From: Nitrospirota bacterium
GTDB taxonomy: Bacteria; Nitrospirota; Thermodesulfovibrionia; Thermodesulfovibrionales; Dissulfurispiraceae
NCBI GenBank assembly: GCA_021791055.1
Contig: JAJYXI010000012.1
Coordinates: forward strand, 14,865-70,842
DNA length: 55,978 bases
Direction of reading: 5' to 3'
Shown: one piece after another, positions 1 to 55,978 of the stretch
How positions within the stretch are numbered: position 1 is the stretch's first letter
Layout of the letters: each line of letters opens with the position of its first letter
The notes under the pieces: model-generated
Seen by the model: the letters and a program-made list of their open reading frames with translations, nothing else
Told to the model about the DNA's origin: nothing
The model's database searches: none
Program-made: the position numbers and the translations under genes

Positions 1-536
1 CCTGATACTGCAAATACCTCAAATCCATCAGCAAGCCTCTTAACTGCCTGATGATGGGAAGAATTGACACTAAAAGTTGAAGGCTGCAGGTCAAGGACTG
101 AAGGCTGAACAATCTTTATATCATGACCTCCGCTTCTATGATTTATATCGCCCTCCACCTGAGCTTCTATATCTTGATAAAGACTCCCTCCAAAGGCGAC
201 ATTGGCAAGCTGCATGCCATAACATATGGCTAAAACAGGCTTCTGCCTTTTTACAACCTCTTTTAAAAGGGATATCTCAAAATCACTTCTCTCCTTCCTT
301 ACAATCTTCAAGCATTCCAAAGGCACAGAAATATCTTCGCCGTAATATTCAGGCGGCAGGTCGTCTCCTCCGGGCAATAAAAGACCATCAATAAAGTCGG
401 CAATCTGGCTGATATCACCCGTTGGCGCTAAAATTAGAGGCAAGCCGCCGCTTTTCTCAACAGCAGATACATAATCCTGCCTGAGTTTGAATATCTGCTC
501 ATCCATGTCGCAAGTTATGCCAATAATCGGCTTCAT
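1..536 (-). CDS. Class I glutamine amidotransferase, gamma-glutamyl-GABA hydrolase type (peptidase C26), 3' end outside window
   Basis: The minus-strand frame from ATG at 536 stays open to the window edge (about 178 residues). It begins KPIIGITCDMD, has LLLPGGDDLPPEYYG, then a nucleophile elbow AICYGMQLANV holding the catalytic Cys, and near the edge SSHHQAVKRLADG with the expected His region. The family cleaves gamma-glutamyl amides in the cytoplasm; the last 50 or so residues are missing. The start overlaps the stop of the upstream D-aminoacylase by 4 bp (ATGA), so the two are probably co-translated and may act in turn on acylated or gamma-glutamyl amino compounds (inference). A CTGAAGGCTG-type repeat (about 77-115) lies in frame shortly before the His region. 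The exact substrate is not known. Confidence 0.8.
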   Translation of the reverse strand, partial: MKPIIGITCDMDEQIFKLRQDYVSAVEKSGGLPLILAPTGDISQIADFIDGLLLPGGDDLPPEYYGEDISVPLECLKIVRKERSDFEISLLKEVVKRQKPVLAICYGMQLANVAFGGSLYQDIEAQVEGDINHRSGGHDIKIVQPSVLDLQPSTFSVNSSHHQAVKRLADGFEVFAVS

Positions 537-2131
537 ATAATTCGTCCGGAAAGGCCTCCTGTAAACTCCCCTTCTCTCAATGCCATTGTCCCATTAACAA
601 AAACATATTCGATGCCTTCGGACTTCTTATAAGCCTCTTTGAATGTTGCCGTATCAATAATCTTATCATAGTCGAATATAACGATATCGGCATAAAAGCC
701 CTCTTTTATGAGACCGCGCCCTTTAAGTCCGAAGGTTAAGGCAGGAAGATAGGTCATCTTTTTTATTGCCTCTGAAAGGGACAAGATACCTCCATCCCTC
801 ACATATTTGCCGACAAACCTCGTGAAACTCCCGAATGCCCTCGGGTGAGGTCTTCCCGTACAGGTCTGCCCTGAAAAAGACCTGACAGAACTGTCGGAGC
901 CTATCATTGCGTAGGGAAGAGTTAAAAATCTCTTCAGATTATCCTCATTCATGGAAAAAAATATTGCCCCTGCCCTTACCTTCTCATCTATAAGAATATC
1001 AAACAGGGCATCTATTGGGCTTTTCCCTATCTTCATTGCAATATCGAAAATACTCTCCCCTTCCATCCATTTATTTTCGGATTTTGTAACAGATGAAATA
1101 TAAATGCCTTTCCAATAATTATCATCCCTAAAACCAATTTCTGATTTAATTTTCTTTGCAGTATCCGCATCTTTAAGCCTCCTCAACTCCTCCTCTGCTC
1201 CGCCATCATACACCCATGATGGTAAAATCGTATCGAGGTCTGTACTGGCTGCAATATAGGGGTATCTGTCACAGGTTAAACGAACCCCCTCCTTTCTCGC
1301 ACTTTCAATTAATTCGATGGCGCTATCCACCTTCCACCAGTTCCTCTTCCCAGCGGTCTTTATATGCGAGATATGGACATTTACTCCTGCGCCCTTCCCT
1401 ATCATGATAACCTCCTCAATTGCTTCAGTAAGGGCATCGCCTTCGCTCCTCATGTGAGTGGCATAAATTCCAACCCCTCCTTGCCCCCCCTTGGTGAGGG
1501 GGGGATTTGGGGGGGTAGACAAAACCTTAGATAGTTCTATGAGTTCTCCTGTTTTAGAATATACGCCCGGCGGGTATATTAGTCCTGTTGAAAGTCCCTT
1601 TGCTCCGTCTCTTACCGCATCCGATAAGAGACGCTTCATCTCATTGAGGGCATTTTCGTCAGGAGCAGCGTCTTTGTAACCAATTACAGATGCCCTTATA
1701 TTCCCGTGACCGCACAATGTCCCAAAATTTATCGCAATACCCTTGCTTTTTAAAATATTAAAATACTCGCTGAAGGTCGACCATCTCTCCTTTATTCCAA
1801 GCTCCTTTAAATCCGCCTCTCTGTGTTCAAATGCCTCTCCATAAAGCGGTGCAGCAGAAAGTCCGCAATTGCCGTTTATCTCGGTAGTAACACCCTGAGA
1901 CAGCTTTCCCTCAGCCCTCCCATCAGCAAGGATTGTAAATTCCGAATGGGCATGTGCATCAATAAAGCCGGGTGATACAACAAGGCCTTTTGCATCAATC
2001 ACGGCTCTGGCAGGGACTTCCCCATCGCCAATATAGGTTATCCTGTCCCCATATATACCTATACTGGTTTCGACAGGTTCGGAGCCGCTGCCGTCAAAAA
2101 CAACTCCATTTCTAACAAGATAATCAATCAT
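533..2131 (-). CDS. N-acyl-D-amino-acid deacylase (D-aminoacylase), amidohydrolase superfamily
   Basis: 532 residues, normal for the family. The N-terminal beta domain ends in VVSPGFIDAHAHSEF, where HAH binds metal. Further family landmarks are TEINGNCGLS, CGHGNIR, ATHMRSEGD, HISHIKTAGK, CDRYPYIAAST and MIGSDSS, and the C-terminus has the GLIKEGFYADIVIFD segment that closes the beta domain. The enzyme hydrolyses N-acyl-D-amino acids (or related D-peptide derivatives) in the cytoplasm. At about residues 204-221 a STPPNPPLTKGGQGG stretch is encoded by a C-rich/G-rich repeat and is not part of the fold. It is followed by the amidotransferase with a 4-bp overlap. The substrate range cannot be read from sequence. 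Confidence 0.88.
   Translation of the reverse strand: MIDYLVRNGVVFDGSGSEPVETSIGIYGDRITYIGDGEVPARAVIDAKGLVVSPGFIDAHAHSEFTILADGRAEGKLSQGVTTEINGNCGLSAAPLYGEAFEHREADLKELGIKERWSTFSEYFNILKSKGIAINFGTLCGHGNIRASVIGYKDAAPDENALNEMKRLLSDAVRDGAKGLSTGLIYPPGVYSKTGELIELSKVLSTPPNPPLTKGGQGGVGIYATHMRSEGDALTEAIEEVIMIGKGAGVNVHISHIKTAGKRNWWKVDSAIELIESARKEGVRLTCDRYPYIAASTDLDTILPSWVYDGGAEEELRRLKDADTAKKIKSEIGFRDDNYWKGIYISSVTKSENKWMEGESIFDIAMKIGKSPIDALFDILIDEKVRAGAIFFSMNEDNLKRFLTLPYAMIGSDSSVRSFSGQTCTGRPHPRAFGSFTRFVGKYVRDGGILSLSEAIKKMTYLPALTFGLKGRGLIKEGFYADIVIFDYDKIIDTATFKEAYKKSEGIEYVFVNGTMALREGEFTGGLSGRII
1470..1516. repeat. NPPLTKGG-type repeat inserted in frame in the D-aminoacylase gene
   Basis: A run of C-rich then G-rich sequence capable of forming a hairpin (CCCCCCC...GGGGGGG). 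In the gene's frame it encodes NPPLTKGGQGG. A related, longer copy lies at 26114-26191 inside pmbA. It keeps the reading frame open. Confidence 0.75.
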
Positions 2132-2258
2132 ATTTCTACCTCTCAGTTATTACATTTTAACACTTTATAAAGCCCCCCATTTCCTTGACAAAAACCGGAT
2201 TTAACCGTTATAGTAATCAACTTAACGCTACTTTTACTGGATTTTTTCGTTTCAGACT

Positions 2259-2777
2259 ATGAAGGTCATAATTTCAGAGATTCCCGAAGAAGGGATAGAG
2301 ATTGAATTAACGGAGAGGATTTCATCTGACGAATCTATAAAACTATTGTCTCCTGTACGCGCCTCTCTCAGGATCGACAAAAAGGGTCCGGAGGTTATTG
2401 TAACAGGAACTGCAAGCGGAGATGTCGAGCTGCATTGCAGCAGATGCCTGAAAATATTCGATATGAATGTCGATTCGCAGATAAATGTTGTTTATCATCC
2501 TGCTACGGAGATTAATAAAGAGGAGCATTACGAACTGAAGGGTGACGAGCTCGACACGGGATTCTATAAGAATGACACTCTCGATACAGATGATTTATTA
2601 CGAGAGCAGTTAATGCTGAATGTTCCAATGAAACCGCTGTGTTCACCAGATTGCAAGGGATTATGCCCCAAATGCGGTGCTGATTTAAATGTCACGCAGT
2701 GTAATTGTGTGACATCGGAGATAGATTCAAGATTAGCAGTATTAAAGCGGCTATTAGAAAAAAAGAGTAAAACATAA
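2259..2777 (+). CDS. yceD: YceD/DUF177 family protein (23S rRNA accumulation protein)
   Basis: 172 residues. It has the family's cysteine pattern: HCSRCLKIF in the middle and a C-terminal cluster CSPDCKGLCPKCG...QCNC, probably a zinc site. YceD proteins help 23S rRNA accumulate and are almost always encoded directly before rpmF and the plsX-fabH genes, exactly as here. The start ATG at 2259 follows a weak ribosome-binding site; upstream lies 127 bp of spacer between divergent genes that should hold the promoter of this operon. No oddity seen. Confidence 0.88.
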   Translation: MKVIISEIPEEGIEIELTERISSDESIKLLSPVRASLRIDKKGPEVIVTGTASGDVELHCSRCLKIFDMNVDSQINVVYHPATEINKEEHYELKGDELDTGFYKNDTLDTDDLLREQLMLNVPMKPLCSPDCKGLCPKCGADLNVTQCNCVTSEIDSRLAVLKRLLEKKSKT

Positions 2778-2790
2778 AAATCAGAGGGAT

Positions 2791-2815
2791 ATCATAATGG
2801 GGACAAAGTCCCCTT
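2791..2815. other. Short GGGGAC...GTCCCC hairpin between yceD and rpmF
   Basis: GGGGAC-AAA-GTCCCC can fold into a 6-bp stem in the 62-bp gap between yceD and rpmF. There is no T-run, so it is not a standard terminator; it may be a processing or attenuation hairpin or a degenerate repeat copy. Confidence 0.35.
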
Positions 2816-2839
2816 ATGCCCCGGAGAAAGGAGTAAGCA

Positions 2840-3028
2840 ATGGCAAACCCAACTCACCGCCATTCAAGGTCAAGAAGAGACAAGAGAAGGGCCAACTGGA
2901 AGGGCCAGCTTCCAAACCTCGTGGAGTGCCCTGATTGCAAAGAATTAAAGCTTTCGCACAGGGCATGCATCAATTGCGGCTCTTACAACGGCAAAAAGAT
3001 ACTTGAGGTAGTCTCTAAAGAACTATGA
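2840..3028 (+). CDS. rpmF: 50S ribosomal protein L32
   Basis: 62 residues starting MANPTHRHSRSRRDKRR, the standard basic N-terminus of L32, with the zinc-ribbon cysteines CPDCKELK and CINCGSYNG. It is a structural component of the large ribosomal subunit. A strong ribosome-binding site (GGAGAAAGGAG) lies upstream. Its stop overlaps the plsX start by 4 bp (ATGA), so L32 and phospholipid synthesis genes are translationally linked, a widespread arrangement. Confidence 0.96.
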   Translation: MANPTHRHSRSRRDKRRANWKGQLPNLVECPDCKELKLSHRACINCGSYNGKKILEVVSKEL

Positions 3029-4080
3029 AAGTTGCCCTCGATGCGATGGGGGGTGACTTTGCTCCTGATGTAACAATAGCAGGAGCCATAGAGGCCGTTA
3101 GCGAGTATGATACTGAGGTTATACTTGTAGGGGATAAACAAAAATTAAGCGAATCTCTCCGGAATAAACGCTACCCCTCAGACAGAATATCCATCCATCA
3201 TGCATCCGAAGTTGTAGAGATGCATGAATCGCCTTCTGTTGCCCTCAGGAGAAAAAAAGATTCATCCATACGCAGGGCAGTAGAGCTTGTAAAAAACGGT
3301 GGAGCCGATGCCGCAGTCAGCGCCGGACATTCGGGAGTTGCAATGGCAACAGCCCTGTTTTTGCTCGGGAAGCTGCCAAATGTCGACAGGCCGGCTATAG
3401 CGACTATAATGCCTTCATTGACCGGATACTTTCTTCTTATCGATGCAGGCGCAAATGTAGACTGCAAGCCTGAAAACCTTCTCGAATTTGCCCATATGGG
3501 AAATGCCTATTATAAAGCCATCTTTGACATGCCATCTCCACGAATCGCACTTTTGAGCATAGGTGAGGAAGATACAAAAGGCAATGAATTGACAAAAGAG
3601 GCATTCAAGTTTTTAAAAAGCGCAGACCTGAACTTCATAGGAAATATCGAGGGTAAAGATGTATTTTCAGGGAATGCCGATATAATTGTGTGTGACGGCT
3701 TCATAGGGAACATTGTCTTAAAAGTAAGCGAAGGGCTTGCTGAAACAATCATGAAGATGCTAAAAAGAGAGATTGCCAATGTAACTACAGGCAAGCTCGG
3801 CTATTTGATGATAAAGCCTGCCATCAGAAACTTCAAAAAAAAGACGGACTATTCCGAATATGGAGGAGCGCCTCTCCTCGGCATTAACGGAACATGCATA
3901 ATAAGCCACGGCCGTTCTTCAGCAAGGGCCATAAAGAACGCCATAAAGGTTGCCGGAGAGATGGCAAAGAAAAAGGTTCACGAAATAATTGCAAATGCCT
4001 TGAGTAAGGGCTCCCATGGAGGTTTTTCAGAGAAAAACTTTCATGGGATTAAAGAGGATATCTCCTATGTTAAGGGCTAA
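3025..4080 (+). CDS. plsX: Phosphate acyltransferase PlsX
   Basis: 351 residues, full length. It starts MKVALDAMGGDFAPDVTIAGA, the PlsX signature, and contains DAAVSAGHSGVAMA, ANVDCKPENLLEFA and YGGAPLLGINGTCIISHG. It converts acyl-ACP to acyl-phosphate for PlsY in phospholipid synthesis and is a peripheral membrane enzyme. It overlaps rpmF by 4 bp and its 3' end overlaps the preferred fabH start by 14 bp, consistent with one operon. Confidence 0.96.
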   Translation: MKVALDAMGGDFAPDVTIAGAIEAVSEYDTEVILVGDKQKLSESLRNKRYPSDRISIHHASEVVEMHESPSVALRRKKDSSIRRAVELVKNGGADAAVSAGHSGVAMATALFLLGKLPNVDRPAIATIMPSLTGYFLLIDAGANVDCKPENLLEFAHMGNAYYKAIFDMPSPRIALLSIGEEDTKGNELTKEAFKFLKSADLNFIGNIEGKDVFSGNADIIVCDGFIGNIVLKVSEGLAETIMKMLKREIANVTTGKLGYLMIKPAIRNFKKKTDYSEYGGAPLLGINGTCIISHGRSSARAIKNAIKVAGEMAKKKVHEIIANALSKGSHGGFSEKNFHGIKEDISYVKG

Positions 4081-5047
4081 AATCATCGCTACAGGCTCAT
4101 ATGCGCCTGACAAAAAACTCACAAACTTCGACCTCGAAAAGATGGTTGACACCTCGGATGATTGGATTACAGAAAGGACAGGCATAAAAGAGAGGAGAAT
4201 CGCCGGCGAAAAACAGTCAACTTCTGACCTTGCGTATGAGGCGTCAAAAATAGCGCTAAAACAGGCCGGTCTCAAAGCAAGGGATATAGACCTTATAATA
4301 GTGGCGACAGTAACAGGCGATATGCCTATTCCATCAACCGCCTGTCTGCTCCAGAACCACCTCGATGCAAAAAAGGCTGCTGCCTTTGACATTAATGCTG
4401 CATGCTCAGGTTTTATCTACGGCTTATCCGTTGCGGACAGCTTTATAAAATCAGGCACTTACAAAAGAATCCTCTTGGTGGGTGCAGAAGCATTGTCAAA
4501 ATTCACTGACTGGGAAGACAGGGCAACCTGTGTCTTATTCGGTGATGGAGCAGGAGCAGTCGTCCTCGAAGCAACAAATGGCGAAAGCGGAGTAATATCC
4601 ACGCATCTTCATTCTGACGGCAGCTTATGGGAATTGTTAAACCTTCCAGGAGGCGGCTCAAAAAATCCTCCATCAAAAGAAACCATAAATAAAAAACTCC
4701 ATTTCTTAAAGATGAAGGGAAACGAGACATTTAAAGTTGCTGTCAGAACACTCGAAAGTCTCGTTGTAGACACCCTGAAGGCTAATAATTTAAAGCCGTC
4801 ACAGCTTTCAGCCCTCATACCCCATCAGGCAAATCTCAGGATAATTCAGGCAACAGCAAACAGGCTGGGTCTATCCATGGACAAGGTCGTTGTCAATCTC
4901 GACAGATACGGCAATACATCGGCAGCATCCATTCCCATTGCCCTTGACGAAGCCGTGCGTATAGGGAGGATTAGAGAAGGGGATTATGTATTGCTTGAGG
5001 CCTTCGGCGGCGGACTCACATGGGCATCCGCCCTTATTAAGTGGTAA
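4067..5047 (+). CDS. fabH: Beta-ketoacyl-ACP synthase III (FabH)
   Basis: The ATG at 4067 (MLRAKIIATGSYAPDK) was chosen over the in-frame ATG at 4016 because AGAGGA lies 6-7 bases before it and homologues start here; this gives 326 residues. The catalytic triad is visible: Cys in FDINAACSGFIYG, His in PHQANLRII and Asn in YGNTSAASIPIALDEA. It starts fatty acid synthesis by condensing acetyl-CoA with malonyl-ACP. It is the last gene of the yceD-rpmF-plsX-fabH run and converges with the kinase gene only 8 bp away, with no obvious terminator between them. Confidence 0.95.
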   Translation: MLRAKIIATGSYAPDKKLTNFDLEKMVDTSDDWITERTGIKERRIAGEKQSTSDLAYEASKIALKQAGLKARDIDLIIVATVTGDMPIPSTACLLQNHLDAKKAAAFDINAACSGFIYGLSVADSFIKSGTYKRILLVGAEALSKFTDWEDRATCVLFGDGAGAVVLEATNGESGVISTHLHSDGSLWELLNLPGGGSKNPPSKETINKKLHFLKMKGNETFKVAVRTLESLVVDTLKANNLKPSQLSALIPHQANLRIIQATANRLGLSMDKVVVNLDRYGNTSAASIPIALDEAVRIGRIREGDYVLLEAFGGGLTWASALIKW

Positions 5048-5055
5048 AAGTTTTT

Positions 5056-6591
5056 TTATTTCTTCTCTATCCATCTTACAGGAAATATCATCTTGAATGT
5101 TGTGCCCTTTCCAATCTCGCTTTCTACCTTTATCTCGCCGAGATGCTCCGACACTATCTGCTTTACCAGAGGCAGACCCATTCCAAACCTGAACAGCTTT
5201 GTGCTGAAAAACGGGTCGAATATCCTTCCTATATCCTCCTTTGGAATACCCAACCCTGTATCAGAAATGGCAAGCATGACCTTTTCGTCATCTCCAGCGG
5301 TCGTAACCGTTATCCTGCCTCCTTCGGGAGTTGCTTCTATGGCATTTCTTATAATATGGAAAATTGCTGCCCTTAATAAATTCTTTTGTGTGTTTATCTT
5401 CAAGGGATGCTCTGCAAGACTAACAGAAATCTTTACATCCTTTTCATCTGCCTCTTTCTCAACAATGGAAACAACACCTCTTACAATCTCATTGATATCC
5501 TCATATCTGAACCTCGACTGTTTGCTTTTAAGAATAGCTTCAAAGTCCTTAACTATGGACTCAAGCTTTTCGGACTCATCAATAACATCCTTAAGGTTTT
5601 CTTCCAATTTTTCGGATACCTCTTCTTTCTCGATCATCCGCTTGCATGTCCAGCCAATCACGGCAGCAGGATTCCTAACCCTGTCGGCAACAGTCAATGC
5701 CATGAGGCTCATTGTCCTTTCAGCCACCATGGTCTCGAGTTCCTGATTCAGTTCTGTCAAATCCGTATTAATGGTCTCAATCCTTTTTTTGTCCCCCAGC
5801 ATTTTAAGATAAGACGAATATGCCCTGAAAAAGAAAAGGCTGACAGTGCCTATAACGGCAAAGGTAAAGGTAATAAAGCTTCCGCTATACGGGTCTATAG
5901 ACTTCCATATATGTTCGTATCCTGCAGCTACCAGGGCGGGTTGGAGAATGTGCCCCAATGACCTCGATATGGAAAAAACAACATAGGATGTGGAAAGCCA
6001 CAGCAGATAACTCCACAGCACATTGCCTTTGTCTTTTCTGTAAAGACTTAAAGCGGTAATCAAGCTCATTACAGAGAGCAGCAGCATCACAAATGCGCCT
6101 GCTACTTCGGAAAATAAAATAGGGAATAAAGGCAAAAGGGCAGTTGCAGAAACTGTGGATTTCTCTTCCTTTAGATGTTCCCTAAGCCCCAGATAAAGGA
6201 AGAGGATTGCAGAGAAGATAAGAAAGAACTCATACCTTGTAATGTAGTAGATATATTCCTTGCCTTCAACAGCCACCCCTCTAAAAAAATAATCCAAGCC
6301 TTCCCTGCTTCCGATTATCTGTGTCTTTTCGATCCAGAATTCGGTGATGTGTCCTATAAATGTATCCAGATTCCATAAGGCGAAAAACAGCTCGGCAAGG
6401 AGTATGTATCTCCAGCCTTTTGCCTTTTGTAGATTGTGATGTACTATAGTCCATATAATGAATATGCAGGAGACAAAGAAATACACATGTCCAATCTGGT
6501 GTATGTAGATTCCCGGATAAGCGTGAGGGACAAATGCCCATGCATTTGCAGGGATTAAGGACAGGAGAAATCCTAAAATAAAGATTTTCAT
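5056..6591 (-). CDS. Membrane sensor histidine kinase-like protein lacking the usual phospho-His
   Basis: 511 residues. The first 260 hold a signal-like start and about seven to eight hydrophobic segments, then a coiled coil (about 265-290, ending ELETMVAERT). The dimerisation helix reads ALTVADRVRNPAAVIG; compared with the usual AHEIRNPL box, the phospho-accepting His is Asp. The ATPase domain is intact: N box IIRNAIEATPEGG, G1 DTGLGIPKEDIG, F box FDPFFSTK, G2 FGMGLPLVKQI. It may sense something in the membrane, but phosphotransfer through the usual site looks impossible. No response regulator is adjacent. Its stop is 8 bp from fabH on the other strand and its start overlaps the DedA-like gene stop by 4 bp. 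Confidence 0.82.
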   Translation of the reverse strand: MKIFILGFLLSLIPANAWAFVPHAYPGIYIHQIGHVYFFVSCIFIIWTIVHHNLQKAKGWRYILLAELFFALWNLDTFIGHITEFWIEKTQIIGSREGLDYFFRGVAVEGKEYIYYITRYEFFLIFSAILFLYLGLREHLKEEKSTVSATALLPLFPILFSEVAGAFVMLLLSVMSLITALSLYRKDKGNVLWSYLLWLSTSYVVFSISRSLGHILQPALVAAGYEHIWKSIDPYSGSFITFTFAVIGTVSLFFFRAYSSYLKMLGDKKRIETINTDLTELNQELETMVAERTMSLMALTVADRVRNPAAVIGWTCKRMIEKEEVSEKLEENLKDVIDESEKLESIVKDFEAILKSKQSRFRYEDINEIVRGVVSIVEKEADEKDVKISVSLAEHPLKINTQKNLLRAAIFHIIRNAIEATPEGGRITVTTAGDDEKVMLAISDTGLGIPKEDIGRIFDPFFSTKLFRFGMGLPLVKQIVSEHLGEIKVESEIGKGTTFKMIFPVRWIEKK

Positions 6592-7319
6592 AGGTCTTGC
6601 TTGCCTGACTTCTTTGCCTTTTTTCTCTTATAGTCCATAATATGCCATATCCTGAACAACCTTTCAAGTTTGTCCTTGTATGCCATAGCAATAAAAACAA
6701 CAATCAGGGCAACCCCCACAAGGATAGAAAACCTTCCATACTGTTGATGCCTTATATAGTCTCCTCCAAGTGTCAGCAAAATAGTGCCGAACAGCCTTCC
6801 TGTTCCTCCTATCACAAGAAATTCCATTGTGGAGAGATGCCCCAGTCCAAGGATGTAACATAAATAATCCTTTGGAAATCCGGGAATTAAAAACAGCAGG
6901 AAAACAAGGAATGCCCCCTTGTGGTGGAGGAGATAATCAAATCTGTTCATTATGGCTTTGTCTACAAACCTGTCAACAAACGGCCTTCCGAATGTCCTTG
7001 CAAGGGCAAAGGCTATATAAGAGCCTATGGTCAATCCTATAGTGGATAGTATGACTCCAAGAATCGGGCCGTAAAGAAACCCCCCCAGAAGTCCTGTAAC
7101 CTCTCCGGGGATGGGCGATGCAACGACCTGTGCCACCTGAAGGAGTATGAATCCGATAAAAGCAGCAGGTCCGAGAGAATCCAGAAAGCGGAGCAGTCTC
7201 TCCCTGTTAAGGAAAAAATGGATTAAACCTGTCTTATAAAAAATTATTGTCAGCCCGCCGACAATAAGTATGAGTATTAAGGGTTTAACCCATATGTTAT
7301 TTTTGTTTATTAGTCTAAT
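6588..7319 (-). CDS. DedA/VTT-domain (TVP38/TMEM64-like) membrane protein, possible ATT start
   Basis: The conserved VTT domain includes SPIPGEVTGLLGGFLYGP, ALARTFGRPFVDRFV and FLLFLIPGFPKDYLCYILGL. The first ATG/GTG/TTG codon in frame is GTG at 7136, but that would begin inside the domain; the frame is open from 7325 and encodes a hydrophobic helix (WVKPLILILIVGGLTIIFY) and an amphipathic stretch normally present in the family. An ATT at 7319 preceded by AGAGG with 9-nt spacing is a candidate start, giving about 243 residues. The family acts as lipid or cation transport-related scramblase-like integral membrane protein. The gene is 16 bp downstream of the slipin gene. Confidence 0.78.
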   Translation of the reverse strand: MRLINKNNIWVKPLILILIVGGLTIIFYKTGLIHFFLNRERLLRFLDSLGPAAFIGFILLQVAQVVASPIPGEVTGLLGGFLYGPILGVILSTIGLTIGSYIAFALARTFGRPFVDRFVDKAIMNRFDYLLHHKGAFLVFLLFLIPGFPKDYLCYILGLGHLSTMEFLVIGGTGRLFGTILLTLGGDYIRHQQYGRFSILVGVALIVVFIAMAYKDKLERLFRIWHIMDYKRKKAKKSGKQDL

Positions 7320-7335
7320 ATCCTCTTACCTCTAC

Positions 7336-8103
7336 TTATTTTCCTGCTCCAGTCTTCTCAAGAAATGTCTTTATCAGGTCTATAGGAATAGGGAAGATTA
7401 TTGTTGAGTTCTTCTCGGTTGCAATCTCTGTCAAGGTCTGCAGGTATCTGAGCTGAAGGGTTGCAGGCTCTGATGAGATAATCTTGGCTGCGTCTGCCAA
7501 TTTCTGTGATGCCTGAAATTCACCCTCGGCATGTATTATCTTGGCCCTTCTCTCCCTCTCTGCCTCTGCCTGCTTTGCTATTGCCCTGAGCATCTCTGAC
7601 GGCAGGTCAACATTCTTTACCTCTACTGCTGTAACCTTAACGCCCCAGGGCTCTGTCTGGGTATCAATCACCTTCTGGAGCTCTGCATTAAGCTCATCCC
7701 TCTTTGTGAGCAGATCATCGAGCTGGCTCTGACCTAAAATGCTTCTCAGAGTAGTCTGTGCAATCAGGGATGTAGCATAATAAAAATCCTCAACTTCTGT
7801 TACCGCTTTTACGGGATCCATTGGCCTGAAGTAAACAACAGCATTAACCTTAACAGTGATGTTGTCCTTTGTGATAATATCCTGAGACGGAACATCCATC
7901 GTCACTGTCCTCAGACTCACCTTAACCAGCTTATCAATAATAGGCCATATGATTACGAGTCCAGGACCTTTTACAGGAATGACCCGTCCAAGCCTGAAGA
8001 CAACACCCCTCTCGTATTCCTTCAGAATCTTAATTGCACTCGAAAGAAAATAGATAACCAGAAATACTACAAACAGAAATGTCATAAATGACGGTCCAAA
8101 CAT
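7336..8103 (-). CDS. Slipin / stomatin-like SPFH-domain membrane protein
   Basis: Start taken at 8103 ([14 protein letters not shown]); the ATG 18 bp further up lies at the ribosome-binding site GGGGGA. 255 residues: one N-terminal membrane anchor, then the SPFH core with [35 protein letters not shown] and the alanine/glutamate-rich helix [26 protein letters not shown] proteins oligomerise on the inner membrane and support proteases or membrane domains. No NfeD partner is adjacent, which is unusual for bacterial slipins; the neighbour is the DedA-like membrane protein. Confidence 0.9.
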
Positions 8104-8133
8104 AATGTGTCCCCCTTTCAATCGTTTTATTAA

Positions 8134-11079
8134 TTATACCATTTCCACAAGTCTCGGCTCATGCGTAAAAAAGATATAGCTCTTTGCCTTCACCGAAAAA
8201 AGCCTTTCCACAGCCTTTTTATAAATATCCATCTGGAAGAAGTATTTCTTCGTAAGTTCTTTTACTTCGCCCTCAGCGATCGGATATGTCTTATAGTCAT
8301 AAATAAAGGCTGTATCACCCCTTATAATCAACCTGTCAATCCTTCCTTTATAAATCTTGCTTCCTATATCCAAAATAAATGGAAGCTCTGAGTAGGAGTT
8401 TTCATGAGGCATAATAATATCCTTCAAATAAACAGTCTCCTCAAGCCGTTTGAGATCAGATAGGATAATATCCTTCATCCTATCCGCACCGCTATCTGAC
8501 AGCATCTCGTTTTTGAGCATATCCACTGCTTTATCTTCAAGATTATCCAATGTGATATATCCTTCCGAAATCCCTTCAAATATCCTGTGAAACGCTCTTC
8601 CGAGAACAACCCAGTCATCGCCGTGCTTTCTTCTTATGTCATCTATCTCTTCGGTAACATCAAGCCATACAACTGCCGGTCTATAATCCAGAGGCCTGAT
8701 GAATATAGGCTCGTCAAATAATTCAGAGTTTAGAGTTATGAGTTTAGAGTTATGTGACTCTTGACTCTTAACTCTTAACTCCAGACTCTTCACTCCTAAC
8801 TCATCTGCTCTTACTTTATTAATCTTAAAGGGAAGCCCTGCTCCAGAATCCACATCTGTCAAATTAAAGCAGTCTGCTATGTATGCAAGCTTTCCTGAAG
8901 GCGATTTCGTTTCAGAACTTGGCCACACCCCTGACATGCAGAGATAATCCATTGCCCTTGTCACTGCCACATAAAACAGCCTCTTTTCTTCGTCCTGAAG
9001 TCTTTCCTTATGTCTCTGGAAGATGGGTGCTTTTTTTCTGATATTCGAATCATCTTCATACGCTATAACAATACCGTTTTCGTCTTCATCCATCACTACA
9101 TTGTTCGAGCCTTTTGCCCTGCTGTCCTCATCGAGGCACGGAAGAAATACCATTGGAAACTGAAGCCCCTTTGAAGCATGTATTGTCATTATCTTCACAG
9201 CATCCATGCCTTCTGTGTTGACATTTGCCTTCGCCTCTTCTGATTTCCCGGATGCCTTTATCAGTTTTTCCCTTATCTCCAAACCTGTAAGCCCTTTCTG
9301 TTCAAGCTCCTCCACGATCTTTATAAACTTCTTCACATTCACATACCTTTGCTTTTCATGTAAATACTGCCATGCCCCTGTCTCGGCAAGAATATCCTCA
9401 AGCAAAATTGCGTATGGAGTCTCTTTCACCCTTTCAAGCCACCTATTGATAGAAGCGATGGCACGAATGACATCCTGCGAGTCTTGAATAACCTGAGTTG
9501 AATTAAGCAGCGAATATAAATAACCTATAGGCATATCATCAACAATCGCATCATCCACAACCTTCAGTATTGTGTCGTATCCTATGGAGAATACAGGTGA
9601 GCGGAGGATATTAAAGAGGCTGTAATCATCCATCGGGTCTATGAGAAAGAAGAGTATATCTCTCAAAATGCCGACTTCGGGGGAGTTGTAAAAACCTATG
9701 CCTTTAACGACAACAAATGGGATATTTTCCTTCCTCAATGCATCTTCAAATATGGAAAGGTGCGTCCTGCTTCTTAAGAGAATTGCCATGTCTCCATAGC
9801 TGCATTTCCTTTTTCCACCTGCGTCGTATATTTCATATTTCCCTGCCAGATCCTTTATTTTCCTTGCAATAACAGATGCCTCTGCCTTTCTGTTTTCCTT
9901 TGTGTTTCCAATGCTGTCAAAGGTGATGAGCTCAACATTGCCTTCTCCTTCCCTTGTTGCCTCAAAGGGTGTGTATTCGATCTTGTAGTCGTCATAAAGG
10001 CCCTTAGGCATCAGCCTCTCAAAGAGGGCATTAACAAAATTGACAATGGCAGGAAGGCTTCGATAATTCTCCTTTATCTCTATAAAATGGTATTCATCGC
10101 CAAGCCATTCAGTGAGTTTTTTCCTTGCATTTTTGAATATGCTGACATTGGCACCCCTGAATGAATAAATGGACTGCTTGTCATCTCCCACCAAAAATAT
10201 AGTCGGATTCACTCCCTTTTCCTTCTTTGCACCCAGCCCGGAGCGCCACTCCTCTGTGAGCTTGTCTATAATCTTCCACTGGAGCGTGCTTGTGTCCTGA
10301 AATTCGTCAACAAGTATATGGTCTGTATGCTCATCAAATGAATAAAGGACATTCTGCCATTCAGGATTCATCGAAATGGCCTCGTATGCCATAAGCTCAA
10401 GGTCATTGTAGTCGAGGCAGTGTTTCTCCATCTTTTTCCTTTTGTATCTTTGCAGACATTTCGAATATATGGACAGAATCCTTTCAAAGTGTTCCTGATC
10501 CTGACTGCTGACCCCGTTAGAAAGTCCCTTTCTAACGGGGCTGACTGTTGACTGCTGACTGTTGACTGTCAATTCTATGGTCGGTCTCTTACCGTGGAGC
10601 TCGCCAAGTATGTTATAGAGCTTATTCCAGCCCTTAATGCCGCTGTCCTTGATTACTTCGTAAAACAAGCCTCCTCCTGATTCGCCATCTTCAACAAGAG
10701 ACTCATAAACCGCCTCGTTCCAGAGAATATCCGCATTAAAACTGTCCATCACCTCAAGGGACGGGTCTATATCGAGGTCAAGGGAAAATCTTTTCAAAAG
10801 CTTCAAACAGAAGGAATGTATCGTAGATATGCGCATCCTCGGCATTTTTTCCCTGACCCGCTCGAACATTTCAGGGTCTTCTTTTTTCAGGATATGCAAA
10901 ATCCTCTCTTTCATTTCGGCAGCAGCCTTGTCAGTGAAGGTTATGGCGAGTATCCGCTCCACATCCGAACCGCTCTTGAGCAGTTCTATATACCTCCTCG
11001 CAAGCTTCTCGGTCTTTCCAGAACCTGCCGGAGAAGAAATCATCACGCTTTTGCTTATATCGAGGTAATTTTCAGTCAT
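8134..11079 (-). CDS. addA: AddA-like UvrD/RecB superfamily helicase-nuclease
   Basis: 981 residues. Helicase motifs in order: Walker A SSPAGSGKTEKL (about 15-26), ILAITFTDKAAAEMKER, STIHSFCLKLLKRF, ILVDEFQDTS, VGDDKQSIYSFRGA, MTIHASKGLQFPMVFLP and LFYVAVTRAMDYL. The C-terminal nuclease shows GRAFHRIFEG, GRIDRLIIRGD and FIYDYKTY. With AddB it would resect double-strand breaks for RecA. It overlaps the end of hsdR by 8 bp, whereas its partner AddB lies 11 kb upstream beyond the restriction island. Two in-frame repeat insertions are visible (8723-8795 and 10501-10570). It is somewhat short for AddA but domain-complete. Confidence 0.85.
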   Translation of the reverse strand: MTENYLDISKSVMISSPAGSGKTEKLARRYIELLKSGSDVERILAITFTDKAAAEMKERILHILKKEDPEMFERVREKMPRMRISTIHSFCLKLLKRFSLDLDIDPSLEVMDSFNADILWNEAVYESLVEDGESGGGLFYEVIKDSGIKGWNKLYNILGELHGKRPTIELTVNSQQSTVSPVRKGLSNGVSSQDQEHFERILSIYSKCLQRYKRKKMEKHCLDYNDLELMAYEAISMNPEWQNVLYSFDEHTDHILVDEFQDTSTLQWKIIDKLTEEWRSGLGAKKEKGVNPTIFLVGDDKQSIYSFRGANVSIFKNARKKLTEWLGDEYHFIEIKENYRSLPAIVNFVNALFERLMPKGLYDDYKIEYTPFEATREGEGNVELITFDSIGNTKENRKAEASVIARKIKDLAGKYEIYDAGGKRKCSYGDMAILLRSRTHLSIFEDALRKENIPFVVVKGIGFYNSPEVGILRDILFFLIDPMDDYSLFNILRSPVFSIGYDTILKVVDDAIVDDMPIGYLYSLLNSTQVIQDSQDVIRAIASINRWLERVKETPYAILLEDILAETGAWQYLHEKQRYVNVKKFIKIVEELEQKGLTGLEIREKLIKASGKSEEAKANVNTEGMDAVKIMTIHASKGLQFPMVFLPCLDEDSRAKGSNNVVMDEDENGIVIAYEDDSNIRKKAPIFQRHKERLQDEEKRLFYVAVTRAMDYLCMSGVWPSSETKSPSGKLAYIADCFNLTDVDSGAGLPFKINKVRADELGVKSLELRVKSQESHNSKLITLNSELFDEPIFIRPLDYRPAVVWLDVTEEIDDIRRKHGDDWVVLGRAFHRIFEGISEGYITLDNLEDKAVDMLKNEMLSDSGADRMKDIILSDLKRLEETVYLKDIIMPHENSYSELPFILDIGSKIYKGRIDRLIIRGDTAFIYDYKTYPIAEGEVKELTKKYFFQMDIYKKAVERLFSVKAKSYIFFTHEPRLVEMV
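8723..8795. repeat. AGAGTTTAGAGTT / ACTCTTAACTC repeat inside addA
   Basis: Imperfect inverted array: AGAGTTTAGAGTTATGAG units on one side and ACTCTTGACTCTTAACTC units on the other. In the addA frame it encodes a run of KSLELRVKSQES and SKLITLNSEL-like residues between the helicase and nuclease domains. Confidence 0.65.
10501..10570. repeat. CTGACTGTTGACTG repeat with a nested 13-bp palindrome inside addA
   Basis: CTGACTGCTGAC and CTGACTGTTGACTG units flank a perfect stem CCCCGTTAGAAAG-TCC-CTTTCTAACGGGG at 10512-10540. The combined insert is open in the addA frame (encodes TVNSQQSTVSPVRKG and onward), indicating one repeat inserted within another. Confidence 0.7.
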
Positions 11080-14000
11080 CTTTTGCCGTTTGCGTAAAAT
11101 AATCCGCCAATAATTCCGCTTGTTTCAAGACCGTATCAATGGCTTTCTGCTGCATGTCAGGAGGATAGCCGTATTTGTTCAATGTTCTTTTCACCAGCAC
11201 CATCAGCTTTGCCCTTGCGCTCTCCCGGATTGTCCAATCTATAGTTGCATTAGCTTTTACCTTCTCCGCCACTTCAATCGCAATAATTCTCAGTTTTTCA
11301 TCGCCGAGAACTTCTACCGCCGATTTGTTTTCAGCAAGGGCATCATAGAAGGCAATTTCTTCTTTTGATAAACCTAAATGCTTTTCTCTTTCGTCATGCT
11401 CTCTTATTTTTTTGGCGACTTCATCAACAAGGAACTGTATGATTTCCGCTGTTGTAAGCAATCCGTTATTGTATTTCTTGATGGCCGTTTCAAACATCTC
11501 AAGCAATGCCCTGCCTTTTACAAGGTTTGTTTTTGAGCGGATTTTGATTTCATCATTCAATATCTTTTTCAACAATTCAAGGGCAAGGTTCTGATGTTTC
11601 ATTCCCTTTATTTCAAGCAAAAATTCCTCTGACAGAATAGATATTTCAGGCTTCTTAATCCCTGCCGCATCAAAAATATCAATCACCTGCTCGGAACTCA
11701 ATGCCTCATCAACTATCTGCTTTATGGCTGTTTCGATATCCATATCAGACCTGCCTGCGCCGCCGCCGACAAACTTTACAAGCCTTGCCTTTACTGCCTG
11801 AAAGAATGCAACTTCGTCTTTTATCGCCAATGCCTGTTCATGTGGAATAGACAATGCAAAGGCCTTGCTCAGCAATGTGACTTCATTAATAAAACGGTCC
11901 TTGCCGTCTTCCAACCCTAAGATATGTTCCTCTGCCTGCAAGATAATGGACAGCTTATCTTTAGGGGATACCGAGAAGAAACGCCGATAATTAAAACCTG
12001 TTCCGGGATAATCGGCATAATAAGCAGAGGGTTCTGCAATCATAATTGCTTCTTTTGTTTTGCTTTCTTCAAAGAAAAGCTGGCGCACTATTTCCAACTT
12101 CTCCAGCATCGCCGCAACCGCCTTTTCCTGCCCCTCTGCCGGATCTCCTTTTCCGCCTGAATCCGAATAGAAAGACAAAGCCTTTTTAAGGTCTGATGCA
12201 ATGCCAAGATAATCTACTACCAATCCGCCCGGCTTATCTTTGAATATCCTGTTGACTCTTGCTATGGCCTGCATCAGGGTATGGCCTCTCATGGGCTTAT
12301 CAATATACATTGTATGCAAGCACGGCGCGTCAAAGCCCGTAAGCCACATATCCCTGACAATAACTAATTTCATAGGGTCTGCCGGGTCTTTCATTCTATC
12401 GGACAAAGTCTTGCGCTCCGCCTTTGTCGTGTGCATCTTCTGCATAACAGGGCCGTCGGCGCTGGATGCGGTCATTACAACTTTGATTGCTCCTTTGCTC
12501 AGGTCGTCGCTGTGCCACTCAGGTCTGAGCCTGATAATTTCATTGTATAGGTCAACTGCAATCCTTCTGCTCATTGCCACAATCATGCCCTTGCCGTCAA
12601 ATACAGCCTGCCTCTGCTCAAAGTGCGTTACAATATCTTTGGCCAAGTTTTTTACCCTTTCCTGATTTCCTACAATCGCTTCAAGTTTTGTCCATTTGGC
12701 TTTGGCTCTTTGCTTGTCTGTTATCTCCTCGTCTTCTTCAAGCTCTTTGTCAAACTCCTCAATCAAACGTCTGCCTTCTTCATCAAGATTGACCTTTGCC
12801 AGACGGCTCTCGTAGTAAATCTTGACTGTCGCTCCATCCGCCACTGATTGTGAAATATCGTATATGTCAACATACTGCCCGAATACTGCCGGTGTGTTAA
12901 TGTCCTCTTTTTCAATTGGCGTGCCTGTAAAACCGATATATGTGGCATTCGGCAAAGCATCTCTCATATATTTGGCAAAGCCGTATGCTATGCGTTTACC
13001 GACAACCTCTTTTGTCTCTTTGTCTTTCTCATCAATCAGTTTTGCCTCAAAGCCGTATTGAGTCCGGTGTGCTTCGTCAGCTATTACAACTATATTAGTT
13101 CTGTCTGAAAGCCTGTCGTATTCCGCCCTGCCTGCCTCAGGCAAAAATTTCTGGATGGTTGTAAACACGATGCCGCCGGATGCAACCTTTAAAAGTTCTT
13201 TTAAATGTTCACGGTCTTTTGCCTGCACAGGCTCTTGCCTGAGCAACTGCTTTGATGCAGCAAAAGTTTCAAACAACTGGTCGTCCAAATCATTGCGGTC
13301 TGTAATAACTACAACAGTGGGATTGTTAAGGCTCAATACCAGTTTGCCTGTATAGAAGACCATTGAAATGGATTTGCCGCTGCCCTGCGTATGCCATACA
13401 ACGCCGCCCTTGCGGTTTCCTTCATCGGAGGCGGCTTTGAGTGTGTTTTCTACGGCCTTGTTGACAGCATAGTATTGATGATATGCCGTAAGCTTCTTTT
13501 CGGTTTCAATCTTTATAATTCCACCCTCACCCTCTCTCCCTCTCCCACTGGGAGAGGGCTGGGGTGAGGGTTTCGAAGAAATAGATTTTTCAAATACAAT
13601 AAAATTGCGGACAATATCCAACAATGTAGCCGGATTCAGCATACCGTTTATAAGGGTTTCCAACTGGGGCGAAAAACGGGATGCATCGGTCTTTCCATCG
13701 GCGGATTTCCATGACATATAACGGCTGAAGCCTGCTGAGACGCTTCCAGCCCTGCATTCCATGCCGTCTGAAATCACGCAGACAACATTATATGTGAAAA
13801 GGCTCGGAATAGTGGCTTTATAGGTCTGTATCTGGTCATAGGCTTTTCCGATAGTGGCGTTCTCATCCGCCGCATTTTTCAATTCAATAATCACTAACGG
13901 AATGCCATTGACAAAAAGCAAAATATCAGGGCGCTTGTTCTGATTATTCTCAATAATTTTGTATTGATTGACCGACAGAAATTCGTTATTCAGAGGATTG

Positions 14001-14353
14001 TCAAAATCAATTAGACTTACTTCATAACTTCTTTCGTAGCCTTCCTGCTGATAAGGGATTTTTACCTTCTCAACTAAAAACTGGTGAAAGGTCTCATTGT
14101 TATGGAGGAGGTCAGGCGAATAAATACGCAAGACCTTTTGCACTGCCTGTTCCTGCGCATCTATCGGAATATCGGGGTTTAACCGTGCAACAGCCTTGCG
14201 TAAGCGATGCGTTAGAATGATTTGCTCAAAACTTGCCCTCTCTACATATTCTGCGCCCGGTGCAATAGCAAGGCCATGAATATAATCCCAGCCTAATGTC
14301 TGAAGCGTTTCAATCGCAAAGGTTTCTATGCTGTTTTCGGTAAGTTTGCTCAT
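11072..14353 (-). CDS. hsdR: Type I restriction enzyme R subunit
   Basis: 1093 residues. The N-terminal nuclease has RPDILLFVNGIPLVIIELK (D...ExK), followed by the motor domains: Walker A HTQGSGKSISMVFY, VVITDRNDLDDQLF, DEAH box VVIADEAHRTQYG, FTGTP, and VRDMWLTGFDAPCLHTMYIDKP. It translocates and cuts unmodified DNA as part of the HsdR2M2S complex. A PSPSGRGREGEGG insertion (13521-13570) lies between nuclease and motor regions. It follows fic after a 204-bp gap that contains a divergent small gene, and overlaps addA by 8 bp at its end. Confidence 0.95.
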   Translation of the reverse strand: MSKLTENSIETFAIETLQTLGWDYIHGLAIAPGAEYVERASFEQIILTHRLRKAVARLNPDIPIDAQEQAVQKVLRIYSPDLLHNNETFHQFLVEKVKIPYQQEGYERSYEVSLIDFDNPLNNEFLSVNQYKIIENNQNKRPDILLFVNGIPLVIIELKNAADENATIGKAYDQIQTYKATIPSLFTYNVVCVISDGMECRAGSVSAGFSRYMSWKSADGKTDASRFSPQLETLINGMLNPATLLDIVRNFIVFEKSISSKPSPQPSPSGRGREGEGGIIKIETEKKLTAYHQYYAVNKAVENTLKAASDEGNRKGGVVWHTQGSGKSISMVFYTGKLVLSLNNPTVVVITDRNDLDDQLFETFAASKQLLRQEPVQAKDREHLKELLKVASGGIVFTTIQKFLPEAGRAEYDRLSDRTNIVVIADEAHRTQYGFEAKLIDEKDKETKEVVGKRIAYGFAKYMRDALPNATYIGFTGTPIEKEDINTPAVFGQYVDIYDISQSVADGATVKIYYESRLAKVNLDEEGRRLIEEFDKELEEDEEITDKQRAKAKWTKLEAIVGNQERVKNLAKDIVTHFEQRQAVFDGKGMIVAMSRRIAVDLYNEIIRLRPEWHSDDLSKGAIKVVMTASSADGPVMQKMHTTKAERKTLSDRMKDPADPMKLVIVRDMWLTGFDAPCLHTMYIDKPMRGHTLMQAIARVNRIFKDKPGGLVVDYLGIASDLKKALSFYSDSGGKGDPAEGQEKAVAAMLEKLEIVRQLFFEESKTKEAIMIAEPSAYYADYPGTGFNYRRFFSVSPKDKLSIILQAEEHILGLEDGKDRFINEVTLLSKAFALSIPHEQALAIKDEVAFFQAVKARLVKFVGGGAGRSDMDIETAIKQIVDEALSSEQVIDIFDAAGIKKPEISILSEEFLLEIKGMKHQNLALELLKKILNDEIKIRSKTNLVKGRALLEMFETAIKKYNNGLLTTAEIIQFLVDEVAKKIREHDEREKHLGLSKEEIAFYDALAENKSAVEVLGDEKLRIIAIEVAEKVKANATIDWTIRESARAKLMVLVKRTLNKYGYPPDMQQKAIDTVLKQAELLADYFTQTAKDD
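13521..13570. repeat. PSPSGRGRE-type palindromic repeat inside hsdR
   Basis: CCCTCACCCTCTC...GGGAGAGGG...GGGGTGAGGG forms a strong hairpin and is open in the hsdR frame, encoding PSPQPSPSGRGREGEGG. Similar repeats are widespread between and within genes of environmental bacteria (general knowledge). Confidence 0.75.
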
Positions 14354-14362
14354 TTTTTCTGT

Positions 14363-14392
14363 TTGTTCTCACAATATAGTATAAAGTATAAT
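14363..14392 (+). promoter_or_regulatory. Promoter for the small gene at 14398 (probably leaderless)
   Basis: TTGTTC (14363-14368), 18-bp spacer, then a perfect TATAAT (14387-14392). The expected transcription start falls at or next to the ATG at 14398, so the message would be leaderless; no ribosome-binding site precedes the ATG. Confidence 0.5.
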
Positions 14393-14397
14393 AAAGC

Positions 14398-14595
14398 ATG
14401 AAAAAGAAGCCATTAAAAGAGACCAATCCATATTTAAGGGACCCGGGACTCCGCGAGGCATTAATCAATCTCTCCGTTTCATCTTCCACAGCGGTTGAAG
14501 GTGTCCGCACGAAATACCCCAAGCTTTCAAAGTCAGTTGAGAAAAAATTGAAGGCTGTCATAGCCGTTCACGAGTCCTTAGCGTCTTACGAATAA
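14398..14595 (+). CDS. Small protein with Fic-inhibitor motif, putative Fic antitoxin
   Basis: 65 residues, MKKKPLKETNPYLRDPGLRE and onward, with NLSVSSSTAVEGVRTKYP. The segment STAVEG fits the [S/T]xxxE[G/N] motif by which Fic antitoxins block the AMP-transfer site (established for class I antitoxins such as VbhA). It sits convergent with fic and overlaps its 3' end by 38 bp in antisense, and it diverges from hsdR by 44 bp. The promoter spacing suggests leaderless translation. The fic gene itself has no recognisable inhibitory helix. The role is inferred from motif and position. The opposite-strand reading 14310-14561 was judged a shadow. Confidence 0.6.
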   Translation: MKKKPLKETNPYLRDPGLREALINLSVSSSTAVEGVRTKYPKLSKSVEKKLKAVIAVHESLASYE

Positions 14596-15220
14596 CGCTT
14601 TTGAAGATTTGTTCCATCGGCATGTAATCGCGTGTTAAACCTGCCTGTACCGCTGATATGTAGTCCTTCTTCTTTTTGTCAACAATCCCGCTGAAATCAA
14701 GCGGAGGCAACCCTGCCTGCAATGCCATAAAGATCGCCAGCATTCTCGCAACTCTCCCGTTGCCTTCGCGGAATGGATGAATAAGGACAAGTTCTGCATG
14801 GACTTCGGCCAATGCCTGTATAACCCGCTCCATAGATTTGAAATTGCATGGCGTATGTTTCCTGAGAAATTCCTTCTCAAACCCGTTCATCAATAATGGA
14901 ACCTGCTTTGCTGTGGCAAAATGGAAATCGCCCTTGCTTACATTTACCTGTCTGTATTCGCCTGCCCATTCGTAAATATCGCCGAGCCAGATTTTGTGCA
15001 TTGTCCGGATGTCTGCCGCAGTAAAACAATGGTCTTTATCGTATATGCCGATGAGGTTATCAGTGGCGGCCTTGAGAGCTACGGATTCGTCCTCATCAAT
15101 TGTTTTTTTGCTTTTAATAGCGAGCTTGTTTTTGAGGACGCGGCATCGGGAGCCCGGTTCAAATTGGGCTTCGGGTAGGGAGGAGGTGTCGTAGCGGCTA
15201 TGTTTATTTTCAGCTACCAT
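14558..15220 (-). CDS. Fic/Doc-family protein (AMP transferase-type)
   Basis: 220 residues. The catalytic motif is canonical, HPFREGNGRVARM at about residue 140 (HxFx[D/E]GNGRxxR), and the flap region contains YRQVNVSKGDFHFA. The N-terminus has QFEPGSRCRVLKNKLAIKS, as in a common bacterial Fic group. Such enzymes transfer AMP (or other phosphate groups) to target proteins and can arrest growth. It overlaps the end of the reverse transcriptase gene by 7 bp, so it is very likely co-translated with it in the restriction operon. Its proposed antitoxin is the opposing small gene at 14398. Confidence 0.92.
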   Translation of the reverse strand: MVAENKHSRYDTSSLPEAQFEPGSRCRVLKNKLAIKSKKTIDEDESVALKAATDNLIGIYDKDHCFTAADIRTMHKIWLGDIYEWAGEYRQVNVSKGDFHFATAKQVPLLMNGFEKEFLRKHTPCNFKSMERVIQALAEVHAELVLIHPFREGNGRVARMLAIFMALQAGLPPLDFSGIVDKKKKDYISAVQAGLTRDYMPMEQIFKSVIRKTLRTRERL

Positions 15221-17283
15221 TTATCCTTCAACTCTATAAATGCATCATACAAAAGCTCACAGGCTTTTGGTATATAGTTAAATTTAATAGGCTTTGTCGG
15301 TCTGCCTGTTTTTCTCACCATAGTATGAGACAAATCCGATTCTAATCTTTTGCTATGTATATCAGTTGTAGCTTTAAATATCTTGGGATACTTGGATGCA
15401 AAACCTGACGTTGCCGAATTGAGAACTCCTCCGATATTTCCAAGCTGATAAGAACCTATGGTTCCATCATGTTCAAATAAGGCATTAAGCAATAAATCAT
15501 TAAACGTATCAATAATATTAACCCAAGCTGAGGGATCAGTCTTAAAATAACTTTTTGCTCTTGTTATTCTTTTTTCTGCTTGAGAATAATTTTTATTAAA
15601 AATTGCATGCCAATTCATGTCAAGTATGGGCACTTTCAGCATTGTATTTACAGATGCTTCAATACCGCATGCAGAAGAACGCGCTCTTGCAATAAGTCCA
15701 AACTCTTTTAGCACTAAAGATGCAGCCTCATTAACTTTCGTTTTTGGCGTAGTCATATCTATATCGTCTATAGCAATTAAATATGCTGCAAGAAGGCTGT
15801 CGTCGATACTTTTGCTTTTTATCAATTGATTCAATAAATGCCCATAAGAAGGCTTACCAATAAAATCTTTGTCTATATAAGGGAGTATTGCGGCTATAAT
15901 CCACCAGTTTCTCGAATTGAAAATAATTTTTTTCGTTTCCTCATAATTCAAAACTCTATTCTGTAGAAGCCACGCTCCGCATGCTACCTTTAAGTCACTC
16001 CTACCAATTCGCTCCTCTTCAAAGAATAGCTTTTGGACATGTCGATTAAAAATTGTAAGAAGTCTATCAGGCACTTTACCTAAAATTGCATGTATTAATT
16101 GTGCAGAATAAGAAGGATAAAGCGATTCATCTCTAAGAATCATATAGAGCTGTCGGGCAATTTCTACGGGAAGCTTGTCATATCGACTAAAATATCGAAA
16201 AATTGAGATATATAGGTGAGGATGCGTTCTTACAATTCTCAACATCCTTCGACTGGTTTCTATCGAGGGATTTGCATGAGCGAGCACATATTTGAAGCGC
16301 GTTTCATCTTCGACTTTGAAATAATGCGTCAGAGCTTTTAGTCTGTTGTGTACTAATTTCTGAAAGCCATGCCTTCTGTAGCTTGGCTCTGGGGGATTGC
16401 TAATTGACTTTATCTCATCGTTTATGTCTGTAATAGGTCGTATATCGATCTTACTGCTTTGAGGGAAAAGCCCTATAGATTTGCTTAACAAATCCAGTTC
16501 GACGATCATCTGCCTCAAGTGCCGCTCGTCTTTGGCATATAATCTAATATCATCGACATACCGAAAATACTTAACTTTCCTCTTATCTCCTCTTTTCCTG
16601 TCAAAATGAGACAAAACAACTTCAGACAAAAGACCTGATGCTAAGGGACCTTGAGGTATACCATGACCTTGGTAGATGGGTTTTCCTGAGTCAGCTTTTG
16701 TCCAGTGCCGTAAGCACTTGAGGAGAGTGTTGTTGAAATCGTTGTCCAGTCCTAATTCTTCTAAGAAGTGCTTTAATACATGGTGGTCGATGCTATCGTA
16801 ACAAGCAGTCAAATCAAAGAAAGTACGATAAACAAAACCCCTCGAAAAAGCATCTTTTATAGCATCGCCAAATTTTTTGTATCCCAATTGCCATTTTCTA
16901 TAAAAGTACTTGCTTCTTTTCCCGGCATATAGATGTCCAAAGGTTTCTTTATAATATCTCTGACTAACAGATGGATATAGTTTCTCTGCTATAATGTTTG
17001 CAAAAGCCTGATATACGATTTGATCTTCAATGCATAAAAGCGTAAAAGGCCGAAGGATGCCGGACTTCTTAGGGATATAAATTTTACATGCATCGGTTGG
17101 TTCATAAATATTCCGTCTTAATTTGTCTCTTAAATGATTCAGCAACTTATCATCAGCAACTGCATACGCCTCATAGATCCTTCGAAAGTAATTTTTATAC
17201 ATGGATTCCGTATTAGTTAGAGTCCACCGCCATGCTCTGTGTAAGTTGTCGAGTGCAAAAGCCTCATTTAGGTTGTTAGGCAT
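15214..17283 (-). CDS. Reverse transcriptase with long C-terminal helical region, inside the type I restriction operon
   Basis: 689 residues. The polymerase half has IYIPKKSGILRPFTLLC and IEDQIVYQAFANII, motif A FFDLTACYDSIDHH (Asp), motif B HGIPQGPLASGLLSEVV, motif C KYFRYVDDIRLYA (YVDD, catalytic Asp pair) and GLFPQSSKID. Residues 300-689 are mostly helical with no domain I recognise and no maturase or endonuclease motif, unlike group II intron proteins. Long helical tails of this kind occur in abortive-infection/UG-type defence RTs (general knowledge). It overlaps hsdS by 8 bp and fic by 7 bp, leaving no room for an adjacent retron-type RNA. The subgroup is not determined. Confidence 0.88.
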   Translation of the reverse strand: MPNNLNEAFALDNLHRAWRWTLTNTESMYKNYFRRIYEAYAVADDKLLNHLRDKLRRNIYEPTDACKIYIPKKSGILRPFTLLCIEDQIVYQAFANIIAEKLYPSVSQRYYKETFGHLYAGKRSKYFYRKWQLGYKKFGDAIKDAFSRGFVYRTFFDLTACYDSIDHHVLKHFLEELGLDNDFNNTLLKCLRHWTKADSGKPIYQGHGIPQGPLASGLLSEVVLSHFDRKRGDKRKVKYFRYVDDIRLYAKDERHLRQMIVELDLLSKSIGLFPQSSKIDIRPITDINDEIKSISNPPEPSYRRHGFQKLVHNRLKALTHYFKVEDETRFKYVLAHANPSIETSRRMLRIVRTHPHLYISIFRYFSRYDKLPVEIARQLYMILRDESLYPSYSAQLIHAILGKVPDRLLTIFNRHVQKLFFEEERIGRSDLKVACGAWLLQNRVLNYEETKKIIFNSRNWWIIAAILPYIDKDFIGKPSYGHLLNQLIKSKSIDDSLLAAYLIAIDDIDMTTPKTKVNEAASLVLKEFGLIARARSSACGIEASVNTMLKVPILDMNWHAIFNKNYSQAEKRITRAKSYFKTDPSAWVNIIDTFNDLLLNALFEHDGTIGSYQLGNIGGVLNSATSGFASKYPKIFKATTDIHSKRLESDLSHTMVRKTGRPTKPIKFNYIPKACELLYDAFIELKDKW

Positions 17284-18472
17284 CTAATAAAACCTCAAAC
17301 TCGTTTATGGCAGGGCGTACTTTCCCGCTCATCAGCTTAGGCAGAAGCGTATCCCGCAGGTGGGTGAGAGTGCGGATTTGGATTTGGTTAACAAATATCT
17401 TGTCAAAATATAGCTGTACTTGATTGTGAAAAAGTTTAAGCAATTTATCATCAGGTTTTATGATGTCTATGTTTGAAAAATCGCCTGTATTTAAATTGTC
17501 CGTGGCAGTTCCTCCGCTTGCCATCGCCAGCAATTCTTCCTTCATAGTTGCCAATTTCAAATAAAGAAAATATCTATAAATCTCTTTGTCTGGGACAATA
17601 GAATTGATCTGTTGATTGGTCTGGCAATTAAAAGCATTCATTGCTACCAAGCCCACTGTGGCTATACAACTAACACAAATTGATTTCGGTGGGAGGAATT
17701 TATTTTGTTGTGAGTTAGCGCCTTCCTCTGTAAGTGTGTCCTCTGTATCAAAAATAAATGTTTTGCCATGCATGTCTGGTATCCTTATGAAGGGTATACC
17801 GCCCCCAAAATAAGAATGGATTTTCTTTGAAGGCGTTTTGCCACAAATAATTTTACCGCAATCCCCCAACTTCCCAATCTCCCACCCCTCCGCCTCCTCC
17901 ACAAACCACTGCCTGAAAAGCGTCTCTGCCAATGCCTCAAGGGTCTTGTTCTGCCGGTGCAGGAGGTCTATCTTGTCGTCAAGGCTGCTGAGGATTGAGG
18001 CGATGGATTTTTGTTCAGGGAGAGGGGGAAGAAGAATATCCATATCGGCTATTACATCAGGAGTTAAAGACGGATATGCAGAAGTTGACCCCTCCGCAAC
18101 CATATCCAGGTAATTTACGACTTCATCTGAGGTTAAAAAATAATAAATAAATTTTGGGTTTGCTCTTTTTTCATCACAGCTTAGGACTGCAAACCCTGTT
18201 GATACCACAAGGTTTAATTTTGGATTTTTGACTAACCCATAATGCCGTTGAATAGGGCGCACTGTCGAATAAATAATGTCATTGTCTTTAACTATTCGTT
18301 TGGCCCTGCTTGGTGCCTTCTCTATTGCAAAATATTGAAACCCCTCGATCTTCCCTTTCGTAATAGACCCTGTATCAAGATACTCAATTTGCTTATGGGG
18401 ATAATTCCTATCAATGCTCTTGGCGTTAATAGAAATCAAGTCCCCCAGTTTATATTCCTTCCACTCACCCAT
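17276..18472 (-). CDS. hsdS: Type I restriction enzyme specificity subunit
   Basis: 398 residues with two half-sites. The first target-recognition domain is followed by the conserved spacer LLPPLPEQKSIASILSSLDDK and helix TLEALAETLFRQWF; the second domain (GKIICGKTPSKK, FIRIPDMHGK) ends with RTLTHLRDTLLPKLMSGKV. HsdS sets the bipartite recognition sequence for methylation and cutting. The start is in a TAATG junction with the short remnant ORF upstream, and the end overlaps the RT start by 8 bp. The recognition sequence cannot be read. Confidence 0.94.
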   Translation of the reverse strand: MGEWKEYKLGDLISINAKSIDRNYPHKQIEYLDTGSITKGKIEGFQYFAIEKAPSRAKRIVKDNDIIYSTVRPIQRHYGLVKNPKLNLVVSTGFAVLSCDEKRANPKFIYYFLTSDEVVNYLDMVAEGSTSAYPSLTPDVIADMDILLPPLPEQKSIASILSSLDDKIDLLHRQNKTLEALAETLFRQWFVEEAEGWEIGKLGDCGKIICGKTPSKKIHSYFGGGIPFIRIPDMHGKTFIFDTEDTLTEEGANSQQNKFLPPKSICVSCIATVGLVAMNAFNCQTNQQINSIVPDKEIYRYFLYLKLATMKEELLAMASGGTATDNLNTGDFSNIDIIKPDDKLLKLFHNQVQLYFDKIFVNQIQIRTLTHLRDTLLPKLMSGKVRPAINEFEVLLDA

Positions 18473-18561
18473 TATTTGCTGTCCTTTTTTCGCCTTTTCC
18501 TCTCTCTCGTCTTCATCTCCAGTTCAAGTAAAGCTTTCTCCCGCTCTACTTCCCGCGCCAT
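18472..18561 (-). pseudogene. 29-residue charged remnant ORF between a repeat and hsdS
   Basis: ATG at 18561 opens a 29-codon frame (AREVEREKALLELEMK then a run of Arg/Lys) ending in TAATG with the hsdS start. The ATG lies at the very edge of a TTCGACAAGCTCAG repeat (18558-18600). It looks like the surviving C-terminal tail of a gene that was cut by repeat insertion, possibly the DUF1016 gene upstream or another hsd-linked gene. The identity is unresolved. Confidence 0.35.
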
Positions 18562-18600
18562 GGTTCGACAAGCTCAGCCTGACACCGCTAACCATGACAG
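18558..18600. repeat. TTCGACAAGCTCAG-type repeat, copy 1
   Basis: ATGGTTCGACAAGCTCAGCCTGAC...AACCATGAC: core TTCGACAAGCTCAGCCTGAC shared with 18988-19040, with terminal CATGGTT/AACCATG able to pair. Confidence 0.75.
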
Positions 18601-18666
18601 GCTGACCACAACAAACTCACCATAACAATCTCACACGACATCACCAGTGTGCACCTGAGCATCCTT

Positions 18667-18693
18667 GTCATTCTGAGCTTGTCGAAGAATGAC
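18667..18693. repeat. TTCGACAAGCTCAG-type repeat, copy 2 (hairpin)
   Basis: GTCATTC-TGAGCTTGTCGAA-GAATGAC: 7-bp arms around the repeat core in inverted orientation. It forms the last codons of the GIY-YIG gene (encodes GHSSTSSE). Confidence 0.8.
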
Positions 18694-18970
18694 CCTTAGC
18701 CAATTCAACCAGCTTTTCAAAATCACCTGCTATTAATGCTTCCTTTTTCTTCCGGCTCCAACCTTTTATTTGTTTTTCTCGTGATATAGCATCAAGAACA
18801 TCTGAAAATTCCTCCATATACACTAATTTAACAGGTCTTTTATTATGGGTGTAGCATCCGTCAATAAGACCTTCCTGATGCTCATAGAGCCGCCTTTCTA
18901 CATTGTTGGTTACACCTGTGTAATAGCTGCCATCTGAGCATTGTAATATGTAAACGTAATAACTTTTCAT
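18668..18970 (-). CDS. Small GIY-YIG nuclease domain protein
   Basis: 100 residues: YYVYILQCSDGSYYTGVTNN is the GIY-YIG core (here YVY...YTG), then VERRLYEHQEG and AISREKQIKGWSRKKKEALI, as in the UPF0213-like single-domain group. The C-terminal GHSSTSSE is encoded by a TTCGACAAGCTCAG-type repeat, and further repeats lie just upstream of its start. The gene sits inside the hsd operon between the truncated DUF1016 gene and hsdS. It could be a nuclease that travels with the repeats (inference) or a passive passenger. Confidence 0.85.
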   Translation of the reverse strand: MKSYYVYILQCSDGSYYTGVTNNVERRLYEHQEGLIDGCYTHNKRPVKLVYMEEFSDVLDAISREKQIKGWSRKKKEALIAGDFEKLVELAKGHSSTSSE

Positions 18971-18987
18971 TTCACATTAAGGGGACA

Positions 18988-19040
18988 GTCATGGTTCGAC
19001 AGGGCTTCGACAAGCTCAGCCTGACACTGTTCACCATGAC
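18988..19040. repeat. TTCGACAAGCTCAG-type repeat, copy 3 (hairpin)
   Basis: GTCATGGT...ACCATGAC arms enclose TTCGACAGGGCTTCGACAAGCTCAGCCTGAC; the core appears partly duplicated (TTCGACAGGGC then TTCGACAAGC). Confidence 0.78.
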
Positions 19041-19048
19041 AACAACAT

Positions 19049-19075
19049 GTCACCCTGAGCCTGTCGAAGGGTGAC
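19049..19075. repeat. TTCGACAGGCTCAG-type repeat, copy 4 (hairpin)
   Basis: GTCACCC-TGAGCCTGTCGAA-GGGTGAC, 7-bp arms. It supplies the last residues (HPSTGSG) and the stop codon of the truncated DUF1016 gene. Confidence 0.8.
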
Positions 19076-19535
19076 GCTCAAGGGCACGGGTGTTCCAATT
19101 TTGTTCTGCTGCCTCTTTAAGATAGTAATCGCGGGCTTTATCATTTTCGACTCGGAGCAATAACCGATAATGAGTCCAAGTCAATTCGGGGCGCAGTGCG
19201 TCCCGAATTAGGAATGTCTGATAAAATTGACGCATCCTCCTGACTTCCCTCTCGTCAAATCCTTTGCCAAACTCCTCTGTCAATCGGACTGAAAGATTTT
19301 TGATAAGGTATGTTCCATAATCAGCCCGTTGCTTGCCTTTTTGCTCCTCCTCTGCGATAAGCCTCCCGATGTTCCAATACGCCTCTACCATGACAAAATT
19401 GACAGCACGATAAGCATTCTGCCTTGCTGTCTGAAGTATTTCGGCAATGTTCCGATAAAACTCGCTTCGTATTTCAAATTGAGTGCCTGCAAGCGCCCTA
19501 TCTACTGATTTTTTTGGATGTTTGCTATTTGCCAT
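19050..19535 (-). pseudogene. DUF1016 (YhcG-like) N-terminal domain, truncated by repeat insertion
   Basis: 161 residues. AYRAVNFVMVEAYWNIGRLI, YLIKNLSVRLTEEFGKGFD and LTWTHYRLLLRVEN are typical of the DUF1016 N-terminal domain; the sequence runs normally to NWNTRALER and then ends in repeat-encoded HPSTGSG. The C-terminal PD-(D/E)xK-like nuclease domain, normally another 150-200 residues, is gone. The start overlaps the hsdM stop by 11 bp, so the intact ancestor was part of the restriction operon. It may still be translated as a truncated protein. Confidence 0.82.
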
Positions 19536-21123
19536 ATTCTTTTACCTCAATCTTTGCAAGGTTCTCCATAATAGCTTTATTCAATTCCGCCTCTTCCTCT
19601 ATCTGTTTTTCCAGTTCCGCTTTCAACACATTAAACCTTTCAGGAAAATTGCAATCATCCTCATCATCAGGCAGGCCTATGTATCTGCCGGGGGTAAGCA
19701 CATAATTCAATGCCTTTACTTCATCCAAAGTCGCTGACTTGCAGAAGCCCTGAATATCTCTGTAGTCGCCTTCGCCTGTGCGCCAGTTATGGTAAGTGCC
19801 TGCAATCAGGGCAATGTCTTCATCGGACAGATTCCTGTTTCTGCGGTTAATCAAATACCCCATATTGCGGGCGTCTATAAATAAAATTTCACCTTTTCTT
19901 TTCTGCTTATTGCGGCGTAAAAACCAGAGGCAAGCCGGTATCTGTGTATTGAGAAACAGCTTTGTAGGCAGGTTTACGATACAGTCTATCAGATCGTTTT
20001 CAATCAGTGTCTTCCGTATCTCGCCTTCATTACTGGTTTTAGTAGTCAGCGAACCTTTTGCCAATACGAAACCTGCCATGCCTGTCGGCGCAAGGTGATA
20101 GAGGAAATGCTGTATCCATGCGTAATTTGCATTATTCGGCGGAGGAGGCAGTTTCTGTCCCAAGACACTCCAGCGCGCGTCATTTTGGAGCAAGTCGCCG
20201 CTCCAGTCGCTGTCGTTAAACGGCGGGTTGGCAATGATATAATCTGCCTTCAGGTCTTTGTGTGCATCATTGAGAAAAGAGCCTTCGTTGTTCCATTTCA
20301 CATTACTGCTGTCTATATGACGGATGGCAAGATTCATCTTAGCAAGACGCCATGTGGTCTGGTTGCTCTCCTGTCCATAAATTGAAATGCGGTCTGCCGG
20401 ATTCAGGGATAAGCCGTTGCCTTTTTTCTTGTAGTAATCCCGATGCGCCTCAACAAACTTTTCACTCTGCACAAACATTCCGCCCGAGCCGCAGCAGGGG
20501 TCAAATACCCTGCCCTCGTAAGGCTCAAGCATTTCAACAAGCAGTTTTACAACACTTGCAGGGGTATAGAACTGCCCGCCTTTTTTGCCTTCGGCTAAAG
20601 CAAATTCTCCGAGGAAGTATTCATAGACCTTGCCGAGAATATCCTTGCTCTGCGCCTCTTTTGTGCCGAGCACTGCGCTACTGATAAGGTCAATCAAACC
20701 GCCGAGGCTTTGCTTGTCCAGCTTTTCCTGCGCATAAACCTTTGGCAAGACCCCTCTGAGAGAAGGATTGTCCTTTTCAATGGCATCCATTGCATCGTCA
20801 ACATCCTTGCCTATAGTGGGGAGTTTTGCTCTGCCTTGCAGCCACTTCCACCGAGCAGACAGCGGCACATAAAAGACCTTCTCTGCGGTATATTCGTTCT
20901 TGTCTTCAGGGTCTGCGCCTTCGTAAGCGCCTTTGCCCTCTTTCAGCTTTTGATAGAGTTCTTCAAAGGCGTCGGAGATATATTTCAGAAAGATTAAACC
21001 CAGAACAACATGCTTGTATTCTGCGGCGTCCATATTCTTCCGAAGTTTGTCCGCTGCCTTCCAGAGCTTTTTTTCTAAAGGCTCATCGTTCTGTTTCTGT
21101 TTTTCCTTAGCGATCCTCGCCAT
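19525..21123 (-). CDS. hsdM: Type I restriction enzyme methylase subunit
   Basis: 532 residues. The N-terminal helical domain (LWKAADKLRKNMDAAEYKHV) is followed by SAM-binding VFDPCCGSGGMFVQSEKF and the catalytic adenine-methyltransferase motif IIANPPFNDSDW. It methylates adenines at the HsdS-defined site. First gene of the restriction operon; a palindrome TTAGAGAA-N3-TTCTCTAA lies just upstream of its ribosome-binding site (AGGAGAAT). It overlaps the truncated DUF1016 gene by 11 bp. Confidence 0.96.
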   Translation of the reverse strand: MARIAKEKQKQNDEPLEKKLWKAADKLRKNMDAAEYKHVVLGLIFLKYISDAFEELYQKLKEGKGAYEGADPEDKNEYTAEKVFYVPLSARWKWLQGRAKLPTIGKDVDDAMDAIEKDNPSLRGVLPKVYAQEKLDKQSLGGLIDLISSAVLGTKEAQSKDILGKVYEYFLGEFALAEGKKGGQFYTPASVVKLLVEMLEPYEGRVFDPCCGSGGMFVQSEKFVEAHRDYYKKKGNGLSLNPADRISIYGQESNQTTWRLAKMNLAIRHIDSSNVKWNNEGSFLNDAHKDLKADYIIANPPFNDSDWSGDLLQNDARWSVLGQKLPPPPNNANYAWIQHFLYHLAPTGMAGFVLAKGSLTTKTSNEGEIRKTLIENDLIDCIVNLPTKLFLNTQIPACLWFLRRNKQKRKGEILFIDARNMGYLINRRNRNLSDEDIALIAGTYHNWRTGEGDYRDIQGFCKSATLDEVKALNYVLTPGRYIGLPDDEDDCNFPERFNVLKAELEKQIEEEAELNKAIMENLAKIEVKEYGK

Positions 21124-21137
21124 TAATCATTCTCCTA

Positions 21138-21156
21138 TTAGAGAAAAATTCTCTAA
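21138..21156. promoter_or_regulatory. Palindrome upstream of hsdM, possible operator
   Basis: TTAGAGAA-AAA-TTCTCTAA, perfect 8-bp arms, located between the PIN-toxin stop and the hsdM ribosome-binding site. It may be an operator controlling the restriction operon; no dedicated controller gene is recognised. Confidence 0.4.
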
Positions 21157-21166
21157 ATTGATGCTT

Positions 21167-21592
21167 CTAAAACAACTTCCTGAATCCCATCCCGACTTCT
21201 TCAAAATGCTTATCGTTAGTTAAAGCTTCTGAAATGCGAATCTCTTTCATTACAACAAAGGAAGTGAAGTCAAAAAATGAGATGCTTGTTTTATCGTTAT
21301 ACTTTTTGCTCAACTCCCATGCCTTTGCCCATCTCTTTTCATCTATTCTTTCAAGGATTATTCTCTCGTTCTTGACTGCATTGAGGATTGTTTCAATAAA
21401 AGTATCTACAAGCTTGAAATCTATTTTAGCCCTTAAAAAAGTAATCGTCTCTGCAAGAATGTAGTCTGTAGTAATGGGTAGTCCTCTGCTCAAAAGCAAA
21501 TCTTTATAAAAGGAATAAACCCTTTCATGATAGTTATCGTTCTTATTGGCAATAGCTACCCATCCCCAACTATCAAAAAAGACATTCTTCAT
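21167..21592 (-). CDS. PIN-domain toxin (VapC-type ribonuclease)
   Basis: 141 residues. Acidic PIN residues are visible: FFDSWGWVAI (Asp near the start), DYILAETITFL (Glu), ISFFDFTSFVVM (Asp) and ALTNDKHFE (Asp). These coordinate Mg for cleavage of RNA, usually tRNA or rRNA. It follows the ribbon-helix-helix gene with a 4-bp overlap, the usual antitoxin-toxin order. It stands between addB and hsdM on the same strand. Confidence 0.88.
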   Translation of the reverse strand: MKNVFFDSWGWVAIANKNDNYHERVYSFYKDLLLSRGLPITTDYILAETITFLRAKIDFKLVDTFIETILNAVKNERIILERIDEKRWAKAWELSKKYNDKTSISFFDFTSFVVMKEIRISEALTNDKHFEEVGMGFRKLF

Positions 21593-21855
21593 CTTTTACG
21601 AGGAAACCCATACAGATATTCATCAATGCTGTCTGCAAGATCAGGAGGCCCGCCTTTGCAAATGCCAGCTATAGAGAGGAGTTTCTCTGTTATTTCGTCC
21701 ACGGGCTTCTCTTTCTTTTTTCTGCGCTCCTTTAAAAAATTATTGATGGCTATCCTCACCAACTCAGCAACAGACATTCCCGAATCCTGCTGAAGCCTTT
21801 CCAATGCCTCTTTCTGTGTATCTTCCATAAACATTTGAAACCTTACTTTAGCCAT
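21589..21855 (-). CDS. Ribbon-helix-helix antitoxin
   Basis: 88 residues. KVRFQMFMEDTQKEALERLQ then SGMSVAELVRIAINNFLKER is a CopG/MetJ-like ribbon-helix-helix; the basic middle KERRKKKEK leads to a C-terminal toxin-binding tail. It should neutralise the PIN toxin encoded immediately after it and repress their shared promoter. A strong ribosome-binding site AGGAGGAAT and a consensus promoter are directly upstream. Confidence 0.86.
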   Translation of the reverse strand: MAKVRFQMFMEDTQKEALERLQQDSGMSVAELVRIAINNFLKERRKKKEKPVDEITEKLLSIAGICKGGPPDLADSIDEYLYGFPRKR

Positions 21856-21866
21856 ATATTCCTCCT

Positions 21867-21901
21867 ACACATATCATATACTGTCCATGTGTGTATGTCA
21901 A
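21867..21901 (-). promoter_or_regulatory. Promoter and operator of the PIN toxin-antitoxin pair
   Basis: On the minus strand TTGACA (21901-21896), 17-bp spacer, TATGAT (21878-21873). An inverted repeat ACACAT-N14-ATGTGT (21867-21872 / 21887-21892) overlaps the spacer and -10 box, the expected place for autorepression by the antitoxin. Confidence 0.65.
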
Positions 21902-21908
21902 CCGGTTG

Positions 21909-21977
21909 CTACAGCCTTCCTTCCTGCTTTAACTTATCTATTATCGCGTTTATCTTAGGCAGTGCCTCCTGAAAAAT
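21909..21977 (-). pseudogene. Possible C-terminal gene remnant just after addB
   Basis: Between the addB stop and the toxin-antitoxin promoter, 22 codons open in the addB frame encode EALPKINAIIDKLKQEGRL before TAG. It is reminiscent of the last helix of DUF3368/PIN-type proteins, but is too short to assign. It may mark debris at the junction of the island. Confidence 0.22.
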
Positions 21978-24728
21978 TCACTGCTGTATATACGGGCAAA
22001 ACGCGTATTCATGACAATTCCAGCAGATATAATCGTTCAACGGCTTCGCCTTAAAATCCCCTTTTCTTATGCCCGCTGCCGCGTCTTCAAGAAACTTCAG
22101 CGCCGCGATTATATAATCGTCTATGACTTCCTGCCCTTTGCCTCTTTTGGACGGCGGGCACCACTTGATATTTATATCCTTGAGCGAATATATCCCTACC
22201 CTGTTCACCTTATAGCCCTGATTCTTCATCATCGCTGCATAGAGGAACAACTGGAGGTTTTCATTTCCTTCCAATGCCTGTTTACAGTTAAGGCTTGCCC
22301 CTCCTGTCTTGTAATCTATTATCTGCACAGAATCTTCTATCCTATCGAATCTGTCCACCTTGCCCTTCAGTTTTATGCCCTTTATAGGCTCGCCTGTAAT
22401 GGTCTTTTCGGCCTCTGTGGAGATGTATCCATCCTTTCTTATCTCAAGCTCCTTTTCATAGATGTCAGGGAGGATCTCAATAAATGTATCCTTTATCATC
22501 ATCTTCCAGTATGCATCTATCCTCTTGTCCTTCATGGACTCCTCTATTATGGCTTCAGCCCTATCCCTCAGATATTCGATATTTTCGAACGGCTCCTTTA
22601 TGATCCTCTCCATTATTTTATGTATTATAGTTCCGATGGTAACTGCCTCAATCTCGTATTCCTTTATATCCGCCGGCCTGAGATTCAGCATCCTTTCAAT
22701 GAAAAACCTTCTCGGACACATCCTGTACGCATCCACATCCGTAACCCTGAGAAAGGCTGAAGGCTGAAGGCTGAAGGCTGAAGGCTGAATTTCTATTTCG
22801 GATATATGCTTGGAAAATGGTTTGCAGCCCTGCCTGACAAGATACTCTTCGTTAGAGAAGATTCCTGGAATCAGTTCCCTGACTTCCTCGCCAAAATATA
22901 AAAACGATGAAGGAAGAAACATGTTATCGCCGTCCATCAGTGGGTAAGACAGATGCATATTTTTGCATGAGTTTATCAGATTGTAAAAGCAGAATCTCTG
23001 AATATCTATGTACTTGTCAAGGTTTAAAAAATTTAGTCTCTTCTTAACATTGTCCGGCAGGAGGTAGTCCATGCCCATTCTCTTAGGCATGTCTCCATCT
23101 GTCAGTCCTCCGAAGAAAATGTATTCGGGCGACAATCCTGACATCTCGGAGAAATCCATTACTCTTACGCCTGTCCCTTCTGTTTCGATGTAACATGCAT
23201 TAAGGATATGCGTAAACACATCTATGAATTCCGACAATGTAACAGGGGCTGAATGCAGCGTCCCTAAAAAAGATATATGTTCGAGCAGATCGTTTGCCGT
23301 CCTGCGAATATCCCTCATCGAAGAATCCATCGGAAATGCAAGAAAACCCAAATCGTTTAAAATGTCATGGATTAGATTCACATATGTGGCGAAACTCGCG
23401 CCATTCTTAACATTATCAAGCGGCTGCAGTTTCTCAAAGACCCAAGCCATATCCTTTTCTATCTCATCTCTTTCCTCCATAAGGCTCATATCTATCGTCT
23501 CGGAACCCTCTGCTATAAAGTTAAGCCATTCTTTCTTCCCGGAGACAATACCTGACTGCAGGGAAAGTGTTGCTACCCATTTCTTCGGTCTCTCCGGCAC
23601 TTTTGTGAAATATTTCGATGAAAGGAATTGCGAAAATTCCAATCTCGGATAGTTCTCAGCAACAGAACAAAGAAGAGATGAGAGATCAAGAAACGGCCTC
23701 GTCTTTCCAAGAGGTTTTTTCTTAGAGATACTGCATGGAATGCCGTAGCGGCTAAAAACCCTGTCAACCATTGCAGAGTATTTATTTAAATCCGGAAATG
23801 TAACTATTACCTCTCCCAAGTCTCCAAATTTCCCTGATACATACAATGACTTTATGTTCCTTGCTATCCCCTCCACCTCTTCTTCGATACCCGGATATGA
23901 GCAATAAACAAAAGAGGCAATAGGCGATGGGCAATAGGCTATAGGGATTTCCTCCTCTCGCCTATTGCCTATTGCCTCTTGCCCGTTTTTAAGATACATC
24001 TCTTCAATGTCAAAATTATCCTTCAGAAAATTTATATATCCTTCAGACAATTCTCTAAACCGTGAATCGTATGGAATAGCAATTAAGGTATGTTTTGAGT
24101 TTTGAACCAAACCTTTTAAAATATTCCTCTCAGACGGCGTTGGGTCATAAAAACCATCAAGGATAAGCAGCTCTGAGCTCTGAACCCTGAACTCTGAGCT
24201 TATGCTTACCACATCTTCTTCATCAATAAGTCCGCTTTTCTGAATGAAAGATTGATATTCATTAAATGCATCAAGACCGTCCATAATAACCTTCGACACC
24301 GACTCAGGGATATTGAGCTCGTCGAACACTTCCAAAAAATTATGTTTTATGTCATCTATTTCATGGTCCGGATAAAGCTGTTTAAGCTCACTTATGAAAT
24401 CTGAAATCATTGATGAAAAGCCAAGCCCTCTGCCGCAAAGCCTTGAAACAATGACCGGAATCAGAGACCCATGAAGCATCCTCTTGTCTCCATAAACAGA
24501 ATAAAGCTTTTTGCAATACTGTCTGATAGCAGCCATCTCAGGGGGGATATAGCATTTGTTGTCCTGAAGCCGATGGAATATCTTTTGTGCCTCTTTGGTC
24601 TTTGTTGAAGTAGGCGATAGATATAGGATTCTTGAGTAATCAGGATTTTGTATATCTTTTACCGCCTCTTCAAAAAGGAATTCCGTGATGTTTCTATAAC
24701 TCAGCGGTGTGTAGAAGATTTTTACCAT
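21978..24728 (-). CDS. addB: AddB-like RecB-family nuclease / inactive helicase
   Basis: 916 residues. The central region has IFFGGLTDGDMPKRMGMDYLL as in AddB. The C-terminal nuclease starts RVTDVDAYRMCPRRFFIERM, has GTIIHKIMERI, KGKVDRFDR and QIIDYKTGG, and ends with YICWNCHEYAFCPYIQQ; the four cysteines of the iron-sulfur cluster (one in MCPRRF, three at the end) are present. It pairs with AddA for break resection. There is a divergent gene (hpt) upstream, so addB probably has its own promoter. Three in-frame repeat insertions are visible (22751-22788, 23911-23985, 24166-24202), all in likely surface loops. Confidence 0.85.
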   Translation of the reverse strand: MVKIFYTPLSYRNITEFLFEEAVKDIQNPDYSRILYLSPTSTKTKEAQKIFHRLQDNKCYIPPEMAAIRQYCKKLYSVYGDKRMLHGSLIPVIVSRLCGRGLGFSSMISDFISELKQLYPDHEIDDIKHNFLEVFDELNIPESVSKVIMDGLDAFNEYQSFIQKSGLIDEEDVVSISSEFRVQSSELLILDGFYDPTPSERNILKGLVQNSKHTLIAIPYDSRFRELSEGYINFLKDNFDIEEMYLKNGQEAIGNRREEEIPIAYCPSPIASFVYCSYPGIEEEVEGIARNIKSLYVSGKFGDLGEVIVTFPDLNKYSAMVDRVFSRYGIPCSISKKKPLGKTRPFLDLSSLLCSVAENYPRLEFSQFLSSKYFTKVPERPKKWVATLSLQSGIVSGKKEWLNFIAEGSETIDMSLMEERDEIEKDMAWVFEKLQPLDNVKNGASFATYVNLIHDILNDLGFLAFPMDSSMRDIRRTANDLLEHISFLGTLHSAPVTLSEFIDVFTHILNACYIETEGTGVRVMDFSEMSGLSPEYIFFGGLTDGDMPKRMGMDYLLPDNVKKRLNFLNLDKYIDIQRFCFYNLINSCKNMHLSYPLMDGDNMFLPSSFLYFGEEVRELIPGIFSNEEYLVRQGCKPFSKHISEIEIQPSAFSLQPSAFLRVTDVDAYRMCPRRFFIERMLNLRPADIKEYEIEAVTIGTIIHKIMERIIKEPFENIEYLRDRAEAIIEESMKDKRIDAYWKMMIKDTFIEILPDIYEKELEIRKDGYISTEAEKTITGEPIKGIKLKGKVDRFDRIEDSVQIIDYKTGGASLNCKQALEGNENLQLFLYAAMMKNQGYKVNRVGIYSLKDINIKWCPPSKRGKGQEVIDDYIIAALKFLEDAAAGIRKGDFKAKPLNDYICWNCHEYAFCPYIQQ
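22751..22788. repeat. CTGAAGGCTGAAGG tandem repeat inside addB
   Basis: About five consecutive GGCTGAA units in frame; encodes QPSAFSLQPSAF immediately before the nuclease domain. A degenerate relative is at about 77-115. Confidence 0.75.
23911..23985. repeat. GGCAATAGGCGATGG inverted repeat inside addB
   Basis: GGCAATAGGCGATGGGCAATAGG on one side and CCTATTGCCTATTGCC on the other make a long hairpin; the insert is open in frame (encodes GQEAIGNRREEEIPIAYCPS). Confidence 0.7.
24166..24202. repeat. CTCTGAACTCTGAG repeat inside addB
   Basis: GAGCTCTGAACCCTGAACTCTGAGC; encodes SSEFRVQSSELL in frame. Confidence 0.6.
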
Positions 24729-24788
24729 AGGTGTGTTACCTTAAAATATTGTATTATCCCGGCATTGAATAATGCAAATACATACCAG

Positions 24789-24817
24789 TTGAGATAAAAG
24801 GAGAATAAAAGTATTAT
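24789..24817 (+). promoter_or_regulatory. Promoter of hpt
   Basis: TTGAGA (24789-24794), 17-bp spacer, TATTAT (24812-24817), about 30 bp before the hpt ATG, with GGAGGGAA as ribosome-binding site. Confidence 0.55.
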
Positions 24818-24847
24818 ATAATACAGTCCATAACATCGGAGGGAATT

Positions 24848-25369
24848 ATGATTATAGGGAAGCCATTTTTGACAACCGAGCATATTCATGAGAAGGTCGT
24901 AGAGCTTGCAGATAAGATATCTCAGGATTACATGGGCAAAGAGATACTCGCGGTAGGCATCCTAAAAGGCTCATTCATGTTTTTTGCAGACCTCATAAGG
25001 GCACTCAAAACCCCTGTTACGCTCGACTTCATAATAGCATCCAGCTACCTGAAAACTACATCCACAGGAGAAATCAAGATACATTACGATATAAGGGAAG
25101 ATATTGCCGGGAAGCATGTCCTTCTTATAGACGACATAATTGATACAGGCATATCACTTAATTATATACGGGAGAGGATACTCTCAAAAGGGCCTGCAAG
25201 CCTTAAAATATGCATCCTCCTTGATAAAAAAGAGCGCAGAGTGGTGGATGTGCCTGTAGACTATATTGGTTTTGAGGTTCCAAATAAGTTTGTTGTAGGC
25301 TACGGACTCGATTATGACAACAATTACAGAAATCTGCCTTATATAGCAATATTCAAAAAGGAAACATAA
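24848..25369 (+). CDS. hpt: Hypoxanthine phosphoribosyltransferase
   Basis: 173 residues. The PRPP-binding loop is VLLIDDIIDTGISLNYI, with VGILKGSFMFFADLIR near the N-terminus and VDYIGFEVPNKFVVGYGLDY at the C-terminus, all diagnostic for hypoxanthine/guanine salvage enzymes. It makes IMP or GMP from the free base and PRPP in the cytoplasm. It has its own promoter and diverges from addB. Confidence 0.94.
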   Translation: MIIGKPFLTTEHIHEKVVELADKISQDYMGKEILAVGILKGSFMFFADLIRALKTPVTLDFIIASSYLKTTSTGEIKIHYDIREDIAGKHVLLIDDIIDTGISLNYIRERILSKGPASLKICILLDKKERRVVDVPVDYIGFEVPNKFVVGYGLDYDNNYRNLPYIAIFKKET

Positions 25370-25373
25370 TTTA

Positions 25374-25438
25374 GCTCATAGCTGATGGCTGATAGCAAAA
25401 AATAGGTTATGAACCATGAGCAATGAGCTATGAGCCAA
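25374..25438. repeat. AGCTCATAGCTGATGGCTGATAGC intergenic repeat
   Basis: Imperfect inverted array between hpt and queD: GCTCATAGCTGATGGCTGATAGC on one side and GAACCATGAGCAATGAGCTATGAGC on the other. It fills almost the whole 82-bp gap. Confidence 0.65.
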
Positions 25439-25451
25439 ACCGGAGGTTTTT

Positions 25452-25826
25452 ATGTACGAATTAATGATAGAGACCAGTTTTGCCTCAGCCCATCAGTTAA
25501 GAGGCTATAAAGGAAAGTGCGAAAACCTGCATGGCCATAACTGGAAGGTTCGGGTGCATGTGACAGCAGAAAAATTAAACGAGATCGATATTGCAATGGA
25601 CTTTCATGCCCTAAAAGAGATAACCAATGAAATAGTATCGCAGCTCGACCACAAATTCCTGAACGATATATTCCCTTTTACTGAGAAAAACCCTTCATCC
25701 GAAAATATTGCCCGATGGATATTTGAGTCTTTAAAGAAAAAATTAACCGACTACAGCGATGTAAAGGTCTCTGCCGTAACTGTATGGGAGTCGGAAACCG
25801 CATCCGCGACATATTATGAGGAATAG
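25452..25826 (+). CDS. queD: 6-carboxy-5,6,7,8-tetrahydropterin synthase
   Basis: 124 residues. TSFASAHQL, CENLHGHNWKVRVHV (zinc His residues and catalytic Cys) and LDHKFLND are the family signature; DVKVSAVTVWESETASATY closes it. It makes carboxytetrahydropterin from dihydroneopterin triphosphate in queuosine/7-deazaguanine synthesis; the next enzyme of the pathway, QueE, is encoded at 43688-44323. GGAGG ribosome-binding site; 3 bp from pmbA. Confidence 0.93.
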   Translation: MYELMIETSFASAHQLRGYKGKCENLHGHNWKVRVHVTAEKLNEIDIAMDFHALKEITNEIVSQLDHKFLNDIFPFTEKNPSSENIARWIFESLKKKLTDYSDVKVSAVTVWESETASATYYEE

Positions 25827-25829
25827 AGA

Positions 25830-27218
25830 ATGAATACGGAATTTGCAATAAAACTTATAGATATTGCATTGAATAAGGGCGCTGACAGGGCAGAGGTTTA
25901 TGTTAAGACATCAAAGAGCCTCGGCATCGAGGTCAAAGAACAGAAAATAGATACCCTTGAGTCGTCAATGACAATGGGTTATTGCATCAGGGTCATCAAG
26001 GATAACCGTCTTGGTTTTTCATATTCGACAGACCCCAATGAAATGAATATAGTGGCTGAAAAGGCAATAGAGGCATCAAAATATTCCGAGCCTGACGAAT
26101 ATCTCGAACTTCCTACCCCCCCTCCTCCCCCCCTTACCAAGGGGGGGACAGAGGGGGGTGCATCCTTAGAAAGGGGGGGCAATGGGGGGGTAAAAATCTT
26201 CGACAATGATATAGCCGCGTTACCGGAAGGCGATGCAATAAATCTCGCTCTTCTCATCGAAAACTCAGCCTTTAAAGAGGATAAGCGCATCAAAAAAATA
26301 AGAAAGGCATCCGGAAGCTTCAGCGCAAATAACACATATATCGCAAATTCTAATGGAATCAATGTTCATTATCAATCCACGGGATGCTCGGCACAGTTAA
26401 TGGCAATTGCAGAGGAAGGCAGCGAAAGCCAGCTTGGATGGGATTATGAAGGAAGCAGATTTTTAAAGGACATATCCTTCGAGCAGGTGGGCAGGAATGC
26501 AGCAAGACGGGCAGTGCAGCTTCTTGGAGCAAGAAAGATAAATTCTGTTAAAGGATTTGTTCTTTTGGACAATTCAGTTTCCGCAGAGTTTCTTGGCATA
26601 CTTTCATCAGCCCTCTCTGCAGAATCGGTTCAGAAAAAGAAATCCATGCTTGCAGGCAAAAAGGGAACCATGGTATCAAGCAATAGGCTTAATATCATAG
26701 ACAGCGGATTACTTGATAAAAAACTCGGCAGCAAGCCTGTTGACGATGAAGGAGTTCCGACAACGCACAAAATATTAATCGAAAAAGGCATTTTAAAAGG
26801 CTATTTATACAACACATACACAGCAAGAAAGGATGGCGTTGTATCCACAGGAAATGCTGTTCGAGGCGGATTTACAGGCATTCCCACAGTAGGGCCTACA
26901 AATCTCTACATGGAGCCTGCATCCACAGAGTATACAAGCAGCTTTGAAAAACTCATAAAAAATATAGACAAAGGACTTTATGTTATAGAGACCATGGGAA
27001 TGCACACTGCAAATCCCATTTCGGGTGAATTCTCTGTAGGCGCATCCGGATTGTGGATAGAGAGAGGAGAGATAAAACACCCTGTAAAGGAAGCAGTGAT
27101 CTCCGGCAATATACTCGAGCTGTTTAAAGATGCTGTAATGGTTGGTGATGACCTCAGGTTTTATGGTAATATAGGGGCTCCAAGTCTTTTAATAGAAGAA
27201 ATTGACATCAGCGGATAA
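25830..27218 (+). CDS. pmbA: TldE/PmbA-like protease subunit
   Basis: 462 residues. DRAEVYVKTSKSLGIEVKEQK starts the N-terminal domain; LAGKKGTMVSSNRLNIIDSG, GVPTTHKILIEKGILKGYLYN and AVRGGFTGIPTVGPTNLYM mark the C-terminal domain. No HExxxH is present, so it is the PmbA/TldE (non-zinc-binding) type, which works with TldD in a heterodimeric peptidase; no tldD is in the window. An 80-bp NPPLTKGG-type repeat at 26114-26191 encodes TPPPPPLTKGGTEGG in frame at about residue 95-122. Confidence 0.9.
   Translation: MNTEFAIKLIDIALNKGADRAEVYVKTSKSLGIEVKEQKIDTLESSMTMGYCIRVIKDNRLGFSYSTDPNEMNIVAEKAIEASKYSEPDEYLELPTPPPPPLTKGGTEGGASLERGGNGGVKIFDNDIAALPEGDAINLALLIENSAFKEDKRIKKIRKASGSFSANNTYIANSNGINVHYQSTGCSAQLMAIAEEGSESQLGWDYEGSRFLKDISFEQVGRNAARRAVQLLGARKINSVKGFVLLDNSVSAEFLGILSSALSAESVQKKKSMLAGKKGTMVSSNRLNIIDSGLLDKKLGSKPVDDEGVPTTHKILIEKGILKGYLYNTYTARKDGVVSTGNAVRGGFTGIPTVGPTNLYMEPASTEYTSSFEKLIKNIDKGLYVIETMGMHTANPISGEFSVGASGLWIERGEIKHPVKEAVISGNILELFKDAVMVGDDLRFYGNIGAPSLLIEEIDISG
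26114..26191. repeat. NPPLTKGG-type repeat, extended copy, inside pmbA
   Basis: C-rich run, then CCAAGGGGGGGACAGAGGGGGG, then a further AAAGGGGGGGCAATGGGGGGG unit, all in frame; related to the copy at 1470-1516. Confidence 0.78.
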
Positions 27219-27233
27219 AGAGGGAGGATTTCT

Positions 27234-28391
27234 ATGGACTATTTCTTAACCGAAGAGCAGCAGATGATACGAGACCTTGCGCGGCAGATTGCAGAAGAAA
27301 AGGTAGTGCCGGCAAGAGCGGAGCTTGATGAAAAAAATGAATATCCGTGGGAAATAATAAAGACACTTGCCCAGTCAGACATGATGGGGCTTTTTATACC
27401 GGAAGAATACGGAGGCCTCGGCAAAGGATGTCTTGAGCTCTGCATAGCGGTCGAGGAAATCTCAAGGGCATGCGTCGGCGTATCTACAACATACGCAGCA
27501 AACGCCCTCGGCACATATCCCATCCTGCTATTCGGCACCGACGAGCAGAAAAAGAAATATCTGCCTGACATCGCAGCAGGCAAAAGGCTGGTTGCCTTCG
27601 GCCTTACAGAGGCAAATGCCGGAAGCGACGCTGGAGGGATACAGACGACCGCAAAACTCGAGGGCAATGAGTATGTCTTAAACGGCACAAAGCAGTGGAT
27701 TACAAATGGCGGAGAGGCTGAGATATACACCATAATCGCCATAACAGATAAATCAAAAGGGCCGAGGGGCGCATCCGCATTCGTTGTTGAAAAAGGAACA
27801 CCCGGCTTCACATTCGGCAAAAAAGAAGACAAAATGGGCATAAGGGCATCCTCCACAAGGGAATTGATATTCGACAACTGCCGGATTCCGAAGGAAAACA
27901 TCTTGGGAAGGGACGGCATGGGATTCATCGTTGCAATGAAGACCCTCGACTCTTCAAGGACAGGAGTCGGCGCTCAGGGATTGGGCGTTGCGCAGGGCGC
28001 ATTTGAAGAGGCTGTGAAATTCGCACGGCAGAGGCACCAGTTCGGCCATCCGATTATAAGCTTTCAGGCAGTACAACACATGCTCGCTGATATGGCTATC
28101 GAGATAGAGGCTGCGCGGTCTCTCATCTATTCTGTCGCAAGGTATGTGGACAGCGGCGCAAAGGACATATCAAAGCCCTCTGCAATGGCAAAGACATTCG
28201 GCACTGATCTGGGAATGAAAGTGACCACAAACGCTGTTCAGGTCATGGGCGGCTCGGGATACATGAAAGAATATCCTGTTGAGAAGATGATGAGGGATGC
28301 AAAGATACTCCAGATATACGAGGGCACAAACCAGATACAGAGAAATGTCATCGGACAGGAAATAATCAAAGAAGCTGCAAGGAAGAAATAA
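27234..28391 (+). CDS. Acyl-CoA dehydrogenase (short-chain type)
   Basis: 385 residues, full length. Landmarks are FGLTEANAGSDAGGIQTTA (FAD/substrate signature), LNGTKQWITNGGEAE, VQVMGGSGYMKEYPVEKMMRD and the catalytic glutamate region QIYEGTNQIQRNVIG. It oxidises acyl-CoA to enoyl-CoA, passing electrons to an electron-transfer flavoprotein, which is not encoded nearby. It is preceded by AGAGGGAGGATT as ribosome-binding site and follows pmbA by 15 bp. Confidence 0.93.
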   Translation: MDYFLTEEQQMIRDLARQIAEEKVVPARAELDEKNEYPWEIIKTLAQSDMMGLFIPEEYGGLGKGCLELCIAVEEISRACVGVSTTYAANALGTYPILLFGTDEQKKKYLPDIAAGKRLVAFGLTEANAGSDAGGIQTTAKLEGNEYVLNGTKQWITNGGEAEIYTIIAITDKSKGPRGASAFVVEKGTPGFTFGKKEDKMGIRASSTRELIFDNCRIPKENILGRDGMGFIVAMKTLDSSRTGVGAQGLGVAQGAFEEAVKFARQRHQFGHPIISFQAVQHMLADMAIEIEAARSLIYSVARYVDSGAKDISKPSAMAKTFGTDLGMKVTTNAVQVMGGSGYMKEYPVEKMMRDAKILQIYEGTNQIQRNVIGQEIIKEAARKK

Positions 28392-28407
28392 ATTCAAAAT
28401 TCAAATA

Positions 28408-28438
28408 CAGAAGCGACTGCCGAAGTCGGTCGCTTCTG
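28408..28438. other. Perfect 10-bp hairpin after the acyl-CoA dehydrogenase gene
   Basis: CAGAAGCGAC-N11-GTCGCTTCTG just downstream of the stop codon, in the gap to the convergent Rrf2 gene. A TTTTTT run follows about 17 bases later, so it may end transcription weakly or be a repeat hairpin. The rest of the gap (28439-28540) shows nothing else. Confidence 0.45.
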
Positions 28439-28540
28439 AAACCGACATCAAGTTTTTTCATATTCAGCCTCTGCAATAAAAGCCTCAAGAATAGGTGGCT
28501 CAACTTCAAGGACATCTTCTCCAGAACCTTATAGAAAGTC

Positions 28541-28936
28541 TCAGGCAATAAACTGGGAAAATTTCTTATTCTTTAATATGCCCTCCACATCTTTTCTCAA
28601 TGAAACCCATACGGGATGGATTTTGCATCTGTCGCTAAATCCGCACTGCTTTTTGTCAATAGCACATATATTCATGGCAACAGGGCCTTCTGTAGCCTTT
28701 ATGACGTCATCGATACTTATATTTTCAGGCCTTTTGGCAAGCCTGAACCCGCCTTTAACGCCCCTGTATGACCTTACTATCTTTGCCCTCGAAAGCTTCT
28801 GGAGGATCTTTGCAAGAAAGCTCTTCGGAATGCACATCTCCTTCGAAATCTCATCCACCATTGTCACTTCGTCAGGTTTACCCGCAAGGTAATACACACA
28901 CCTTATTGCATAATCTGTTTCACGTGTAATCTGCAT
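28541..28936 (-). CDS. Rrf2-family transcriptional regulator with three-cysteine cluster motif
   Basis: 131 residues. MQITRETDYAIRCVYYLA, IPKSFLAKILQKLSRAKIV and YRGVKGGFRLAK form the Rrf2 winged helix; NICAIDKKQCGFSDRCKIHP carries three cysteines in the place where Rrf2 proteins bind an iron-sulfur cluster. It probably senses iron-sulfur status, redox state or NO. It lies downstream of the CydA-like operon in the same orientation and has its own promoter with a palindrome over the -10 box. The expected transcription start is only a few bases before the ATG, with no ribosome-binding site. Confidence 0.9.
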   Translation of the reverse strand: MQITRETDYAIRCVYYLAGKPDEVTMVDEISKEMCIPKSFLAKILQKLSRAKIVRSYRGVKGGFRLAKRPENISIDDVIKATEGPVAMNICAIDKKQCGFSDRCKIHPVWVSLRKDVEGILKNKKFSQFIA

Positions 28937-28940
28937 AACA

Positions 28941-28976
28941 GGATAGATTTTATCCGATAGAGATTGAATTTGTCAA
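28941..28976 (-). promoter_or_regulatory. Promoter and operator of the Rrf2 gene
   Basis: Minus strand TTGACA (28976-28971), 18-bp spacer, TAAAAT (28952-28947). GGATA-N5-TATCC (28941-28955) is a perfect short palindrome over the -10 region, a good site for autoregulation. Confidence 0.55.
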
Positions 28977-29073
28977 AACTATTCTTCAAAGGTGGGAATC
29001 GGTTAACTATCTTCTTCCTCATCAAGCATCCTGTGTTTTGGTTCTTCCAAAAGCTGGTGCTTTTATTGTGCAA

Positions 29074-29099
29074 GAGCGGAATGCAAAGGCATTCCGCTC
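29074..29099 (-). terminator. Strong hairpin after the CydA-like operon
   Basis: GAGCGGAATGC-AAAG-GCATTCCGCTC, 11-bp perfect stem, 8 bp after the stop of the last gene of the operon. No U-run follows, so it is either an mRNA-stabilising 3' hairpin or a terminator of non-standard kind. Confidence 0.5.
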
Positions 29100-29106
29100 C
29101 GGTATG

Positions 29107-30321
29107 TTATAAATAATTCCGAACAGAAATCACAATTCCCAGTCCTGCCACAACCACTATCCAGATTAAAAGGAGCGCTATACTGATCTTTCCCCACTTG
29201 TTCATGGAAGGCGTGGAAACATATTCGCCTGCAACTCTGCCGGACTTATAGGCCACAGAAAGAAGATAGCCTATAATGGCGAGGCCCATTACAAATGTTG
29301 CCAGGAATAAGGCAGTGCTGCCCCAGTCGATGTTCAGCTTATAATTAAAGATGGAATAGTCAAAACGACCGAGATATTTCATCCTGAGCGCCTCCCTCGC
29401 ATAGGACATTCCAAAGATTGTCAAGAAAGCACCAAGGACACCCGGAACCGCATATTTAACAGGATCCTTCTGTGCATTATAGAGAAAAACCAATAATGCA
29501 ATGCCCAGTGCTGCACCTATCAGGAAGAATGGGTTTGTAAAAAAGCTGAATCCGGCAGGCAGGCTGAACAGCCACCAGAAACCAACAACAGCCTGTATGG
29601 CTGTAAAGATGAATGCCATCTTTGCGCCGGTTTTGCCAACCCATTCAAGATAACCTTTATCAAAATCAGCCCTGTTCTTAAAATACCATGCATACAGCAT
29701 CAGGAATATGCCTGTCATGGCAAATGACGGAATAATAAAATGTAGAAATCTTGGAAGCTGAAATGCATGCAAGGACGTTCCTGATGTATCAATAAAATTT
29801 CCCTTTGTGTACCAGTTAAGCCATTTTTCAGGCTGAAGGAGCTGATAACCGAGGGCATGCATGATAATGCCTGAAAGCAGAAAGAGGGCAAAGGCTATAA
29901 TACCGAATATAGCAAAGCCTCCTCCAGTTTTATGATCTCTTTTGAGATAGAAAACATAGGTCAGGCTGTAGGCAAGCATCATTATGAATATAAAACCTAT
30001 TACCCATGCGGCAGAAAGCATATTGGATGCATACCAGAACGGGTCATACACGACCTGAACAAATAAAAGCGGCGCCACACCTAAAAGCATTGCCACGGAT
30101 ATATTGACTGTAGTTGCCCTTGCCAGTGATCTGGAAAGTCTTGTCCAGTTTTCTCCCCCCTTCAAGTATCCATATACGGATAAAAATGATGTCCCGAGAG
30201 TGAAATTCACGAACATTATATGAAGTGCAAATGTAAGTACCATCAGCGCCTGAAACACGACAGGATAAAATGGTATCCCCATTGGGTCCTGTAAAGCCTT
30301 CAGCATTGTTCCTATTTCCAT
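29107..30321 (-). CDS. CydA-like membrane subunit without heme c (cytochrome bd superfamily)
   Basis: 404 residues, about nine to ten membrane helices. The N-terminal helix TFALHIMFVNFTLGTSFLSV matches the CydA first-helix pattern in which a His binds heme, as does the first helix of the neighbouring subunit. There is no obvious quinone-loop motif and no CXXCH. It would form an inner-membrane complex with the heme-c subunit encoded 10 bp upstream. The cytochrome bd superfamily reduces oxygen, but whether this complex does so is not shown. Not CydB, judging by the His-containing first helix. Confidence 0.72.
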   Translation of the reverse strand: MEIGTMLKALQDPMGIPFYPVVFQALMVLTFALHIMFVNFTLGTSFLSVYGYLKGGENWTRLSRSLARATTVNISVAMLLGVAPLLFVQVVYDPFWYASNMLSAAWVIGFIFIMMLAYSLTYVFYLKRDHKTGGGFAIFGIIAFALFLLSGIIMHALGYQLLQPEKWLNWYTKGNFIDTSGTSLHAFQLPRFLHFIIPSFAMTGIFLMLYAWYFKNRADFDKGYLEWVGKTGAKMAFIFTAIQAVVGFWWLFSLPAGFSFFTNPFFLIGAALGIALLVFLYNAQKDPVKYAVPGVLGAFLTIFGMSYAREALRMKYLGRFDYSIFNYKLNIDWGSTALFLATFVMGLAIIGYLLSVAYKSGRVAGEYVSTPSMNKWGKISIALLLIWIVVVAGLGIVISVRNYL

Positions 30322-30331
30322 GACTTCCTCC

Positions 30332-31642
30332 TTATTTGTTAAGTGAAACTAAATATGTTGCAAGTGCCTTTCTTTCTGCTGCTGTCCCGACAAAAGGCGG
30401 CATGTAAGGGTATCCACCCAATCCATCCAAAAAGCCCTCAACCGCTTCCGCTTCTTTAAAACCGAGCCTTTTTACCATCTGCGGCATTGCCCTTAAGCCT
30501 TTTTCATCAAACACATGACACGATGAACACTCAATAAGGGCTATCATCTTTCCTACCTGCACCTGATTGCCTTCGTTTATCTCCCTTAAACCATCCGGCA
30601 CAAAGGGGGCAAACTTGAGTATCCCTTTTTCGTTTATAATTTTTGCCTCAGCGCTTACACCCTTTGCAATGACATCCTTTCCTATTATCTGGTTTGAATA
30701 CATATACTGAGAGATGATATAGGGCTTCCTTATCATTTCCCTGATTCTCTCTGTTGACCATATTCCGCCAAAAAGCACAGCGATTGCCAGGATTGCAGGG
30801 ACAAGCCTGATGCCGAGGGGTTTTACATTTGCATAGATAAAATAGAGAACCAACACTCCCGATGAAACAATTATCCCTGTCTTGAGTCCCTGCGGCGCAA
30901 GCACTGTAATCAACATACGGTTTGCATCCGGAAGGGTCTTCAAGTACCATAAGAACAATATACTTCCCAGTATTAAACCTGCTATTCCCCATCTGGATGC
31001 TGTCTTTGTAATAAATGCCCTTACATCAGCATTTTTTATCCTCGTTGCCACTGCAATGGCATAGGCTGCTGCAATGCCAAACATCAATGTAGTCCTCATA
31101 AGGAGCTGCGACCAGTAAGTCTGATTGAAGAAGCCGTCAAAGAAATTTCCTGTCTCGGGCCATTTGCCCGATGAAAGCATGAATGCTAAAATACCAACAA
31201 TGATTACCATGGTTGTCCATGAGCCAATGGCAAATATCCAGCCTATCTTCAAATGGGTCTTTTTATCTACTTTGCCGAGGGTATAGTAATAAATGAATAT
31301 CCCTATCACCTCAATTATGAAGAATACCCATTCTGTTGCCCACCCCCATACATAGTTGTGGATCAATCCGGATATTCCCCTCGGATTTGCCACAGTGGCA
31401 GAATACCAGATACCGATGCCGCTCAATGAACCTAAAACATAGGAGAATACAAGGAGCAATAGGGAATACTTCTTGATGAATTCAAGGAGCTCGGGTCTGT
31501 TCTCCCTGTATGCCTTTGTCTCTACATACACATTGAACCATATGGCGCTGACAGAGAGATGGGACGGCAGGATATGAAAGGTTGCCATAAGCGCCAGTAC
31601 AATCCCCGCACTTAAATTTGGAACTTCCCAAATCGGATACAT
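30332..31642 (-). CDS. CydA-like membrane subunit with C-terminal cytochrome c domain
   Basis: 436 residues. About nine helices; the first, MATFHILPSHLSVSAIWFNV, resembles CydA helix I with a heme-ligating His. Residues 345-436 form a cytochrome c domain with ALIECSSCHVFDEKG and the distal methionine region YPYMPPFVG. A heme c would let it take electrons from periplasmic donors, or pass them there, rather than only quinol. It is the first gene of a two-gene operon with a TTGACA-18-TAGAAT promoter and palindromic operator. Families of bd-type proteins with heme c are known from Nitrospirota and others. Confidence 0.78.
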   Translation of the reverse strand: MYPIWEVPNLSAGIVLALMATFHILPSHLSVSAIWFNVYVETKAYRENRPELLEFIKKYSLLLLVFSYVLGSLSGIGIWYSATVANPRGISGLIHNYVWGWATEWVFFIIEVIGIFIYYYTLGKVDKKTHLKIGWIFAIGSWTTMVIIVGILAFMLSSGKWPETGNFFDGFFNQTYWSQLLMRTTLMFGIAAAYAIAVATRIKNADVRAFITKTASRWGIAGLILGSILFLWYLKTLPDANRMLITVLAPQGLKTGIIVSSGVLVLYFIYANVKPLGIRLVPAILAIAVLFGGIWSTERIREMIRKPYIISQYMYSNQIIGKDVIAKGVSAEAKIINEKGILKFAPFVPDGLREINEGNQVQVGKMIALIECSSCHVFDEKGLRAMPQMVKRLGFKEAEAVEGFLDGLGGYPYMPPFVGTAAERKALATYLVSLNK

Positions 31643-31684
31643 AAACTAACCTCCTTCTTTTTTATAATTGTTTATACTTGTTGC

Positions 31685-31728
31685 CCTAATTAGGATTAAT
31701 TCTATCCTGTTTTAAGAGAGGCTGTCAA
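31685..31728 (-). promoter_or_regulatory. Promoter and CCTAATTAGG operator of the CydA-like operon
   Basis: Minus strand TTGACA (31728-31723), 18-bp spacer, TAGAAT (31704-31699). The perfect palindrome CCTAATTAGG (31685-31694) covers the expected start point, suggesting repression. GGAGG precedes the gene start. Confidence 0.6.
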
Positions 31729-31751
31729 GAGGTTTTTAAATACAAAACTTT

Positions 31752-33446
31752 TTACAATCTGCCCGAACGGATTATTGAGATAATAAGCCATATGCCCAGA
31801 AGAAATGCAAAGCCAAAGGCAGAAATGCCAAAGAGGGAAATGCCGAATATGATTGGAGGAACCTTTGTCGCATGCATTATTGCAGAACTTATAAGCATGG
31901 CGCTAACGATCAGGGCAAAGGCAATCCTGTTGCTCGACCTGTCCATGTCCTTTATGAATTCTGGAAGGTTTACATGAAACATCTTTATCTGAATATCATC
32001 CTTCAAGGTCTTCTTAATTATCTGTTTCATCTGCCTCGGAAAGAGGAACGCAAAGTCGCCGATTTCCGCTATATTTTTTCTCGCACCCTCATAAAGCCTC
32101 GAGGGGCTATATTTTCTTCTCGCCAGTTTAGATGCATAAGGCTCTGCAGCTGCAATAAAGTCAAAGTCTGGATCGAGCTGCCTTCCTATGTTTTCCAGTA
32201 TGAGCATAGCCTTATCAATGAGCAAGAGGTCTGATGGTATCTTCAGGTTATGTTTGATTGCCAGATGGGTAACTGTATCAAGATACTGGGCAAAATTTAT
32301 TTCCTTTAAAGTGAGTCCATAGAGGGGCTCAAGGAAATCAGCAAGGTCTGCCTTGAAATCCCTCCTGAATGCATCAATATCAATATCATCAGGGACTATT
32401 CCCATCTCCACATACTGGTCAATGAGCCTATCAAAGTCCTTTTCCAGAAGGGCGAGGAATGTATTTGCCATGGTCTCCTTTAGTTCATCAGATACCCTTC
32501 CCACGATACCAAAGTCCACAAAGGCAATCATACCGTTGGACATGGCAAAAATATTGCCAGGGTGAGGGTCTGCATGGAAAAAACCATCTTCCAGTATTTG
32601 CTTGAAATAAGCATTCACGCCTATTTTTGCGAGCCTTTTCCTATCCAGGCCTATCATATCTATCACAGCTATATCATCAATCCTCACACCTTCTATCATA
32701 TCCATCACGAGCACCCTCTCTGTTGCATATTCAGAATAAATTTTGGGTATATATACATCTGGACTGTCTTCAAAATTTCTCCTGAATCTGCAGCAGTTCC
32801 TCGCCTCCTCTACAAAATCCATCTCCTTTCTCACTGTCCTTGAGAACTCCGCCACTATGCCGGTGGGATTGAAGAACCTGCTTTCCGGTACATATTTATC
32901 GAGAAGTCGTGCAATGGTGGAAAGTATATTTATGTCCGATTCTATCTGTTCCCTGATATCGGGCCTCTGCACCTTAACGACAACATTGGAACCATCAAGA
33001 AGCGTCGCCTTATGAACCTGGGCAATGGATGCAGCTGCAAGGGTATCACCGAAATAACTGAAGATATTATTCAAGGGCAGTTTTATCTCTTCCTCTATTA
33101 TCCTCTTCGCCTCTTGCGCTGGGAAAGGAGGGACCTCGTCCTGAAGCTTTTTAAATTCATTGGCAAACTGGACTGTAATTAGATCAGGCCTTGAGGAAAG
33201 AAGCTGGGCCAACTTTATAAATGTTGGCCCGAGTTCGGCAAAAGCCATTCTGAGTCTTTCCGGTACTGTGGGTCCTTTAAGTGCAGGCCACACTCCGAAA
33301 GATTTCAGTCTCTTTTTGAAAGGTATGTATCTGCCAAGGTGTATCTGGTCTATTATCTGCCCAAAGCCGTATCTTAGGGAAACATTTACTATCTGCTGGA
33401 GCCTCTTGGCAGACTTATATGTTCGCGTAAGGCGTGTGATGTCCAT
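31752..33446 (-). CDS. ubiB: UbiB/ABC1/AarF-family atypical kinase
   Basis: 564 residues. AAASIAQVHKATLLDG (alanine-rich nucleotide loop), VVKVQRPDI (Lys), DGFFHADPHPGNIFAM (catalytic loop) and IAFVDFGIVGRV (DFG) are the UbiB signature; the C-terminus has two predicted membrane helices (FALIVSAMLISSAIMH and GISAFGFAFLLGIWLII). These ATPases support synthesis or extraction of isoprenoid quinones at the membrane. It is 19 bp after a phasin-like gene, a pairing seen in many bacteria. Confidence 0.93.
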   Translation of the reverse strand: MDITRLTRTYKSAKRLQQIVNVSLRYGFGQIIDQIHLGRYIPFKKRLKSFGVWPALKGPTVPERLRMAFAELGPTFIKLAQLLSSRPDLITVQFANEFKKLQDEVPPFPAQEAKRIIEEEIKLPLNNIFSYFGDTLAAASIAQVHKATLLDGSNVVVKVQRPDIREQIESDINILSTIARLLDKYVPESRFFNPTGIVAEFSRTVRKEMDFVEEARNCCRFRRNFEDSPDVYIPKIYSEYATERVLVMDMIEGVRIDDIAVIDMIGLDRKRLAKIGVNAYFKQILEDGFFHADPHPGNIFAMSNGMIAFVDFGIVGRVSDELKETMANTFLALLEKDFDRLIDQYVEMGIVPDDIDIDAFRRDFKADLADFLEPLYGLTLKEINFAQYLDTVTHLAIKHNLKIPSDLLLIDKAMLILENIGRQLDPDFDFIAAAEPYASKLARRKYSPSRLYEGARKNIAEIGDFAFLFPRQMKQIIKKTLKDDIQIKMFHVNLPEFIKDMDRSSNRIAFALIVSAMLISSAIMHATKVPPIIFGISLFGISAFGFAFLLGIWLIISIIRSGRL

Positions 33447-33465
33447 GTTGGAGTATCGGAGTAAT

Positions 33466-33792
33466 TTATTCCTCCGATTCGATTTCCTCTGGCGTTCCTT
33501 CCAGCTTCTTCACCCGTGAAGAAAGGCTCTGTATCTTCTTATTCAGCTTCTCCATATCATCTTTTGTAGGGATATTCATCTTTTCAAGTGTCTTAGATAC
33601 AAGCTCTGACATGCTCTTGCTAAGTTCGGATGTGCTCTTGTCGGCCTTCTCTGTCCATTCCTTGACAAGCTTTGCCCCCTGAGATTCGCTCAGTTCGCCC
33701 TTTTTGACAAGTTCGTCAATAAATTCCTTTACCTTCTCCTGAACACCAAAACCTGCCATAATAGCATTCCTGACAACATCAAATACCGTCAT
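33466..33792 (-). CDS. Phasin-family / UbiJ-like coiled-coil protein
   Basis: 108 residues, mostly helical: FGVQEKVKEFIDELVKKGEL, AKLVKEWTEKADKSTSEL, and a C-terminal heptad coiled coil MEKLNKKIQSLSSRVKKLEG. It matches the small phasin-like proteins encoded before ubiB in many genomes; these may serve as accessory partner of UbiB (inference from context). GGAGGTGTC ribosome-binding site. Confidence 0.78.
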   Translation of the reverse strand: MTVFDVVRNAIMAGFGVQEKVKEFIDELVKKGELSESQGAKLVKEWTEKADKSTSELSKSMSELVSKTLEKMNIPTKDDMEKLNKKIQSLSSRVKKLEGTPEEIESEE

Positions 33793-33812
33793 AAGACACC
33801 TCCGATTTAGTA

Positions 33813-33900
33813 TAAGTAGGAAGTAAGAAGTAAGAAGTAGGAAATAGAAAAAATATCTTTACTCCTCACTTCCCAGTTCTCAGTTCTTACTTCTTACTTG
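33813..33900. repeat. AAGTAAGAAGTAAGAAG inverted repeat at the alaS 3' end
   Basis: TAAGTAGGAAGTAAGAAGTAAGAAGTAGG on the left and GTTCTCAGTTCTTACTTCTTACTT on the right can form a long hairpin; it occupies the phasin-alaS gap and provides the last codons of alaS. Confidence 0.7.
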
Positions 33901-36525
33901 TTTGACTAAATCATACACTGCTTCGAGGGCTTTGTCCAGTTTTTCCATCTCCACAGGTTTGGGTATCCCGCCCTGCGCCATCTCAGCCTTTCCGCCCCCT
34001 CTGCCTCCTGCCATGGCTGCAATACTTTTCAGGATTTCGCCTGCATTAAATTTCTTTGTAAGGTCATTTGTAACCATAGCAACAATTGACGCCTGACCAT
34101 CTTTTGCAGAAGCGATAACTATTATGCCTGAGCCGAGCCTGTCCCTAACATTGTCTGCAAGCACACGAAGGTCCTTTTGTTCAAGATTGTCGACACGGCA
34201 CGATAAAACCTTAGTGCCATCGATATCTCTTGCCTTTTCGATTATAGAAGACGAACTGTGCGAAGCGATTTTAGCCTTTAATGTTTCTATCTCCTTATCG
34301 AGATCTTTCATATCATTGAGCATTTTTTCGATTCTTTCATAAGGACTGTCGGTTTTGAGGACTTCGGATATTTTTTGGAGCTCATTATTCCTCTGCCTTA
34401 AATAATCAAAGGCAGCCTTGCCTGTCAGCGCCTCTATTCTCCTTATCCCTGAAGCAACGCTCCCCTCAGATGCGATAACAAAAAGCCCCATATCACCCGT
34501 CTCCCTGCAATGAGTTCCGCCGCAGAGTTCTGCGCTGAAGTCATGAACTCTCACTATTCTAACCTTCTCTCCGTATTTCTCGCCAAAAAGAGCTATAACA
34601 CCTGATTTCAGGGCATCCTGTATATCGGCCACCTCTGTCTCGACCCTTATATTCTCAAGAATCTTTCCATTCACTATATCCTCGATACTCTCTATCTCCC
34701 TTTTATCAAGACCATAGAAATGCGTAAAATCAAATCGCATCCTCTCGGGAGAGACAAAGGAGCCTGCCTGTTTGACATGCTCGCCGAGGACTGTCCTCAA
34801 TGCAGTGTGGAGCAAATGTGTTGCTGTATGATTTCTTGCAGTAGATGTTCTCTTTTCTTTATCCACAGCACATTTAACTTTATCCCACACCTTAAAGCCA
34901 CCGCTCTTAATCTTTATGACATGGGCGTGCAGGCCAACCTCTTTTTTTGTATTAATAACTTCAGCCTCTGCATTGTCATTATAAATTATCCCAATATCGC
35001 CAACCTGCCCTCCTGATTCTCCATAAAAAGGCGTCTTGTCGAGGAACAGTTCTACTTCATCACCTCTGGATGCCTCTGTTACAACCTTTCCGTCTTTGAT
35101 TATCGCCTTAATAACGGATTCTGATTCGAGAGTCTCGTATCCGACAAATACCGTCTCTCCTATCTCTGATAAAAGCTCCTTGTATATTGACGCAATTGCC
35201 TCCTCTTCGCCGACCCACGACGCCCTTGCCCTCTCCTTCTGTATCTCCATCTCCCGATTAAAGCCATCCTCGTCAATAAGGAGATGATTGTCCATCGCAA
35301 TATCCCTTGCAAGGTCAAGGGGAAATCCATATGTGTCGTATAATTTAAACAGTTCATCACCCGGGATAATGTTTTTGCCCGTTTTCTTTAACCCATCAAT
35401 CACGCTATCGAGGATTCTCATGCCCTGCTCAAGGGTCTTTGTAAATTTTTCCTCCTCAAACATCAAGACCTTTGATGCCCTCTCTCTTTCTTGAATGAGC
35501 TCAGGATAGATATTGCCCATCGCATCAGCAACAGAGTCCACCAATTTATATAGAACAGCTCCATCAATACCCAACAGTTTTGCATGCCTTGATGCCCTTC
35601 TTATAATACGTCTTAATACATATCCCCTTCCCTCATTGGAAGGAATGAGTCCATCAGAAAGCAAAAAGGCTGTTGCCCTCATATGGTCGGCAATTACCCT
35701 TATTGATGTGTCGATTTCAGGCTTTTTACCGTAAGACATTCCTGATAAAGATTCCACAGCCGATATAATTGGTGCAAAGAGGTCTGTATCAAAATTATTC
35801 CTTTTTCCCTGCAACACGGCTGTTATCCTCTCAAGTCCCATGCCCGTGTCAATGCTCGGCTTTGGAAGCGGGGTCAGGTTGCCTGATTCGTCACGGTTAT
35901 ACTGCATGAAGACAAGGTTCCATAATTCCAAATACCTGTCGCAATCGCATCCGACCTTGCAATCAGGCTTGCCGCATCCGACATTCTCTCCCTGATCAAT
36001 GATTATTTCCGAGCATGGCCCGCATGGACCTGTGTCTCCCATCTGCCAGAAATTATCTTTTGCACCAAGCCTGACTATCATGTCAGACGGTATGCCTGTG
36101 AGCTCCTTCCACAATTCTTCTGCTTCATCGTCATCTTCATAGACAGATACCCAGAGCTTATCCTTCGGCAGTTTGTACCACTCTGTTAGAAGCTCCCACG
36201 CAAAAATTATTGCGTCCTTTTTAAAGTAATCTCCGAATGAAAAATTGCCGAGCATCTCAAAAAATGTATGATGCCTTGCAGTATGTCCAACATTCTCGAG
36301 GTCGCTGTGCTTGCCTCCTGCCCTCATGCACTTCTGGCAGGACACAGCCCTTGTATATTGCCTCTTTTCTTCACCGAGGAAAACAGATTTGAACTGAACC
36401 ATACCTGCATTGGTAAAAAGCAGTGTAGGGTCATGCCTTGGTATAAGAGAAGAACTCTTAACAATTTCGTGTCCCTTTGATTTGAAAAATTCTAAGAATA
36501 GCTTCCTTATTTCCGAACTCTTCAT
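33880..36525 (-). CDS. alaS: Alanyl-tRNA synthetase
   Basis: ATG at 36525 (MKSSEIRKLFLEFFKSKGHE) taken as start; an in-frame TTG 15 bp upstream is possible. 881 residues. Catalytic domain LIPRHDPTLLFTNAGMVQFK, HHTFFEMLGNFSFGDYFK and DTGMGLERI; editing domain ARNHTATHLLHTALR and zinc-binding ELCGGTHCRETGDMG; C-terminal oligomerisation/C-Ala domain with AMAGGRGGGKAEMAQGG. Charges tRNA-Ala in the cytoplasm. It lies in the usual recA-recX-alaS neighbourhood. The last codons are part of a repeat. Confidence 0.97.
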   Translation of the reverse strand: MKSSEIRKLFLEFFKSKGHEIVKSSSLIPRHDPTLLFTNAGMVQFKSVFLGEEKRQYTRAVSCQKCMRAGGKHSDLENVGHTARHHTFFEMLGNFSFGDYFKKDAIIFAWELLTEWYKLPKDKLWVSVYEDDDEAEELWKELTGIPSDMIVRLGAKDNFWQMGDTGPCGPCSEIIIDQGENVGCGKPDCKVGCDCDRYLELWNLVFMQYNRDESGNLTPLPKPSIDTGMGLERITAVLQGKRNNFDTDLFAPIISAVESLSGMSYGKKPEIDTSIRVIADHMRATAFLLSDGLIPSNEGRGYVLRRIIRRASRHAKLLGIDGAVLYKLVDSVADAMGNIYPELIQERERASKVLMFEEEKFTKTLEQGMRILDSVIDGLKKTGKNIIPGDELFKLYDTYGFPLDLARDIAMDNHLLIDEDGFNREMEIQKERARASWVGEEEAIASIYKELLSEIGETVFVGYETLESESVIKAIIKDGKVVTEASRGDEVELFLDKTPFYGESGGQVGDIGIIYNDNAEAEVINTKKEVGLHAHVIKIKSGGFKVWDKVKCAVDKEKRTSTARNHTATHLLHTALRTVLGEHVKQAGSFVSPERMRFDFTHFYGLDKREIESIEDIVNGKILENIRVETEVADIQDALKSGVIALFGEKYGEKVRIVRVHDFSAELCGGTHCRETGDMGLFVIASEGSVASGIRRIEALTGKAAFDYLRQRNNELQKISEVLKTDSPYERIEKMLNDMKDLDKEIETLKAKIASHSSSSIIEKARDIDGTKVLSCRVDNLEQKDLRVLADNVRDRLGSGIIVIASAKDGQASIVAMVTNDLTKKFNAGEILKSIAAMAGGRGGGKAEMAQGGIPKPVEMEKLDKALEAVYDLVKQVRSKN

Positions 36526-36590
36526 TCCACTGTTGCCCAAAGAAGTCTCTGACTTTTTGGGGACACCTCCTCTCCTGTTTTAACCATTCT

Positions 36591-36935
36591 TTATTTAGCT
36601 ACCCTGCCGGGCTCTGTGCTGATAATATATGTGAGTTTGCCGTCAATAAAAATAAGCCTTGTCTTAAAGGCACCCAGCACAGAAGAATAAATCCATTCCT
36701 CTTTGGGCTTTCCGTTTTCTGGTTCAAGTTTTTTTACAGAATCTGGATTGCCCCATGCGTATCTTACCTGCTGCTGTGTCATACCAGGGGCCACCTCACC
36801 CTTGATAATACGCTCCTGTATATCAAGGGGATAGTCCTTGATTTCATCCTGCGTAAAACGTACAGAAGACGATGCGCATCCTACTAAAAGCACTGCAACC
36901 GTAAACAAAGCCACATAAAAACCCTTGCCTCTCAT
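36591..36935 (-). CDS. Small lipoprotein, BamE/SmpA-like fold
   Basis: 114 residues. Signal peptide with lipobox VAVLLVGCASSS, so the mature protein is lipid-anchored, probably in the outer membrane. The body has KGEVAPGMTQQQVRYAWGNP and EEWIYSSVLGAFKTRLIFIDGKL, as in small BamE-like/OmpA-associated modules. The start overlaps the recX stop by 4 bp. A precise role is not assigned. Confidence 0.75.
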   Translation of the reverse strand: MRGKGFYVALFTVAVLLVGCASSSVRFTQDEIKDYPLDIQERIIKGEVAPGMTQQQVRYAWGNPDSVKKLEPENGKPKEEWIYSSVLGAFKTRLIFIDGKLTYIISTEPGRVAK

Positions 36936-37453
36936 CTCTCTTCCTCCTTTAAATCATAAGATTTTAATACCTTATTTATTGTATCGTAAGAAAAGCCCCT
37001 CCTTGAGAGCATACCCCAGAGCCTTCTCTTTATTGTTTCTTCATCATAGTCCTTCACATTCCTCAGTTTCCTTTCAACCAGACTCTTTGCTGCATCAAGG
37101 TAATCATCATCGTTGCCAAGAACATCATCTACAATGTCATCTGTAATGCCCTTGTTTATCAAATAATGCCTCGTGCCTCTTTTGCCGAGGCGTTTTCTTT
37201 CAACAGCGTCTTTCTTCAGAATCTCTGCAAACCTTCTGTCATCTATAAAGCCTTTATCCTTTAAATAAGTTACAGCTTCTTCAGCAATATTTTCAGAAAA
37301 TCCCTTTCTGGCAAGTTTTTCGTACATCTCTTTTTCGCTTCTGTCCCTGTAACCAAGCAGTCTAAATGCATGCCTTAATGCATTCTGAATATTATCTTCA
37401 AAATCTTTCGATCTGGAATTCGCCGCTGTCTTTGTCCTTTTCAGTTTTGACAT
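36932..37453 (-). CDS. recX: Regulatory protein RecX
   Basis: 173 residues. ALRHAFRLLGYRDRSEKEMY, VTYLKDKGFIDDRRFAEIL, GTRHYLINKGI and RLWGMLSRRGFSYDTIN are the tandem three-helix repeats of RecX. It modulates RecA filaments. It follows recA but is separated from it by a pilT N-terminal fragment that overlaps its 5' end by 56 bp. The start used is the only ATG in the right place; its ribosome-binding site is weak. Confidence 0.88.
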   Translation of the reverse strand: MSKLKRTKTAANSRSKDFEDNIQNALRHAFRLLGYRDRSEKEMYEKLARKGFSENIAEEAVTYLKDKGFIDDRRFAEILKKDAVERKRLGKRGTRHYLINKGITDDIVDDVLGNDDDYLDAAKSLVERKLRNVKDYDEETIKRRLWGMLSRRGFSYDTINKVLKSYDLKEEER

Positions 37454-37637
37454 CCTTATATGATTCTGTTATAACATCGCCTGCGGACTGTATACCTTTA
37501 ACCTTCAATGCAAAATCAGAAGGATTCGTCACAAGTTTACCATCAATCCTGAAGACAGGCGGTGAGCCTACTTTTATATGAATATCCGATGCCTTCAACG
37601 AACAGGCGTTTTTCAGAAGTTCGTTTATATCCATCAC
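37398..37637 (-). pseudogene. PilT N-terminal fragment between recA and recX
   Basis: 79-codon frame. DINELLKNACSLKASDIHIK then VGSPPVFRIDGKLV is the N-terminal PAS-like domain start of PilT/GspE-type ATPases; after about residue 45 the similarity ends and the frame runs into recX. No Walker motifs. In some delta-proteobacteria a pilT gene lies between recA and recX (general knowledge), so this is probably a deleted pilT. It could still be translated since it begins 4 bp after recA. Confidence 0.65.
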
Positions 37638-37641
37638 TCCA

Positions 37642-38637
37642 TTATTTCTTCAGGCCGGATGTCTCCAGTATTTTCTGCTCCACATCCGCTGCGACTTCGG
37701 GATTGTTCTTCAGGTATTCCCTCACATTCTCTCTTCCCTGTCCTATCTTATTGCCGCTGTAGCTGTACCATGCACCGGCCTTTTCAATAATGCCTTTATC
37801 GACTCCGAGGTCTATTATCTCTCCTATCTTTGAGATGCCCTCATTAAAATATATGTCAAACTCGGCCTGCCTGAACGGAGGTGCGACCTTGTTCTTGACA
37901 ATCTTTACCCTTACTCTTCCACCGATAATCTCCTGCCCTTCCTTAAGGCTGTCTATCTTTCTTATATCGAGCCTCATGGAGGAATAAAACTTCAGGGCAT
38001 TTCCGCCGGTGGTGGTCTCAGGATTACCGAACATAACGCCTATCTTCATCCTTATCTGGTTAATGAAAATCACGGTGGTGAGGGACTTTGATATGGCTGC
38101 TGTCAGCTTTCTCAATGCCTGGCTCATAAGCCTTGCCTGAAGCCCCATGTGGGAATCTCCCATATCGCCTTCTATTTCAGCCTTCGGCACAAGCGCAGCG
38201 ACAGAGTCTATCACTACAATATCAACAGCTCCGCTTCTTACAAGGGTTTCCGCCACTTCAAGTGCCTGCTCTCCAGTATCAGGCTGGGACACCAAAAGGT
38301 CTTCAACATTTACACCAAGCTTTGCTGAATAATTCACATCAAGGGCATGCTCTGCATCTACGAATGCAGCAACACCCCCCATTTTCTGCGCCTGAGCTAT
38401 CGCATTCAGGGCAAGGGTTGTCTTTCCTGAAGACTCGGGACCGAATATCTCAATAACCCTCCCTTTTGGGAATCCCCCAATCCCTGTAGCAATATCGAGG
38501 GATAACGAGCCTGTGGGTATTGCCTGTACGCCTTCGGCAACCTCGCCGGCGCCGAGGCGCATTATTGAGCCTTTTCCAAAGCTCCTCTCAATCTGAGAAA
38601 TGGCCATTTCCAGGGCCTTAATCTTATCCTTGTTCAT
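37642..38637 (-). CDS. recA: Recombinase RecA
   Basis: 331 residues. [14 protein letters not shown], Walker [82 protein letters not shown] and [18 protein letters not shown] are all standard RecA. It forms filaments on single-stranded DNA for recombination and SOS induction. Starts with a 4-bp overlap on thpR. No clear LexA box was recognised directly upstream since the gene is inside an operon. Confidence 0.98.
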
Positions 38638-39224
38638 CCAATTTCCTCCCTTTTATAGTTGACTCCTTTTAAACTAAGTTTAAAATCTGCTATTTTTGAA
38701 TATTCTGCCCCTGTGGGCTTTAAAATACTCCGCATGAGCAAAACTTCCTTAACTTCTATACTACCAAAAAATGCATCCTTAAATGTATATAGCTCCTTAA
38801 TGACCGGCTCAATACCTTTCCTGTCTTTTACCCTTCCTATTGTAAGATGGGGAGAAAACCTTCTGTTCTCTTTTTCAAATCCAAGTTCAGACATGGACTC
38901 TTCGATATCTTCGTAAAGCCTCTTCAAATCTTCAGATTCATCCATACCCACCCACAGGACATTTGGATATTTAAAGTTCGGGAATGCGCCTGCATCACGG
39001 ATATTGATATTGAATATGTTATGCCCCATGCATATTAACGCAAGCCTCTTTTCAATTTCAGGAATCAAATCCTCCTTTACATCTCCGAGAAATTTCAGTG
39101 TTAAATGGATATTTTCAACAGAGACCCATTTGATGCCCTTTGATTTTAAACCACATCTTTCGATGACATCAGAAATAGATCCCTTTATATCCTCGGACAT
39201 GTCTATGGCTATAAAGCACCTCAT
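38634..39224 (-). CDS. thpR: RNA 2',3'-cyclic phosphodiesterase (2H family)
   Basis: 196 residues. Both HxTx motifs are present: [11 protein letters not shown] and [11 protein letters not shown], and it begins [14 protein letters not shown] as usual. It opens 2',3'-cyclic phosphates on RNA ends. It overlaps cinA and recA by 4 bp on either side, part of the pgpA-cinA-thpR-recA run. Confidence 0.92.
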
Positions 39225-39709
39225 ATATCCTTCGAGATTACCTCCATTAGAAGATTAATACCTTCCATTGCAGCATCATATTTATTGTGGTATCTATCCT
39301 TTTGAAAAAGCCTTTTCTTCACAACAACTCCATTCCTGTGGTTTACCGAAAAATAAACTAATCCTGTATCCTTTTCTTCCAGTGCCTCAGGCCCGAGATT
39401 CCCAGTAGTGGACAAGGATAAATCTGTCCCTGTCTTTATCCTCATGGTCTCTGCCATTGCCTTTGCAGTCTCCTCGCTTATAGTTCCATATGTATTTATT
39501 ATTTTTTCATCAATACCTAAAAGGCGCAATTTTGAATCCATCGAATAAGATACAATTCCCGAATGAAAAACCTTTGACGCCCCCGGAACAGAAGTAATTG
39601 CATGGCATATAAGACCGCCGGTGCATGATTCTGCAATACTTAAAGTCAAGCCCTTTTCGGATAGCAATAGAATCAGTCTTTCGGCAGAGTTGATTAAATC
39701 ATTCTCCAT
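39221..39709 (-). CDS. pncC: CinA C-terminal domain protein (nicotinamide-nucleotide amidase)
   Basis: 162 residues, only the amidase domain: LTLSIAESCTGGLICHAITS, GASKVFHSGIVSYSMDSKLRLLG, GTISEETAKAMAE and GTDLSLSTTGNLGP. It deamidates NMN to NaMN for NAD recycling. The N-terminal molybdopterin-binding-like domain of full CinA is absent, as in stand-alone PncC. It overlaps pgpA by 16 bp and thpR by 4 bp. Confidence 0.92.
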   Translation of the reverse strand: MENDLINSAERLILLLSEKGLTLSIAESCTGGLICHAITSVPGASKVFHSGIVSYSMDSKLRLLGIDEKIINTYGTISEETAKAMAETMRIKTGTDLSLSTTGNLGPEALEEKDTGLVYFSVNHRNGVVVKKRLFQKDRYHNKYDAAMEGINLLMEVISKDI

Positions 39710-40149
39710 ATCTGCAATATTATATTCGTAAATATCCCGGCTAACAAATCGTCTATCATTACGCCTATACCTCCGCTGAATATCTTTTCAAGATTCCTTA
39801 TGGGCGGTGGCTTTAGTATATCGAAAAACCTGAACAAAAAAAAGGCTGCAACCACATAGCCTGGGGTTAAGGGAAGAAATATAATGGATGCAAGATAGCC
39901 GATGAATTCGTCTATCACGATATACCTGCCGTCTTTTATTCCGGTATCTTTTTCAACGGCATGTGAACTCAAGACGCCCACGATAAAAACTGTAGCCAAT
40001 ATCGCAAGCAGCGTAAGAACATCCGGCCTGAGGATCCAAACAACCATCAGCGCCGCAAGGCTTCCGAACGTGCCGGGCGCAAAAGGAATGTAGCCGATGA
40101 AAAAGACTGTGGCGATGATCTTTGATAAAAATCGCAAGAAAGTTTTCAT
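39694..40149 (-). CDS. pgpA: Phosphatidylglycerophosphatase A
   Basis: 151 residues with about four membrane helices. GYIPFAPGTFGSLAAL, EKDTGIKDGRYIVIDEFIGYL and FFLFRFFDILKPPPIRNLEK are diagnostic. It dephosphorylates phosphatidylglycerol phosphate at the inner membrane. First gene of the pgpA-cinA-thpR-recA operon; the 140 bp upstream are filled with inverted repeats. Confidence 0.95.
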   Translation of the reverse strand: MKTFLRFLSKIIATVFFIGYIPFAPGTFGSLAALMVVWILRPDVLTLLAILATVFIVGVLSSHAVEKDTGIKDGRYIVIDEFIGYLASIIFLPLTPGYVVAAFFLFRFFDILKPPPIRNLEKIFSGGIGVMIDDLLAGIFTNIILQIWRMI

Positions 40150-40171
40150 TTATATGTATTGTAGCAAAAAT

Positions 40172-40281
40172 TAAGCCGTCAGTTATCAGTATTTGAGCCT
40201 TTTCCTGAAAACTGACGGCTGATTGCTGTAAGGGACTGTCCCAGAATTACGGGCATAGCCGTAGATTCGGGACTGTCCCCG
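40172..40281. repeat. Two nested inverted repeats between pgpA and the MCP gene
   Basis: GCCGTCAGTT...AACTGACGGC (perfect 10-bp arms, 40173-40217), then GGGACTGTCCC AGAATTACGGG...GATTCGGGACTGTCCCC (about 40231-40280). The second element carries the same GGGACTGTCCC word twice. No coding sequence seen in the gap. Confidence 0.65.
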
Positions 40282-40289
40282 TTCATATT

Positions 40290-41921
40290 TTAAACCTTAA
40301 ACTGCCCTACAATCCCCTGTAAATTAGAAGCAAGCCTTGCCAAATCAGAAGATGCCTGGGCTATTTGTTCAGAGCCTGCTGATGTCTCTTTTGAAACGCT
40401 TGCAATAGTTTCTATATCTCCGCTTATCGTTTCCGACACCGTTGACATCTCCTCTGTCGCAGAGGCTATCTGCTGAACCATGGTTTGCAGATCATTAACG
40501 CTTTTTACTATATCATGCAGGGCATTGCCGGCCTGAGTCGATAATTCCACGCCAACGTTTACCCTTTCTGTCCCCTCATTCATGGATGTAACAGCCTTCT
40601 CAACCTCATCCTGTATTGCCTTTATCATATCGCCTATTTCCGATGTTGCCTTTGCTGTCCTCTCCGCAAGCTTTCTAACCTCGTCCGCAACCACTGCAAA
40701 TCCCCTTCCCTGCTCACCTGCCCTTGCCGCCTCGATAGCAGCGTTCAGTGCAAGGAGATTTGTCTGGTCAGCTATGTCATTAATAACACTGACTATCTCG
40801 CCTATCTGCTTTGATCGCTCTCCCAAAGAAGATACCATTCTTGCTGTCTCGCTTACTGTATCTGCAATTGCCTTAACCTCCTCTACCGACTTGTTGACTA
40901 TATCCCCTCCATCCTGCGCTGTTTTTGTTGCATCTGTGGTGGCAGACGCTATATTTGAGGCGTTCTTTGCTATGTCGATAACTGTTTGTGACATTTCCGA
41001 GGATGAAGTAGCTATCTGGGATGCCCTGCCTGATTGTTCTGAAACTCCTCTGGACATCTGTTCCGAGCTGGCGCTCAATTGATTGCTCGCCGATGCCACA
41101 CTATCAGCAGTGGATTTTACATCTGCCATGATCTTCTTCAGTTTTTCCACCATGTTCTTCATTGCAGCAAGTAACTGACCCGTCTCATCCTTGCTGTTTA
41201 CTTCGATGTTTACAGTCAGGTCATTATCAGCCAATCTGTTTGCCGCATGGACAGCTTCACCAAGGGGGTGCGTAATACCACGTGTGATTAAAACAGCAGC
41301 CATAACTCCCAGAATCAGTGCAATTCCGGCTATCGAAAATATGAGAATACGTGCTCGTGAGTAGGCTCTCTCTGCCGCTTCTACGTCTTTTTTATTATTC
41401 TCTTTCTGAAAGGTAATATTTTCATCCAGTGCATTTTGCCACTTCTCAGTTGCCGGTCCGGCTTCCTTTAAGATGAGAGATATTGCCTCCGCATCCTTCT
41501 GAGCAAGCGCCAGATCAATTACTTTATTATTAAGCGTACGCGCAGCAAGCTTTGCCTCTTTTATTTTGGCGCGAATCGCCTTTCCCGTGTCGCTTGCCGG
41601 AAGTTTATCCAATGCCTGCTCTGCTTCATCGTATTTTTTACGTGCAGCCCCTATCTTTTGCTTTTCCTGCTGTATGGCGCTGTCGTCCTGTAAAAGCACG
41701 AGTGTACGTGTTACTCTGGCGATAATATGAACCTGCTCGGACATATCCTGAACAAATCCCAGTTTGTGAACATTGTCTTCAACTATCTCTACTAACCTGC
41801 TGTGAATCTGTTTCATGCCGTTGAATCCTGAAATCAATACAACGGCAAGCAAAACCAATACCAAACCAAAACCCAGCGACAAACGCTTGCCGATTTTCAT
41901 GTCCTTGATTACATTAAGCAT
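40290..41921 (-). CDS. Methyl-accepting chemotaxis protein
   Basis: 543 residues. Helix at 10-30, a periplasmic four-helix-bundle sensor (about 31-185), second helix FSIAGIALILGVMAAVLIT, HAMP (GEAVHAANRLADNDLTVNIE), and the signalling hairpin QTNLLALNAAIEAARAGEQGRGFAVVADEVRKLAERT. It sends ligand information to CheA through CheW. The next upstream gene is cheW, 34 bp away; no cheA is present in the window. Ligand unknown. Confidence 0.95.
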   Translation of the reverse strand: MLNVIKDMKIGKRLSLGFGLVLVLLAVVLISGFNGMKQIHSRLVEIVEDNVHKLGFVQDMSEQVHIIARVTRTLVLLQDDSAIQQEKQKIGAARKKYDEAEQALDKLPASDTGKAIRAKIKEAKLAARTLNNKVIDLALAQKDAEAISLILKEAGPATEKWQNALDENITFQKENNKKDVEAAERAYSRARILIFSIAGIALILGVMAAVLITRGITHPLGEAVHAANRLADNDLTVNIEVNSKDETGQLLAAMKNMVEKLKKIMADVKSTADSVASASNQLSASSEQMSRGVSEQSGRASQIATSSSEMSQTVIDIAKNASNIASATTDATKTAQDGGDIVNKSVEEVKAIADTVSETARMVSSLGERSKQIGEIVSVINDIADQTNLLALNAAIEAARAGEQGRGFAVVADEVRKLAERTAKATSEIGDMIKAIQDEVEKAVTSMNEGTERVNVGVELSTQAGNALHDIVKSVNDLQTMVQQIASATEEMSTVSETISGDIETIASVSKETSAGSEQIAQASSDLARLASNLQGIVGQFKV

Positions 41922-41955
41922 ATCTATCCTCCTACTTAAGTTATGTTTTAATGGC

Positions 41956-42492
41956 TTATTCCAAGACCTTTGTTGAATCTATCATGGCAATCGTCTCTGT
42001 CCTGCCAAACAGCATGTCCATATCGAGCAATATTATCAGCCTGTCTTCAAGCTTTGCTATGCCGTTTATAAACTCTGTGCCAATGCCTGTTGACATTGGG
42101 GGCGGAGGCTCTACTATGTCGGAAGGTATCCGCAATACCTCAGAGACTGAATCAACAATAAGCCCCATGGTGATCCCCCTTACATCCATTATCATTATCC
42201 GCAGGTGTTCGTCGTTTCCCTTTCCCTCAAGACCGAACCTTTCCCTGAGATTTACCACAGGAATAACCTTCCCTCTGAGGTTTATCACGCCTTCCACATA
42301 AGATGGCGAGTTCGGGACCTTTGTAATCTCCTTCATCCTGTTTATCTCGTGCACCTTGCGAATATCCACAGCATAGTCCTCATTGCCGAGGGTAAAGGTT
42401 ACGAGCTGCAGCAATCCATAGCCTTGGCCATGCCCTTCCCTCGATGCGCTCATGACTCCTAAAGAACCCTGCACTGCCGCTACTTCGTTCAT
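41956..42492 (-). CDS. cheW: Chemotaxis coupling protein CheW
   Basis: 178 residues. LLQLVTFTLGNEDYAVDIRKVHEINR, YVEGVINLRGKVIPVVNLRERFG and IAKLEDRLIILLDMDMLFG define CheW. The first 25 residues are an extra polar extension. It links receptors to CheA. AGGAGGTGCAAT ribosome-binding site. Its upstream region holds a hairpin and a TCTG repeat tract. Confidence 0.94.
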   Translation of the reverse strand: MNEVAAVQGSLGVMSASREGHGQGYGLLQLVTFTLGNEDYAVDIRKVHEINRMKEITKVPNSPSYVEGVINLRGKVIPVVNLRERFGLEGKGNDEHLRIMIMDVRGITMGLIVDSVSEVLRIPSDIVEPPPPMSTGIGTEFINGIAKLEDRLIILLDMDMLFGRTETIAMIDSTKVLE

Positions 42493-42553
42493 ATTGCACC
42501 TCCTCTTCCATGCGTGCCGGAAATGATAAATATTAGCAATTGTATTTAAATAA

Positions 42554-42584
42554 AAAAAGGGGTGCGCTTAAGGCATCCCTTTTT
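42554..42584. terminator. Bidirectional terminator-like hairpin upstream of cheW
   Basis: AAAAAGGGGTGC-GCTTAAG-GCATCCCTTTTT: 12-bp stem (one G-U) with A-run and T-run. It stands between divergent genes, where it would attenuate any transcript entering from either side. The remainder of the 341-bp gap 42493-42833 contains the TCTG tract and no ORF I can support. Confidence 0.7.
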
Positions 42585-42616
42585 AAACCAAAATTCTTTT
42601 CTTATAAGTCCTTAAA

Positions 42617-42649
<33 letters not shown>

Positions 42650-42833
42650 GCAATATCAATGCCATAATGTCCCTCAAAAAAACCGAGATTTATAGTAAGT
42701 TATATCATTTCTTTCCGGCGATTGCAAGGAAAACTTTAATTTTACACTCGCTTTCTTATACTTGACTCATTTATAAAATCTTTACGAAGCATCCTGTCTT
42801 CTGTTATCCTTAAAACATAAGTGGAGGTTATTT

Positions 42834-43052
42834 ATGAATCTGAAAGAGGTTGTATTTATGGTTGAGGAAGACCCCGAAGGCGGTTATGCAGCAAAGGCGC
42901 TTGGATACCCTATTTTCACCGAGGGAGACACTATCAGCCAATTGAAAGAAAATATAAAAAATGCCATCAAATGTCATTTTGACAGAGAAGAAGACATCCC
43001 TAAAATAATTCATATCAGGATCGTGAAAGAAGAAACCATAGCATATGCCTAA
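42834..43052 (+). CDS. HicB-like antitoxin, short form
   Basis: 72 residues. VVFMVEEDPEGGYAAKALG then GDTISQLKENIKNAIKCHF is the partially degraded RNase H-like fold of HicB antitoxins; no DNA-binding tail. Its former partner hicA follows directly (overlapping start) but is broken, so this gene is now an orphan. GTGGAGG ribosome-binding site. Confidence 0.8.
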   Translation: MNLKEVVFMVEEDPEGGYAAKALGYPIFTEGDTISQLKENIKNAIKCHFDREEDIPKIIHIRIVKEETIAYA

Positions 43053-43171
43053 TATTCATAATAACAATACCAGACCATACATCTTTAAAAATAGGAACTC
43101 TGAATAATATCCTTAAAGAAGTGGCTGTCTATTTGGGTAGAAGCAAACAAGACATTATTGACGAACTATGA
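43045..43171 (+). pseudogene. hicA toxin, deleted
   Basis: An ATG at 43045 overlaps the end of hicB, as hicA starts do, but its frame stops after 20 codons. From 43067 another frame gives IPDHTSLKIGTLNNILKEVA and ends QDIIDEL, the C-terminal part of HicA-type mRNA interferases. The N-terminal half with the catalytic His is missing, so the toxin should be inactive. Confidence 0.7.
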
Positions 43172-43190
43172 AAATAGACAAGGTTTAAAC

Positions 43191-43715
43191 ATGCAGGAAG
43201 AGATATTGGAAATAGTCGACAGACAAGGCAATACCATAGGGACAGCACCACGCTCACATATTCATGGCAATCCTTCTTTAATTCATAAGGTTGTCCATAT
43301 CCTCGTGTTTAACGACAAAGGCGAACTCCTTCTCCAAAAACGCTCCATGAATAAAGATGTGGCTCCGGGAAAATGGGACACATCCGTGGGCGGACATGTC
43401 CCCAATGGAGAAAACCTCATAACTGCTGCAGTAAGGGAGATGGAGGAGGAGCTTGGAATTACGCCTATTAACTTAAAGCCCCTTTATTCCTATATCCATT
43501 CAAATCACTATGAAAGCGAGCTTGTATACACGCATTCTTGCATGCACAACGGCCCGTTTTCTTTTAATCGAGAGGAAATAGATGAAGTAAAATTCTGGGG
43601 CATCGAAGACATTAAGCGAGTAATGGGACAGGGTATTTTAAGCGACAATTTTGAATCTGAGCTAATGAAATATCTGTCCTTTAATAATCAGACTCCTCTT
43701 TTGTCAGGGCCGTAG
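43191..43715 (+). CDS. Nudix hydrolase, isopentenyl-diphosphate isomerase-like subgroup
   Basis: Start at 43191 (MQEEILEIVDRQGN), after AAGG; 174 residues. The Nudix box is GGHVPNGENLITAAVREMEEELGI (Gx5Ex7REUxEExGU). HKVVHILVFNDKGELLLQKR and the early EIVD...IHGNPSLIH match the YfcD/IDI-like Nudix group. It hydrolyses a nucleoside diphosphate-linked substrate; which one is unknown. The 3' end overlaps the convergent queE gene by 28 bp. Confidence 0.87.
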   Translation: MQEEILEIVDRQGNTIGTAPRSHIHGNPSLIHKVVHILVFNDKGELLLQKRSMNKDVAPGKWDTSVGGHVPNGENLITAAVREMEEELGITPINLKPLYSYIHSNHYESELVYTHSCMHNGPFSFNREEIDEVKFWGIEDIKRVMGQGILSDNFESELMKYLSFNNQTPLLSGP

Positions 43716-44323
43716 ATATATTTATGCAGTTGCAGATTCAGCCTCACAGACAGCCTGTCATCAATTATCCATTTTGAAAGGCTTTCGGGCGAGAGCAATC
43801 CAAAGGCTGGTGACAGAAGGAGTTTGCATCTGTCCGCCAGACCGTAATCTCTTATAAAATCCCTTACCCATTCGTAATCTTCTCTGTCCATAACAACAAA
43901 CTTTATCTCATCATCGGGCTTTATATATTTCAGGTTCAGCAGATCCATTTTTTCGAACATACCGCTTTTTGGGGTTTTAATGTCCATAATAGTAACTGCC
44001 CTTTTATCCACATCCTTTATGCTCACGCTTCCGTTTGTTTCCACAAGGACAGTAAAACCATTATCAAGGAGTTTTTCTGTAAGGGAAAAGACATCCTTTT
44101 GCATTAAAGGCTCGCCTCCTGTAATCTCAACAAGCTTTATTCCATAGCTGCTTACAGATACAAGTATCTCATCCCCGGACATTTCCCTGCCCTCTTCATA
44201 GGCATATGTCGTATCACAATAGACGCATCTGAGATTACACCCTGTCATCCTCACAAAGACGCAAGGTAGCCCTGCATATGTTGACTCCCCCTGTATGCTT
44301 GCAAAAATATCGCAGACTTTCAT
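43688..44323 (-). CDS. queE: 7-carboxy-7-deazaguanine synthase
   Basis: 211 residues. Radical-SAM motif TGCNLRCVYCDTTYAY (CxxxCxxC), preceded by IFASIQGESTYAGLPCVFVR, then EITGGEPLMQ. It converts the QueD product to carboxydeazaguanine for queuosine. QueD is encoded 18 kb away (25452-25826). It converges with the Nudix gene. Confidence 0.93.
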   Translation of the reverse strand: MKVCDIFASIQGESTYAGLPCVFVRMTGCNLRCVYCDTTYAYEEGREMSGDEILVSVSSYGIKLVEITGGEPLMQKDVFSLTEKLLDNGFTVLVETNGSVSIKDVDKRAVTIMDIKTPKSGMFEKMDLLNLKYIKPDDEIKFVVMDREDYEWVRDFIRDYGLADRCKLLLSPAFGLLSPESLSKWIIDDRLSVRLNLQLHKYIYGPDKRGV

Positions 44324-44383
44324 TTGGATGCCTTCCGAGAATGAGCGAAAATGCTATATCCTTCCCGTAACATGCGCGCGAAT

Positions 44384-45280
44384 CTAAAACTTAAAATACG
44401 ACTCCATAACCTTTCCATTTTTATCCATCACCACTTTTGTAAAAAACCTCTCTCCTGCCATAAATGAATATGACAACTCCTTCCATGTAACTATTGTCCT
44501 GTTATGCTCCCTTTTAACCTCGGCATACGGATACCTGGCAAAATAGAGAAAGTTTTGAACCACCCTATTTTTCCTAGATTCGAGTATTGCCTGGTTATTA
44601 TTGTTCATATGGTATTTATCCTGAGTGCAGACCCTTTTAGTAAACAAATCCACAAAGCCTGTATCGGTCTCATTGCCGGACCTTGTAATAAACCACCACC
44701 TGAGAAAATCATTGGGAAGTGGATAAACCTTGTATATATTGGCATCCATCTTTGTTTTTAGGAATTGTTTTACTTCCTTCTGGAGATATGCCCTGCCCCC
44801 TATATATCCTGCAAATAATATTACAGTGCAAATGGCGATCACTGTTGCCCTTTGTTTGTTCATTCTCCCCAATATGATTGCCAGCAATAATCCGATGGTT
44901 ATATAAGGATCAATAATGAATGTCAAATCAAGGGAATATTGATTCCAGTCCAGAGGGGATAATATCCTTGTGCCATATTGATTTGTGAGATCCATCAGGA
45001 GATGTACACAGTAGGCAAGAAAGGAAATGGAATAGTAATAAAAAAATCCGCCTTTCTTTCTAAAAAGAAAGGCCATTATGGCAGGAAAAACAAAAAGGGC
45101 AAGGACTCCATGTGTAATGCCGCGATGATACCTGAGAAAAACATCGGTTCCCCAGAAGCGGGTTATGTAATCGAGGTCGGGAGCAATAGCTGAAAAAATA
45201 AGAACGAATAGTGCTGCCTTTCTCTTAAAACCCAATTGCTGTATTACTGCTCCCGAAAGTGCATGTGTTATTGGATCCAT
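44384..45280 (-). CDS. YdjM-like membrane-bound metal-dependent hydrolase
   Basis: Start at 45280 (MDPITHALSGAVIQQLGF) preferred; an ATG at 45304 is also possible. About 298 residues with four to five helices. PDLDYITRF, YHRGITHGVLALFV and HLLMDLTNQYGTRIL carry the conserved His/Asp residues. The C-terminal 120 residues are soluble and not recognised. Function in cells is poorly known for this family. The 28-57 bp gap to the divergent LysR gene must hold both promoters. Confidence 0.82.
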   Translation of the reverse strand: MDPITHALSGAVIQQLGFKRKAALFVLIFSAIAPDLDYITRFWGTDVFLRYHRGITHGVLALFVFPAIMAFLFRKKGGFFYYYSISFLAYCVHLLMDLTNQYGTRILSPLDWNQYSLDLTFIIDPYITIGLLLAIILGRMNKQRATVIAICTVILFAGYIGGRAYLQKEVKQFLKTKMDANIYKVYPLPNDFLRWWFITRSGNETDTGFVDLFTKRVCTQDKYHMNNNNQAILESRKNRVVQNFLYFARYPYAEVKREHNRTIVTWKELSYSFMAGERFFTKVVMDKNGKVMESYFKF

Positions 45281-45337
45281 ATCTGTTAATCTATCATTTT
45301 TCAATTATCAGGGTCAAAGTATGCTAAAATTGTGTTC

Positions 45338-46225
45338 ATGGACATACATCAGCTCAAGGTATTCGCATCTGTATTCAAAAATAAGAGTTTTTCAAGGGCA
45401 TCCGAAGAGCTTTACCTCACGCAGCCTACGGTGAGCGACCATGTCAAGGCACTTGAAGAGGAACTTAATTGCAAACTATTTGACAGGCTGGGCAGGTCAA
45501 TTATTCCAACAAAAGAGTCGGAGGTTTTATATAACTATGCGATAGAAATTATAGAGAAAACCAATAGCATCAAAGACATCATTGGCCAGTTCAAAAAAGA
45601 AATCACAGGGGAGCTAATCATTGGTGCAAGCACAATCCCCGGCACATATTTGATGCCCCGTGTTATTGCGGACTTCAAAAGACAGCACCCCTCGGTTTCT
45701 TTTCAGGTAATCATATCCGACTCTAAGGTGATAATAGAAAAGGTTTCAAGCCATGATTTGCTTATGGGAATCGTCGGAGCAAAGTTAAGCAACGGACAGC
45801 TTAATTTCGTGCCCTTTTTGGAGGACGAATTAATCGTTGTGTCTTCCCCTTCACTGATAAAAAAAGGCACGATAACATTGGAGGGGCTAATCCAAATGCC
45901 CATGATTTTAAGGGAAGAGGGCTCAGGAACCAGAAGGGAAACAGAAAAGATCATGGAAGGAAGAGGCATTGCCCTCGACAGCATAAAGATTTCAGGGGTA
46001 TTCGGCTCAACAGATGCAGTAAAACAGGCAGTGAAAGGCGGCATGGGGATTTCCATACTCTCCAGACTATCAGTTGCCGATGAATTGAAGTTTAAGACAC
46101 TCAAGGAAATAAGGGTGAAAGACATCCGGATGAAAAGGAAGTTCTATATCGTCACCCATAAAAAGAGAACACTGCCGGCGGTATATGGCATATTTCTGGA
46201 GCATCTAAAAGCGCACAATAAATAA
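45338..46225 (+). CDS. LysR-family regulator, possibly selenium/sulfur-related
   Basis: Start at ATG 45338 (MDIHQLKVFASVFKNKSFS). 295 residues: winged helix SFSRASEELYLTQPTVSDHVKALEEELNC split as usual, then the effector domain with GELIIGASTIPGTYLMP and RVIADFKRQHPSVSFQVI. Directly downstream are the tRNA-yedE unit and later a yedF-like gene; a LysR subgroup is known to accompany selenium genes, so control of that region is plausible (inference). CysB-like effector sensing is an alternative. Confidence 0.85.
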   Translation: MDIHQLKVFASVFKNKSFSRASEELYLTQPTVSDHVKALEEELNCKLFDRLGRSIIPTKESEVLYNYAIEIIEKTNSIKDIIGQFKKEITGELIIGASTIPGTYLMPRVIADFKRQHPSVSFQVIISDSKVIIEKVSSHDLLMGIVGAKLSNGQLNFVPFLEDELIVVSSPSLIKKGTITLEGLIQMPMILREEGSGTRRETEKIMEGRGIALDSIKISGVFGSTDAVKQAVKGGMGISILSRLSVADELKFKTLKEIRVKDIRMKRKFYIVTHKKRTLPAVYGIFLEHLKAHNK

Positions 46226-46314
46226 AGCCTGCCAGTTTCGCCACGCTAACCCATAAAACAAGATCCCATTGTCCTATAAATCCATCCTATTATTATATTA
46301 TAGATATTTTCTAT

Positions 46315-46344
46315 TTGACTTATTGAATATTCCTATCATATCAT
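46315..46344 (+). promoter_or_regulatory. Promoter of the tRNA-yedE transcription unit
   Basis: TTGACT (46315-46320), 18-bp spacer, TATCAT (46339-46344). The predicted start (about 46351) lies 55 bp before the mature tRNA end, so the primary transcript would contain the 5' hairpin, the tRNA and yedE. Confidence 0.5.
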
Positions 46345-46373
46345 ATTGTTTTGAACATCCTCTTAGGGGGATT

Positions 46374-46402
46374 CCGCAACGGGGATAGTATCCCCCTTGC
46401 GG
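46374..46402 (+). other. Strong 5' hairpin directly before the tRNA
   Basis: CCGCAA-C-GGGGAT-AGT-ATCCCC-C-TTGCGG: 12 paired bases with one C-C mismatch and a 3-nt loop, ending 3 nt before the tRNA acceptor stem. No T-run, so it does not look like a terminator. It could steer RNase P processing or be a regulatory leader element. Confidence 0.65.
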
Positions 46403-46405
46403 ACT

Positions 46406-46532
46406 GGGGGGTATGGGGCTGTTAGCTGCCCCACCTGGTCTGCAAAACCAGAGTCACGGTAAAAGGCGGGTCTCATAAACCTGTTTCTTTGGAAGAAGCC
46501 GTGGTGGGTTCGATTCCCACTACCCCTCTCCA
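46406..46532 (+). tRNA. tRNA-Cys(GCA)-like RNA with tRNA-Sec architecture and very long variable arm
   Basis: Acceptor 8 bp GGGGGGTA (46406-46413) with TACCCCTC (46521-46528, one G-U); discriminator T46529; encoded CCA 46530-46532. D stem of 6 bp TGGGGC/GCCCCA (46414-46419/46428-46433) follows with no bases 8-9; its loop TGTTAGCT lacks GG. Anticodon arm CTGGT-CTGCAAA-ACCAG (46435-46451), anticodon GCA at 46442-46444. Variable arm of about 52 nt closed by CACGG/CCGTG (46455-46459/46499-46503). T arm GTGGG-TTCGATT-CCCAC (46504-46520). The 8/5 acceptor/T geometry and 6-bp D stem are tRNA-Sec traits; GCA and U73 are cysteine identity elements. It may charge with Cys or be a tRNA-like regulator. 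Confidence 0.68.
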
Positions 46533-46553
46533 AAATATTAGCAGGAGGCATGC

Positions 46554-47642
46554 ATGGAAGAGATATCACAGGCAAGCATCATGGTTTTACTCAGCGGTTT
46601 GTTGGTTGGTGTTCTATTTGGTTTTGTGCTCCAAAGGGGACGATACTGTATGAATTCAGCATTCAGGGATATTATATTTGTCAACGACTTCACCCTCTTC
46701 CGTTCATACCTCCTTGCACTTTTAATTGCAATAATCGGCGCCAACTTCCTTGAAGATTTGGGATTTATGGGAGAATTAGGGTTAAGGCGGCAGTCCTTCA
46801 ATATAGTTGCAAATATCGTTGGCGGTTACATTTTTGGTATCGGAATTGTAATGGCCGGAGGATGCGGAAGCGGAATTGTCTACAGGACAGGAGAAGGATA
46901 TGTCTCTGCCTTTGTTGCTACGCTCGGATTTGCATCGTCTCTGGTTGCATCAATTCACGGCCCCCTTAAGCCGTTTATACAATTTCTAAAGAGCTTCAAA
47001 GTATCCATAGGAAGCGGCGAAGATGCTGTAAGCAACCCTGCCTTATGGGATCTGTTCGGCGGGCAGTCCATGAAATGGATAGCTGTTATGGTAATTGCAG
47101 CCATAATCATCCCGATTGTGTTAAAAGGCAAGCCCTTTGCAAAAGGGCCTAAAAAGGGGTATTCATGGTCGCTCACAGGATTATTACTCGGTCTTATCCT
47201 GATACTGGCACTATGGGCATCGAATTACTGGGGAGGACAGACGAGGGGGCTTTCGGCTGCAGGGCCGACAGCAGAGGCTTTTCTTGCATTAACAATGGGT
47301 AGCAGCATGTCAAAATTTGATCCCATGTTCGATTTCTGGGGGATATTCAGAGGGACATGGAGCGGGTTATATATTTTCGGCATTCCACTGGGCGCTTATA
47401 TAAGCGCAAAGGGACTTGGAGAATTCAAATTACAGTCACCACCTGCAAGCGAGATCATGAGGGTCTTCGGCGGCAGTCTTGTGATGGGATTCGGCGCTGC
47501 AACAGCAGGTGGATGCACAGTGGGACATGCACTGACAGGCGTTTCTTCATTGGCATTATCAAGCATTGTAGCCACCATATTCATGATCCTCGGCAACTGG
47601 ACAATGGTCTATTTCATGTTCGTCAAACCCATGAAGGATTGA
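46554..47642 (+). CDS. YeeE/YedE-family transporter (sulfur/selenium-linked)
   Basis: 362 residues, about ten helices. Conserved cysteines are in GFVLQRGRYCMNSAFRD, VMAGGCGSGIVYRTGEG and TAGGCTVGHALTG, as in the thiosulfate-type transporter family; members next to yedF and sel genes are proposed selenium importers. It is 21 bp after the tRNA with AGGAGG as ribosome-binding site and likely shares its transcript. It is followed by a cytochrome-like gene and a terminator at 48241-48272. Confidence 0.88.
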   Translation: MEEISQASIMVLLSGLLVGVLFGFVLQRGRYCMNSAFRDIIFVNDFTLFRSYLLALLIAIIGANFLEDLGFMGELGLRRQSFNIVANIVGGYIFGIGIVMAGGCGSGIVYRTGEGYVSAFVATLGFASSLVASIHGPLKPFIQFLKSFKVSIGSGEDAVSNPALWDLFGGQSMKWIAVMVIAAIIIPIVLKGKPFAKGPKKGYSWSLTGLLLGLILILALWASNYWGGQTRGLSAAGPTAEAFLALTMGSSMSKFDPMFDFWGIFRGTWSGLYIFGIPLGAYISAKGLGEFKLQSPPASEIMRVFGGSLVMGFGAATAGGCTVGHALTGVSSLALSSIVATIFMILGNWTMVYFMFVKPMKD

Positions 47643-47730
47643 TTACGATTGCCTATAAACTTATGGTATGCAGGATGACACAGCTTAAAAGACCTGTTTT
47701 ACAGGGATATTTTAATTTAAAGGGGGGAAT

Positions 47731-48219
47731 ATGTCTGAAAACAACAATCTGTCGAGGAGAGAAATTATTGCCGGAGCCAATATAGCATCCAACCTTATCA
47801 TCGGCCCGAGGATTGCAGGTCCTGATTGCGAACACGGTCATGTCATCGGATCAAATATAATGAAGTGGTACGGCGATACAAATCTGCCGGTATATGTTCC
47901 AAAGAATCCAAAGGCAAATAAAGACAAGATTGTCATGACCACAAGCAACTCGCCTCTCTGCCATATATCGGTCGGCAGATGGATGAAGGCATCAGGCTAT
48001 GCATTAGGCAGCAATGAAAGAAAGGACAGGTGTGCAAGGGTTGCTGCAAGCGTTGCCTATAAGCTCGTTGAGGATCTGAATGCATGGAAGGATGGCAATT
48101 ATAAGAAAAATGTTGAATGGACAGCAGCAAAAAGCGTTGGCATCACCGGACAGCAGAACTGCACGGACTGTCATGGGACAAACGTGCCCGCAGCGCCGCG
48201 ACCGGCAAAATCCAAATAA
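47731..48219 (+). CDS. C_GCAxxG_C_C / split-Soret cytochrome-like protein with one CXXCH
   Basis: 162 residues. NSPLCHISVGRWMKASG, ERKDRCARVAASVAYKLVEDLN and the C-terminal heme motif NCTDCHGTNVP resemble split-Soret cytochrome c and the C_GCAxxG_C_C family. The N-terminus LSRREIIAGANIAS looks like a weak twin-arginine region, but the hydrophobic core is poor, so export is uncertain. It is the last gene before a strong terminator in the tRNA-yedE unit, suggesting a redox role linked to the transported sulfur or selenium species (inference). Confidence 0.68.
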   Translation: MSENNNLSRREIIAGANIASNLIIGPRIAGPDCEHGHVIGSNIMKWYGDTNLPVYVPKNPKANKDKIVMTTSNSPLCHISVGRWMKASGYALGSNERKDRCARVAASVAYKLVEDLNAWKDGNYKKNVEWTAAKSVGITGQQNCTDCHGTNVPAAPRPAKSK

Positions 48220-48240
48220 TTTTCACTCTCTGTATCTTAA

Positions 48241-48272
48241 ATAAAAGACGGGGACTTATCCCCGTCTTTTAT
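48241..48272 (+). terminator. Rho-independent terminator of the tRNA-yedE-cytochrome unit
   Basis: TAAAAGACGGGGA-CTTA-TCCCCGTCTTTTA, perfect 13-bp or longer stem with T-run, 22 bp after the cytochrome stop codon. Confidence 0.92.
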
Positions 48273-48389
48273 TAATTGCTTTATCATCGACCATATCTAT
48301 CAATTCATATCCAACCATTGAAATTAACTATTGGAATTACGACTTTTGAAATGGTTATGCTTTTAAAACATTTAAGTGGAGGTTTATGT

Positions 48390-49409
48390 ATGCGCATTTC
48401 AAGATCGCTGGTTTTCGTGGTTTTACTTCTCTTTCTTCTGTCTTTGCCCCATCTTTCCATTGCAAAAGAAAGGAAGGTAAGAGTTACAGTAGAGGTGAAT
48501 TTGAATGCACCGCCTGATGCAAAGAATGTCTGGCTATGGATTCCCTATCCAATGTCTGATGAAAATCAGGATATTACCGATGTGAATATCAATGGTAACT
48601 ATGCATCAGCAGGTATTTACAGGAATGCAAGACATGGCAATAACATGCTTTATGCAGAATGGAAAGAAGCTAAAAAGGAAAGAGTATTGACCTACTCATT
48701 CAATGTAAGAAGAGAAGAGCATATTACAAAAGGCTTCCCAAAAAAGGAGTTGTCTATTTCAGAAGATGAATTCAGCAAATACCTTGAGCCAACAAGCAGT
48801 TGTCCTACAGGCGGGAAAGTAAAAAGGTATGCCGATAAAATAACAAAGGGTAAAAAGACCATACGTGCAAAGGCAAGGGCAATTTATGATTGGATTGTCG
48901 ACAATATGCATCGTGATCCAAATATTAAGGGCTGCGGGTTTGGAGAAGTGGAAAGACTCTTAGAGACAAAGGGCGGCAAATGTGCGGATATTCATTCTGT
49001 CTTTGTTTCCCTTGCAAGGGCTGCAGGAATTCCAGCAAGGGAGGTCTTCGGCATCCGCATACCAAAGGGTAAAGAGGGGGATATGACAAAAGCACAGCAC
49101 TGCTGGGCAGAATTTTATCTTCCAGGATATGGATGGGTTGTGGTTGACCCGGCAGATGTAAGAAAGGCGATCCTTGAGCAGAAGCTGACATTAGAACAGG
49201 CGAAACCATTGAGGGAGTATTATTTCGGTGCTGTGGATGAAAGCAGGATAGCATTCGGAACAGGAAGGGATATTATGCTGAATCCTTCACAGAGCGGAGG
49301 CCCTTTAAATTATTTCATGTATCCGTATGCAGAGGCTGACGGAAAACCGTTGAACGAGGATTTATTCGGATTCAATATCGGCTATAAGATAAGTTTCAAG
49401 GAGGAATAA
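48390..49409 (+). CDS. Exported transglutaminase-like protein
   Basis: Start at ATG 48390 (MRISRSLVFVVLLLFLLSL), chosen because GGAGG lies 7 bases before it; earlier in-frame starts fall in the intergenic region. 339 residues with a signal peptide. The catalytic core shows GGKCADIHSVFVSLARAAGIP (Cys), AQHCWAEFYLPGYGW (His) and VVVDPADVRK (Asp). It would cleave or cross-link peptides in the periplasm. The stop overlaps the yedF-like start (TAATG), so the two are co-translated. Confidence 0.87.
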   Translation: MRISRSLVFVVLLLFLLSLPHLSIAKERKVRVTVEVNLNAPPDAKNVWLWIPYPMSDENQDITDVNINGNYASAGIYRNARHGNNMLYAEWKEAKKERVLTYSFNVRREEHITKGFPKKELSISEDEFSKYLEPTSSCPTGGKVKRYADKITKGKKTIRAKARAIYDWIVDNMHRDPNIKGCGFGEVERLLETKGGKCADIHSVFVSLARAAGIPAREVFGIRIPKGKEGDMTKAQHCWAEFYLPGYGWVVVDPADVRKAILEQKLTLEQAKPLREYYFGAVDESRIAFGTGRDIMLNPSQSGGPLNYFMYPYAEADGKPLNEDLFGFNIGYKISFKEE

Positions 49410-49999
49410 TGCTCATTGATGCAAGGGGACACGGCTGTCCTAAGCCGATAATAATGGCTGAGGAGGCACTGTCAAAAATAGAAGAAGGCATTGTGGATGT
49501 GCTTGTGGATAACGAGGCTTCTGTAAAGAACCTCTCAAGATTTGCAGCGAAGAATGCCTTTTACTCAGAAACAACAAAAGAGGATAACTACTGGCGTGTA
49601 AAGATTGTCAAGGGTTATCCCTGTGAATTGCCTGCTGAAGAAAAAAAGCCAAAAGAAACCGAAAAAGATCTGTTACTTATAATCGGCTCTGATGTTATGG
49701 GCAAAGAAGATGATCTGGGCAAAATCCTTATGAAAGCATTCTTTGAAACCGTGAAGGTAACAAAGGAAATTCCTCATACGATCTTCTTTCTAAATGCTGG
49801 AGTAAAACTTACAACTGTCAATGAAGAAATTGTTCCTATCTTAAAAGAGCTTGAGACCATGGGTGTGGAGATATTTTCATGCGGAACATGCCTGAAGCAT
49901 TACAACCTTGAGTCAGAATTAAAGGTTGGTTATAGAGGCACTACAAATCATATCGTGGAAGGGATGAAGGATTTTAAAAAGACTGTTTGGATAGGATAA
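49409..49999 (+). CDS. yedF: YedF-like sulfurtransferase-like selenium-metabolism protein
   Basis: 196 residues. N-terminal TusA-like domain LIDARGHGCPKPIIMAEEAL with the conserved Cys, then a DsrE-like domain LLLIIGSDVMGKEDDLGKILMK and VEIFSCGTCLKHYNLE. This two-domain form is the YedF type linked to selenium metabolism by genome context. It overlaps the transglutaminase stop and converges with the cysteine desulfurase gene, overlapping it by 26 bp. Confidence 0.88.
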   Translation: MLIDARGHGCPKPIIMAEEALSKIEEGIVDVLVDNEASVKNLSRFAAKNAFYSETTKEDNYWRVKIVKGYPCELPAEEKKPKETEKDLLLIIGSDVMGKEDDLGKILMKAFFETVKVTKEIPHTIFFLNAGVKLTTVNEEIVPILKELETMGVEIFSCGTCLKHYNLESELKVGYRGTTNHIVEGMKDFKKTVWIG

Positions 50000-51155
50000 C
50001 CTTTCCGTATGGAGAGAGTGTCCGCAGCTCCTTTATTATTAATGGCATAATCTCGATAACCTTATCCACTTCATCCTCTGTATTGTATCTGCTGAGAGAA
50101 AATCTTATGGAGCCGTGTATGGCATTGAAGGGGATACCCATTGCCCTTAGAACATGGCTCGGTTCGAGTGAGCCGGATGTACAGGCTGATCCCGATGAAG
50201 CGCATATGCCGTATTCATCGAGTCTCAGAAGTATTGCTTCGCCTTCAACATACTTAAAGCTCATATTTGTTGTATTGGGCAGTCTATTTTCAGTATCACC
50301 GTTGATCTGTACGTCAGGGCATAGTTTAAGCAATGCGCCTTCCAGTCTATCCCTGAGTCTTTTAAAATAATCTGCCTCTTTATCGATATGCTCTTTTGCA
50401 AGTTCGCACGCCTTTCCAAGTCCAATAATGGACGCCACATTCTCTGTGCCTGCCCTTCTCCCACGCTCCTGATGTCCTCCGATTATGTACGGATAAAAAC
50501 GCGTGCCTTTCCTTACATAAAGCGCACCCACTCCCTTTGGTGCATGCAGCTTGTGCCCTGAAAGGGATAGCATATCAACCGGCAATTCTTTAACATTAAT
50601 TGGTATCTTTCCCACTGCCTGAACTGCATCCGTATGAAACGGCATCTTTCTTTCTCTCAGAATTTCCCCTATCTCTGCTACGGGGAATATTACGCCTGTT
50701 TCATTATTTGCATACATTATTGAAACTATGGCTGTGTCATCATCCACTGCTTTGAGAAACGTATCCATATCGAGCCTTCCCGGTTTATCCACTGGAAGGA
50801 ATGTGACCCGATAGCCCTTTCTTGCTAAATGTTTGCAGAAATTAAGGACAGCAGGATGCTCTACCCTCGTTGTGATGACATGCCTCTTTTGAGGATAAGA
50901 TTCTATTGCGCTCATTATTGCGGTGTTATCGCTCTCTGTGCCGCAGCTTGTGAAAATTATCTCTTCAGGTTCTGCATTAATAAGGGCTGCAACCTTTGCC
51001 CGCGCATCTTCTATTTTTCTGTGGAGGTGTCCTCCAAAGGTATGCATGCTGGACGGATTGCCATAGAATTCCCTGAGATATGGAAGCATCTCGTCCAATA
51101 CCTCCGGGGCTATCGGTGTGGTTGCATTATTGTCAAAATATATCGGCTTCATCAT
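49974..51155 (-). CDS. nifS: Cysteine desulfurase (NifS/IscS type)
   Basis: 393 residues. IYFDNNATTPIAPEVLDEML, FTSCGTESDNTAI, the PLP lysine in LSGHKLHAPKGVGALYV, and the persulfide loop SSGSACTSGSLEPSHVL. It takes sulfur (or selenium) from cysteine for Fe-S assembly. It lies 24 bp after nifU on the same strand. Start at the first of two ATGs (51155 or 51152). Confidence 0.94.
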   Translation of the reverse strand: MMKPIYFDNNATTPIAPEVLDEMLPYLREFYGNPSSMHTFGGHLHRKIEDARAKVAALINAEPEEIIFTSCGTESDNTAIMSAIESYPQKRHVITTRVEHPAVLNFCKHLARKGYRVTFLPVDKPGRLDMDTFLKAVDDDTAIVSIMYANNETGVIFPVAEIGEILRERKMPFHTDAVQAVGKIPINVKELPVDMLSLSGHKLHAPKGVGALYVRKGTRFYPYIIGGHQERGRRAGTENVASIIGLGKACELAKEHIDKEADYFKRLRDRLEGALLKLCPDVQINGDTENRLPNTTNMSFKYVEGEAILLRLDEYGICASSGSACTSGSLEPSHVLRAMGIPFNAIHGSIRFSLSRYNTEDEVDKVIEIMPLIIKELRTLSPYGKVILSKQSF

Positions 51156-51179
51156 TCCAACACTCCATTACTCCAAATT

Positions 51180-52010
51180 TTAACCCGTCTCCACCACAAT
51201 GTCTTCACTCACAAGCTCCCTTAACTTTTCCTGAATATTATTCACAGTAACACCGCCCATCGGACATTCAACACACATTGCCCTTAAGGCGATGATAACC
51301 TTATTTCTGTCAATGTCCACAAGCTCGAGGTCTCCTCCATCTGCCTGGAGCCTCGGCCTTATCTCCTTTTCTATAACATCCTGAATAAGGGCTATTTTCT
51401 GGAGATTTGTGAGTCTCTTTTTAATCTTTGGCACCTCAGGCACTTTTATTGCCCATATATCCTTTAATATCTCCTCTATCTGGGGGATGCACGAGCCGCA
51501 TCCACCGCCTGCCTTTGTGTAATTGGTAATTTCCTCAACAGTAGTGAGGTGGTTTTCTATGGCAACCCTCCGTATTTTATCTTCGGTGACCTCAAAGCAT
51601 TGGCAGACGAGCCTTTCCTTTTCCTCAAGCGGTTTCTTTTCTCCCCTGTAATTGGCAATAGCTGCCTCAAGGGCCTCCCTGCCCATGACAGAGCAGTGCA
51701 TCTTTTCCTTCGGTAGTCCGCCGAGATAATCTGCGAGGTCTTTATTGGTAGTCTCTAAAGCCTCATCCAATGTCTTGCCCTTGATCATCTCTGTAAGGGC
51801 TGATGAACTGGCTATTGCAGAGGCACAGCCGAAGGTCTGGAATTTTGCATCTATAATCCTGTTTGTCTCTTTATCGATCTTTAAGGTGAGCTTAAGGGCA
51901 TCTCCGCAGATCATGCTGCCCACTTCACCAACAGCATCGGGGTTCTCTATTTCTCCCACATTTTGGGGGTGACGGAAAAGTTCTTTTAATTTCTCTGAAT
52001 ATTCCCACAT
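51180..52010 (-). CDS. nifU: Modular Fe-S scaffold NifU
   Basis: 276 residues with three domains: IscU-like (GSMICGDALKLTLKID, FGCASAIASSSALTEMI, KMHCSVMG: three cysteines), BFD-like [2Fe-2S] domain (ERLVCQCFEVTEDKIR and GGGCGSCIPQIEEIL: four cysteines), and C-terminal Nfu (QADGGDLELVDID, MCVECPMGGVT). It assembles Fe-S clusters with the NifS encoded next. Neither is accompanied by nitrogenase genes here, so a housekeeping role is likely. Confidence 0.94.
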   Translation of the reverse strand: MWEYSEKLKELFRHPQNVGEIENPDAVGEVGSMICGDALKLTLKIDKETNRIIDAKFQTFGCASAIASSSALTEMIKGKTLDEALETTNKDLADYLGGLPKEKMHCSVMGREALEAAIANYRGEKKPLEEKERLVCQCFEVTEDKIRRVAIENHLTTVEEITNYTKAGGGCGSCIPQIEEILKDIWAIKVPEVPKIKKRLTNLQKIALIQDVIEKEIRPRLQADGGDLELVDIDRNKVIIALRAMCVECPMGGVTVNNIQEKLRELVSEDIVVETG

Positions 52011-52046
52011 AATCTCTTTTTACCAGAGATTTAGATTTGTGTCAAT

Positions 52047-54764
52047 TTATTGCCTCAGGACCTTTGAGATTGTGGTTAAGAGGGTCTTCGGTGAGACAGG
52101 TTTTTGCATGAATGCCTTTGCGCCTGATGTTATCAGCTTATTTATGTCTCCATAAAGCTCTGCGCTGTATCCTGATGAAAGTATAACCCTGACCTCTGGA
52201 TTCAACTGCAGCAGTATCTGAAAGACCTCCCTTCCACTCATGTGGGGCATGATAAGGTCTAATATCACCACATCTATCTCGGGATTTTCTTTAAATATCT
52301 TCACTCCTTCCCTCGGCTCTGTTGCCTTGAGCACCTTATATCCTGCCATTGTGAGGACATCGGTATAGAGTTCGCATATATACACCTCATCATCTATCAC
52401 TATGACTGTCTCTCCCCTGCCCTCCAGAACATCCTCCTCTTCTTTGAGATCTTCACTTGTTGCAATATATGCCGAGAAGTAAACATTGAACCTCGTGCCC
52501 ATGTTTGGCTCACTGTAAAGATTGATGTATCCGCTATGGTTTGTGACAATGGAATGCACCATGTAGAGCCCCAGGCCTGTGCCTTTACTGGGGTCTTTGG
52601 TGGTAAAGAATGGATCAAATATCTTACTCTGATAATCTTTTGGTATCCCTGTGCCTGTATCCTCCACAGTCAATCTGATAAAGTTTACGCCATTTGCAGG
52701 CTTAAGGCCATTTGCAGCGCCGTTTTCACCCCCAACATGGCTCGTTGCTATAAGAAGCCTTCCACCATCGGGCATGGCATCCCTGGCATTTATTGCAAGA
52801 TTCAATATCACTTGACCGATCTGTGAGTAATCAGCCTTTATATTGGGAAGTCCGTCCTCCAGCCTCACATCAAGCTCTATCTCCTTGGGTATGGTTCTTT
52901 TAAGAAGCTCCACCGTCTCCATTACAACGGAATTCAGATTCACAGGTTTGAACTCAAGGTGTTCCTTTCTTGTAATGCTCAGTATCTTTTTTGAAAGGTT
53001 AGCGCCCATATCTGCAGATTTTTCTATAGTGTCTGCATATTTGAAAAGCTTATTATCTTCTGACAGATGTGACTTCAAGAGTCCTGCATAGCCTAAGACA
53101 CTGGTGAGGATATTGTTGAAATCATGGGCTATCCCTCCAGCCAGCGTGCCGATTGCATCCATCTTTTGCGACCTTAAGAGCTGTTCGTAGAGCTTTTTTT
53201 CTTCGGTTATATCCCTTTGAATGGCGACAAAATTGGTTATAGAACCATCTGTAGAAACAACAGGGAATATGATGGCAGAGGTCATGAATAGCTCCCCGTC
53301 CATTCTCCTGTTTATAAATTCGCCCCTCCATGGCAATCCATGTGTTATATTCCCCCATAATCTCTGATAAAACCCTGTATCATGAAGCCCGCTTCTGAGG
53401 ATATTAGGTTTCCTCCCTATCGCATCAGCCCTTTTATATCCTGTTACGGTCTCAAATGCATGATTCACATAGACTATATTGCCGTCCCTGTCTGTTATGG
53501 TAATAACATCAAAGGCGCCATCCACAATCCTCTTGAACCTCTCCAGTTCTTCAATGGAAAGCCCCCTCTCGATTATTATTGCAGCATCGGCCGCTATTGC
53601 CGTTAGAAGGGTCTTATCGTCATCGGTGAAATCGCCTTCAAATTTATTGGCAAGGTACAGAGAACCAATAGGTCTGCCTTTACCTGAAAACAAGGGAAAA
53701 CCGAGTAGATTCTTTATCCTGGGATGACTTTCAGAAAATTCATCGGAAAAGGCTGGATGGCTCCCTGCATCGGATATCTTCATCGGAGCCAATGAATATT
53801 GCATAAATCTCAAGATACTGCCTTCCAGAAGTTCCTTTTCCTGTATTGTCTTTATACCACTTGTTATAAGCTTCTCAACGCCGCCTAACTCGTCATAGAG
53901 TGCAAGAACAGCAAACTCGGTTTTTAACATATCCCTTGAAAAACAGACCATCATTCCGAGCATCTCGCTGATTTCCGTGTTCTTGTTAATTTCAACTGCA
54001 ATATCATGAAGCATTTGATAACGGTTTTTTTCGGAAAGGAGGTCCTGTTCTGTTGAGTATAATTTTTGTGAGGCGTAATTAAGCGACTCTGCAACTTGTT
54101 CGACCTCTACAAAGCTGCGTTCTACAGGGATTACTTCACCCTTTATCTCATCAAGTCTTCTTGCAAAATCAGCAATCCTTTTTATTGAACGGACCGGTGG
54201 TCTCAGGATAATGAGGAGGGCTATAAAACTTATGGCAACTCCTATGATGCCGGCAAGCGCACTGTTACCCCATATAATTTTCCGCATCTCTGCGATTGCA
54301 TTCAGGTTATAAGTGACCTTAACCCACCCGATGGCGCTGCCAACAACTATTGGCTGTAAGATTACCATCTGATTATTTCCCATCCGAACCGATGCCTGCA
54401 CTGTATCAGGAATCTTTAATGTTGCAGAGCTAAAACGGACATCAGGAGGTGCTCCAGGGTTATGGACAATATCACTCAAAATACGGCCTTTGCTGTCATA
54501 GACCTGAATCCCAGAGATATCGGGGAACTCGGCAAATCTTATAAGAAACATCTCCAGACTGCTGTAATCATTAAGAAGTAGATAATCCGTACAACTAATG
54601 GCAAGATTTTTTGCCATTATCACTGCCTTCTGTTCTATTACATCTCTGGAGTGTCTTGACTGAGTTTTAAAGTTAATCCAGCCATAGACAAAGATGCCAA
54701 AAATCACTATCGATGACACAAGGAGGACGAGCTTTCCATATAGATGACGGGGCATCAATCTCAT
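52047..54764 (-). CDS. Hybrid sensor kinase: membrane sensor, GAF, PAS, HisKA, HATPase, receiver
   Basis: Start taken at ATG 54764 (MRLMPRHLYGKLVLLVSS), one base after a small ORF; about 905 residues. Two helices flank a periplasmic sensor (about 15-165), then GAF (about 255-400), PAS (ITITDRDGNIVYVNHAFETVTGY), H box GGIAHDFNNILTSVLGYAG, N box NLAINARDAMPDGG, G boxes DTGTGIPKDY and GTGLGLYMVHSIV, and a receiver domain VIDDEVYICEL...VILDLIMPHMSG...MQKPVS. The upstream PhnD-like binding protein is the likely signal partner. No DNA-binding output is present. Confidence 0.92.
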   Translation of the reverse strand: MRLMPRHLYGKLVLLVSSIVIFGIFVYGWINFKTQSRHSRDVIEQKAVIMAKNLAISCTDYLLLNDYSSLEMFLIRFAEFPDISGIQVYDSKGRILSDIVHNPGAPPDVRFSSATLKIPDTVQASVRMGNNQMVILQPIVVGSAIGWVKVTYNLNAIAEMRKIIWGNSALAGIIGVAISFIALLIILRPPVRSIKRIADFARRLDEIKGEVIPVERSFVEVEQVAESLNYASQKLYSTEQDLLSEKNRYQMLHDIAVEINKNTEISEMLGMMVCFSRDMLKTEFAVLALYDELGGVEKLITSGIKTIQEKELLEGSILRFMQYSLAPMKISDAGSHPAFSDEFSESHPRIKNLLGFPLFSGKGRPIGSLYLANKFEGDFTDDDKTLLTAIAADAAIIIERGLSIEELERFKRIVDGAFDVITITDRDGNIVYVNHAFETVTGYKRADAIGRKPNILRSGLHDTGFYQRLWGNITHGLPWRGEFINRRMDGELFMTSAIIFPVVSTDGSITNFVAIQRDITEEKKLYEQLLRSQKMDAIGTLAGGIAHDFNNILTSVLGYAGLLKSHLSEDNKLFKYADTIEKSADMGANLSKKILSITRKEHLEFKPVNLNSVVMETVELLKRTIPKEIELDVRLEDGLPNIKADYSQIGQVILNLAINARDAMPDGGRLLIATSHVGGENGAANGLKPANGVNFIRLTVEDTGTGIPKDYQSKIFDPFFTTKDPSKGTGLGLYMVHSIVTNHSGYINLYSEPNMGTRFNVYFSAYIATSEDLKEEEDVLEGRGETVIVIDDEVYICELYTDVLTMAGYKVLKATEPREGVKIFKENPEIDVVILDLIMPHMSGREVFQILLQLNPEVRVILSSGYSAELYGDINKLITSGAKAFMQKPVSPKTLLTTISKVLRQ

Positions 54765-54765
54765 G

Positions 54766-54867
54766 CTACTGGGAACCCCCAAGTATGCAGTATTTGTCAA
54801 GACCAAGCTTTTCCAGAAGTGCATAATTAATGGGCTTTGCACATAATTTTTGCAGTATCAGCCACAT
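54766..54867 (-). CDS. 33-residue small ORF between the binding protein and the hybrid kinase
   Basis: ATG at 54867, preceded by GGAGAG (9-nt spacing), opens 33 codons (MWLILQKLCAKP...EKLGLDKYCILGG) ending TAG one base before the kinase ATG. The spacing suggests translational coupling. The content is partly hydrophobic with two cysteines and no known family; it could be a leader peptide or a degraded piece of one of its neighbours. Confidence 0.4.
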   Translation of the reverse strand: MWLILQKLCAKPINYALLEKLGLDKYCILGGSQ

Positions 54868-54871
54868 GTCG

Positions 54872-55744
54872 TCACTCTCCGCCAAATATATATTTCTCAA
54901 GCTTTAACTTTTCCAGTGGTGCGTAATCCCTTTGATAATCCGCCTTCACAGGCTTGAGCATGAGGATTTCTTCAAATATATTATGGTTATTCTTATCTCC
55001 GGCAAGCTGCAGTACTGTATCCAGCACTGCCTGCCGTAAACCCTCGGAAACCCGCGGGTGGGCCATTAATGGATGAGATGCTATCATTGGCGTCTCATAG
55101 ATGATCCGCAGTTGAGACCCCACTGCGGCAGGCTCTCTTTTTAATGAAGTATCAAGTGTCCCCCCGGCAGGCGCTTTGTCGAGGATGACAGCCCTGTAAA
55201 CATTGCTGGAAGTTCCCATATACCTTGGCGTAAAATGAATCTTTCCCTTTGACAGTTCGTATCCGAGCAAGAGACTACAAATGGTCTTTGAACCGACAAA
55301 TGCTACCTCTTTATCGTTTAAGCGCTGTATCGAATCGATGGGTGAATCCCTGCGAACAAAAATGATGCCTCTAATTGACTTTTTATCCCTGACCAGTGGA
55401 GTATAACCCTGCGCGCCCTTTGCTTGAATAGCAAAATAAGGATTTACAAGGGCAAAATCAGGCACTCCCTTCAATACGTCTGCTTCAAATTCCTGAGTCT
55501 TCTGGTAAACTTTCAGTTGGATATTGATTCCTAATTCCTTAGAGAGTCTCTCAACAAGGGGTGTCCATCTTTTATAGACTTCCACAGGCGGGAATTGAGG
55601 CAGAACAGCAAGAATATAGTTAGGCCTGTTTTTGATGAATTCGGGTGTATTTTGTCCTTCAGGGGAAGAAGTCAGGGATAAGACTAACAACAAAGAAGCG
55701 AGCAGTACGGTTTTCCGGGCATGTCTGAAACTCCCCTTAATAAT
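54872..55744 (-). CDS. PhnD/SsuA-like periplasmic substrate-binding protein, possible ATT start
   Basis: Core: YILAVLPQFPPVEVYKRWTPL, PDFALVNPYFAIQAKGA, GIIFVRRDSPIDSIQRL, TICSLLLGYELSKG, and PAGGTLDTSLKRE. It resembles phosphonate/phosphite-binding PhnD, but with no ABC transporter alongside it probably delivers a signal to the kinase next to it. The first TTG in frame (55693) would remove the basic part of the signal peptide; an ATT at 55744 with GGAGG 6 bases upstream gives a full signal peptide (IKGSFRHARKTVLLASLLLV). Confidence 0.82.
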   Translation of the reverse strand: MIKGSFRHARKTVLLASLLLVLSLTSSPEGQNTPEFIKNRPNYILAVLPQFPPVEVYKRWTPLVERLSKELGINIQLKVYQKTQEFEADVLKGVPDFALVNPYFAIQAKGAQGYTPLVRDKKSIRGIIFVRRDSPIDSIQRLNDKEVAFVGSKTICSLLLGYELSKGKIHFTPRYMGTSSNVYRAVILDKAPAGGTLDTSLKREPAAVGSQLRIIYETPMIASHPLMAHPRVSEGLRQAVLDTVLQLAGDKNNHNIFEEILMLKPVKADYQRDYAPLEKLKLEKYIFGGE

Positions 55745-55896
55745 CGCTTTCCTCCCCCACCCAGTTTTATGTATGTATTTTTCAGGACTTATTTTAGCCC
55801 TTTTTTGCTATTATAGACAATCATCCGCCTTGTGTCAATTTTTCAATCCGATTGGTAGCGTAAAATTCTCTGTGTAAATTTTGATTAATAAAAAGA

Positions 55897-55947
55897 AGGG
55901 TGTATTCTCCATTGATCGGCAAATCAATTTTAAGGAGGATACACCCT
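55897..55947 (+). promoter_or_regulatory. Hairpin covering the transposase ribosome-binding site
   Basis: 14-bp arms (one G-U) with a 23-nt loop; the 3' arm includes the GGAGG at 55934-55938. In a transcript coming from outside, this would hide the ribosome-binding site, a known way for insertion sequences to limit transposase synthesis. Confidence 0.6.
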
Positions 55948-55978
55948 ATGAAAGAATTAACAGAAGTAACATTAACAG
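55948..55978 (+). CDS. Transposase N-terminus, cut by window edge
   Basis: ATG AAAGAATTAACAGAAGTAAC; encodes MKELTEVTLT before the window ends. The good ribosome-binding site (AAGGAGG) and position inside an insertion-sequence end support a transposase start. Family inferred only from the ends. Confidence 0.5.
   Translation, partial: MKELTEVTLT

What the first reader, a model, noticed from the sequence alone, without database searches (positions are those of the whole stretch)
14558..18472. Reverse transcriptase embedded in a type I restriction operon between hsdS and fic
hsdS, RT and fic overlap by 8 and 7 bp, so the RT is not a loose neighbour. It has intact motifs (YVDD) and a 350-residue helical tail of unknown type; no maturase domain, no room for a retron RNA. 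By analogy with PrrC and RloC, toxins embedded in hsd loci that act when restriction is inhibited, RT and Fic might be a second line of defence released on restriction failure.
Basis: partly seen in the sequence, partly recalled or inferred. Interest (0 to 1): 0.85.

Follow-up and report, generated by a model that had tools for sequence, protein, structure and literature searches.

The report
Defence reverse transcriptase inside restriction operon
A bacterial operon for cutting foreign DNA also carries a DNA-making enzyme fused to what looks like an RNA-cutting toxin domain, plus a separate Fic toxin with its own likely antidote; related enzymes recur beside other restriction systems, which suggests layered defence against viruses.

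Summary
In detail: hsdS, RT and fic lie on the minus strand, overlap by 8 and 7 bp, and hsdR follows. The RT is not an intron or retron RT. It matches PADLOC RT_UG19 over its full length (1.3e-173), and UG19 forms one clade apart from group II introns. The tail of "unknown type" resolves into an Abi/DRT-like helical domain and a C-terminal HEPN-like bundle with an R-x6-H motif (R in 69 of 71 sequences, H in 71 of 71), the same architecture as AbiA. In 14 of 78 UG19 loci an hsd-type gene lies within 130 bp of the RT, always on the same strand; most other loci show none. hsdS-RT-fic recurs once, in a Nitrospinota contig, with a decayed hsdS. Relatives carry hsd loci without the RT, so the RT is cargo, not a subunit. 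The Fic is a separate toxin with a conserved convergent small ORF carrying the Fic-inhibition motif (19 of 19 related Fic loci). Best reading: a three-tier R-M/HEPN/Fic locus as proposed in 2013 for RloC/PrrC, with an RT-HEPN in place of the ABC-HEPN. Release on restriction failure is plausible but untested.

The parts
19525..21123 (-). hsdM, type I methyltransferase subunit, 532 aa
   Evidence: Pfam N6_Mtase 4e-108 and HsdM_N
17276..18472 (-). hsdS, specificity subunit, 398 aa; its 3' end overlaps the RT start by 8 bp
   Evidence: Pfam Methylase_S 1e-42, two stretches; coordinates
15214..17283 (-). UG19 reverse transcriptase, 689 aa
   Evidence: PADLOC RT_UG19 1.3e-173 over residues 4-689; RVT_1 1e-14; tree
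16384..17283 (-). RT domain, residues 1-300
   Evidence: AlphaFold2 model pLDDT 92; VIA-align Z 22.5 to group II RT over 268 residues
16549..16560 (-). YVDD catalytic motif, residues 242-245
   Evidence: sequence; D244 and D245 in 71 of 71, V243 in 70 of 71
15673..16371 (-). helical solenoid (alphaRep-like) domain, residues about 305-537
   Evidence: model; alignments that reach residues 502-504 with DRT6 Z 19.4, AbiA 18.7 and AbiK 16.0, and residue 586 with DRT4 18.3
15214..15672 (-). C-terminal HEPN-like four-helix domain, residues 538-689, and stop
   Evidence: model pLDDT 96; VIA-align top rows AbiA 8oz7 Z 8.0, HepT toxins 7.8 and 7.7, sacsin HEPN 7.5
15325..15348 (-). R-x6-H motif RLESDLSH, residues 646-653
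   Evidence: R 69 of 71, H 71 of 71
14558..15220 (-). fic, 220 aa, with HPFREGNGR motif
   Evidence: Pfam Fic 6e-20; PADLOC PDC-S04 6.7e-75; motif read from the translation
14398..14595 (+). small convergent ORF, 65 aa, with SSSTAVEG: candidate Fic antitoxin overlapping the fic 3' end
   Evidence: homologue convergent with fic in 19 of 19 other Fic loci and in L047
11072..14353 (-). hsdR, 1093 aa
   Evidence: Pfam HSDR_N, SWI2_SNF2, T1RH-like_C
21978..24728 (-). addB-like gene, upstream flank of the island
   Evidence: best NCBIfam matches are addB models, below cut-off
8134..11079 (-). addA-like gene, downstream flank of the island
   Evidence: best NCBIfam matches are addA models, below cut-off

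Best explanation
The RT is a member of the UG19 group of UG/Abi defence reverse transcriptases, built as RT - helical solenoid - HEPN-like domain. It sits as cargo in the hsdS-hsdR interval of an otherwise complete type I restriction-modification operon. I think it works like AbiA and PrrC: it is made together with the restriction enzyme and held quiet in the uninfected cell. When a phage gets past or inhibits restriction, the RT part starts nucleic-acid-template-independent, possibly protein-primed DNA synthesis, and the HEPN dimer damages RNA or blocks the infected cell. The downstream Fic is a separate class I type toxin, held by a small protein read from the opposite strand, and forms a third layer that AMPylates host proteins. 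Shown here: gene order, overlaps, group membership, three-domain architecture (the HEPN assignment by fold comparison plus motif), intact catalytic motifs, recurrence beside R-M genes, cargo behaviour, the conserved convergent ORF. Inferred: defence activity, untemplated synthesis, HEPN activity, antitoxin function. Only guessed: release by restriction failure.
For: PADLOC RT_UG19 full length at 577 bits against 175 for the next model; all 71 aligned members match RT_UG19 at 1e-60 or better. UG19 is one clade (SH-aLRT 99) apart from 10 group II RTs (30 of 71 UG19 rows used). Helical domain aligned with DRT6, AbiA, DRT4 and AbiK at Z 16.0-19.4 over 387-447 residues. C-terminal domain: the seven best rows of VIA-align include AbiA, HepT toxins, sacsin HEPN and RnlA; R-x6-H with R in 69 and H in 71 of 71. 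AbiA has the same three domains and an R-x6-H, RNSNPVSH (PMC11077055, passages). Association: an hsd-type gene within 130 bp in 14 of 78 loci (15 counting the doubtful L111), all same strand, about 75 per 100 kb there against 0-4 per 100 kb in the farther bins. hsdS lies directly before the RT in six of these (L052, L055, L057, L076, L082, L119), plus a decayed hsdS in L047. No conserved flanking non-coding DNA between most close UG19 pairs, as expected for an RT without an adjacent ncRNA. Precedent: AbiA-CTD HEPN fused to RT in operon with R-M; PrrC/RloC with R-M and Doc/Fic genes (PMC3710099, passages).
Against: 55 of 78 UG19 loci have no hsd hit in the flanks held (many flanks are short), so R-M linkage is frequent but not obligate. 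Foldseek alone gives no significant HEPN match (best: sacsin HEPN, E 0.91), a VIA-align Z of 8 is within the noise level stated for helical bundles, and no Pfam HEPN family matched convincingly. AbiA's own HEPN showed no RNase activity in vitro and acts in dimerisation (PMC11077055, passages), so the UG19 domain may be structural. No UG19 member is known to me as tested against phage. The sequence neighbours of UG19 are UG21, UG32, UG22 and UG23 rather than AbiA/AbiK, so the mode of synthesis is inferred from shape only.
Confidence: 0.5

Rival explanations
1. Independent passenger. The UG19 RT is a self-contained defence gene that lands in hsd operons because these are safe, transcribed sites in defence islands; there is no functional link with restriction or with Fic.
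For: Context changes at least 15 times on the UG19 tree of 71 rows with hand-made labels. Neighbours also include pAgo/Piwi, DUF3732, SIR2 and T5orf172 genes. Most close pairs of RTs share no flanking DNA. Decayed hsd loci between addB and addA in G003 and G005 lack the RT, and L145 has hsdM-fic-hsdR without it.
Against: 23 of 23 nearest hsd hits are on the RT strand and 14-15 lie within 130 bp; repeated entry with tight spacing (3-6 bp after hsdS in five loci, 22 bp after hsdR in two) suggests selection for co-expression. The sister group UG21 is also beside R-M genes in 4 of 5 genomes.
Confidence: 0.35
2. RT and Fic form one two-gene toxin system released together.
For: The 7-bp overlap of RT and fic recurs in L047; a different, SoFic-like Fic follows the RT directly in L071; a Fic gene lies 64 bp upstream of a UG21 RT in L044.
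Against: Fic relatives with their convergent small ORF exist in 19 of 19 loci in which no RT was found within the 1.5 kb held on each side, 7 of them beside hsdM or hsdR hits. Of 78 UG19 loci only L047 and L071 have an adjacent downstream Fic.
Confidence: 0.07
3. Mobile intron or retron remnant inserted in the operon.
For: RVT_1 match, and weak match to the group II intron RT model at 83 bits.
Against: 83 bits against a cut-off of 300; separate clade; no maturase domain; no Rfam retron or intron match; 8/7-bp gene overlaps leave no room for the RNA.
Confidence: 0.02

Closest known systems
AbiA of Lactococcus lactis (RT - helical domain - HEPN)
   Same: Three domains in the same order, R-x6-H motif in the C-terminal HEPN, reported in operons with R-M (PMC11077055 and PMC3710099, passages)
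   Different: Best profile is RT_UG19, not AbiA; UG19 is spread over many phyla; whether the HEPN fusion is shared by descent was not resolved
UG19 / DRT entry of PADLOC-DB (PDLC03756)
   Same: Full-length match of the window protein; all 71 aligned members match
   Different: The library entry gives only the name DRT; domain architecture and R-M linkage are added here
PrrC/EcoprrI and RloC with R-M and Doc/Fic genes
   Same: HEPN-type effector and Fic/Doc toxin embedded in an hsd locus
   Different: No ABC-ATPase: an RT-solenoid takes the place of the regulator; regulation by Hsd subunits not shown
DRT4 (UG15), DRT6, AbiK, Abi-P2
   Same: RT plus helical solenoid, Z 15.9-19.4
   Different: UG19 adds the C-terminal HEPN-like domain
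UG21 reverse transcriptases
   Same: Closest group by profile; also beside R-M genes
   Different: Tails of four UG21 proteins show no R-x6-H at the HEPN position

Membership tests
UG19 group of UG/Abi reverse transcriptases | Full-length match to the group profile, clearly above other RT groups | tested here: met
   577 bits against 175 for UG21
UG19 group of UG/Abi reverse transcriptases | One clade apart from group II intron RTs | tested here: met
   SH-aLRT 99, 30 UG19 rows of 71, 5 UG21, 10 group II
UG19 group of UG/Abi reverse transcriptases | Antiphage activity | not testable with these tools
   needs phage assays
AbiA | RT - helical domain - HEPN with R-x4-6-H | tested here: met
   the HEPN fold match is suggestive, not significant in Foldseek
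AbiA | Best sequence match is the AbiA subfamily | tested here: not met
   Best is RT_UG19; no AbiA model among the best 25 of 72, so any such model ranks below the 43.3 bits of the last row shown
Group II intron RT/maturase | TIGR04416 over 300 bits, maturase domain | tested here: not met
   83 bits; no maturase family in Pfam scan
Retron | Adjacent structured msr-msd RNA | tested here: not met
   No Rfam match near threshold; overlapping genes on both sides
PrrC/RloC anticodon nucleases | N-terminal ABC-ATPase fused to HEPN | tested here: not met
   Only RVT_1 in Pfam
PrrC/RloC anticodon nucleases | HEPN effector embedded in a type I hsd locus | tested here: met
   HEPN by fold and motif
PrrC/RloC anticodon nucleases | Kept silent by Hsd subunits and released by anti-restriction | not testable with these tools
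   needs biochemistry or genetics
Class I Fic toxin-antitoxin | HxFx(D/E)GNGR motif and a separate small protein with (S/T)xxxE(G/N) | tested here: met
   HPFREGNGR; SSSTAVEG in a 65-aa ORF with homologues beside 19 of 19 Fic loci; motif definitions recalled
Class I Fic toxin-antitoxin | Toxicity of Fic and neutralisation by the small protein | not testable with these tools
   needs expression assays

The most novel reading that the evidence does not exclude
UG19 is a restriction-coupled RT-HEPN alarm: the RT-solenoid replaces the ABC-ATPase of PrrC/RloC as the sensor. Hsd subunits hold it quiet. When restriction is blocked, or when dNTPs or DNA ends build up, the RT primes DNA synthesis on itself, and this product or conformational change switches on the HEPN RNase. 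The same module has been fitted repeatedly to type I, long-methylase and pAgo-linked systems.
Probability: 0.15. Interest if true: 0.85.

Novelty: new variant of a known kind. Interest (0 to 1): 0.62.

Why it matters
It gives an uncharacterised DRT group a domain-level hypothesis (RT-solenoid-HEPN, AbiA-like) and a testable partner (the adjacent R-M system). It also adds a reverse transcriptase group to the list of HEPN effectors that ride in hsd operons, which makes the old question of what activates Abi-type RTs testable with anti-restriction proteins. The convergent Fic antitoxin candidate is a separate, easily tested lead.

Tried and rejected
Rejected: intron or retron origin. Rejected as one unit: RT plus Fic. 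No UG19 relative in viral contigs with the single-sequence patterns, none by tblastn at 1e-20 in plasmids or phages. Rfam at E 1 gave three chance hits, all far below gathering. Conserved ncRNA in UG19 flanks: 29 pairs compared, 2 of them without upstream sequence; upstream hits in L078/L081 and L084/L085 and the downstream hit in L074/L076 fall in neighbouring coding genes, L089/L098 are near-copies, L115/L119 and L078/L081 share 83 and 69 bp downstream that I did not pursue. Profile search of the tail against PDB sequences gave two chance hits; Pfam at E 1 on 71 tails gave only scattered chance-level hits. Promoter and terminator scan was at background level. The Pfam scan of the small ORF found nothing above chance; tblastn of it in plasmids found nothing.

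Literature: 'UG19' occurs in two held papers together with the other terms, one of them relevant, in one table row. The UG/Abi survey I recall as Mestre et al. 2022 is not held, so I cannot say whether R-M linkage or a HEPN domain of UG19 is in print. Papers seen as passages only: PMC8934634, PMC8565338, PMC11077055, PMC13174585, PMC3710099, PMC12249575, PMC12632851. All others only as search listings. A convergent Fic antitoxin was sought (listing only).

Full report
Observation. The minus-strand order is addB - PIN-like pair - hsdM - two small ORFs - hsdS - RT - fic - hsdR - addA. hsdM, hsdS and hsdR match their families over most of their length, so the R-M system looks complete. The host genome is a 2.55-Mb draft in 87 contigs. 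I infer Nitrospirota, because a same-order and a same-phylum genome (G056, G452) have hit contigs of the same lengths as named Nitrospirota contigs (L093, L048).

What the RT is. PADLOC names it RT_UG19 with 577 bits over residues 4-689; the next model is UG21 with 175 bits. All 71 members of the alignment I built (the window and 70 of 78 loci) match RT_UG19 at 1e-60 or better. A tree of 30 UG19 rows, 5 UG21 and 10 group II intron RTs separates the three groups, with SH-aLRT 99, 98 and 99. UG19 was found in 11 of 230 genomes of the class and 15 of 395 of the phylum at 1e-40, a threshold that also lets in UG21, and in 78 loci over many phyla in genome contigs.

Architecture. AlphaFold2 with 71 sequences gave pLDDT 92 and pTM 0.92. 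The first 500 residues align with DRT6 (Z 19.4, 445 residues), AbiA (18.7, 387), DRT4 (18.3, 429) and AbiK (16.0, 447), which means RT plus helical solenoid. Residues 538-689, folded alone, gave pLDDT 96 and a helical bundle. VIA-align ranks AbiA first (Z 8.0, 4.0 A, 130 residues), then HepT toxin structures, 2q00, the sacsin HEPN domain, TT1696 and RnlA. Foldseek's best is sacsin HEPN, but at E 0.91, and no sequence profile of HEPN matched convincingly, so fold evidence alone is suggestive. The motif strengthens it: R646-x6-H653 has R in 69 and H in 71 of 71 rows, with H643 in 67, and AbiA's HEPN motif is also R-x6-H. Four UG21 tails lack it.

Recurrence. With profiles grown from the window's Hsd proteins, 23 of 78 loci hold an hsd-type gene in the flanks available. 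In 15 the nearest is within 130 bp (14 if L111, where frames overlap oddly, is left out), and all 23 are on the RT strand. The density of nearest hits is 75 per 100 kb in the first 130 bp and 0-4 per 100 kb in every farther bin. The arrangements differ: hsdS then RT (L052, L055, L057, L076, L082, L119), hsdR then RT (L078, L081, L108, L113), a long methylase then RT (L064), RT then hsdM or hsdR (L060, L074, L115). Other neighbours are a Piwi protein 9 bp upstream (L118), DUF3732 (L080), SIR2 (L053), T5orf172 nucleases (L084, L085) and a PLD-helicase beside a methylase (L122). The context label changes at least 15 times on the tree. In UG21, 4 of 5 Nitrospirota loci are beside hsdS or a long methylase and one beside a Fic gene. 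Against this, 55 of 78 UG19 loci showed no hsd gene, some because contigs are short.

The exact order. L047, a Nitrospinota contig whose RT is 71% identical, has a 95-aa internally deleted hsdS overlapping the RT start, then the RT, then fic with the same 7-bp overlap. So hsdS-RT-fic recurs once, in another phylum. L145 (same class) has hsdM - a 196-aa ORF - fic - a 191-aa ORF - hsdR, with HsdM and HsdR 81-85% identical to the window's, and no RT. In G003 and G005, of the same genus and family, decayed hsd genes lie between addB and addA as in the window, with hsdS and a stub of hsdR but neither RT nor fic. The hsdS-hsdR interval therefore behaves as a cargo slot.

Fic. The Fic has the HPFREGNGR motif and no obvious inhibitory motif of its own by eye. 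A 65-aa ORF on the opposite strand (14398-14595) runs into the fic 3' end and holds SSSTAVEG, the (S/T)xxxE(G/N) pattern of Fic inhibition (pattern recalled; the class scheme is also in the abstract start of PMC3667792, listing). In a search of 245 genomes 22 had Fic matches; of the 20 loci returned, one is the window itself and the other 19 all have a homologous ORF in the same convergent position, as does L047. Seven of these 19 lie beside an hsdM or hsdR hit, with no RT hit in the 1.5 kb held on either side. Fic is thus a module of its own.

Mechanism. The nearest published scheme is that of PMC3710099 (2013): R-M attacks DNA, a linked HEPN protein attacks RNA, a linked Doc/Fic toxin attacks proteins, and the HEPN layer is released when the R-M system is neutralised, as for PrrC (passages). 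The same paper lists the AbiA C-terminal HEPN, fused to an RT, in operon with R-M. The present locus fits this scheme, with an RT-solenoid-HEPN as the middle layer. Class 1 UG RTs studied so far make DNA without a nucleic acid template (PMC13174585, passages), and most close UG19 pairs share no flanking non-coding DNA, so I favour untemplated, perhaps protein-primed synthesis. AbiA's HEPN was inactive on RNA in vitro and needed for dimerisation, so the HEPN here may be structural. Nothing here tests activation.

Verdict. Observation confirmed; interpretation partly supported. UG19 was already a library entry, and HEPN and Fic cargo in hsd loci is a published theme. What is added is the AbiA-like architecture of UG19, its same-strand linkage to several kinds of R-M genes, the cargo-slot comparison, and the convergent Fic antitoxin candidate. 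Whether any of this is already in the UG/Abi survey literature I could not check.

Noticed in passing
8134-11079 and 21978-24728: The whole hsd island lies between addB-like and addA-like genes. In relatives the addB-addA gap ranges from 9 bp (G012) through about 0.9-1.7 kb (a lipoprotein/patatin-like ORF, PIN pair) to 5.1 kb (G003), so this junction looks like an insertion hotspot in a recombination operon.
   Followed up: partly
14398-14595 (+): Conserved small convergent ORF with a Fic-inhibition-like motif, tail to tail with fic, found in 19 of 19 related Fic loci.
   Followed up: partly
21167-21855 (-): PIN-like toxin and antitoxin-like pair upstream of hsdM (named by eye); homologues of both lie in the same addB-addA gap of G024, and of the PIN gene in G003.
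   Followed up: partly
18668-19535 (-): A DUF1016 N-terminal fragment and an ORF that looks like a small GIY-YIG protein by eye sit between hsdM and hsdS; the first may be a remnant.
   Followed up: no
18540-18700, and in-frame stretches in hsdR and addA: Short repeat-like sequences (GACAAGCTC-type palindromes; an SPQPSPSGRGREGEGG-like insert in HsdR) suggest small repeat elements inserted in and between genes; read by eye only.
   Followed up: no
L118:7874-12055: A Piwi-domain protein ends 9 bp before a UG19 RT, downstream of hsdS and hsdR hits, in Plebeiobacterium sediminum.
   Followed up: partly
L080:7947-12082: A DUF3732 protein lies 29 bp upstream of a UG19 RT.
   Followed up: no
L038, L039, L040, L041 (UG21): UG21 RTs directly abut hsdS or long methylase genes, with gaps of -17 to +8 bp.
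   Followed up: partly

Follow-up and report, generated by a model that had tools for sequence, protein, structure and literature searches.

A tRNA-Cys gene with tRNA-Sec architecture in a selenium-gene context of the Thermodesulfovibrionales, and its possible role at selenocysteine codons

The window analysed here, a stretch of 55,978 nucleotides from a Nitrospirota bacterium (GenBank assembly GCA_021791055.1, contig JAJYXI010000012.1, positions 14,865 to 70,842 of the forward strand), holds a gene that joins the body of a selenocysteine tRNA (tRNA-Sec) to the anticodon and discriminator base of a cysteine tRNA (tRNA-Cys). This combination, pointed out in an earlier note made from the sequence alone, raises the question of whether the gene is a genuine tRNA, which amino acid it carries and which codons it serves. 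The features of the locus are collected in Table 1.

Table 1. Features of the tRNA locus and neighbouring genes, with positions counted from the first base of the window.
Feature	Position	Strand	Basis
LysR-type regulator, selenium subfamily (LysR_Se)	45332-46225	+	NF040786 LysR_Sec_metab 307.8 bits (cut-off 250); PF03466, PF00126
Conserved promoter/operator box, ATAGATATTTTCTATTTGACTTATTGAATATTCCTAT	46300-46336	+	Consensus comparison across upstream regions
Sigma-70-like promoter TTGACT-18-TATCAT, overlapping the box	46315-46344	+	Consensus scan, 10/12 matches
Hairpin in the leader that separates promoter and tRNA (7-bp and 6-bp helices parted by a C/C mismatch)	46373-46403	+	Reading and fold
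tRNA-Cys(GCA), tRNA-Sec architecture (8/5), 127 bases	46406-46532	+	Direct reading, fold, alignment
Anticodon GCA	46442-46444	+	Read in anticodon loop CUGCAAA
Variable arm, 52 nt, branched (CACGG/CCGUG stem bearing two inner hairpins)	46452-46503	+	Reading and fold
T arm GUGGG-UUCGAUU-CCCAC, 5-bp stem	46504-46520	+	Same as canonical tRNA-Sec T arm of the order
Shine-Dalgarno AGGAGG for the next gene, 10 nt 3' of CCA	46543-46548	+	Reading
YeeE/TsuA-like sulfur (or selenium) transporter	46554-47642	+	PF04143 Sulf_transp 224.6 bits
Transglutaminase-like protein	48276-49409	+	PF01841; near the tRNA in 8/46 named loci
YedF, sulfurtransferase-like selenium-metabolism protein	49409-49999	+	TIGR03527 207.3 bits (cut-off 110)

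Direct reading of the gene gave an 8-bp acceptor stem with one G-U pair (GGGGGGUA at 46406-46413 against UACCCCUC at 46521-46528), followed directly by a 6-bp D stem (UGGGGC/GCCCCA) with bases 8-9 absent. The 8-nt D loop (UGUUAGCU) is without GG, the discriminator U73 lies at 46529 and CCA is encoded at 46530-46532. Free folding of 46407-46533 with ViennaRNA returned the same cloverleaf and branched variable arm (-50.3 kcal/mol, z -2.1). The tRNA-Sec architecture described in the earlier note, that is the 8-bp acceptor, 6-bp D stem, missing bases 8-9, 5-bp T stem and long arm, was therefore seen both by reading and by folding, and the cysteine identity elements that it had named were read directly. 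The tRNA-Sec hallmarks G73 and UCA are replaced by U73 and GCA, and an ordinary 7/5 tRNA-Cys is ruled out by the acceptor length, the missing bases 8-9 and the 52-nt arm. The gene is real and complete.

Covariance models, a check put forward in the earlier note, gave a divided answer. The Rfam tRNA-Sec model RF01852 matched the gene end to end with 44.3 bits (E 6.7e-8), short of its gathering score of 47, and an Rfam scan at gathering level had no match at 46406-46532. Many of the relatives' copies exceed 47 bits. ARAGORN at default thresholds made no call for the 127-base tRNA and called the seven short-armed relatives tested tRNA-Cys(GCA). Annotation can thus overlook or mislabel such tRNAs, as several relatives lie above the Rfam tRNA-Sec cut-off yet are called tRNA-Cys or missed by ARAGORN. 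An Rfam mir-5904 match was far under threshold and was taken as chance.

To follow the gene through its order we compared 120 genomes of Thermodesulfovibrionales. A motif search found homologues in 54 of them, about half, with one listed match (G110) looking spurious and with most of the genomes being draft or metagenome-assembled, so that missing genes may reflect assembly loss. A BLAST search with the tRNA in the 120 relatives placed no demand on the anticodon, and all 30 of the loci found in this way and fetched carry GCA and U73. U73 was present in every homologue extracted from the order by a procedure that demanded a GCA-type loop. A scan of named genomes, in which GCA was fixed by design, detected copies in Thermodesulfovibrionales (Nitrospirota), Thermodesulfovibrio sp. 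N1 among them. It also detected Chloroflexota and Thermoleophilia copies that have GCA and U73. Several pattern matches outside Nitrospirota were adjacent tRNA genes or tRNAs with a 7-bp acceptor and so differ from the tRNA studied.

Conservation of the paired arms among relatives, which the earlier note had set as a check, was clear. In 47 aligned homologues and a 29-pair structure, 91.5% of cells were paired, compared with 49-61% when the partners were slid, and double changes occurred at 21 of the 29 pairs against a shuffle mean of 13.2. None of 500 shuffles reached any of the observed measures. Because the slid and shuffled controls fall short, the stem pairing is not due to chance. The 5-bp T stem without a bulge also holds across the order. 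The GG-less D loop and large variable arm that had been noted as odd are indeed features of the host, with a 52-nt arm in same-genus copies, whereas in most of the order the arm is 22-34 nt long and the D loop reads UGGU or UGGC. The long arm and expanded D loop are recent and local to the genus.

This tRNA belongs to a known but rare kind, the selC*-type tRNA-Cys (Mukai et al. 2017, NAR), for which we draw on a review (PMC7609411). As described there, selC* tRNAs come from Firmicutes, Thermodesulfobacteria, Nitrospirae and Proteobacteria, fold as 8/4 with a bulged A51a and carry GCA (or UCA) and U73; selB* lies downstream in Syntrophobacterales and Desulfobacterales, and some lineages have cysS* as well. 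The host tRNA shares the tRNA-Sec-like body with its 8-bp acceptor, 6-bp D stem and long variable arm, together with GCA and U73, and the second selB downstream recurs in one group of Thermodesulfovibrionales. It differs from selC* as described in that review in its full, unbulged T stem, an unusual 8/5 form, and in its LysR_Se/YedF/YeeE operon, conserved box and 52-nt arm. The likeness to a published tRNA-Sec-like tRNA-Cys claimed in the earlier note was therefore borne out, but the published form is given there as 8/4 and not 8/5. A further relative is the tRNA-Cys(GCA) of Desulfotomaculum nigrificans, also shaped like tRNA-Sec, which is reported to insert Cys at Sec UGA codons (Vargas-Rodriguez et al. 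2018, in PMC11415595) and by experiment was delivered by SelB with no EF-Tu interaction (PMC11415595). SelB-mediated insertion of Cys at UGA is reported from experiment in D. nigrificans, whereas for the host tRNA we infer it from comparison.

We then asked how the tRNA relates to the selenocysteine machinery of its host. The host genome (2.55 Mb, 99.75% complete) holds an ordinary tRNA-Cys(GCA) elsewhere, selA and a single selB, the latter on another contig than the tRNA. This covers most of the machinery that the earlier note had listed to be looked for; a canonical tRNA-Sec was not found in the assembly. In the same-genus genomes G001 and G002 the canonical tRNA-Sec lies near a tRNA-Ser, and synteny in the host genome breaks exactly there (contig 5, L155, from about 9850 onward), with selA and selB intact in the assembly. 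Canonical tRNA-Sec genes of relatives carry UCA and, in 20 of 20, G73, and coexist with the GCA/U73 tRNA. They share with the host tRNA the 8-bp acceptor and long variable arm, and differ from it in anticodon, discriminator, acceptor and D arm sequence and locus. The T arm is common to 19 of the 20 and was absent from the 30 ordinary tRNA loci of the host genome whose T arms were read. Descent from selC, suggested earlier, is therefore plausible, and the common T arm could reflect descent and nothing more.

The strongest evidence on the role of the tRNA lies outside the earlier note, in its selenium-gene context and conserved promoter. LysR_Se, YedE and YedF have been proposed as selenium genes from comparative genomics, and the LysR_Se orthologue HrsM is a selenium-dependent regulator in Methanococcus (PMC5322559). 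At least one of LysR_Se, YedF and SelB was encoded within 1.5 kb of the tRNA at 17 of 30 loci. None of the three lay that close at any of 20 canonical tRNA-Sec loci (p 1e-5 for the difference) or at any of 30 ordinary tRNA loci. A LysR_Se homologue adjoins the tRNA in 13 of the first 30, and among 46 named loci (up to 8 kb) YedF was found at 22, LysR_Se at 12 and SelB at 6. In the window the YeeE/TsuA-like gene begins 21 nt past the CCA and is probably co-transcribed with the tRNA; its TsuA-type model score was 251.8 bits, under the cut-off of 400. In other genomes YedF or selB starts 20-60 nt after the tRNA. The arrangement extends to Chloroflexota, where contigs have YedE and YedF around the tRNA, the order YedF-tRNA-selB(start)-LysR_Se was read on a contig, and another has LysR_Se-YedF-tRNA-selD with an in-frame UGA just 5' of the annotated selD frame.

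Two minor observations concern the neighbouring genes. A split-Soret-type cytochrome at 47731-48219 is 162 aa long compared with about 255-270 aa in relatives, part of its N-terminal half seemingly lost, and is possibly a broken gene. At G097 (L302), L068 and L073, genes near the tRNA resemble, by eye, 2-hydroxyglutaryl-CoA dehydratase subunits or activase.

A 37-bp element, ATAGATATTTTCTATTTGACTTATTGATTATATCTAT, sits 13-16 nt 5' of the tRNA in many genera. Of 82 upstream regions, 34 hold a copy that departs from the consensus by 0-14 substitutions; some genomes appear twice in this set, and shuffles occasionally reach 12-14 substitutions. In the window the box scores 50.8 bits, the next best site scoring 12.9 with its own reverse reading aside, and the exact core occurs at one site in the whole genome. 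Its distance from the tRNA is 69 nt here because the hairpin-bearing leader lies in between; in same-genus relatives the hairpin is absent and the promoter is 15 nt from the tRNA. No box was found at selA or canonical tRNA-Sec loci, and a wide selenium regulon was rejected as genome near-matches were about as frequent as those of a reversed control pattern. The consensus scan gave two sigma-70-like promoters in this region where 0.9 were expected, which makes the overlapping promoter weak evidence alone. The position and dyad form of the box suggest that LysR_Se binds it, and LysR_Se likely controls the tRNA operon.

Pairing with selB offered a second line of evidence. Five named Thermodesulfovibrionales loci have selB 32-40 nt 3' of the tRNA, and the tRNA-linked SelB proteins group in a single clade (support 100/99). 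Two genomes (G070, G079) have a SelB of this clade plus a second SelB outside it. The tRNA-linked proteins keep the residues matching the E. coli aminoacyl-pocket D180/R181, and a private SelB with an altered pocket was rejected as both these and position 42 are unchanged. Within the order the tRNA-selB pairing was seen in a single group, and beyond it on Chloroflexota contigs only; no selB* lies downstream of the tRNA in the host genome. In G117 (L168, L170) there are two tRNA copies with their own selB after each, and a third selB elsewhere.

Presence of the tRNA did not follow that of selA. Among the 120 genomes selA was found in 107, and 6 of the 13 in which it was not detected carry the tRNA, leaving dependence of the tRNA on selA unsupported. 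In three of these six (G019, G105, G112) selB was found, and in the other three (G007, G061, G097) it was not detected. G061 (99% complete) and G097 (96%, two tRNA copies) thus keep the tRNA with neither selA nor selB found, and in G097 LysR_Se and YedF are in the neighbourhood of both copies.

We lean towards a reading in which this is an 8/5 selC*-type tRNA-Cys of a selenium-responsive LysR_Se operon that is carried by SelB and places Cys at SECIS-marked UGA codons when Sec-tRNA is scarce. LysR_Se would sense selenium status, act at the box 5' of the tRNA and turn on the tRNA plus the transporter and YedF genes. CysRS would charge the tRNA with Cys, as GCA and U73 predict, and SelB, more than EF-Tu, would carry the Cys-tRNA, which we propose because the tRNA has the body and T arm of a tRNA-Sec. 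Selenoproteins would then be finished with Cys in place of Sec when Sec-tRNA runs short. The D. nigrificans precedent, as reported in the review (PMC11415595), supports this role, as do the T-arm identity, the SelB clade with the selB and selD adjacency in relatives, the LysR_Se/YedF/SelB context, the fixed-distance box and the host's own selA, selB and ordinary tRNA-Cys. The lack of a canonical tRNA-Sec in the host assembly and the confinement of selB pairing to few groups weaken it. It is also weakened by codon pairing, since GCA pairs imperfectly with UGA and has UGC and UGU as its cognate codons. The main counter-evidence is the retention of the tRNA in G061 and G097.

A selenium-sensing decoding switch would take the SelB/UGA role further and is, we judge, unlikely: LysR_Se would set the level of a SelB-carried Cys-tRNA such that the same UGA is read as Sec or Cys by supply, and in G019, G105 and G112, with selB and the tRNA and no detected selA, UGA would be a SECIS-directed Cys-only codon. 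A tRNA that finishes selenoproteins with Cys would be a natural, regulated ambiguity of the genetic code. The selC* kind is known from few bacteria, and we found no description of its control in the literature searched. Here such a tRNA spans an order and Chloroflexota and is linked to one promoter box and to a regulator predicted to act in selenium metabolism. In one group a SelB paralogue adjoins it, and some genomes retain it although selA, or selA together with selB, has apparently been lost. This spread, regulator link, SelB pairing and the carriers lacking detectable selA or selB allow direct tests of when cells replace Sec by Cys at one codon, and for what reason.

Several other roles were considered. 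In one, EF-Tu would deliver the tRNA, which as a second tRNA-Cys under regulation would read ordinary UGC and UGU codons and boost Cys decoding for the sulfur and selenium proteins of the operon, its tRNA-Sec shape inherited and unused by SelB. This explanation, which we regard as rather unlikely, stays alive because G061 and G097, both near-complete, retain the tRNA although neither selA nor selB was detected in them; GCA is also kept among BLAST-found homologues, and LysR_Se and YedF are the most constant neighbours, more so than selA and selB. It has to contend with a T arm that matches tRNA-Sec and not the ordinary tRNAs read, with a clade of SelB paralogues linked to the tRNA and with the D. 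nigrificans tRNA, reported as SelB-delivered without EF-Tu interaction (PMC11415595).

A non-decoding role appears improbable; here the tRNA, with or without its amino acid, would serve as a sensor, as a sink for SelB or as a leader element tuning YeeE, YedF or selB. The tRNA does lie in the 5' leader, close before the YeeE Shine-Dalgarno and similarly before YedF or selB elsewhere, and processing of a selB-nested tRNA has been proposed as regulation (PMC8124441). But the downstream genes vary while anticodon, U73, CCA and arms are constant, which argues for charging and decoding, and the upstream hairpin is not conserved. The 3' arm of that hairpin could base-pair with the 5' strand of the tRNA's acceptor stem; a conserved switch was rejected given its absence from same-genus relatives and a joint fold that leaves the tRNA intact.

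Insertion of Sec at Cys codons, raised in the earlier note, would make the gene a genuine tRNA-Sec whose sense anticodon serves UGC and UGU, and this we consider very improbable. Its architecture and the lack of any other tRNA-Sec found in an assembly with selA and selB would fit, and Aeromonas provides a precedent of Sec at Cys codons, the A. salmonicida tRNA-Sec carrying GCA (PMC11415595). U73 with GCA fits CysRS, against G73 in all 20 coexisting canonical tRNA-Sec genes of relatives, and the six tRNA-bearing genomes without detected selA also argue against it, as do the GCA-bearing tRNA-Sec genes of the Rubrivivax type, which have G73 and selA/selB as neighbours. That the gene is a decaying duplicate of selC that no longer has a role is hardest to credit, as the expansion of D loop and variable arm in the host genus is set against stems that covary across the order and other phyla, a box conserved at fixed spacing and intact CCA, U73 and GCA.

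The combination of a tRNA-Sec body with GCA occurs in a second form in Rubrivivax, Piscinibacter and other Burkholderiales (L165, L176, L177, L179, L187, L204, L226 and others), where the discriminator remains G73. With selB near 15 of 17 of these loci and selA near 10 of 17, they point to a Ser/Sec identity, in contrast to the U73 of the host tRNA, and are candidates for Sec insertion at UGC and UGU across a betaproteobacterial group.
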